From Spirogloea muscicola (lineage: Eukaryota; Streptophyta; Zygnematophyceae; Spirogloeales; Spirogloeaceae), in the NCBI GenBank assembly GCA_009602725.1, contig WELB01000064.1, positions 651,080-696,022 of the forward strand: a stretch of DNA of 44,943 nt, given 5' to 3'. A program made the position numbers and the translations under genes. The notes beneath the pieces were generated by a model. The model had not been told where the DNA came from. It saw nothing but the letters and a program-made list of their open reading frames with translations, and did not search any database. This document shows positions 1 to 44,943 of this stretch, piece by piece; position 1 is the first letter of the stretch, and each line of letters opens with the position of its first letter.

Positions 1-50
1 CGGCGCGCGGCGCGGCCGCTGAGCGGGAGCGCGCGGGGAGCGGCGGCGCC

Positions 51-1380
<1,330 letters not shown>

Positions 1381-1865
1381 GGCGAGGCTTGCTGGGACTG
1401 GTTGGCCCACTCTGGTAGGCCCATGTTGGGCATCCTGGAAGAGTTCAGTACTCCTTTTCTATTCGTCCATCATATTCCAAACTATTCACCACCCTTCAGT
1501 GCCATTCCCCATTGTTGGTGGTGCGTGCAGTGGTACATCAAAGAAGAATCAACATATTGGTGTGGTATATTACAATTTGGCATTGAGCATCTGTGCATCG
1601 AGTCACAGTATCGTGCCTGCAAGACTGATTGCTGAACCTTATCAAAGAAGCTGCAAGTGATGGCTTCTTAATTTCGGCAGCAAAAGTGTTGGCAGCAGGT
1701 TGCGTGCGTTGCGGCTCGCTGTACTGTATCTGGCCGAGATGCACAGGCATGGCCCGTCATATGGACTGGTTGCTTTAGGCTGTATGCTCAAGCAAGAGTG
1801 CCACATTTGTGTTCTAAAGAATCAAATGAACATTGCTCTATTGGTACACCATACTGCAAGAATGA
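1381..1865. other. Convergent 3' intergenic region, L8 / IMP4
   Basis: This 485-base stretch between the L8 stop and the IMP4 stop has lower GC than the exons and no frame resembling a protein. It presumably holds both 3' UTRs. I see no clear TGTAA or AATAAA signal at the expected distance and no RNA gene. Confidence 0.6.
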
Positions 1866-4073
1866 TCAAAGGGTGGTCCTCTTTCGGGCTGTATTCATGT
1901 ATGGCCGGATGACCCACTCGTTTTCGGCCTCAGTCTGGTCCATTGTACCTAGCTTGATCTGCACCTCGACAAATCAGAGCGGTGTCCCTGTTACCTGGTG
2001 TTATCTGAGGAACAAGGTCCAAGTGACATGCATAGCAGCTTTTCTGTTGTCGTCCACTACAGGAAGAGCAGGTGTAGCAACATCACCAATCCTGAGGAAT
2101 GCATACCAACAACCTTGGTGCTTTTGCGAGTTCTGTGTAAGCGTTTCAGACGGACCAAAGCACCGATTCTAAGCAGAATCTCACCTGGTAAAGCCGCAAT
2201 TCAAACCGCGGGCCAACCTCCTTCAGCTCTACAGACTTGGGGCCCTTGGGCATCTCATACACGTGGTGTCTGCAAGCAGGGCAGCTTGCACACAGTCACA
2301 CATACTCACTTAAGTTGCACAAAAGGCCAATATTTAGTTCCCAGCTTTAGTTCTTGGAGCAACTCGAAGCAAGTCCTCAAAGCATTTCCAAGGTACCAAG
2401 CTGCAGGTCTAGCATACAATAGCACCCAAATTACCAACCTGAAGGATATGAAGTCCGACTGATTTGCAAAGGTTATTATCCTTTTGCTGTCAGACTTGGG
2501 GACAGGGAAGAGGTACTTCAGAATGTTGGAAGTTCGCTGCCCAAGCTGTGCTTCAAAAGAGAGAGCACCCAAGAGAGATTTAGCCAGGTAGCCCCAGCCT
2601 CTAAGCTCAAATAGCAGCTCCCATGGAGGTCAATTCAGTCTGCAATTCTAACAGGCTTCTCGTCTACAAGCAGGGACTGGACCTGGCCGATGCACGAATA
2701 GCCAATGGATGCGGCCTGGGAAGCAATCAAGAGATCCAAAGGACAAGATGCCCCTGCCTTGGTCGTAAACTTGTCCATGATCAGGTGCGGGTAGGCTTCG
2801 GACATTGTCCCTAGAGCTGCCCTGTCCTTGATATCGTGCCGTGTCACCTGCCGGGGCCGGTGTAGTTCAGGGACCGCGCAACTTCAATCCCAGCAAAAAA
2901 GCGCGTGTATCATCGACCATCAACTTTGAGCTTGGCCAGCCGATGGTAAGTGCTCAGACAAGGAGGCGGCCGCTGATTGGAAAGCTTACCACGTTGAGCA
3001 GGCCAAAGTAAGCTGTGGGGCCGAAGGGCAGGTGGCAGACGATCAGGCCGTCAGGCTCCCCGCGGTGCTCGTGCACCATCACAATGTCGGTGAAGTCGCT
3101 CTTACGACAGGCCTCCACCACCTCCGCAATGACCTGGACGTCCGGTCAGCAGCCTGCAGGGTCAGGTCCCACGATAGCATTGCAGTCTTGTACCCCTTCC
3201 TCTCCTTTCACTGCTCATCTTGCGCTCATTATGTATACAGGCGCTGAAAGGGCCCATGTACAGAAAAAGGCTCTGGAATGAGTTATGGCATCAGACTATG
3301 TCCAATCTCGAAGTCCAGGGCTCCTAGAGCTCAGGTTAAGACCCCTAAACCTAAGAGCTTACACTACACCCCTGAACCCTCACACAATCGCCGCTGAGGC
3401 GACTGGCAGCCATCAAGAGCAAATCACAAGTTGGGCAATGCAATGGTGTATGGAGAGCTTCGACAGGAGGCTCGCCTGCCCTCCTCGGTTGATGCGCTGC
3501 GCATTCGGAAGGACGATCTTGAGCTCCTGCGGCACAAGCGACCCGGGCCAAGACAGCAGATGTCAGCCGAAGCTGCAACGAACATGTGCCGCCATACTGA
3601 ACGGCAGAGCTACCGATCAAAGGCCTGCAGCAAGGGGCTGCTCTGGGCGCACCTTGGCGAACTGCGTGAGGCGGCTGCTGGGGTCGCGCGACGTGGTGAG
3701 GAGGATCTTGGGGTCCACGCGCCCGGCCTGCGCGTACTCGTCGTCCACATGGCTCGCTGGCTCTGACGACGCAACGCCCCAACAGTGAGCCGCCATTAGA
3801 GCCGGGCCCGCAAGCGGCCAATTGCTGAAGGTCTTGCTCCCAGCTGCTGGAGAAGGCAGAATGGACACAGCTTGACGAGGGCCCCATTGGTAACGTGGCG
3901 GTGGCGCGGAGCACCTGCGGTGGCCTCGTCCTCGAGCTCGATCTCGGCGCGCAGGGCAGCCTCCTCGCCTCGCAGCTCCGTCGGGATGGGCTTCCCCTCT
4001 GCAGCCGCCCCAGACGAGGCGCGCTGCCATCAGCGGCTGTCATCACCCGCGCCTTTCTTCTCGCGCATCAATG

Positions 4074-4110
<37 letters not shown>

Positions 4111-4253
4111 TCCGAGGAGTCCTATGGAGGCGCGGGGGCACCTTGGAGGGCCTGGCGGATGCGCCGCTTCTTCTCGTACGCCGCGCGCTCGTGGCCCTCC
4201 AGGCCCTTGCGGTAGAGGTACTCGCGGCGCAGCCGCGCGTTGCGCCGCAGCAT
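1866..4253 (-). CDS. IMP4: U3 snoRNP protein IMP4 (Brix domain)
   Basis: Nine exons in transcript order: 4253-4142, 3998-3915, 3762-3653, 3526-3476, 3133-2990, 2847-2758, 2545-2439, 2269-2185, 1958-1866. All phases close and give one reading frame. IMP4 is a Brix-domain protein of the U3 snoRNP in the SSU processome and is needed for 18S pre-rRNA cleavage in the nucleolus. Signatures in order: MLRRNARLRREYLYRKGL at the N-terminus, HVDDEYAQAG, TTSRDPSSRL, NAQRINRGGQ, VHEHRGEPDGL, LPFGPTAYFGLLN, GTMSEAYPHLI, YLFPVPKSDSKRIITFANQ, VGPRFELRLYQ and an IRPYMNTARKR tail. Two introns use GC donors: after 3476 (CAG|GCGAGC) and after 2758 (AAG|GCAGGG). A perfect second copy of exon 1 lies upstream at 4435-4324, so transcription may begin there instead. 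The gene is divergent from the SNM1 gene. Confidence 0.95.
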
Positions 4254-4255
4254 CC

Positions 4256-4292
<37 letters not shown>

Positions 4293-4437
4293 TCCGAGGA
4301 GTCCTATGGAGGCGCGGGGGCACCTTGGAGGGCCTGGCGGATGCGCCGCTTCTTCTCGTACGCCGCGCGCTCGTGGCCCTCCAGGCCCTTGCGGTAGAGG
4401 TACTCGCGGCGCAGCCGCGCGTTGCGCCGCAGCATCC

Positions 4438-4471
<34 letters not shown>
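4076..4471. repeat. 182-bp perfect tandem duplication of IMP4 exon 1, bounded by (GCC)n tracts
   Basis: The stretch from tccgaggagt at 4111 recurs from 4293, an offset of 182 bases, with no difference seen between the copies. Three (GCC)n tracts, about 4076-4110, 4256-4292 and 4438-4471, flank and separate the units. Each unit holds the IMP4 start codon (minus strand, 4253 and 4435), the 112-base exon 1 and its GT donor. The unit length is not a multiple of three, but both exons splice to exon 2 in the same phase. It is either a real slippage or recombination product or an assembly artefact of the triplet tracts. Confidence 0.9.
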
Positions 4472-4895
4472 GCACGCTCACCGGCCTGCCATGGCGGCTC
4501 CGCGGCGGCTCTGCGACTAGAGCCCTGCGCACCCGCTGAGGTTTTAGGGGGGTTTCCAACGGGCGCCATGTCTGCCGCTACACTCCCACTAATGGAAGCC
4601 TCGCCGGGGGCTCCGGACCGTCGTCAAGGAAGCGGTCCCGCAGACGAGGCCCCGAGACGGAGCGCAGACCGCCGGGAAAGCCCATTTGGGCCCAACGTTT
4701 TAGCCTGTTTTGGCCTCCCGTTCAGTTCATGCGCACCGCGCGCCTTTCGCTCGTTAGCCTGAGCGGCGAGCGACGGTCGACCGGAAAGCGGGATGGCGTC
4801 CGCGCCTCGTCTCGGCGGCGCTTATTTGCTGGTCGTTCGAAGCGTCCCCGCGCCGTTGCGCCGCCGCCGTCGTCGTCGCCGCCGCCGGCGATGAC
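4436..4895. promoter_or_regulatory. Divergent promoter region, IMP4 / SNM1
   Basis: The 460 bases between the outer IMP4 start and the SNM1 start begin with a (GCC)n run. They include GAGGTTTTAGGGGGGTTT near 4540, which resembles the TTTAGGG-like motifs of the NAP1 promoter. A 41-base copy of a dispersed repeat core sits at 4711-4751 in minus orientation. No TATA box is clear. Confidence 0.5.
4711..4751 (-). repeat. Short copy of the dispersed repeat core in the SNM1 promoter
   Basis: Read on the minus strand this contains GCGCGCGGTGCGCATGAA followed by CGGGAGGCCA. The same core occurs at about 9303, 21259, 23176 (minus), 42898 (minus), 42969, 44645 and 44876. It lies about 150 bases before the SNM1 start codon, so it could affect the transcription start. 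Confidence 0.7.
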
Positions 4896-7800
4896 ATGCT
4901 GCGTGCGGCGCCCATGGCGGGGGCCTCGGGCGGCCGGCCGCCGCCGGGGCCTGCGGCCGCCGAGGTCCTCTCCATCGCCGCCGCGGCCGAGCGCTCTGCA
5001 GGCTGCAGCACCGGCTGGACCGAGGAGGACCTCCTCCTAGCGTCGTGCTGCGAGGCCGCCGAGGCCGCCGAGAGCGACGCCGCCGTCGCGCTGCGGCGGC
5101 GGCGGTGGTCTCCACCACCACTAGACTTTGTGGTGGATGCGGCGTGGACCAAGGCGGAGCATGGGAGCAGCGCTTGCGAGAGCGGCAGCAACAGTGGTGG
5201 CTGCGTAGCCGGGCTGCTGCCGCAGGAAGGGTCCGGCGGCAGCGCCGGCGGCGACGGCCCTGCTCACGACGACATCGTCTTCGGCGAGCTCGAGGTGGAG
5301 GAGGCCTTCGAGTGGGACTCCGATGACGACCGTGGCGCAGACGGCGATGGCGACGGCGATGACGGCCTGGAGGCGGTGCAGCGGACCTGCGACCAGGCTG
5401 CTGAGCTCGCGGCGGCGGCGGCGGAGGAGGAGTCATGGCCAGCCGCAGACGAGAAGCAGCTGCTGGCTGAAGCGGCTTCGACGGCCCCAAGGCCGGCCGT
5501 CTCGTGCGACCATGGCTGGGAGCCCTTGACTGGCACAGGCAGCGCAACGGGTGCAGCAGCGGCGAAGCTGGTGCAGGGCATGCTGACGAGCTTCTTCGCG
5601 CCCAAGCGCAGCGGCGGAGGCCTTCTGACGACGGCTGCCGATGCCGGGTCCAAGCGGCAGCGCAGCATCGGCTCCTACTTTGGCCTGGCTCGGACGCCGC
5701 CGCATTCGCAGCCGCTGGAGCCGCTGCCGGCGCTGGAGGCTGGGAGCACCAAAGCCGCCTGGCTGCTGCCCCCAGCTGCACCGAAGCTGCAGAATGTAGC
5801 TTCGAAGCCGGCTGTTGCCAGCGAGCCATCGGCGGCGGCCACGCGGCCCTGCCCCTTCTACAAGAAGATGCCTGGTACGTCGTGCGCTCTGTGACCAGCA
5901 CTCAGGTCGCCATAGCCTCTGGCAAGCAGCAAATGGGAAGCAGTCCTCACTGATCTTGCGGAGTAGAGGAGTACAATGCTTGTTTCTGGATGCTATAGAC
6001 TTCTCTAAGTACATGGACAGCGAATGCCCTGTGTAAACCACGACTCCAGAGCCTAATTCCTGTACATTGACCGCTGGTGGACGCTAACCAACACTAAGGT
6101 ATTTGTCCCTGTCTGTGTAAAACCCCAGGCACAAGCTTCACGGTGGACGCATTTCGATTCGGGCGGATCCCCGGCTGCTCGGCGTACTTCCTCACGCACT
6201 TCCACAGCGACCACTATGGCGGGCTGAGCCGTGCGTGGCGCCATGGCCCCATCTACTGCACGCCTCCCACCGGACGCCTTGTAGTCATGTGCCTTGGTGT
6301 TGACCCCAAGTGAGAGCCTCCCAACTCAAAGTTTTAGGGATTGGCTCGATGCCAACGCTTGCGCAGGTCGTGGCTGCCAAGGAGCTGTTGCATGCACTAC
6401 GGTCGCACTATTTTCCCCGTTGCGATTCACAAGCAAGGTTTGACTTACCTGCTTTCATCTCCTTGCTCGTTTTCGGGGGTTCTAGGTGGATTGTTGGCCT
6501 CGAGGAGAACCAGACAGCAGTCGTGCAGGGCGTGGAGGTGACGATGCTGCCAGCCAACCACTGCCCGGGTGCGGCGATCATCCTCTTCCGCTTGCCCTGG
6601 GGCGACCACATCTTGCACACGGGCGACTTCCGAGCGTGCACGGCCATGCGCGCATACCCACACCTCCAGGGCGTACATATAAAGCTCCTCTACCTGGACA
6701 CCACATACTGTAATACCAGATACAAGTAGGCAGCTCGCCCTGGCATTGCCCGCTCTGATGCGGATTCGCCCCAGCTTGGTTGAGACCCTTGTGTCTGTCG
6801 GGGAGCTATGCTGTACTTGCTGGTCTAATCATGCTGCACTTTCTGGCCTCATAGCTCGTGGCTTTTGTCTACAAGCCGCTGCTTGAGGTGTTTTGAAGCA
6901 GTGGCCTTGACGCAAACATTTATGGCCTCCACAATCAACCAATTATTGCATGACATGCTGGCATTGGCAATGGTGATCACAGATTGGAGGAGCTGGTTCT
7001 AGTATTGACCACTAATGCATCTGGTCCAACAGGTTCCCTCCCCAGGAGGATGTGATCCAATTTGCAGTACAGTGCACAAGGAGGATGCTGCAGAGGAGCA
7101 AGCGCCTGTTGATCACGGTTGGCGCTTATAGCATCGGCAAGGAGCGGGTCTACCTGGCCCTTGCTCAGGCTCTTGGGGTACGAGCTACAAGGTCACCTCG
7201 TGCTGCTTGATTCTGCTGCATTGTTTCGTGCTATTTCATCAGCAGAGCAGCTCGTCATTGAAGTGACTGCAGATCAGAACGTCAATGCAAGATGCCTGTG
7301 TCTCGTTTTTCAACAGGAATTCTCGTCTACTTTGTCAAAGCTATGGCCCTCTGGTTTCAGGTCAAGATATACGTGGACAAGCGGCGGGAGAGGGTGCTGG
7401 GTGCGCTTGATTGGCCAGAGCTCCAAGCATACTTGACAAGCGATGCCTCGACTACGCCACTCCACGTCGTCCCCATCGGATATCTTAGGCCTCCTGTATG
7501 CTTGCCATTGGCCTCATTGACCATTTCCGAAGCTCAGCTCCATTGATGATGAAGCCCACTGCTTGGCTCGATTGATGACTGTGTATTCATTGGCCGTCGG
7601 TTGGGTTACCCTGATTGACATCAGCATTTGGTGCAGTTGTGGCAGTTCTGCTTCATTCTCTTATTCCACTATCTGCTCTCCTGTGATTGCTTGTCATGAC
7701 AGAGATTAAAGTCATACCTGCAAAATTATGCTTCTTTCACGGCCATCCTTGGCTTCCGTCCAACAGGTACTAAGCTTTACTGGCTCTATGCACATACTTG

Positions 7801-8647
7801 CTTCACATTGAAAACCTTCTTCCCTGCAATGTATAGCTCAGTGTACTTTGGGCAACTCAGAGAAATGTGAGCAGACAGATGAGTTGCCATAGGTTGTTCC
7901 CTTATCCTACCTACCACGAGGTTGTTCCCGTAGACTGCCTACCACGAGATGGTGATCTCAAGCAAATACTTGATGTTCACTTGCAGGCTGGACTTACAGC
8001 GAGAAGATTGGGGCCAAATTGGAGCTGATCCAGCCCCAGAGATGGGGGCCCGTCACAGTCTATGGTATGCTTTTCTGTGAATATTCTTCGGTGTAGCTGC
8101 TCTTTCTTCAGCATTGCTGCAAGTAATATCAGTGGGGTTCTGAGCCAGGCTGCCATTGTTGAATTGAGAGAGATAATTCATACTTCTGAGCTTGTTCCCT
8201 CTCTTTGGGAGTTATGAGCTGCTGCACCATGCCGCCATCAGACATTGTCCTGTTCCATAACAAAGACTTGTCGCTGCTCCCTGCAGGAATCCCATACAGC
8301 GAGCACTCGTCCTGCACGGAGCTTAAGGAGTTTGTACAGGTGAGGCAGGCACGCTCCAGGGCTCCAGGGCAGGCACGGCCTTGCTTGAGTTTGTCAATGA
8401 GCACATAGGCAGAGGCTGGTGCAGCTCAACAATCACAGGGCTACTCATTGCCGCAGCCACAGGGGTAATATCTCGACTCTGGCTCCACCATAACTCCTGC
8501 AGGCCCCTAACAGGAGTGTCATTGCCTTTGGTGCAGCACTTCAAGCCCGAAAAGATCATCCCGACTGTCAATGTGGGCAGCCCAGCGTCGAGGGAGAGGA
8601 TGAACGGGCTCTTTAGGCAGTGGCAGAACAAGGGCCTGCAAGACTGA
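4896..8647 (+). CDS. SNM1/DCLRE1A-type DNA cross-link repair 5' exonuclease with two PIP boxes
   Basis: Nine exons: 4896-5874, 6129-6309, 6486-6725, 7033-7177, 7361-7495, 7703-7766, 7987-8064, 8287-8339, 8537-8647, giving 661 residues. It belongs to the metallo-beta-lactamase/beta-CASP family of nuclear nucleases that process interstrand cross-links. Visible motifs: CPFYKKMPG just before the domain, HFHSDHYGGL (HxHxDH ligands H350, H352, D354, H355), ANHCPGA, HTGDFRA, YLDTTYC, GAYSIGKE, LGFRPTGWTYS, GIPYSEHSS and IIPTVNVGSPASRERM. The N-terminal 325 residues are acidic and alanine-rich with two PCNA-interacting motifs, QGMLTSFF (227-234) and QRSIGSYF (255-262). I see no UBZ zinc finger. The start at 4896 is the first ATG in frame with the motifs. 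The exon 5 end (7495) is the least certain junction. Confidence 0.93.
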
Positions 8648-9196
8648 GCTCGCATTGCCACATATGTGGCCAACCTCAGGCTAAATATTCCTGCCCTTGG
8701 AGGCTCTTAGAGTTGCCTCTAACTTTTTGACCTTTTCTAAAGTGGCCCCATTGGCTACTGAGATGATTAGAACATCCTGGCACACTTGTTGCAAGGGCTC
8801 TTGACATCTCACGCACGCCCTTAAGTGGACGAAAGTGACTTGCTAATGGTATCAAGCCTGCTGGCCCTTTCGCTCCTGGAAGGGCACAGCAGTTGGTCCC
8901 TACCTCTGCAGGCTGTTGACCTCCTCACCTGATGCGGGTTCCTGCAGAGTTTCTCATTAGAGAGTGAGATAGTTGTCCAGCTGTTAGTGATGGTGTTGCA
9001 AACGACCTGGTTTAGAGAAAGGCAAATTGGTGCAGGCTGAGGCAGATGGCCAGCAACGGACCTGCCATTAGGACGTCCACGTCGGAAATAGCAGGGTAGG
9101 CAGGCCTCATGGCGTGGGGCTGTGTGCCTCTGAGTGGGGCGTCGAACCAGCCTTGGTGTTGTGCTCGACAGCAATCAACGTCTGCGGAGCTTGCAG
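8648..9196. other. Convergent 3' intergenic region, SNM1 / mt dehydratase
   Basis: 549 bases between the two stop codons. No frame matches a family I know and no RNA gene is apparent. It presumably contains both 3' UTRs. Confidence 0.6.
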
Positions 9197-10369
9197 TCAT
9201 GGCTTCCCATCCACGAGTGTGACAGCCGTCCCGTCGACCAGCAGGGTGCCGCAGCCGTCCGTGAAGCACCGGGTGCTGAAGTCGACTCTGGCAAGAGCAC
9301 CATAAAGAGAGAAGGTGTGCGGTGCACATGAAATGAAAGGGTTGCCAATTCAAGCCAATGCATTTAGGCAGACATTAGAAGGGCTACATGAAACAAATGC
9401 TAAGGTGGCTATGATAACTGTGTGACGTTGGTACCGACAGGTGAGCAGATACAAACACTACAAGTTAACTAAGGAGGGTGGCTGTGCGGTCACTGGTGAG
9501 AGCAAGCTCTGAGCTGCACAGTCTGCAGGTCCCGCAAAGCGGAGCTGGACACCATGCGCCCGTTACAACAAGCCACTGAGCCCGACGGCGCCGGCTCTGC
9601 GCCCGAACCTGTGGCGGTGGCGGTGGCGCCGGACGGCGAGCACCTCCACGACGGCCAGCAGCGGCTGGCCCACCAGCGCGGGCGCCAGGAACTTGAGCGT
9701 CTGCGAGACGTAGACGGCGCCGGGCTGCCGCGCCGCGCCACCACCAAGCCAAGGCTTAGCCGTCACCGTCACAGCGGCGTGAGCTTAGCCCATCAGAGCC
9801 CGTCACAGAGTCCGCCAGAGCGAGGCGAAGGGGGGGTCCCCAGGAGCGCACGAGCCGCGAGCCGATGATGGCCGGGAAGAGGGCGGCGACCAGGAGGCCG
9901 TGCACGACGGGCCCGCCGGCGAAGCCCGCGGCGGCGGCGGCGGCGGCGTCGGCGTGGATGGGGTTGGAGTCGCCGCCCAGCGCCGCGTACGCCGCCANAG
10001 GCATTACGTTCGCTACCCTCCACACATCGAAGCATGTGAGCTGCTAAAGAGGCTTCATCCTCCGAATGATGACCACATTCACACTGTCGAACGCCAGCCA
10101 AACAAAGTGGAGGGAGGCCGAGATGGTGGTGGACAGCCGTCCGGAAGATGTCGTCGGAGAGCCGGAGGGATTCGCATACCGGCAAAGCGGCAGAAAAAAG
10201 AATGAACACAGTTGAGACGACCGTGAGTGAATGTGAAAAGCGAACGACGAGACCGTCTCGGGCAACGGTCTCCGCTGACCAACTGGGGGATCTGGGTTTA
10301 GCGCCTAGCCTGCAGGCGCTCTCCGTACACTCGCGGCCAGCCCCCCACGTCGCCAGGCCCCGCGCGCAT
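9197..10369 (-). CDS. Mitochondrial-type hydroxyacyl-thioester dehydratase (MaoC/HTD2 family)
   Basis: Exons in transcript order: 10369-10310 (inferred), 9995-9852, 9724-9609 and 9287-9197. The family dehydrates (R)-3-hydroxyacyl-ACP in mitochondrial fatty-acid synthesis. Exon 2 holds the hydratase motif YAALGGDSNPIHAD with the catalytic Asp/His pair, then VVHGLLVAALFPAIIG. Exon 3 has PGAVYVSQTLKFLAP. The last exon has VDFSTRCFTDG and LLVDGTAVTLV. Exon 1 (MRAGPGDVGGWPRVYGERLQ) is proposed because, joined to exon 2, the spacing from GD to the hydratase motif equals that of human HTD2. It would use a GC donor (CAG|GCTAGG). Its partner acceptor is missing exactly where a single N stands at 9998, so intron sequence is probably lost there. 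Exons 2-4 are solid and exon 1 is tentative. The short product lacks an obvious presequence, so mitochondrial location rests on homology alone. Confidence 0.85.
9290..9480 (+). repeat. Degenerate dispersed repeat inside a dehydratase intron
   Basis: The segment begins with the repeat core (GTGCGGTGCACATGAAATG, then CCAATTCAAGCCAATGCATT). It continues with a CTACATGAAAC...GCTAAGGTGGCT...GGTGAGCAGATAC stretch that matches the reverse complement of about 23060-23235 and, more loosely, 21330-21430. It sits within the last intron (9288-9608) of the mt dehydratase gene, so the insertion is tolerated by splicing. Confidence 0.75.
9998..9998. other. Single ambiguous base, probable hidden assembly gap
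   Basis: One N at the 5' edge of the dehydratase exon 2, where a splice acceptor is required but absent. It looks like a placeholder for missing sequence rather than one unread base. Confidence 0.6.
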
Positions 10370-10828
10370 GGCCGCGGCTGCAAGCGAGGCCTCGGCGGCG
10401 GCGGCGGCGGCGGCGGAGCTCGAGCGAGCCGGGGGCCCGGCGGCGCTGGCAGAGGGATAGCGGGGAGGGGTTTAGAGAGGAGGTAGGAGGAGCAGGGCCT
10501 GGCGGTAGGGACGAGAGTTAGAAGGCGCGGAGCAGGGTCTTTTAGGCGCGAGGTTTTGATCGTTGGCAGGCCGGGGCCCGGCGAGGACAGGCAGCGAGGG
10601 CTGCGTCCAGCGCGTCCAGAAGTAGGGAGGGGTTTAGGGAGATAGGGGCAGCGCAGAACTGGGACATGGCAAGAGGGGAGCGGGAGCGAGGAGCAGGACA
10701 GTGAATCTGCGCGCGCGCGAGAGCTAGCAGAGAGAAGCTAGAGCAGGAGAGGGGGAGAGAGAGTGAGATAGAGAGGGCGGGAGAGAGAGAGGGAGAGGGT
10801 TTTGCGTCAGTGTTGTGTGCGTTTATCT

Positions 10829-10831
<3 letters not shown>

Positions 10832-10877
<46 letters not shown>
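10832..10877. repeat. (GT)n microsatellite
   Basis: An uninterrupted GT dinucleotide tract of roughly 45 bases upstream of NAP1, followed within 25 bases by a hexanucleotide repeat. Confidence 0.95.
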
Positions 10878-10880
<3 letters not shown>

Positions 10881-10899
10881 CTTTGAGTATCTAAGCACA

Positions 10900-10950
10900 C
10901 GCGAGAGCGAGAGCGAGAGCGAGAGCGAGAGCGAGAGCGAGAGCGAGAGC
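10900..10950. repeat. (GAGAGC)n microsatellite
   Basis: About eight GAGAGC or GAGC-type hexamers in tandem upstream of NAP1. Confidence 0.9.
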
Positions 10951-11224
10951 AAGAGCAGGCACAGCGGGGTTTAGTGAGCTGGGAGATAGGTGGGTGAGGG
11001 CAAGTGAGCAGGGGTTTAAGGAGGCCGCCGCGCGCAATAGTCTGGGAAGTCGGGGACATAGAAAGGCAGGACCAGGAGGTAGAACGCGCAGTAACCTTAG
11101 TGGTAAAGCTCAGGGAACGTGGCCGAGTGTGCGAGAAGCCAGAGAGCCGCCGGCAGACGCGCCTCCGTCAGATACAGTGCAGCTGCAGCTCGGCACAGTT
11201 GTGCGGCACCCGCGTCTCGCACCC

Positions 11225-14123
11225 ATGTCGGCCACGGCGCCGCTGGCTGAGGGCACAGCGACCAAGAGGGTCAAGCTCGCACCGCCGGGCGAGACGGCGG
11301 CGGCGGCTGCTGCAGCGGAGGCGACCCCAGCCACCAATGGTCTGGCTCAGCAAGACAGCGGCACGGAGCAGGGCGAGGAGCCTGCTGCGGCGGCTGTGGC
11401 AGCAGCAGCAGTGGAGCCGGTGACTGCGGTGGACGGGGAGGAGGGCTCTGTGCCAGCAGCTGCTGGCTCTGGCAGCGGTGCCAACGACGGCGAGGAGGAG
11501 GCGCAGCTGGATGCAGAGCTGGTGCTGGCGATCGAGCGGTTGCAGGAAGTCCAGGACGAGCTTGAGCGGGTGGGCATCACCACGTATCTCCTTCAGGCAG
11601 CACCCCCCTCACTCTCTCCTCCTCTGCTGCATGCTCAGGAATGCTCAGATGGCGTGCGTTGCCGTCGATGGCAGGTGAATGAGGAGGCGAGCGACAAGGT
11701 GCTGGAGGTGGAGCAGCGGTACAACGAGGTGCGGCGGCCCGTGTACGCACGCCGCAATGCCATCATCACCTCCATCCCGGACTTCTGGCTCACGGCTGTC
11801 TGTGCTCCTGCCGCCTCCCTGCTCTTCCTCCCTCCACTCTCCTGCAGCTCCTCGCAGAAACATGGCCGCCTACTCGTCATGTCTGGTTGTCCTGCAGGCT
11901 TGCAGCCTGATGGTGCTGGCGGTGGCTGCACCAGTGGCGCGCTGTCCTTTCTTCTGTCCCCGCATGTCTCGGCACGTCCCAGTGGCTGACTCATGCTCCG
12001 CATGCCTGCGCAGTTCCTGAGCCACCCGCAGCTCGCCGACCTGCTCACCGAGGACGATCAGAAGGTGCAGCCGGCTTCCCTCCTACATCCTCCAATCTCC
12101 ATCCTCCTCCCTCCTCCCTCCTCCTGCATCTCTTCATTCGGCTGCCCTTCTACAAATGAAACCCCAAATGGCCTCACCAACTTCTCACTCCCTTTTCCGC
12201 TCCACTTGGCAGGCATTCAAGCACCTGGCAGAGCTGGAAGTGGAGGACAGCAAGGACGTGAAGTCGGGCTACCGCATCGCACTGCACTTCCGTCCCAACC
12301 CGTACTTTGAGGACGAGGTGCTGGAGAAGGTGGTTGCATTCGCCGAGGACGGCGCCGTCAAGGTCACCGGCACACCACCGCGCTGGAAGCCTGGCATGGT
12401 GACTGGTCTCCCCATGGCTTTGCCGAATCTTGATCTTCCCTCAATTCTCTCTGATGCTCCCCGGCCGGCAGGCTGTCATCCTGTTGTTGTGTCATCATTA
12501 ATCTCAAACACTCTGTGTAGGCTGTTTGTTTCCTATTGTCTTCCTTAGAAGTTGGCTGATCTTCTGTCAAAGACGACTTCCTCTTTGAGCTGGATCTCGC
12601 ACTCTGCATCACCTCCTCCCATGCACACCTCCCCCTTCTCAAGAAGAAAGCCGAGAACAAGTCGCAGATCCAAAGCTGAGTCCTAAAGAATAAGGATGGC
12701 TTTATTTCCAGTGAGGTTGTTTCATGGGTCATCTGCACGCGGGCTCCTTGTAGACGTTGGCAAGAGCAGGTGCTTTGACTTGCATAGTAGGTTGCTGCCA
12801 CTGGCTGACCTGTGGTAGCAGAGGGCAAGGGTAAAAGGTCATGTAGATGGGACGGCTTTAAGGGTTCAAGTGGTGAGCTCTTGGCTTGTTGCACCTGACT
12901 GACATTATGGCCCCTCACCGAGGCAACTTCTGAGGACGAGATAGTATGCTGCAGGACTTGACATCCCGAGATGACGATGATGGCGAGGATGACGAGGAAG
13001 AGGAAGATGAAGCTGAAGAAGAGAGGGAGGATGGAGGAGGAGAGGGAGGGAAGGAGGGAGGAGAGGACGACAGTAGCGGAGAGCCTAAGGAAGGCAGAAG
13101 GGGCGCCAAGCGGCGGCGCTCGCATTCCACAAGGTGGGCAGGTCCACAAAATCCTCTGTCGTATGGCCGTGTGCGCCAAGCCGTTTGCTGCACTGCATCT
13201 GCCTGGCAGAGGTGACGGTTGCGTGCCGCTGTCTCGCCACAAGGTGCCGGGCTACGTTTCCAAGCTCGGCGAGCGCAAAATGGTCAACGAGCTGGTCGGC
13301 ATGTGTCAGGAAGGGCAAGACTGGCAGCTGACCATTGTGACACCCTTCCGCTGCGCCGCATGCAGCTTCTTTACCTGGTTTCTGCTGGACTTTGATGAGG
13401 CTGCCCCAGACGAGGTAAGTCGGAATGCTCTAAAAGCTTCATGGAGCAATGAGTCGTTTGGTCAAGGACGAGGCCCGTGAGGACCTCAGAGGCCACGAGC
13501 TAGAAGATTCTGGCATTTTGGGATCTGAGAAAGTCACCTCTATTATCCGCTCGCTTAGGTTCAGGTGTGCATTAGTAGAGCTCAAGGTCGAAGAGCTTAT
13601 CCCAGGTGCTGGAGTATGGGACTTCAGCTGTTTGAAGATCGCAGGATAATGCTGCAGCGTCTAGATGTCATGCAAAGCCTCAGCAGTAGCAGAGCTGGTA
13701 GGACTTCCTGTTTGCAGATAGCCGGTCTTTTGTGGGAAGGGGTGGCCCGTCCCAAGGCGAAAGCGCCATACCCGCATTACTCGACCGCAGGCCTGATGAT
13801 GAGGCGTAAAACATCTGAAAACCCGACAAACATGTATTATTCAAAATTCTGCTTCTTTGTGCAGATTGCTGAGGTGATCAAGGACGACCTGTGGCCAAAC
13901 CCGCTCAAGTATTTCAATACAGTGAGCAGGCTTACCCGAGCGAGTTGCTCTCATCGACAGACAGCCACATTTCCTGCTCACAATTGTGCACATTTTTAGA
14001 AGAAGCTTTAGGCAAATGAAGAAGGGTGACTGACCCTGATTGACGCATCTGCCACATTGTGCATCGACTGCGCAGGAAGCTGACGACGAGTTTGAGGAGG
14101 AAGCGCAGGTAGAGATGAAGTGA
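11225..14123 (+). CDS. SET/NAP-family histone chaperone
   Basis: Eight exons: 11225-11569, 11675-11797, 12014-12064, 12213-12398, 12955-13133, 13366-13414, 13865-13921, 14076-14123, giving 345 residues. SET/NAP proteins bind H2A-H2B or H3-H4 and assist nucleosome assembly. Motifs: a dimerisation helix ending [20 protein letters not shown] and [11 protein letters not shown], then [77 protein letters not shown] and a short acidic end. Exon 5 (residues 236-295) is unusual: an Asp/Glu-rich stretch followed by a basic KRRR cluster, placed between the ear domain strands and SFFTW, where relatives have a short loop. The C-terminal acidic tail is correspondingly short (about 15 residues). Phase closes only if exon 5 is included or replaced by another phase-2 exon, supporting it as coding. 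The N-terminal 100 residues are Ala/Glu-rich. Confidence 0.93.
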
Positions 14124-15225
14124 GGAGACCGGCAATGGCATTTGGTGGGGAGCTCCTTGTCCAACGTGAGTTTTCTGCACGTTTGACACAAAGAGGCGCC
14201 ACTGGGACTTTCGGATACTAGCCCCTGTACGTGTGGTCTAGAGGGGCTGTGCTTACAGCTTCAGAATCAGCACCGTGCTGAGGCGCTCCAGGCAGTTCAG
14301 AAGTCACATGTCAAAAGAGGTTCCTTTATGTTCGAAATACGGGTGTGTCGTCAATGACACACCCGCTTGAAAAGCCGGCTGGCTTTGCTCTGCAATGTGC
14401 GCAGTCAGAGCAACCCGCAAACACCATGCAGGCTTCTGACGCCCACGTGACTATCGACTTGTCTTGCCAGAAGGACTGCAGCAGCTGTCTCCAGAGGGTG
14501 GCAACTTCGCTACTTGTTGAATTGCGGAGGCGAATTACATTCTTGAGCATGCAGCAGCTTGAAAGTGGAGCTGTATATGGCCTGCCCTGCCAACGGCAAA
14601 TGGTAAAGAAATGGCCTACGAGCAAGGACGAGCGAGGGGCCCCTGAGGATGTCTACTGGCAAGCAGGGGAAGGGCGGCATTGGTCCTTATGCAACACCAT
14701 GGAAGCCAGGACCTTGCAGGCCTGGTGGCCTTCCTAGGCGCCCTACACATTCCCAAGGAACTCCCACGGCAGCCTAGCATGAACCTATGTCAGCCTCTTG
14801 ATTTCTGAGCTGGGTAGATGCTACCTATAAGCTCCTGATGAGGGGCTGCGCAGTCCTTGCTTGCCTCTCTTTGGTAAGCTAACAGCTTCACAGCCGGTCC
14901 TGCGTCTTTGAGCATTCGTTTTCCATGCTCCAGTTTTGATTGGTGATTATGGCCTTCTTAAAGCTTCAGACCACAGAGGTTGATAGCTTCACATGAGTCT
15001 CTTAAATAGCTCGGACACTTCCTTTCCTTGCCTCCTGGGAAGCTCTGAGGCTCGTGGACAGCACCATGCTCGATGGACATCTTTCTAAGTGTGCAAATGC
15101 TTACTGCCGCAGAAAATCTATACACTCAAGTTGGGAGTACATATCTTGCAATGAGCAGCCTTTGTATAAAGTAAACAAGTGCGCAGATCCTAAACTTGAT
15201 TCAGCCTATGCAATGCGCAACGCAG
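14124..15225. other. Convergent 3' intergenic region, NAP1 / DUF2301 gene
   Basis: 1.1 kb between stop codons. The longest frame, on the plus strand at 14345-14737, has 130 codons but no recognisable domain or exon-like partner, and its composition looks like untranslated sequence. No RNA gene or repeat was recognised. Confidence 0.5.
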
Positions 15226-16709
15226 TCAAGCGTCGGGGTCGGTCGACAGCCGGGCCTGGCCTCGAAGCTGCTGTATAAGCGCCTCCTGTCGCTCCACTGG
15301 CAGCGCCTGGAACATGAATACCGACTTGTCGCCAATGTCGTCCTGCACACAGATAAGGCACCCGTACGTTTTCTTGGTTCAGGACTAAGCAGGCAATGCA
15401 CAATGTCGCTGTTAAGCTGGAGTGTGTCTGTGGACGTGCAGACAAGGGAGGCAAGCTAGACGACAACAGAGCCCAGTGCTGACCTTGATGGGTTGTGAGA
15501 ACTTTCGTGCTGCGAAGACAGCAAAGAGGGCCATGCACACCGCCAGCAGGCCACGCTCCGCACCAGCATCCAGTCCGCCCGACTGCACAACGCTGGCTCA
15601 GACGGCTCAGGACTTTGCTTCGGGACTACCGCAGGCACAGCAAAAGCTCGGCTGCTGGGCATCTGATGCGTGGATCCTGCCTGTCTTGTGTCTCTCCAGA
15701 GCTACATTGCTCTGAGGGTTCCAATGGTCCAAAGCTATGACGGTGGCATCGTGCAGGCTCTGCTGCGCACCAGGTGACCCAGCAGGAGCGAAGGGATGGC
15801 GAAGAAAAGCAGCGCCGCCTCCAGCTTGCCATAGCAAAGCCCTGGTAACAACGAGCACAGCAAGGTCCAGCAACAGTCATGGAGGTTAGTCGGAGCCTCA
15901 GCTGCATTGGCAATGTCTAAATGGTCTCGCCACAAGGCCAAGATGTGGTTCGACTTGCGTACATGCTTGCCAGCTGTGATAACAGAGCGCCAGACGTAGC
16001 GGCTGGCTCTGGAACCACTGGACGGAAGCTCCACCTTAAGGCCTCGATACAAGCGGAATCCTTCTCTACTGGTTCATGCTCCATGGAGGGCGGCGCACCT
16101 TCCTTGAAGACCAGGCCGGTGAGGGCGGCGAACAGGGGCCCGACGGCCCACACGGCGCCCGGGTGGCCGACAACAAACTGCACGAGGCCCTCGCCGGCCG
16201 GCGCCGCAAAGTTGGCGGCGGTGGCCGCCGAGCCGAGGGCGCCGGCGAGCCAGAGGAGCTGCAGCGTGCGCTTGATGGGCGTGACGTAGATGTGCACGAG
16301 CGCCAGCGCTAGGCCGAGGCCCGCGGCGCCCGCCGCGAAGGCCGCGTCCAGCGCCGCCGGCGGCGGNNNNNNNNNNNNNNNNNNNNNNNNNNNNNNNNNN
16401 NNNNNNNNNNNNNNNNNNNNNNNNNNNNNNNNNNNNNNNNNNNNNNNNNNNNNNNNNNNNNNNNNNNNNNNNNNNNNNNNNNNNNNNNNNNNNNNNNNNN
16501 NNNNNNNNNNNNNNNNNNNNNNNNNNNNNNNNNNNNNNNNNNNNNNNNNNNNNNNNNNNNNNNNNNNNNNNNNNNNNNNNNNNNNNNNNNNNNNNNNNNN
16601 NNNNNNNNNNNNNNNNNNNNNNNNNNNNNNNNNNNNNNNNNNNNNNNNNNNNNNNNNNNNNNNCGGCCGCGGCGGCGGCGGCGGCGGCGGCGGCGGCCGC
16701 GGCGGCCAT
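15226..16709 (-). CDS. DUF2301 integral membrane protein, probably plastid-targeted (contains assembly gap)
   Basis: The start codon is on the minus strand at 16709 and opens an Ala-rich N-terminus that runs into the N gap (16663-16367). Downstream exons in transcript order: (gap)-16099, 15841-15771, 15582-15484, 15342-15226, all in phase. Readable protein: membrane segments around LGLALALVHIYVTPIKRTLQ, VVGHPGAVWAVGPLFAALTG and LEAALLFFAIPSLLLGHL, then a further hydrophobic helix and a polar tail ending STDPDA. The FKEGLCYGKLEA motif spans a splice junction. The family is found in cyanobacteria and plastid-bearing eukaryotes and its function is unknown. The N-terminus fits a transit peptide by composition only. 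The number of exons inside the gap is unknown. Confidence 0.85.
16367..16663. other. Assembly gap (297 N)
   Basis: A run of N flanked on both sides by GGC/GCC triplet tracts. It removes part of exon 1 or more of the DUF2301 gene. The true size is not known. Confidence 0.99.
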
Positions 16710-17539
16710 GGCTGGGGGAAGAGGCTATTGCTGCCGGCAGCACGGCGGCTGTGAAAGCCAGCCGAACGCGCAGAGAGTGAGATTTCATCATTCAAAACAA
16801 ACCAAGGCCAAAATGGGCCAAGTACAAGGGCAATCACATCTACTGACGTCCATCACGTTCAGCAGATTGACCCGCTCAGTAACCTCGGGTCAATGCATAA
16901 AAGTTGCTATTCGGTGCCTGAAAACCAGATGGCAGAGTTCTGCCGCCAACTAGAGCTCGCCCAGCTTTCTGGTGCAAAGCAATCAGCCTGAGCGCGCTGC
17001 AAACAGGCCGAAACTCGCCGTCGCAAGAACGACTGAACGTATACCTTGTCAGTCTGCCAAAGCGTCCTTGACAAGCCATTCATGGTTATTTAAGGGACCC
17101 TCTTTCAGTGAGTCAATCTCTGAATATGACTTGCCATGTCCTGGACAACCCCCGGTTGCTGGCAGCACTGGTGCTTGCAAGATGGTAATGCAGAGGGCAG
17201 CATACAGCGCAGGCATCCAAGGAAAGCTTCTGGGGCTGGCATGATTAAGCAGTGCTCCTTCAAGACCCAGAGTGAAGAGATATTATTGATCTTTATCAAG
17301 GGCAGCCCAGGCGACTATCAGGGCTACCTGCAGCTTGTGAAGGCAACATCTCCTGTTTGACATGCTCATGTGCCACAGCAGAGAATGCTTGGCTCCCTTG
17401 GCCAAGCAAGGAGTGTGCACCGGTGCAGGCTTTGCCTGCCTGCTCAATACCTCAAAGAGGCGCATGGCTTGAAGAAAGGTACTGCAGATAAGTGTGGGCC
17501 CAAGACTTGAGGGAGGCGTACTACTTGTGACTGGTGTTG
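16710..17539. other. Spacer upstream of the DUF2301 gene and 3' of hexokinase, with repeat remnant
   Basis: Apart from the diverged repeat at about 16790-17080, I see no gene. A 5' UTR or promoter for the minus-strand DUF2301 gene must lie close to 16710. Confidence 0.5.
16790..17080. repeat. Diverged dispersed repeat, partner of 22690-22985
   Basis: Shared blocks in the same order at both loci include GGCCAAGTACAA, TGACCCGCTCAG, CAGCTTTCTGGT, CAAAGCA, GCCTGAGC and CAACAGGC/CAAACAGGC. The minus-strand frame ending at 16876 reads LHQKAGRAL...SGFQAP...LTRGY stop, matching the peptide signature of the repeats at 42.7-44.9 kb despite little base identity. Confidence 0.65.
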
Positions 17540-20688
<3,149 letters not shown>

Positions 20689-20960
20689 GGTCGCCGCCGC
20701 CGGCGCCTATTTCGCCGCCGTGCGCCGCGGGCCGCAGGCAGGGCAATGCCGAGCTAGGGGAGCGGCGAGCGGGAGCTCCCCCGTCCGCGGCCGCCGCCGC
20801 CGCCGCCGCCGCCGGTTCCGAGGCGGTGATCTGGGGAGCCCGCGCGAGAGTGAGCGGGCCGGGGCTTCTCTCTCTCCCCGGCAGCACCTCAAGCGTGTGA
20901 CCAGCGCCTCGCCACGGAGGAGGGGGGAGCACCTGCCACTTTGGAGGCGGCCGCTCCAAA
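20689..20960. promoter_or_regulatory. Hexokinase upstream region
   Basis: GC-rich sequence with a GCC/CCG tract around 20790-20815 immediately upstream of the hexokinase start (minus strand). No TATA box or other recognised element. Confidence 0.4.
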
Positions 20961-23235
20961 GTGGCGATCCGTGTCGCGGTGCCACATGGCGGACGCGCCG
21001 TACGCCGGCTGGCTGGGGCGTAAGTAAGCCACCGCAGTCAGGCATCGCCGAGGAAGCGGTTCTTTTTTGCTCGCAAGAAGTAGAAGGCCTTTCCATCTGC
21101 ATCATTTCGTGTCTTGGTGTGTAGCTTTTGCCTTTCCGGGCACTGTTTTGTGGCCTTTGAGGCCTGTGGACATTGTCCATTCTTTTCTTGGCTGGCTTTG
21201 CTAGCCCCTCTTTTTCTCTGGGCGAGCCATCTTCTTCTTTTCGGCAGGGGCTCGCTGTTCAAGGGAAGGCGCGCGCAGTGCGCATTAAATGAAAGGGAGG
21301 CCACTGCAACAATACATTGTTCATGAAGGAAAGGCCAGTGCAAATTCAACGTTACAGAAAGCGAAGCCCTATGCTAGGGTGGCTAAGGCAGCATTGTGAC
21401 TTTAGTACGCACGGGTGAGTACATAAAAATCCGACAAGCTAGGTTGGGAGCCGGAGCGCCGCCACGGAAGCCGGTGGCCTGACTTAGAAGCAGCTCGAGA
21501 GATGAAGCTCTTCCACTGGGAGCGAGGGCTGTAAACAGCCAGCCCACTCCACATGACGGAACGAGCCCTGCAGTCCTGCGCGATGGTGGGCTCCCATCGT
21601 AGTAGGGACAATTGAGCACGTATTTGTAGAGGCACTTGGGTAGCTGTGTTGTGTATTGCTTTCCGGCCCCTTCGGACCTTCTCGATTATTTGATGGGCTG
21701 GCCTTTCACCCATCGCCCTCCTTTGTCGGGAGGTCAGCCTGGGGCATACTAGCATCCGCAGGTGTAAGTTGCATGCTACCGATTGAGGCTTTTGCTAGAT
21801 ATGCAGCGCTCCCAAGCTTTGGCTAGCTATTCGGACTTGCATCTACTGACTAGAGGTTACTAAGAGTCCTCTTGCTGCTGTCTTAGTACTTGGCACTCCG
21901 GCTCCATCAGACCTTATCCATTCGTCTGGGCTGGCCTCTCCCAGCCACCAGTCAATCTGGCCGCGCTTTCTTTGGCTACACATCAGCATGCTGAGCGCGG
22001 TCTAAGACAGGCCACTGGCTTCCATAGCGGTGCTCGAGCTCCCCAAGTTAGCTTGTCGAATCTGTATATTTCCACTCGTGGATAACTACAGTTCCCTTTC
22101 AGCTGGTTATCACACACCACCTTAGCCCCCTTAGCATAGGGCTTCGCTTTGTGTAGCCCCATCCTTTGCATTAGCTACTTGCCTGAACATGTACAGCGCG
22201 CCACCCTCACACTTCACGCGCACTTTTGGGATATTTTTTTTCAGTTGAGTAAGGATGCCGGCCCTCTGCAAAGAAGAAAGTGCTCGCCCATTGAGGATAG
22301 GGGCTGGAAAAGCCAGCCCAAAAAAGATGAACAAAGTACGAGAAGGGGACCAGGGGAACTGCAAAGCAGTTCACACCCGGACAATTGGTGGCTCCCCCGT
22401 CGTTCCCTCGGTGCAATAGCTCGACTTGGCCTTCTAATGAATGCGTAATGGCTCGACTTGGCTATTTCATGAGCATTCCAAGGGGTGTTGGAGACCCTAA
22501 CCTATGACATCCTTCGACAAACTGAGTGTAGAGGTTCGCTTTGACCAGCCATTACCGTGTGTTCGTTCGGATACTGCCCTTCTTGAAGAGTTTCCCTCAA
22601 GTGATGACGGAGGGAAAGGATTGTCACTTAAGCTTGGTGAGAGCAATTGCTATGACACCATGTTGGGGCAGGAAATGTGCATATTGAATTGTGGAGGACC
22701 TGACTGGCCAAGTACAAAGGCAAGCACATGTAACAGATGTACATCACCTGCTGCTAAGCTGACCCGCTCAGGAACTACGAGTCAGCACATAGAGGTCGCT
22801 ATCTGATGCCCGAATACTGGACGGGCATATAAACAAGCTCTCGTGCCACCAGCTAAGGCTTGATCAGCTTTCTGGTCCAAAGCATGAGCCTGAGCTCGTT
22901 GCCAACAGGCTGACACATGACGTTGCAAACTTCACAAATAGGCTGCTGGCATGCCCATCTTGTGATGCTCTCAAGTAGTGTATGAAATCGGAGGACCCGT
23001 GCAGCCAAAGGTGTCAAATCGCGGCTGGTAGAAGGTGATTACTGCGGGGGTAGTCCTCCGTGGGGAACGTCTGCTCACCTTTGGGTACTAACGTCATTCT
23101 GTTCCGTTAGCCATCTTAGGTTAGGGCTTCGTTTCATGTAGCCATATTTATTTGGCACTAATCTCTGCCTGAAATGTATTGGCTTGAATTGGCCTCCGTT
23201 TCATCTGATGCGCACCGCGTGCCTTTCTCTCAGTC
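20961..23235. repeat. Block of dispersed, partly inverted repeat remnants
   Basis: No gene could be reconstructed in this 2.3 kb. Recognisable modules: the repeat core at 21259-21325 (plus) and at 23176-23235 (minus), and GGTGAGTACATAAAAATCCGAC followed by CGCCACGGAAGCCGGTGGC at about 21411-21480, paralogous to 43081-43145 and 44761-44825. A short GGCTG-AA-AGCC palindrome module lies near 21188, 21525 and 22300. Stop codons and frameshifts break any protein frame. It looks like layered, decayed non-autonomous elements. Confidence 0.7.
22690..22985. repeat. Diverged dispersed repeat, partner of 16790-17080
   Basis: Contains GGCCAAGTACAAAGGCAAGC, GCTGACCCGCTCAGGAAC, GATCAGCTTTCTGGTCCAAA and GAGCCTGAGCTCGTTGCCA in the same order and orientation as the copy near 16.8 kb. 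The matching minus-strand frame here is interrupted by stops. Confidence 0.65.
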
Positions 23236-23974
23236 AGAGTAGTGGTGCGACTCTTTCTGCTCTGCACTTCCCACTGCGTGGCCAGCAATGTGGGTCGATG
23301 CTGGACGCTTGTACGCCTCCGTCACAACCATATTGACCAAGGCTTGTGGGCCTCCGCCAGGTTGTACACCTACAATGTCTAGGGTGGGACGGTGATGGCG
23401 TCCCTGAGGGAGGGAGGGGAGGCTGGAGGTCGGAGGGCAAGAAGAGGGCGTTTGGGTGCTATCGTGCTCTGTCACGATGATCGAGTATATCAATGAACCA
23501 GACCAGCACTTTTCATAATTGAGAAGAATTTTCGTTGGGCAACAGATTGAGCATCTACGTTGCAACATCGAGATAGAGTATTCACTTAGCAGACTTGAGG
23601 TACAAATGCACGAGTTTCTGTTTGTGTATCTAGCACAAGCATGAAGAGCTTCATAGGCTCCATTCTTTCAGGTTCTCCTTGTTTGATTGGCCAGTTTGAT
23701 GTTTTAAAAATCAATCTTTCTGAGCAGTCATCTATGTAAATGAGTTTGTGGAGAAAGAATGGCCAGCTACTTTGAATTTACTTGACGTTATCACTTCAAG
23801 TGTGTGAGAACCAGGCTACGGCGCGGGTTCAGTCGACTCCATACTCTGTCATTTCTTATTATGGAAACTATATGACCAGGGCCTCGACTTGGAGCTCAGA
23901 CCAAAACAGGTGGGGGCCTGCTGCGGTGTCCTGCTTGTTTTTGCGGTCATTGGGAACCCCCCCGGAGGGGGGTT
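23236..23974. other. Spacer between repeat block and U2 gene
   Basis: About 740 bases of AT-richer sequence. A minus-strand frame of 112 codons at 23230-23568 shows no known domain. The U2 3' processing signal should lie just left of 23975, but I could not assign it. Confidence 0.4.
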
Positions 23975-24175
23975 GGTGGGTGGGGTGTGCCCTCCCCGGA
24001 AGTAGTGCAATACCGGGGCGACGCTGGCGGGCCCGAGCAGCAAGCTACCCCTGTGGGTCCCGCCCCCCCGAAAAATTAGATTAATATCATGTGACCCGAT
24101 GGGTCACGTATCAGATATTAAACTGATAAGAACAGATACTACACTTGATCTTAGCCAAAAGGCCGAGAAAGGTAT
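23975..24175 (-). ncRNA. U2: U2 spliceosomal snRNA
   Basis: Minus strand, about 201 nt. The 5' end is the plant-type ATACCTTTCTCGGCC, followed by TTTTGGCTAAGATCAAG and the branch-point-pairing GTAGTA within GTGTAGTATCTGTTC. Next comes TATCAGTTTAATATCTGATA, which forms stem IIa, then the Sm site AATTTTTC and 3' stem-loops with TATTGCACTACTTCCGG as in plant U2. The 5' end is fixed by the family. The 3' end is estimated from the terminal CCCACC and may be off by some bases. U2 base-pairs with the intron branch site in every spliceosome. Confidence 0.96.
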
Positions 24176-24198
24176 GCTTTACCCGGACAAGCGGGGGG

Positions 24199-24250
24199 CT
24201 TATGTAGGGGTTTGGTTGGGTGGTGCGCTGCCCGCCCCGCGGCATGGGAT
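24199..24250 (-). promoter_or_regulatory. U2 promoter: TATA-like box and USE-like element
   Basis: Reading the minus strand, TACATAAG (24206-24199) lies 24-31 bases before the U2 5' end. ATCCCATGCCG (24250-24240), an 8/11 match to the plant snRNA upstream sequence element RTCCCACATCG, lies at -65 to -75. The 33 bases between them match the spacing of plant snRNA genes transcribed by RNA polymerase II rather than III, as expected for U2. Confidence 0.6.
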
Positions 24251-25167
24251 TAAACGGGGGGCTCTGGAGTCCAAGGTCCACGACCTTGACGTGTTTTCGA
24301 ATACGGGCGGAACGCTACGGCGTGCATTCCTGTATAACGCGTATATCCAAGAAGCAACGAGCGATTCTCTTGCTCTTAACCGGAGGCTGGAATTGCGGCG
24401 GCGCCGCGCCCGCCCGACGTATCCCAAGTAGTCCATCCTGAGTCGATAACATTTATCCCACGGCGTCCGTCATAAGTACCGCGGCTTCCCCAACGCGTCA
24501 TGGCGCTTCCTCGGCATTGCTAGCTCCATCTTCCCAGGAAATAAACACCGGTATTTGGAATTGTCAAGAATTTGTTCCTTTCTTTAGCCACGTCGCCATC
24601 CAGGGCGTAGGCGTCGACGCGACGGAGCGGGCCCGCGCCCCGTCGGGTTTGCGTCGGCGTCCCGTCGATGGCCCCGGCTGCGACGTCCTCGTCGCGTCGT
24701 CGTCGCGTCCTGGCCGAAAGGGCGGCGGGGTCGTCCCTCCGGCGCCGGAATGCCATAACTCGTCGGCCCCTAGCCATAGGAATCTAGAAATCCGGCCTCC
24801 AAGAGGGTGGGGAGAAGGCGGAATGCCGCGGCCGCCGCCCCGCCGGGCTTCCGGGAAGCTGGGGTAGCGGCCGCCAGGTGGCCCGCCGCCCGCGGGAGCC
24901 CGACGGTCCCGCCGTAGAATCCACGACTTCGCAGATTGGAGGCGGAGGCGCCCCTGTGGCTCTCCCCGCTACCACACAATAATACGACACCCGCTGTATG
25001 AGCCTGGCCGGCGTTTACATTCAATCGTCAGATTGTTTTCACAGCCGCGCGTCGTTGGTCAGTAACCGCGCTTTCTCTTCACTTCCGGACCAGGGCCTGT
25101 CCACCCGTCGCCGCCGCCGCCGCCGCCGTTGGTTGCGCCCGCGGCGGCGGCGGCGGCGNGCGGCGCC
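24251..25167. other. Divergent spacer, U2 / LRAT gene
   Basis: GC-rich 0.9 kb. I see no RNA gene, repeat or protein frame with recognisable content. The LRAT promoter must be here; a GCC/GGC tract with one N at 25159 lies directly before its ATG. Confidence 0.45.
25159..25159. other. Single ambiguous base in a GGC tract
   Basis: One N nine bases before the LRAT gene start codon, within a (GGC)n run. Probably a collapsed or unclosed triplet tract, so the 5' UTR length is unreliable. Confidence 0.6.
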
Positions 25168-26586
25168 ATGGGCCTGCTGTCGAACCGCGTCGCGGAGGCG
25201 GACCTGGCGCCCGGCGACCACGTCTACTCGTGGCGCCGGGGCTACCTCTACGCCCACCACGGTGAGCCCGCCGCCGCCGCCGCCGCCGCCGCCGCAACTT
25301 GCTTGCGCAGAACCTGCAGCGAAGCTATGTACAGAGGACAATGAAGCGCTCCTGCAGCTGCCAAGATGCTCAGCGGCAAGATGCTGGCATGTCCACAGCC
25401 GGAAGGATAGCCGCTTTGCTGTTTTGCCGTTTTATCCGCCACGGCAGGAGTGGCTGCCTGTGTGGCAAGCAGCGCAGCGCAGCGTAGCGGCCTCCCTGCG
25501 CAGTCTGCGCCCACAGTTACTGCAACCGTTGTTGGCGCTGCCCAAAAGTAGCCGCTTTGGTCATGGAGCTCACTGTGTCATATGGGCTGGTCATGGACCT
25601 CACTGCGTCATATGGGCTCTGTTTTGATAGGGATCTATGTTGGCGACGGGCGCGTGATCCACTTCACGCGCGGGCGGGACCGCGAGCTGGGCACCGGCAC
25701 GCGGCTGGACGTCATGTTCGCCAGCTCCGCGCCGCCGGCGGCCGAGGACGTGGTGTGCCCCGACTGCGGCCTCCACGGGCTGAGCCACGGCGTCGTCGAC
25801 TCCTGCCTCGCCTGCTTCCTCTTCGGCTGCCCGCTCTACCGCTACGCCTACTCGGCCGACGTCCTCAGCTTCCTGAGCAAGCGCGGCGGCACCTGCTCGC
25901 TCACGGCGGCGCACGGCGCGGAGGCCACCGTGCGCCGCGCGCGCTGCCTCCTCGCCCACGGCTTCGGCGAGTACCAGCTGTTTGACAACAACTGCGAGGA
26001 CTTTGCCGTCTACTGCAAGACGGAGCTCCTGGTGCTGCCGGACCGCACGCGGCTCGGCGGCAGCGCCCAAGCGGCGTCCATCCTCGGCGCCTTCCACTCT
26101 GCGGCGCTGTCCGCGCCCGCCCGCATGCTCACCGCCTCTGGCCCCGCCGTGTCGCTCGCCCTCGTCGCTGGCTTCTACTACTGGGGAAGGTCTGCTCTCA
26201 CCAGCCAATATCCCATCTTTCTTCCCCTCCGAGGTCATTGCCGATGCAAGGCGCATCTGCTCCAGGGAATGCAAACCTTATCTCCACATTCTGAGGTGGC
26301 GTATCTCCTGACTGCCAGTTGCTGCTGTGCCACCCCCGCCTGCCACAGGGTTGCGCACGACATAGGTGTGCGGAAGGACGCTGTGCGGCTGCCTGTGGAG
26401 GAGCTGGTTGAGAACCTCAAGCTTGCCCAGCGCTCGGCCCGGGAGGCGGCCGCCCTCCGCGTGGTCGGCACCGCCGCGGCCCTGCTGGCCACTGAGGCTC
26501 GCCAGGTGTACCTCCTTGACGCCCCCCCGGCTTGTCCGCCACACTCCAACAATGTGGATTTGACCCCCAAGCTGGCCACTTCATAG
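25168..26586 (+). CDS. LRAT/NC-domain protein (NlpC/P60-like)
   Basis: Three exons, 25168-25261, 25631-26189 and 26349-26586, give 296 residues, in register with plant LRAT-domain proteins. It opens MGLLSNRVAEADLAPGDHVY, typical of the plant family. LRAT-like enzymes transfer or hydrolyse acyl groups by a thioester at Cys. Candidate catalytic residues are the histidines in AHHGIYVG (31/32) and VIHF (42), and Cys153 in NNCEDFAVYC. Between them lies a four-cysteine segment, CPDCG...CLACF, as in the plant proteins, a possible metal site. A Gly/Ala-rich hydrophobic stretch (SGPAVSLALVAGFYYWG) near residue 210 may be a membrane segment, and the C-terminal helix region VPVEELVENL-like (here LPVEELVENL) is conserved. 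The biological role in algae is unknown. Confidence 0.93.
25559..25618. repeat. 30-bp direct tandem repeat in LRAT intron 1
   Basis: Two adjacent 30-base units, GGTCATGGAGCTCACTGTGT... and GGTCATGGACCTCACTGCGT..., differ at two positions. They end 12 bases before the exon 2 acceptor, so they form the polypyrimidine/branch region. Confidence 0.9.
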
Positions 26587-27449
26587 GAGATACACAATGT
26601 GCTCAGCTGCAAGGAAGTGCACATCTTGTGGCCGAAAGCTTACCTCAAGGCTGTTCAAGTCCCATATGGGTCACTTTTTAAGGTGGTCATGACATTCGAC
26701 ACACCCGATCTGCATCATTTTGTACATACATACAATCCAGCAATGTTGGAGACTGGAGCATTTGGTACCGCAGTAGCTGACCCTAGCCGTAGCTGCCATT
26801 CTTTTTGTCTGAGCACACAGACAATTTTCTTGGTAGCTCACCATGTTCGGAGTATGTTGCTCCTCAACATTTTACTGGATGAGCAGTACTTTAGAGATTT
26901 TCTAAATCTGATCACAGAGAGAAACAAATGATTTGCCATGCAGTGAGTGTATGTAATCCCTTGCTACAGATCACTTCTTCACAAACATTATGATGCACAT
27001 GTCCCACAAGTATGTGCAGCAGGTGGTTCAGCTGATATTGTCAGAACATGTAAAAGCTGCACAAGCAGGAGATGAAAGCTGCACCAGCCTCATGCATGGT
27101 TTTGCTTTCATGCAGCAGAAGCGCGGCACAAGTTTCCTGAATGCTTATTGCAGCACAGATTCAACAATGAGGAGCGGTGGGGCACACATTGCATGCGCCA
27201 AATTCAGAACAATGATACAGAAGCGGCACAACTGGGCAGCAAAGAGGCTAAGCTTGGAGAATGTCAAGCAAGGTGGAAGCTACACCCAGATACACTGAGC
27301 CTGTCTATTGAGATGGAAATGCCGCTAGGCAGAATAGGGGTGGGTCGAGATGGCTACACCATGCTCTGAAGCTGCACTACCGATGCATGATCCACAAGTT
27401 GCTGCTTTTTGAGGGGAGAGTTGCATCAAGAAGTTGACAACAAGTTGCA
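26587..27449. other. Convergent 3' intergenic region, LRAT gene / DUG fusion
   Basis: 863 AT-richer bases between stop codons. Plus-strand frames of 60-110 codons are present, but none has a recognisable domain or exon-like boundary. No RNA gene seen. Confidence 0.5.
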
Positions 27450-30400
27450 TCAAGATGTGCCTAAGGCATACAAGAGGTCTCTAATGACCTCCTTGCCTTT
27501 CACGAAGTTCATCCACCGAAGCCTCTCGTTCTGCAAAGGCAGAGGGAGGTGATTCCACAGGTTAGAGGACAGTTGCGGCCCTTGCAGCAGCAGTTCTTAC
27601 ACTAACATTGAAAGTAGCTCTACAGTCGTCCCAATGGTGGTGCTTGGCAGTGAGTACCTGAGGTGCCGCATGATCAGTCGCTTGACTGATTGGCAGCTGC
27701 AGAGCTGGTGCGCCCAGCACTTTCTCCAAGAATGGCAACACCGGCAGTGTGCCGCCTTCTCTCACATACCTGCAACAGGACACATCCAGGCTTTGAGACT
27801 GCAGGACATGCAAGGTGTGCTAATCAGACAAATTGGTTGAACGTTGGTGGATCTACATTCTCTTGTCATCACCACCGAGTTGGAGCACTGCGCAGAGTTT
27901 CTATTACCTGCTAGACTAGCAGCTCGTGACACACATGTCGTACTTACGAGATGGTACTATATGTCAAGACCAAAGTGCTAGGTAACCAGACCAAGACCAA
28001 GTGGACATCTGCCAAGTAATCTGTGACAGGTATAAGACCCAAAGATACGTACATAGGCCGCATCCCCCACTGCTTCTCGATGGCCTTCTCAGCAGTTTTG
28101 TAAAAATGACAATTGGGATCAGCCAACCACCTGTCAGATTGTGCAAGCACGGATTTTGTGTCAAAGCAGGCAGCACATTTTGCACCTCACATCTCAATGA
28201 AAAAGGGAGAGCTTTGGACCCCTGCTTCTCCTGGACGAAGATTCTAAAGTACTCATGCAAAGACAACAGTACTCTTGAAAGATATAAAGTGTAACTGAGA
28301 CTTGCTCAGTGTATCTGTTTTGCTGGTGAGTCACGCACGTGGCAGTCCAGACACCATTTTAGCCAAACTATCTTTTGCTTTAGCTTCGGACTGAGAAGCC
28401 AGATGTAAGACTATCTGACTCTAAACAATGAGAGTAATAGCACTACACAACACAAGATTGAACACATCACTCACCAGTCTCCAACGTGAGCGACTCTAAC
28501 GTTGATCTTGTTGCCAACTGACCGCAACTTTGCAAATTCATGATTGATGTGACCTCGGAACTTGTCCACAAGCCTCTCTGGGTTCTGGTCAGGCACGTGT
28601 CTGATACAGACCTGAAAGCACCACAACAAAGGCCTCCAGGCATGAAGGACAGAAGCAAATCGGGCACGCGTCTTTCTTCAAGCTCCACAATTAAGCTTTA
28701 CTGACTATGCATATCCTGTGTTACAAGCATGGCCATCTCAAGCATACACTTCCAAAAATGATGTCATCATGCTCCCTTATCAGCAAACATGACTGTGCTT
28801 AGGAGGTACCAATCTCCAAAAACCTTGACCGAGAGACGCACCCTGGCTGTGCAGCTCCTTGGAATGACCGACCATCCATGTGCTGCTGAATCAATGCCAG
28901 TTATGCTAAGTGATGGGTTTCGCCACCTATTTAGCAGGACATCTTTTGGAGAGGAGGCTGCTAGAGCTCTCAATCCACTTGCAACCTGCGCTTGCCAGGT
29001 ACAGGTGCAGGCCAGTGAGACGAGCTTCCACAAGCTGGCCAAGCGAGTGGACTATCCTTTCTTCAGCATGGAACACTAGCTTCAGAATGAAGCAAAGTGC
29101 AGGAGTACAACTGCATAAACAGAATGACCTTGTAGTCCTCGAGTTGGAAGGACAGCTCCTCATAGAGCGCTGCTTCCTCATCATCCAAAGGCTTTACATC
29201 ATCGTAGAAGCCTGGAACAAGCACATGTTAAGCCCACATTATACCACTTCATTGTACCAGAAAGCACTCCAAGTGGACCTCGAATGCATACTCAATACAG
29301 TATCAAGCAGCAATCTGAAGGCATAATATCACTGCCTTGGCAAAACTTCAAAAGCATCGTATAAGCAAACCTGGAATGAGGATCATATTGTTGGAGTCAA
29401 CAAGGTGAGAGAGGACAGTCACAAGGTCATTCATGGGCTCGGAGAAAGCTCCTCCATCTGTGCCAGAATGAAGGTCCTTCGCAGGCCCGTTGACCTCCAC
29501 TTCGAGGCAGATTAAACCCCTCATGCCATATGTCAAGCAAGGGTACTCATTGCTGCAGGTTGGACAAGACATACTTTGAGACAAGTGGCAGAACATACTT
29601 TGAGACAAGTGGCAGATGAGCCATTCTGTGGTGCTCTGTAGTCTGGGTTCCGTAAGCAAGGTCATGTATGACGTATGTTGTGCAGCAAGCACTGCCAGAC
29701 TTGCGGGTGCTCAAAAAATCTAATATCGCAAATCTGTGCATTGTGAGTACTGCTGCAGCACAAAGAGTCACTGACTTGAACCAGGAGCCACTGGCCGACA
29801 GGATGAAGCCCGTGCCCTCAAACCACTCAAGGTTAGCTTGCACAGCCTCTCTGAAGCCCTGCACACAAGTGTAGACCAGCCTGTGATGCTGAGCAGCTGG
29901 TTCCACCCCAACTCTGAGTGCAGTACAAGGGAACAAGTACAAGTGGGAAACCCAAGAAGACCTTAAGGTGATGGTGCTGTCAAGTATATGAACATTGATT
30001 CTAGTAGTGGCTTCCTTCAAGGGAAAGTACGAGCATGGACAAGGCTGTCATACATATAACCTGGCCAATCTAGACTATTACCTGCGAGCCGCTTTCCTGC
30101 ATGCCATCAATGATGAAGATAACATTGGCCTTCAACTCTCCGCTTGTCACTAGCTCCTGAAAAGAGCAGGCAGATACTTCATGTCTTTGAACAATTTACA
30201 CTGTGAACATGCTTTTGCACATTAGATCAGCATATACCGTTGAGCGACAGGCAAGAACTCAAAGCCGTCCACAAATGAGCTCTGTCATGTTGCTCTGCTT
30301 ATCAAATGGAAGCAAGCGCGACTAAGAGGACAGGCCCGCAACACTGACCAGAACGTCATGAAAGGCCAGGTCTTACTTTGACAGCAAAGATGGAAGCAAC

Positions 30401-33400
30401 CAAGGGCCCCTTGCTGTCAGAGACCCCTCTTCCATGTAAATAGCCATCAATTGCAGTAACATCAAATGGATCTGTGGTCCATTTGTCCTCAGCAACTTCC
30501 GCAACATCGTAGTGTCCACAGATGGCTACCGTCAGCTTGCTTGGATCCTGGGACCCCAGCGCCGCAAGCTTGACAATGTATTAGTATGTCTACTTATGAT
30601 GCTTGAGCCTGCAATTGTATGTCAGTAGCCAAGCAAGACTTGATGCAGACAACGCTACAGACCGCAGCACAGAAGCCATAACATTTCTGCCAAACAAATG
30701 GACATCTCCTAGACTGACCTGTACAATGCGGCCAAAGACAACTGGATTGGTGTTTTCAACTGTGACCACAAGCTTAGCTTCTGCCCCCAGGTCTTCTAGT
30801 AGGCCCATGAGGTACTTTGCCCCCTTCCATGCCTAGTCAGACATTTCACACAAGCACAATGTGAGCTTCATCTCATGCATCTCAATGTGCACCACAGTCA
30901 CTACAAGTATGTGATGATCTGTATTATTGTGAACCCAATGCTAAGTAAGATACTGAAGTTTACCTCTTGAGCCAGCACCCCAATAGTGTACCCGACAATT
31001 GATACAGATGCTGCTATTGACATGCCTAGCTACACAGCTGCAAGGGTGACCTCGAAAGTCACCAGACCGCGGTGGCGTAATACATGACTCTGTATCATGC
31101 ACAGACTGTCATGATGATCTCCCATACCCGATCTTGAGCAGACTTGGACTTGTCTGTACTGAATGTGCGGATGCGGACAAACTTCCTCAGCTTCTCCTCC
31201 ATGAGAGCATGCTCTTCTCGACTCCCACTTGTGCACTGAGCAGCATAAGTACCAGCTATCAGCAAATCTGATGCAGCCACACCTGCAAGTGTCATTAGGT
31301 CTCATAGCCTAATGATTGCAACGATGGCCCCACCTACAAATCTGCAATGTCCACCCAGAGCAACTTGCGGCAGACATGGGATACTAAAGGCACACACTTA
31401 AGTGGTATTGCGGCAGACATGTAATACTAAAGGCATACACCTAAGTGTACACCTCTCTCTGTAGATCTCAGTATTCACCAGTTGGCAACCAATACCTGGC
31501 TACGAATGGTCTTGGGTGTTGGTGGGCCAACACCAGAAGTGATGTCAGTCACGCCAACCTCCCAATATCGCACTAACCCGTCGCTGCCAGAGAGGCAGTG
31601 CATAGAAACCCATCAAGCCCAATAGCATGGCCGCTAAAGTGCTTGGGTTGACTCTCATGCTGCTACAAGTGCTCGTCATCAGCAGAAATCTCATACTCCA
31701 AGTGCAACTTCACAACTTACAGCAGACTAGTCGAGTGGCCCATGTAAGTACCTAGAGCCAGTGAGGACACCGTCCGCAGTGCAAGCGATAGACAGGAAGT
31801 TGGAGCCCTCGTGAAGAAAGATGCGCAAACATTCATATGTTACCAGGCTCCACATCCTGCCGCAGTGTAATTCAGGCTTCAGATGTTGATGCTAAGGACC
31901 AACAGCTGTCTGTCGGCCTCACTGCAAGTTCCTCATAAGTATTATACATATAAATGACTGAAGGCTACCTGATTATATGTTCTTGCCCTGCCTAGCCATA
32001 TTTGCCTGATATTCGGTGGAAGCATTGTACAGTGTCTACAATGTCATTCTAAACAGAGAAGACAGGGAACCAATTGTGCCAGCTTGCAGTCACTCAATCA
32101 CAACAAGTATCAAGTCGTCTGTCTCGCTGGCCAAATGGCATAAGCATCACCTTACAGTCTGGTCTCCTGAAGCACTGTAAAACTCGTCTCGTGATCCTGA
32201 ACAGTGCATGGGCAATATGGGACCGGACACTCAATATGCAATCTGCCTATGCTATGCAATGCAATTTGTTGCAACAAGCTTGTCAAGTAGCTAGATTATA
32301 GTAGCATCTTGAGACGTAAGAATGACCAAGTTTTCAGAATCAAAGGGCGTAAAATATAAGAAGAGATATCCAATGTAGAAAAACTGAAAGACTTGCTGAA
32401 TCGGGACACATAATACACTCACCAATAGCAAGGCCAAGGACGTCATCTGAGTGTCCTGTAATAGTAGTGATGCAAGAGAGAGTGGCAAGGTCCCATATTC
32501 TGATCGTATTGTCCCTTGAGCCTGCTCAGACCCAATAACTGCCTTGAGAATCACAGCGTTGCTAACCACAATGAAGGCCAGATATATCAGTCACAAACAA
32601 TAACAAACTCAGCTTCATTATGTTTCTGCTACAGTGCAAGGATTGAAATTCAGTCAACAATATCATAGAGAATGGTTTTTAGCAGATATCCTGACCGCTG
32701 AGGAGGCGCCCATCGCTTCTCTCAGCTTCCTGGATGGCTGCCAGGGCCATGACACCCCCTTTGTGACCATATAATGTAGCTACACAGCAAGCAGTGGCTA
32801 AACTCCACACCTGCACATGCAAGACTTGACAGATATAAAGGGTGTCCCTTAGCTCAGTCGCTGGTAATTGCAGCTCTATATAAGTAACACGGAAAGCCAT
32901 TGCTTCAATTGAAAGCATAAAGCAAAGCAAAAAATCTGCCCGCGCTTTGTACGCCATGCCGACCTTGACAAAACCATCGCCAGCCCCACTGCAGAGGAAG
33001 GGGTTGCACATCACAAGTGCATACACCCGGCTGCAGTGCCCCATCCTCTCAGTGTCAGTCAAAACCAAAGTCGGCTCCGTACTTGTACACGAGGATTCAG
33101 GAAGCCACCGAGGACGTGAAGGAGATGTGCCTGATGAGTTCTGCAAATCACTGTAAGAGGTCGAAGGCTCTGCAAGTACAAGCTGAGTGCCGGCCTCGTT
33201 GAAGAAGGCCTCCCTTTCATGGGGAGCAATGGTCATGGATGCCACCTTCTCTAGCAGAGGGTGGATTTTGGCAGAGTTCCATCGTTCCAAACTATCGAGT
33301 ACAGGCGTCTCTTCGTGTCCATTAGGCAATGCTGTGCTCTCAGCATTGACAGGCAGAATGAGGCTCACAAATTTCTTTGACCTCTCAAGCTCATTATCCG

Positions 33401-35833
33401 CTTTGACAACCTGTGCATGGCTGTGACTCCCCTGTATCCGACCACTACCATTAGCAGTCTGACTTGCATCGGTGCTGGACTGAAGCGCGCGGTCCCCATT
33501 CTCTCTTGGACTTTTCGCTGCTTTATCTGGCACCTCAGTGGAGTCTCCCTGGAGTGGTGCAGACGAGCTGAAAGCTCCACTACTTTGGCCAGGTCTGTCA
33601 GCCCCTCTGGCGACAACCTCCTTGGTAGTGACGCCCCTGCGATTGCAGCGTATGATAGACGTGCCAGCTGGACCAGCCACCGCCCGTCCCTGCGCAAGTG
33701 CCAGCGCGAATACGTCCCCATCCGAGTGCCTGAGGCTTGAGAGCAGCTTGAAGGACGCCATGTCCCAGATCTTCACAACCCGGGTGCTCGAGCTGTACAG
33801 GAGTCCGTTGTGGACGTTCAGTGAGAAGATGGTCTGACTATGGCCAGTGAGCTCCTTCACGCAGCGAAACTCCTTGAGGTCGTACAGCCTGATGACGCCT
33901 TCCTGTGAGCCCGAGACAACCTTCTTGCCATCCACTGCCAGCGCCAGCACAGGCGATCCATGTCCAGTCATGGTGTGACGAGGAGAGGTCACAAGAGGCA
34001 CATCTGCAGGTGGAAGCATTGCCCCAGGCTCCTTCTTAAGTGAGATCTTCAATGAGGTGGAAGAGCAGCTTGCAAGGGCCTTGAAACTGCGAGATATGTC
34101 CCGCTGCACTGCAGGTGGCGCTCCTATTGGTACCAATATGAGGTCCACAAATTCACCCTTGAAGCGAGTCATGACCACCATGGTGTTGCGGGGAACCTGC
34201 AAACGGAACCAAGACAGGATAACCGGGATTAAGCTAGACCCAGGGAGCAACAACCCATTATTGCCATGGCTTTGTTGTTGACTGCGTGGTCTCTACCAAC
34301 AGCAGCTTGCATCTCGTGCAACTCAGTTGTGGTGGCCTCTGGAGGGACGAGTGGTATGTCTCAGACCTGTATCCAATCAGCACTCTCATCCGTGAGCGGC
34401 TCTGATGCAACGATTCCAAGAAGGCCACGCCGGTCTGAGTGCTTCACAAAGTACTCATTGCTCTTCCTGTTCACACACTCGAACTTGGAGCCAGAAGCAT
34501 AGTACAAAGAGGCCCCTGGTTCCCCAACAATATTGGTATAGCGAGTTGAGACAACTGTCTTTCCATCAGAGACAACAAAGTTCAATAGGCTTTCCTCCTG
34601 ACCAAGGCCAGCCTCTGAACATATGCGATTTATGAGGTCGATTGTCGCGTTCATCTTTGCCACCAACTCCTCTGCCAATCTCACAGAACGCTGTCAGTCT
34701 AAGAGCCGAAGCAAATATCTTTGCTCTGACTCAGATGCAGCATGATATTAACTAGTGAAGTTACAAGGGAAGCAATACTGGCCTTCAAACACTGCTGCAT
34801 TTCTGACTAGAAGCTGCTGCAACTTCTAGATGTCAGACTCTTGCCTGTCAGTGTCTAGAGAGCTCAAACTCCCTCACACCCAGTCTACTGAGGGACACTA
34901 CTTAAAGAACAATTCACACTTACCAGGTGGGAGCTCAATCATAACATCATCGATGTTATTGAGGAAGAGCGCAAAACATATGCCTGAGTCAGACTCAAAG
35001 CTGGGACACTGCTCATAGACATCATCGCGGAGTGTATCTAAGAGGCGACGCCGGACGAGGTTGAAGCCCCCCACACCACCATTGTGCATCCATAAGTACC
35101 TTCCACAGACAAAGGGCTGCAGCAAACCACTACTAAGTGTTAGAACCCTGACAATCTGCTGCAGCTCCCTGTTCATCTAGGCACACCGTCACGTGACTTG
35201 TGCTAGTGACTTCTAATTAATCTTCATGCGCACCCACTCTGACACACATGCTCTGAACCTTCGAAGTAGCTGCAGGTACAAACGCGTGGGTTTCGACTGC
35301 TGATCAATGGATAACGTGCTGCAATGGGCGCATTGCTGCGTGAAAATTCCAAAGTTCCTGCTTCTACATGTAAGCTGTAATTCGTGCTCTGCATATGAGC
35401 GGCCCAAGAGAAGGCCCTGAGTCAGAGCCCCAAAGGGCCGTGCAAAATACCCCTCTCCTGACTTGTTCAAGTGCAGCAAGTACCAAGCGACGACGGGCCT
35501 CGCCTGGCAATTGGAGTCGCTGACGGGGATGCCGGGGTAGGCGGCGCGGACGTGCGCGAAGATGAGCGGCGAGACGATCTTGTTGGCCAGGCGCTCGAGG
35601 TTGCGGTTGTTCCACGCGGGCTGGATGGAGGAGAACATGCAGGGCGTGGGGTCGCCATGCTGCCGCGCCTCCGGCGAGTACCAGCCGATGCCGAAGCCGT
35701 CGCCGTTGAGGTACCCATGGCCCGTCAGCCGCTCCTTGGCGTCGTACGACTGCCGCGTGAGCGACCGCGAGGGCTTGGTCACCAGGTCCGCCAGCAGGCA
35801 GGGCGTGCCGAGGTACGCCATGAAGCGGCACAT
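27450..35833 (-). CDS. DUG3-DUG2 fusion: class II glutamine amidotransferase + WD40 + M20 peptidase-like
   Basis: Twenty-one exons in transcript order: 35833-35504, 35116-34924, 34671-34367, 34196-32964, 32810-32696, 32521-32423, 32196-32151, 31856-31752, 31583-31496, 31235-31128, 30832-30719, 30568-30377, 30156-30082, 29858-29776, 29552-29371, 29211-29129, 28985-28842, 28611-28475, 28130-28053, 27769-27658, 27530-27450. Every phase closes, giving about 1300 residues. Residues 1-300 are an Ntn glutamine amidotransferase like yeast Dug3: MCRFMAYLG (nucleophile Cys2), NGDGFGIGWY, IFAHVRAAYPG, WMHNGGVGGF, LLNFVVSDGKTVVSTRY, IVASEPLTDESADWIQ|VPRNTMVV. Residues about 350-838 are WD repeats (VIRLYDLKE, VVKIWDMAS, FVKVWSLAT, TIRIWDLAT, TVRMWSLVT, LVRYWEVG) with a roughly 195-residue Ser-rich linker (about 466-659). 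Residues 839-1300 are an M20 domain like Dug2: GHYDVAEVAEDKW, GRGVSDSKGPL, DGMQESGS, CLTYGMRGL, KDLHSGTDGG, WRNPSLSITG, GDWWLADPN, REGGTLPV. The DUG3 to WD40 junction is inside exon 4 and cannot be a gene boundary. Intron 1 uses a GC donor. Confidence 0.9.
29564..29613. repeat. Short direct repeat in a DUG-fusion intron
   Basis: CATACTTTGAGACAAGTGGC occurs twice, about 24 bases apart, next to the exon 15 acceptor (minus strand). Confidence 0.85.
31366..31446. repeat. Direct repeat of about 38 bases in a DUG-fusion intron
   Basis: GCGGCAGACATG..ATACTAAAGGCA.ACAC.TAAGTG is present twice (31366-31403 and 31409-31446) with a few mismatches. It lies in intron 9, between the last WD40 exon and the first M20 exon. 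Confidence 0.85.
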
Positions 35834-36596
35834 GGCGGCGGCGGCGGGCCCGTCGCGGGCCCCGCGGCCGCGGAGGGCTCGCCCAGCGCCCCGTCAGAGC
35901 TCGGCGCGCAGCTCGCCGGCGATCTCATGTGCGGCTGCGGGGGCCAGCGCAGGCGCCCCCGGCGGCGGCTGCTGGCCAGGATCGCCGGGGCCACGATATG
36001 AAAGCCGGAGGGCCGTGAAGGCCGTCTCGAGTCCGTCAGCTTAGCGCCTCTCAGCCGCCGCCGTCGCCGAGAGCCTCAGCTGAGGAAGGCCGCGGGCGCC
36101 GCGCCCGCGCAGCCAGGGCCGCCGCCGTCTCCGCCGCCGNCGGCGGCAGTGGCGGTGCCGGCCAGTGGGCCGGCCGCCGTTGAACGAAACGGCAGCGTCG
36201 TCACGGAGTCTAACGTAACCGGCTAGTCACCGTTGGCCCCCGGTCCCTGTCGGACGCCGCCGTGGCGCCGAGTCGTGGCAGCGCCAGGTCCGACGTGGCG
36301 TCCCACGTGGAGTCTACGTGGAGGTCTAGAACCCCCTCAAAACCCCCCCACGCTACCGCTCCATGCACCAGCCCGAGCTGCCACACAGCTCCTGGAGAAG
36401 CTCGCGGCCCCCTCCCTCCAGCTCGCGCTCTGGGCGCCCACCAGACGCCATCGCCCCGGGGCAAGCCCCTCTGCTCTGCGCTCCAGCTGCCGCTCGCCCA
36501 CGTCTCGGCGCACCAGCGCGGCTCCACTCGGCTCGCTGCCTCCGCAGTCTCTGAGCCCACGTCGGAGCCGCCGCCGGCGTTGCCACAGTGGTCGCC
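35834..36596. promoter_or_regulatory. Divergent promoter region, DUG fusion / GrpE
   Basis: 763 GC-rich bases with CCG tracts and one N at 36140. A CCCCTCAAAACCCCCCCAC segment near 36332 resembles the C-rich/TTTAGGG-like motifs of other promoters in the window. No TATA box is clear. Confidence 0.45.
36140..36140. other. Single ambiguous base in a CCG tract
   Basis: One N between (CCG)n and (CGG)n sequence; likely an unclosed triplet tract in the bidirectional promoter. Confidence 0.6.
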
Positions 36597-38416
36597 ATGG
36601 CCGCTCCGGGCCGGCTGGCCCGCTCGCTCCTGTGGCGGGGCTGCTGCCGGCTGGCCGCCCCGCTGGCCGAGGCCTCGCCGGCGGCGCCGCCCCCGCTCCC
36701 AGCCCGCGCGTTGCGACACACTCCATCCACAGCCTTATGGCGACCCCAGGTGCAAGCTGATTCCCCACGATGTTTCCTCGTTGGCGCAAGCCGCGCCACG
36801 CGCTTTGCATATCACTGTGATGTGTAATCGCATGTGTGATCGCAGCCACTCAAGCACCTGAGATCCTGATCCCATGTGCGTCATGGAAGCTGGCCTGGCA
36901 ACGGCACCGCTGACTTGGGTCGCACGCATCCGCGTCGGGGTGCCGAAGGCTGGAGCTCGTGCCGCAGCGGCGCTGCCGCTGCGAGAGGAGCCGCTGCGGG
37001 GCTGGCGCTCGGCTCTGCACACGGCGGGCTTCTCCACAGAGGGGTCAGCTGGCAGCGGAGACCCCAAGGAGGGCGGCGCTGGGGCTAGCCCGCATGAGCA
37101 ACGTCCAGTGGAAGGTGCGCACACGACGCCGGAAGTGGAACAGGAGAGGTCCGCAGAGGGCGTTGGAGAGGCTGAGGCGGAGGCAGGGCCGCAGGATGGA
37201 AGCGCGGCAGCCCCGCCGCTGAGCTTCGTCTTCATGGGCCGCGACATCTCACAGCAGCTGACCAAGGAGGACCTCATTGTCACGCTAGGCGAAGCAGACG
37301 CGCTCCTCAAGGTGCGCCGTTGCCTTGAGAGCAGGAGTGCTACCTCCAAGATTGGGTTTTCATGCTTCGCAAGCCAAGCTTGATTGTCTAACTCTCAGAC
37401 TGCTCAAGTACTTGCTTGAGCAGCGCAGCTGCAGTGCCCAGCATGCCACCCACGGGCCCTGTGCCTGACGGCGTCAGAAGCGCCCCAGCCTGCATGGTGC
37501 AGGTGAAAGACGAGCAGCTCCAGAAGCTCAAGGACACCCTTATGCGACTGTACGAGGAGATGGAGGACTTGCGCGACCGCACAAAGCGCGAGATGGAGCT
37601 GACTAAGAAGTATGCTATCCAGGTGTGGAGGTCGGCGCCCCAACGGCTAGCCATCTTCTTGTCCGGTCAGCTGGCAGCCCTGTCCCGACAAAGCATTGGT
37701 GACACTAACTCCTCATTGTGTGGCTCCAACTCAGGACTTTGCGAAGGCTCTGCTGGACGTTGCAGACAACCTGAGCCGTGCCAAGGAGACAGTGCCAGCG
37801 GACCAGCTCAAGGATGGGCTGCCTCTGGAGGAGGAGCAGAAGACTGTGAAGCTACTCAAGTCCCTCTACCTGGGCGTGGACATGACCGAGAAGCAGCTGC
37901 TGCAGGTCGTGCCTTGCCGGCTCAGGCTGACTGCAGAGGGGCCTTGCCATGTATCCATGGAGTGAAGGCGATTGCAAGTTGGGTTGGCTGCTGATGCGGA
38001 GCCCTCTGTGGTCATGGCTGTGGCCCCACCAATGTCAGGTCTTCTTGAGATTCGGCATTTCTCGCTTCGTGCCGCTTGGCGAGCCCTTTGATCCGCACTT
38101 GCACAATGCACTATTTGAGATCGACGATCCGACCAAAGTCCCAGGCACGGTCGCCCATGTAATCAAGGTGCGGCAGACGGGAGCCCTTTACAAATTGCTG
38201 CATCAGTGCTGTTTGTTGAGGCGCAGGCTTTGTGTATGACTTGTTGTCTTCTGCGTGGATAAGAGCTGCTCAAGCACTCGTATATCCCTTGCATCAAACC
38301 TGGCAACTTGTCCAGCTCTTACCTTTGCCTGCATTGCATTGCAGCCTGGATACACGCTGGGGGACCGCGTGCTCCGTGCGGCAGATGTGGGGATCGTCAG
38401 GAAGCATGGAAGCTGA
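36597..38416 (+). CDS. Mitochondrial GrpE, nucleotide-exchange factor for Hsp70
   Basis: Exons: 36597-36749, 36949(tentative)-37311, 37503-37622, 37735-37905, 38039-38167, 38345-38416, giving about 335 residues. GrpE releases ADP from mitochondrial Hsp70 during import and folding. The start MAAPGRLARSLLWRG is Arg-rich, Ala-rich and lacks acidic residues until residue 25, fitting a presequence. Core motifs: a long coiled coil (EADALLK|VKDEQLQKLKDTLMRLYEEMEDLRDRTKRE), KKYAIQ|DFAKALLDVADNLSRA, LYLGVDMTEKQLLQ, then the beta domain FDPHLHNALFEI, VPGTVAHVIK and PGYTLGDRVLRAADVGIV. All junctions from exon 2 on are certain. The exon 1-2 acceptor is weak: joining before GCT at 36949 keeps the frame, but an ATG at 36874 could also begin exon 2's frame as a separate start. 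Confidence 0.92.
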
Positions 38417-39000
38417 GGGGCAGGGTGCTCGAGTTGCGGGAGGCAGTTCCTTCCAGAAGGACAGTCAGCTGCCAGCTGCCAATCGGTCTCACGAGTTCAC
38501 TTCACCGGCTTCTTTGGGTCTTCAGGGGCCATAATTCCTCCTTGTTCACCCGAAGGAAAAGCTGGTGGAATGATCAGAGCGTAGTCAGAGTTGGTGCAGA
38601 AGGTAATCGGCAGGTGGATCGGTGTTTTAGTCTTAGACAGCATATGGGTGCTGTTAGGCATCCACTATTGAAGTTTTGACACCCTGCAGGCTCCTCATTC
38701 TTTTGGTGAAGTATGTACAGCCGGCTACAAGAAAGCTCTTGCATGTTCTTCCATGTGGCTCTGCAAAGGTATCCATACTCAACTGTCTCTGCTCGCCATT
38801 ACCAGCGCACAAGTGAGTTACGACACCCCAAAGTGCTATGAAGGGTGACACAAAACCTGTTGCCTGCGCTGCTGCCCATGCTACCCTGTTACGAGCTCCA
38901 AGCTGTTGACAGTGGCTAACTTTCGCATCTAGGATCAATAAACGGCAGAAACCACCAGAAAGTGGAGGGCGCCAGGTTCATAATGTGGATATGGTTGGAA
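38417..39000. other. Convergent 3' intergenic region, GrpE / amylase-like
   Basis: 584 bases without a recognised gene or RNA. An AATAAA occurs at about 38936-38941 on the plus strand, distant from the GrpE stop. Confidence 0.5.
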
Positions 39001-42000
39001 CTACCTTATGACATAGATGCCATGTTCACTAGCGCCAAAGCCGTACTGCTTACTGAGAAATACTTGCTAAACAACGAGCTTGGCAGTACTGCGACGATGG
39101 CATCCCAGCAAGGCTTGCCGCTATCTATCAATGTTTAAACAGCGTGTCATATTCAAGGGTCGACAGTGTGCTGAGCTACTTCCAAGTCAAGACAAGTTGC
39201 ATTTCTGCCAGATGCAGAAATCCTGGCCTGATGCCGCGACCTCCCATTCAGGACCTGCATAGGCTTGGAGAAGATAAGCTGCAGTCTGGTCTTATCAAAG
39301 GCAATGCAGGTGCATCCTAGCTTCAAGGACATTACTTACGTACGCATATTTATGACAGCAGAGAATCTCATAGCAGGTGCTTTGATTGAAATAGTATCTT
39401 CTACCTGGTTCTGTTCCACGCATATCAAATGAAGGCCCAATCTTCACAATGACACCCTGAAAGGCATCCTGCTTGTCGACATTGTCTCCAATTCTAGCAA
39501 TATAAAGATCTGGATGACACGTCAATATCTTCACTTCACTTCGTGCATGAAGCTTGTTCCGATGCCTGATCTGCACGAGTGGAACAATCTCGTCCTGCAA
39601 GCAAGCAGAAGGTCTAGGTAAGCACAAAATAGCTGTTACATCGTAAAATAAGACATGACGGCAAACACAAACGTTTATTGCCGATTAGCAGCTGCCTCTC
39701 AAGTGATGCCATGTTATGTCACATGATGCCACGAGAGCCATGACTTACCTTCAATTTCCAATCATATAAGTGATCCCAAAACACACAGGGTGTGCCTGGG
39801 TGCGTGAGAATGTATGCATACCTGCATACCAGATGATTTGAGATCAGTGAAGCAGCACTACCATTAACAGTGACTTACTTCTACAACAAAATTAGCATAT
39901 CGAAGCACAAAGGTACACAGATCCTGGCACAGTGTTACGTAAGTCTACATGCACTTGCTAATGAAACAGCAGTACAACATTGCAGAGAGTGATGCTCTTT
40001 AAAACGATATTTGTGTTCTTGTCATGCGACTGTTACACATACAGCAGCACAACTGTGTTGGCACCATATGCTGCTAGTAGTGCATGCTACAGAGGAACAG
40101 ACATGCCTCTCACTGACAGCCAAAGGATAGCTCAAGAACCTCAACAGATTACCCTCTCATCACGCCCCATGCAGGGAAGGGCCAATGTTGTGGTACTGAT
40201 CCAGTGGAGTGGTTGTCAACAAAGGTCACAGCCTGCAGTGGGCCAATGCATGAGTCCCAGCTGAGAGCAGCTGTATCTCTGACTGGGACCCTGCAGATGT
40301 TGAGCTCCTTCCAGGTCTGTCTGGCAGAAGACGGACCTTGCCAGGCCACCACCCTATTAGACCAGGGGGTCGTCCTTTGGGGTCAATCAACCTCCAGTAC
40401 TCGCAGCGTTCCACAGCTTGCTGCAGTAAACCCTGGAGCAATACAGATACCAAACTTACTCATATATTGTTATGTGCTCAACAGAATCACAAATTCAGTA
40501 AGCCCTCTAAAAGACCAGCCCGTTCATGCCTACTGATGCAAGTGCGAGCAGACCTTGGTAGTGTAGTCAAAAACTGAAGCTGTGCCTCTTGTAGCCTTCA
40601 CCCAATTGCAAAGGTCTTGCCTATGTTGATCTGCAGGCCAGATTTGCATGTCTCTATCAGTGTCACGCCATGTGACTATGGATGCTGATGTGAAGCCCTT
40701 TCAGATTTCTCATCCTCTCTTCAAAGTCCTCCCACACGTTTGGGTCGGTGGTTCGACATTGATCAGCTGTTGCAGTTGCTGTGCTTGGGTTTCGCAGGTA
40801 TCAGATCTGACCTTGGTCATACTCTAGTTGGGGACCATTGTACCGCATGTTATTCCACACGTCCCCCAAGGCGTACTTTGGAGAAGTTGCTTGACAATAC
40901 CTACAAGGGTTGCCACGAATTCCAAGAATCACACAATGACATCTCAAGTCTAGAGCCCTGCTTATGAGAAGTAACCAGAATGTGCTGTTTAGCTTATGGA
41001 CATGATTTGTTAGCACTGACAGCCACAAAGGAAGCCTTCTAAGATGCTAAAGTCTGTGCAAGATAAGAGTCCAGCGCAGGCAATGGGCTTGGTCTCAGTC
41101 GATCTCACATGTATACAGCGATTGGATCGAAGGCCTTGGCCAAATCAAAGCACCATGCCTGCCAGATTGTGTCATTGAGGTTCGTCAGACAAGGGATCAT
41201 CACTCAAGACAGAGACTTTCTTTGAGGCTTTGGCTTTAGTAGCAGCAGATGCTTTCAATGAACAAGATCTTGGATGCAGCTATATTGCCAACGAAGAGGT
41301 ACTGCTTGGTACCCTTACATCGAACCCCACGGTTTTCCTCAGCCAAGCGAGCCAGCCGCTAGCATCACTCTGGATGATGGGATCAGAATGATCTATCACA
41401 GTGTGCATCCCAAAGGCCTCTCCTTGCTTGTCCTCCAAGGTCTCAGGCAGCTTGCCACTACCTTGTAAGCAGGACTCCCAGTCGAAGGTCTGACCAGGCA
41501 AAAGCAACGGAGAGTCCTCATAAGGCAGGTCAGTCTAATTGCACCTTGCAAGTCTAATGGGAAGAGTCTCCCCAGAACGATGAGTGTATGTAGGGCTGGT
41601 TAAGCTCGGCTTACCTCGTCCCATGTGTGCGCAGCTTGTTTCCATATCAGGTGGTCATCTGGCAGTTGGGTGTTATGTCTGTTTATGACAAGTTCTACAC
41701 ATGCTCGAACCCGTTGTTTGTGTAACTTGGAAAGGAGGGACCTCAGGTGCTCTTCTGATCCATAAGCAGTGTTGAGATCATAGAACTTGGTTGGTGCAAA
41801 ACCTGCACAGAGCTGTCCTCTGAGAATGACACGAAGTCATGCAATGTATTCCTAAAAGGTGGTAGGGAAGCATGTCCAGTAGAGGCAAGCAAGCAAGACG
41901 AAGACCCACCCTGAGTATCCGAGGAGACACAGCATGGGGGAAGGATGAAGTCAGTGAAGCCACAAGCAGCAAGATCGTCCACTGCATCCTCCAGAACCTG

Positions 42001-42482
42001 AGGACGAGGCGGCCATCACATCAGATCACCTGCTTTGAGCAGGTGCAAGCCAAGGTGCAAGGCAGCATGGTCAAGAGAGCAATCCTGGCACTCACAGCGT
42101 AGAAGCTCTTCCCGTGATAGTTGTTTATGCTGGAAGTCCAAGAGAAAGCTTGCAGCAGGCAAACTGTCTCAGTAATCGTCTCGTCGTCCTCCGCCAGATG
42201 TGGCTCGGTTGTCCTATCCTCCGAAGCCTGGGCAGCGTCTACCGCAGTGCAGCAGCACATCGAGGACTTCTGCCGCAGCCTTCCAAGCATTACAGCTTTA
42301 GGAAGTGTAGTGGTGGTACTTGTAGTGGTAAATCTCGCAGTGCGGTTGCCCTTACATGACCTCATTGAACACTTGAGCCCCGTTTGGAGGCGCTGAGGCC
42401 ATGATGCTAATTGTGTTAGGGAGCTCTGCACTTGACGAGCGCCTGCAGCTGCGGCTGGTGCCATCGGATTGATCGCAGACAT
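39001..42482 (-). CDS. Degenerate GH13 alpha-amylase (predicted inactive)
   Basis: Twelve exons in transcript order: 42482-42096, 41997-41910, 41802-41615, 41516-41319, 41158-41109, 40900-40812, 40630-40554, 40432-40337, 40232-40153, 39821-39749, 39594-39340, 39045-39001, giving 541 residues. The fold markers of plant alpha-amylase are present in order: [119 protein letters not shown] and VKIGPSFDM. The active-site regions are altered. Region I reads ELVINR instead of DxVxNH, and region II reads [10 protein letters not shown] with Cys290 for the invariant Arg (the nucleophile Asp292 is kept). Region III reads LGDVW with Asp317 for the catalytic Glu. Region IV reads VDNHS with Ser400 for the third Asp. 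The first 70 residues are Ser/Thr/Arg-rich, possibly a transit peptide. The C-terminal join (39340 to 39045) is tentative. Confidence 0.88.
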
Positions 42483-42718
42483 GCTCGCCGCTGCCGATTG
42501 TCGCTCATGGCCCGAGCAGGCGAGGCCTTGTCCAGCACAAGGCCGACGCCCGGCCGCCGGCGGCGGCGGCGGCGCGGCGGCAGGCGGGGCGGGCGCGACG
42601 GCGTGCAGGGATCACCGCTGCGACGTACCGCTGCCACTACACTGAGACCAGTGGGGAGGAGGGGCTCGCCCATCGAGGATAGTAGTTTCGGGCTGGCCGA
42701 TCACAGCCATCGCCCACT
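42483..42718. promoter_or_regulatory. Amylase-like gene upstream region
   Basis: GC-rich, with a (GGC)n tract around 42560, running into repeat-derived sequence from about 42650. No promoter element recognised. Confidence 0.4.
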
Positions 42719-43196
42719 ACTCCCAGGCACTCGCTATTCACCAGCGTGCTGGTCGTGCATTAGCCCAGGCTAGTGGCTTCCGTGGTGGTGGTTTGGCTCC
42801 TCAGTACAGCTTGTCAGATATGCATGTGCTCACTCGGGTATACTAGTGTCCCCCCTGGCCAGCTCATAACCCAGTTAACAGGACATCTGTAAGGCTAGAA
42901 TTGGCCTCCCTTTCAATTTCATGTGCACCGCGCGCCTTCTCTCCACCATACTGGGTTTAGGGTTTAGAGTGGAGAGAAAGCGCGCGGTGCGCATGATATT
43001 GAAAGGGAGGCCAATTCTAGCCTTACAAATGTCCTGTTAAATGGGTAATGAGCTGACTAGGGGGGACACAAATATCCCCGAGTGAGCACATGCATATCTG
43101 ACAAGCTGTACTGAGGAGCCAAACCACCACCACGGAAGCCATTAGCCTGGGCTAATGCACGACCAGCACGCTGGTGTATCGCGAGTGCCAGGGAGC
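42719..43196. repeat. Large inverted repeat (arms about 227 bp) with TTTAGGG-type spacer
   Basis: The left arm, about 42719-42946, is nearly the exact reverse complement of the right arm, 42969-43195. Examples are CCAGCGTGCTGGTCGTGC against GCACGACCAGCACGCTGG, and GCGCGCCTTCTCTCCAC against GTGGAGAGAAAGCGCGC. The roughly 22-base centre contains GGGTTTAGGGTTTAG, two plant-type telomere units. A third copy of the arm lies at 44655-44872. Confidence 0.95.
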
Positions 43197-43309
43197 GCTG
43201 TAGACTCAGTGATAGCCGCAATCTATAGCATGCAACTGGAAGAGTCTATCTTCCCCCCGGCTGGCTCTTGGAAGAATGTGCTCGCCCATAGAAAAGAGGG
43301 GCTGGCAGA

Positions 43310-44015
43310 AGCGCATCTGCATCTGCGTGCTGGCCGTGCTCTCGCTGCGGCCTCCGGCTTTCGTCAGGGAGATAGTTTCCCGGCAGCTAGTCTGTCGGAT
43401 CTGAGGCTACTCACTCGTACCTACTGAGTGATCCATCCTCCCCCTGTTCTGACATAGCCTCTTCCGGCCCCTCTGTAGCTGCTAATCGCTTGTAGGCTCC
43501 TCCAAACCTTTGTCTCTTTTGGGCTGGCTTTTCGCAGCCCTTGCCCCCTTTGTGAGTGCCACTTCTTCCTCTGGCAGAAGCCAGCCAAAAAAGAATGGAC
43601 AAAGACCAAAGAGCCACAACAGGTGCCGAAAGGAAGGGAAACACACAGCTAGGCATCTAGACAACTAGACGGAACCACAGGAAGCTCAATACCCGCGGGT
43701 GAGCAATGCGAAGAAGTGGCTTCGGAGGAATAGGAAGAAGTGGCTTTCCCAAAAGAAGAAGGTGGCACTCCCGATGGGGGCAAGGGCTGCGAAAAGCCAG
43801 CCCAAAAACAATTGACAAAGGTTTGGAGGGGCCTACGAACGCTTAGCAGCTACAAAGGGGCCGGAAGATGCTATGTCAGAACAGGGGGAAGATGGAGCAC
43901 TCAGTAGGTACGAGTTAGTAGCCTCAGATCCGACAAACTAGTTGCCGGGAAACTATCCCCCCGACGAAAGCCGGAGGCCGCAGTGAGAGCACGGCCAGCA
44001 CGCAGATGCAGAGCG
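43310..44015. repeat. Second inverted repeat pair
   Basis: The 43310-43565 segment (GCATCTGCGTGCTGGCCGTG, CGGCAGCTAGTCTGTCGGATC, GGCTGGCTTTTCGCAGCCC) is the reverse complement of about 43770-44015, with some divergence. The unpaired middle, about 43566-43769, has GCCAGCCAAAAAAGAATGGAC, itself a relative of the same module. Confidence 0.85.
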
Positions 44016-44620
44016 TGGGCTATGGACCGCTGGAGGGATACTGACAACCTCATTCGATATACCTAAGCCCACGAGCCAGCTGCGTTGAAGTCAGCCGGCT
44101 CGCCGCGCCAAAAGAAGAAGAGGAAGAAAGGGCTCGCCCATTGGGGGCAAGGGCTGTGATAAGCCAGCCCAAAAAGAATTGACAAGGGTTCGGAGGGGCC
44201 GACAAGCGTTTAGCAGCTACAGAGGGGCCTGAAGAGGTCATGTCAGCACAGGGGGAGGATGGATCACTCGGTAGTTACGAGTGAGGAGCCGCAGATCCGA
44301 CAGACTAGCTGCCGGAAAACTATCTCCCTGCCAAAAGCCAGAGGCCGCAGCGAGAGCACGGCCAGCACGCAGATGTAGAGCATGGGCCATGGACCGCTGG
44401 AGGGACACTGACAATCTCATCCGGATACCTGAGCCCACGAGCCAGCTGCGTTGAAGTCAGCCTCCTCGCCACGCCTGCGGGACACGGCACGCCGCGCAAG
44501 CCGGGCCAGCAGGTCGAGCCACTGGGACCCGAAAGAAGAAGTGCCCGCCCATAAGGGGGCAAGGGCTGTGAACAGCCAGCCTTAAAAGACTTGACAAGGT
44601 CCGATGGGGCCAATCAGGGC
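43775..44620 (+). repeat. Tandem repeat units of about 370-410 bp
   Basis: Units start with GGGGGCAAGGGCTG near 43775, 44143 and 44555. The first two share long blocks: GCCAGCCCAAAAA, ATTGACAA, TAGCAGCTACA, AGCACGGCCAGCACGCAGAT, CCGCTGGAGGGA and CCACGAGCCAGCTGCGTTGA. The second unit's tail also appears before the third, which is truncated after about 70 bases. No translatable long frame spans a unit. Confidence 0.85.
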
Positions 44621-44639
44621 CGGAAGGCAGTGGAGGCGA

Positions 44640-44943
44640 TGGGTGTGAAAGCGAAAGGGAAGGCGCGCGGTGCGCATGAAATTGAAATGGAGGCCAATTC
44701 TAGCCTTACAAATGTCCTGTTAACTGGGTAATAAGCTGGCTAAGGGGGACACTAATATCCCCGAGTGAGCACATGCATATCTGACAAGCTATACTGAGGA
44801 GCCAAACCACCACCACGGAAGCCACTAGCCTGGGCTAATGCACGACTAGCACGCTGGTGAATCGCGAGTGCCGCGAAAGAGAGAGAGGGCGCGTAGGGCG
44901 CATGAATTGAAAGGGAGGCCAATTCAAGCCAATACATTGTTCA
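44640..44943 (+). repeat. Further copies of the dispersed repeat, running off the window
   Basis: 44645-44872 is a third copy of the palindrome arm, and from 44876 another repeat core begins and is cut by the window end. On the minus strand, 44937-44752 gives an open frame starting MYWLELASLS and ending HVLTRGY before a stop, the best-preserved version of the repeat-associated peptide. Confidence 0.85.

Follow-up and report, generated by a model that had tools for sequence, protein, structure and literature searches.

Does a minus-strand locus of the streptophyte alga Spirogloea muscicola encode, as a single protein, the two partners that make up the yeast Dug2p-Dug3p complex, and which half of such a protein would carry out the chemistry? 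The Dug2-Dug3 route of glutathione breakdown has been termed fungal (PMC7340319, PMC9012958, PMC6508711). Contig GDJR01091960.1 of Euglena gracilis has been reported to encode orthologues of glutathione degradosome proteins (PMC6351624), a non-fungal relative of the system on one contig; the relevant passage of that report does not state which of Dug1-3 are meant, nor whether they are joined or separate. Judged from its sequence, the Spirogloea protein is a DUG3-DUG2 fusion variant of the known yeast pair, present in other algae too.

Structure of the fused gene

All positions refer to the window, a stretch of 44,943 nt of contig WELB01000064.1. Reconstruction of the gene from the earlier end points gave 21 exons with one stop, at the terminus, and introns of which 19 are of GT-AG type and one (intron 1) of GC-AG type (Table 1). 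The sequence-only reading, according to which one frame runs from a class II amidotransferase through WD40 repeats to an M20 domain, with the DUG3 end motif and the first WD40 repeats in a single exon, is thus upheld. Because exon 4 contains VPRNTMVV together with those repeats, the DUG3/DUG2 joint lies inside one exon. The earlier start of exon 12 at 30568 was rejected for 30547 (acceptor ...CCCAG), most likely the true one, since both homeologs are one base short within those 21 bases and the corresponding 7 residues are absent from the public model.

Table 1. Features of the fused DUG3-DUG2 gene, in window coordinates
Feature	Position	Strand	Basis or remark
Entire coding region	27450..35833	-	21 exons, CDS 3882 nt, 1293 aa + stop; C10 homeolog model = P0001 (SM000010S04337)
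Exon 1: start codon, nucleophile Cys2 (35830-35828), then GC-AG intron	35504..35833	-	GC only in present copy; GT in both homeologs
Exon 2: MHNGG motif (Asn122 at 35083-35081), Asp153	34924..35116	-	gene model
Exon 3: remaining amidotransferase domain, as far as WIQ	34367..34671	-	gene model
Exon 4 (1233 nt): VPRNTMVV amidotransferase end, linker, first WD40 repeats, fast-changing insert, start of second WD40 block	32964..34196	-	gene model, dN/dS
Exons 5-9: remaining WD40 propeller	32810-32696, 32521-32423, 32196-32151, 31856-31752, 31583-31496 (span 31496..32810)	-	gene model
Exons 10-11: M20 domain start	31235-31128, 30832-30719 (span 30719..31235)	-	gene model
Exon 12 (corrected start): GHYDV (His924), SDSKG (Asp956)	30377..30547	-	homeolog comparison
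Exon 13: DGMQESGS; catalytic Glu to Gln989 (30099-30097); metal-ligand Glu990 retained	30082..30156	-	family alignment
Exon 14: SASGSW; metal-ligand Asp to Ser1017 (29792-29790)	29776..29858	-	family alignment
Exon 15: DLHSG (His1050), inside M20 dimerisation domain	29371..29552	-	family alignment
Exons 16-19: M20 dimerisation domain, then back to catalytic fold	29211-29129, 28985-28842, 28611-28475, 28130-28053 (span 28053..29211)	-	gene model
Exon 20: REGGT (Glu1234), TDHAAPQ; metal-ligand His to Ala1265 (27666-27664)	27658..27769	-	family alignment
Exon 21: C terminus and stop codon	27450..27530	-	gene model

Two more genomic copies, which are syntenic (C10 and C1), keep the 21 exons, the frame, and GT-AG borders at all 20 introns, and the gene model of C10 is identical, letter for letter, to the public protein SM000010S04337. 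That two neighbouring genes, DUG3 and DUG2, were falsely joined by the gene model might be argued from the fact that the public model is an annotation and not a read. Against this, the joint falls inside a single exon, the frame is retained in three copies, and transcript records from other species contain the whole fused chain, which leaves a false join extremely improbable.

Among the copies, dN/dS is 0.087-0.110 for the whole fused gene, 0.010-0.027 for the amidotransferase part, and 0.019-0.027 for the M20 part. The insert in exon 4 (aa 461-655) is fast-changing, with dN/dS of 0.46-0.53.

The amidotransferase half

The protein starts with MCRF, and its nucleophile, Cys2, is a cysteine in 67/67 aligned rows that are ungapped at this position (43 others are gapped). 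Residues H121, N122, G123, and D153, which comprise the HNG motif and other residues of the active site, are invariant in 110/110 rows. Position 216, occupied by Ser in Spirogloea and by Ala in 105 of the 110 rows, was counted against the explanation that we prefer, namely cleavage of glutathione.

The substrate of this half is not fixed by sequence, as the superfamily also includes enzymes of the EgtC type, gamma-glutamyl hydrolases of ergothioneine synthesis (4zfj, 4zfk, 4zfl), which are likewise class II amidotransferases with an N-terminal Cys. The target could be another gamma-glutamyl compound, in an EgtC-like step or in the form of gamma-glutamyl dipeptides, with glutathione not being the main substrate. 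Consistent with this, EgtC is the sole amidotransferase model among the NCBIfam matches listed (25 of 40), three of the four solved relatives are EgtC, and the yeast Dug2p-Dug3p complex itself also cleaves gamma-Glu-met and transfers gamma-glutamyl groups. However, the score of the fusion against the EgtC model TIGR03442, 169.1 bits, is below the curated cut-off of 218.65, and the tree places the fusion with fungal DUG3 in a set of 66 eukaryote rows, separate from 12 bacterial rows (support 98/97). The partner half is that of DUG2, a WD40-M20 part that EgtC is not known to contain. We consider a main substrate other than glutathione rather unlikely.

The M20 half

The order in this half, WD40 repeats and then an M20 domain on a single chain, is the architecture of DUG2. 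E166, D195, and H445 (CN2 numbering), the catalytic Glu and metal ligands of M20 dipeptidases, correspond in Spirogloea to Q989, S1017, and A1265. All three residues are present in four solved dipeptidases, whereas the D195 position is altered in 111/113 family rows, fungal DUG2 among them. Dug1p and CNDP2, M20 enzymes that act as Cys-Gly or non-specific dipeptidases (4g1p, 2zof), differ from the Spirogloea M20 half at the catalytic Glu as well as at two of the metal ligands, and the Spirogloea chain bears an amidotransferase and WD40 repeats in addition.

Because of this loss of catalytic residues, the M20 half is probably not a working peptidase, and in streptophyte algae it looks, from its sequence, like a pseudo-peptidase. 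H1263, which precedes the altered H445 position by two residues, might act as a substitute metal ligand. The catalytic Glu is altered in 43/98 rows with an amidotransferase half vs. 0/15 rows without it; six changes of this residue are required on the tree, four of them forced by well-supported branches. Retention of the catalytic Glu and His in most of the fused chlorophyte rows was counted against our explanation, in which the M20 domain is inactive. The changes at the E166, D195, and H445 positions make it improbable that the Spirogloea M20 half is a working dipeptidase and that the chain takes glutathione fully to Glu, Cys, and Gly, as a Dug3 and a Dug1-like enzyme in one protein. Purifying selection on this M20 domain, with its altered catalytic Glu and two altered metal ligands, is very strong.

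Proposed function and relation to the yeast complex

We consider it likely that in this single-chain DUG3-DUG2 protein the amidotransferase cuts the gamma-glutamyl bond of glutathione, with the WD40 repeats and the predicted inactive M20 domain as a support that in yeast is a separate protein. Glutathione cleavage by the fusion is inferred by analogy with yeast: Cys2 would attack the gamma-glutamyl bond, giving Glu and Cys-Gly as products, a reaction reported for yeast Dug2-Dug3. Two fused chains may pair via the M20 dimerisation domain, forming one equivalent of (Dug2-Dug3)2, and the M20 domain would bind a ligand or hold the structure without hydrolysis. Cys-Gly might then be cleaved by a different peptidase, for example an M17 leucine aminopeptidase, which was found in the Spirogloea genome. 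Other, unclassified M20-family loci exist in this genome as well; Dug1 was sought by exon-wise tblastn with a mouse query, from which a diverged Dug1 could escape.

The yeast complex, (Dug2p-Dug3p)2, comprises the same halves, a class II amidotransferase and a WD40-M20 protein, and the altered D195 position is common to fungal DUG2 and the Spirogloea M20 half. In contrast to the two chains in a fungal host, Spirogloea has one chain in an algal host, and its M20 half has lost a further metal ligand as well as the catalytic Glu. As the halves share one frame, with DUG2 not a separate polypeptide, we classified the system as a fused variant; one chain implies 1:1 stoichiometry of the halves, provided that no later cleavage takes place. 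With its stoichiometry fixed in a single chain, such a fusion is convenient for studies of the structure and mechanism of the Dug2-Dug3 complex, and the naturally lost catalytic residue of M20 suggests which half performs the chemistry.

Distribution of the fusion

The single gene in the order DUG3-DUG2, with halves related to fungal DUG3 and DUG2, is present as the sequence-only reading had proposed, but it is not special to Spirogloea, as it occurs in many algae and other sources. The amidotransferase and M20 parts share one chain, in the same order, in 103/128 fetched homologues, including those of streptophyte, chlorophyte, and red algae. As many algae, among them streptophytes related to land plants, have the joined DUG parts, an enzyme may be missing from models of algal sulphur and nitrogen recovery from glutathione.

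A wider scenario can be offered only tentatively. The one-chain form may have a single origin that far predates the present lineages of green and red algae, and may then have spread among algae and the unicellular relatives of animals, in which case the DUG pathway would not be fungal. After tethering, the M20 domain would have become a dead scaffold with repeated loss of the catalytic Glu and, in Zygnematophyceae and Chara, a pseudo-peptidase only holding or sensing glutathione.

Algal entries with the fused architecture, e.g., Chara CBR_g22949 and Volvox VaNZ11_000709, are titled 'Glutamine amidotransferase type-2 domain-containing protein' and listed as hypothetical, without function. One entry of Chlorella vulgaris bears the name DUG1, taken from its M20 half.

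Structure and conservation of the fused gene

Rebuilding of the gene model bore out the sequence-only reading in that 21 exons of the minus strand join into a single reading frame and in that the DUG3 end and the start of the WD40 part share one exon: the DUG3/DUG2 joint lies within exon 4 and itself contains no intron. The start of exon 12 most likely has to be shifted to 30547, because the two other syntenic copies of the gene in Spirogloea muscicola (C10 and C1) lack one base in the preceding 21 bases and because the public protein SM000010S04337 (P0001) lacks the corresponding 7 residues; after this correction, the coding sequence comprises 3882 nt and encodes 1293 aa. Nineteen introns of the window copy are GT-AG and intron 1 is GC-AG. 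The GC donor of the latter (35503-35502) occurs in the window copy only, the C10 and C1 homeologs having GT, and splicing of the window copy may be weaker owing to this intron.

The top database match of the window protein is P0001, to which the C10 model derived from the window's exons is identical and whose SM000 prefix denotes Spirogloea muscicola according to a passage of PMC12290401; the P0001 locus (s10:1062363-1070596, minus strand, in genomic locus L009, which starts at 1061500) is the span of that model. A recent triplication of the genome of this zygnematophyte is mentioned in a passage of PMC9065682, citing Cheng et al. 2019. The three copies sit in collinear segments, as expected for homeologs, and all retain the 21 exons, the frame and the length; a check for stop codons missed in the proposed exons found none internal in any copy. 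Pairwise dN/dS values among the copies are 0.087-0.110 for the whole chain, 0.010-0.027 for residues 1-300, and 0.019-0.027 for the M20 part, while an insert of aa 461-655 inside the WD40 propeller reaches 0.46-0.53, as compared to 0.01-0.11 elsewhere in the chain.

Distribution and origin of the fusion

The proposal of a single DUG3-DUG2 chain, made for this alga, holds here as one frame but is too narrow, as a domain-architecture check found the amidotransferase to M20 order in one chain in 103 of 128 proteins, with the window's own protein counted as fused in addition. One search, with residues 1-330 as the query and restricted to proteins 0.55 to 1.75 times as long as the complete chain, yielded 103 of them; a second used the M20 part, scored only those 7984 candidates that had most words in common with it, and yielded 47, of which 22 had already come up in the first. 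Of the 128, 8 match the amidotransferase but not M20, 17 lack an amidotransferase match, and a few of the fused ones have merely a short M20 piece (e.g., P0069 and P0071). The named carriers include Closterium, Chara, Chlamydomonas, Volvox, Chlorella, Coccomyxa, Trebouxia, Bryopsis, Chloropicon, Cymbomonas, Gracilaria, Agarophyton, and Cyanidium; records prefixed Chlat, Mesvir, and CFRG are presumably from Chlorokybus, Mesostigma, and Creolimax, respectively, and transcripts of the type 'm.NNN comp' presumably from choanoflagellates. Land plants and animals are absent from the organism-named rows of three protein searches, the third represented by its best 120 of 1790 matches. In fungi the two parts are on separate proteins, DUG2-like and DUG3-like ones being both present in Linderina pennispora (P0122 and P0152) and Coemansia sp. 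RSA 1933 (P0125 and P0183). The DUG3-like part of P0007 of Closterium sp. Yama58-4, marked partial, is listed with PF07842 and no M20; this may be a faulty gene model.

PMC7340319 confines the Dug2-Dug3 complex to fungi, and PMC9012958 and PMC6508711 term the route fungus-specific. Contrary to this restriction, passages of PMC6351624 mention that a contig from Euglena gracilis encodes degradosome-protein orthologues found by BLAST, and that it is more abundant in hypoxia; they specify neither the individual proteins nor any linkage between them. A fused form is not named in the titles and abstract openings of the literature found, which covered few subscription journals; an earlier description may exist elsewhere.

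For the amidotransferase-domain tree, the window was combined with 43 of the 103 fused proteins, 27 short ones (20 eukaryotic and 7 bacterial, from the best 120 of 1790), 2 partial entries, and 5 of 80 bacterial loci, which makes 78 rows. In this tree, 42 of 44 fused rows and the two partial entries form one clade (100/100), which divides into a green side (100/97) and another (99/88) of red algae, Cyanidium, partial Guillardia and Nannochloropsis entries, and presumed holozoans. Fungi and one other row (Colp12) form a separate clade (100/99). The other two fused rows, both divergent, are not in the fused clade; a constraint that unites the 44 is nevertheless compatible with the data (p-AU 0.517), and therefore a single origin of the fusion is possible, the direction being either fusion or later splitting. 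Among the 80 bacterial DUG3-like loci, only L082 (Acetobacteraceae; 5001-6568) has an adjoining M20 match.

Active sites and predicted function

Amidotransferase residues common to at least 95% of 110 rows, including C2, H94, R96, H121, N122, G123, and D153, are all present in the window protein except at position 216 (Ser vs. Ala in 105 rows). Yeast Dug2p-Dug3p converts glutathione to Glu and Cys-Gly, as stated in a passage of PMC6508711, and participates in gamma-Glu-met degradation according to one of PMC7617739. By homology, the N-terminal half of the fused protein would use Cys2 to cleave glutathione in the same way.

The M20 half was compared with the CNDP2-type dipeptidase CN2 in the window and 112 database proteins (113 rows), after 8 rows with short M20 matches had been removed from the 121 matched ones. 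Residue numbers and roles are those we presume for CN2, and the sequence motifs agree with these assignments. While H99, D101, H228, and E414 are kept in all 113 rows, D195 is replaced in most (N 101, S 9, L 1, D 2), H445 in some (H 106, A 5, N 2), and the catalytic Glu in 43 (E in 70). Catalytic Glu, D195, and H445 correspond to Q, S, A in Spirogloea, D, S, A in Chara, Q, D, A in Closterium, H, S, H in Chlat, and Q, S, H in Mesvir, in contrast to E, D, H in the solved dipeptidases 2zof, 4ruh, 4g1p, and 3dlj. Strong purifying selection despite the lost catalytic residues is consistent with the M20 half serving in structure, dimerisation or ligand binding.

The catalytic Glu is changed in 43 of 98 rows with the amidotransferase half and in 0 of 15 without it. 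On an M20 tree of 51 of the 113 rows and CN2, from which the columns in question were left out, it requires 6 changes, 4 of them forced by well-supported branches, which may be losses or regains. Given this ambiguity and the relatedness of the rows, the fused-only pattern should be taken as a lead rather than a test.

All six matches of a CN2-type query in the Spirogloea muscicola genome lie in the three fusion loci. The genome also contains other M20-family loci (25 matches to PF01546), M17 peptidase matches, and two ChaC matches. PMC7852106 deals with a plant M17 enzyme that has Cys-Gly activity.

Other features of the window

The two hexokinase-domain frames are probably exons of one gene.

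Positions of the fused gene and other features in the window
Feature	Position	Strand	Remark
DUG3-DUG2 fusion gene	35833-27450	-	21 exons
Insert in WD40 propeller	33644-33060	-	aa 461-655
U2 spliceosomal RNA gene	23980-24175	-	173 bits
Open frame with LRAT domain	25582-26586	+	convergent with fusion gene end
Frames matching the two hexokinase domains	17540-18145, 20261-20959	-	domain matches
Frame with part of ribosomal protein L2 C-terminal domain	51-494	+	domain match
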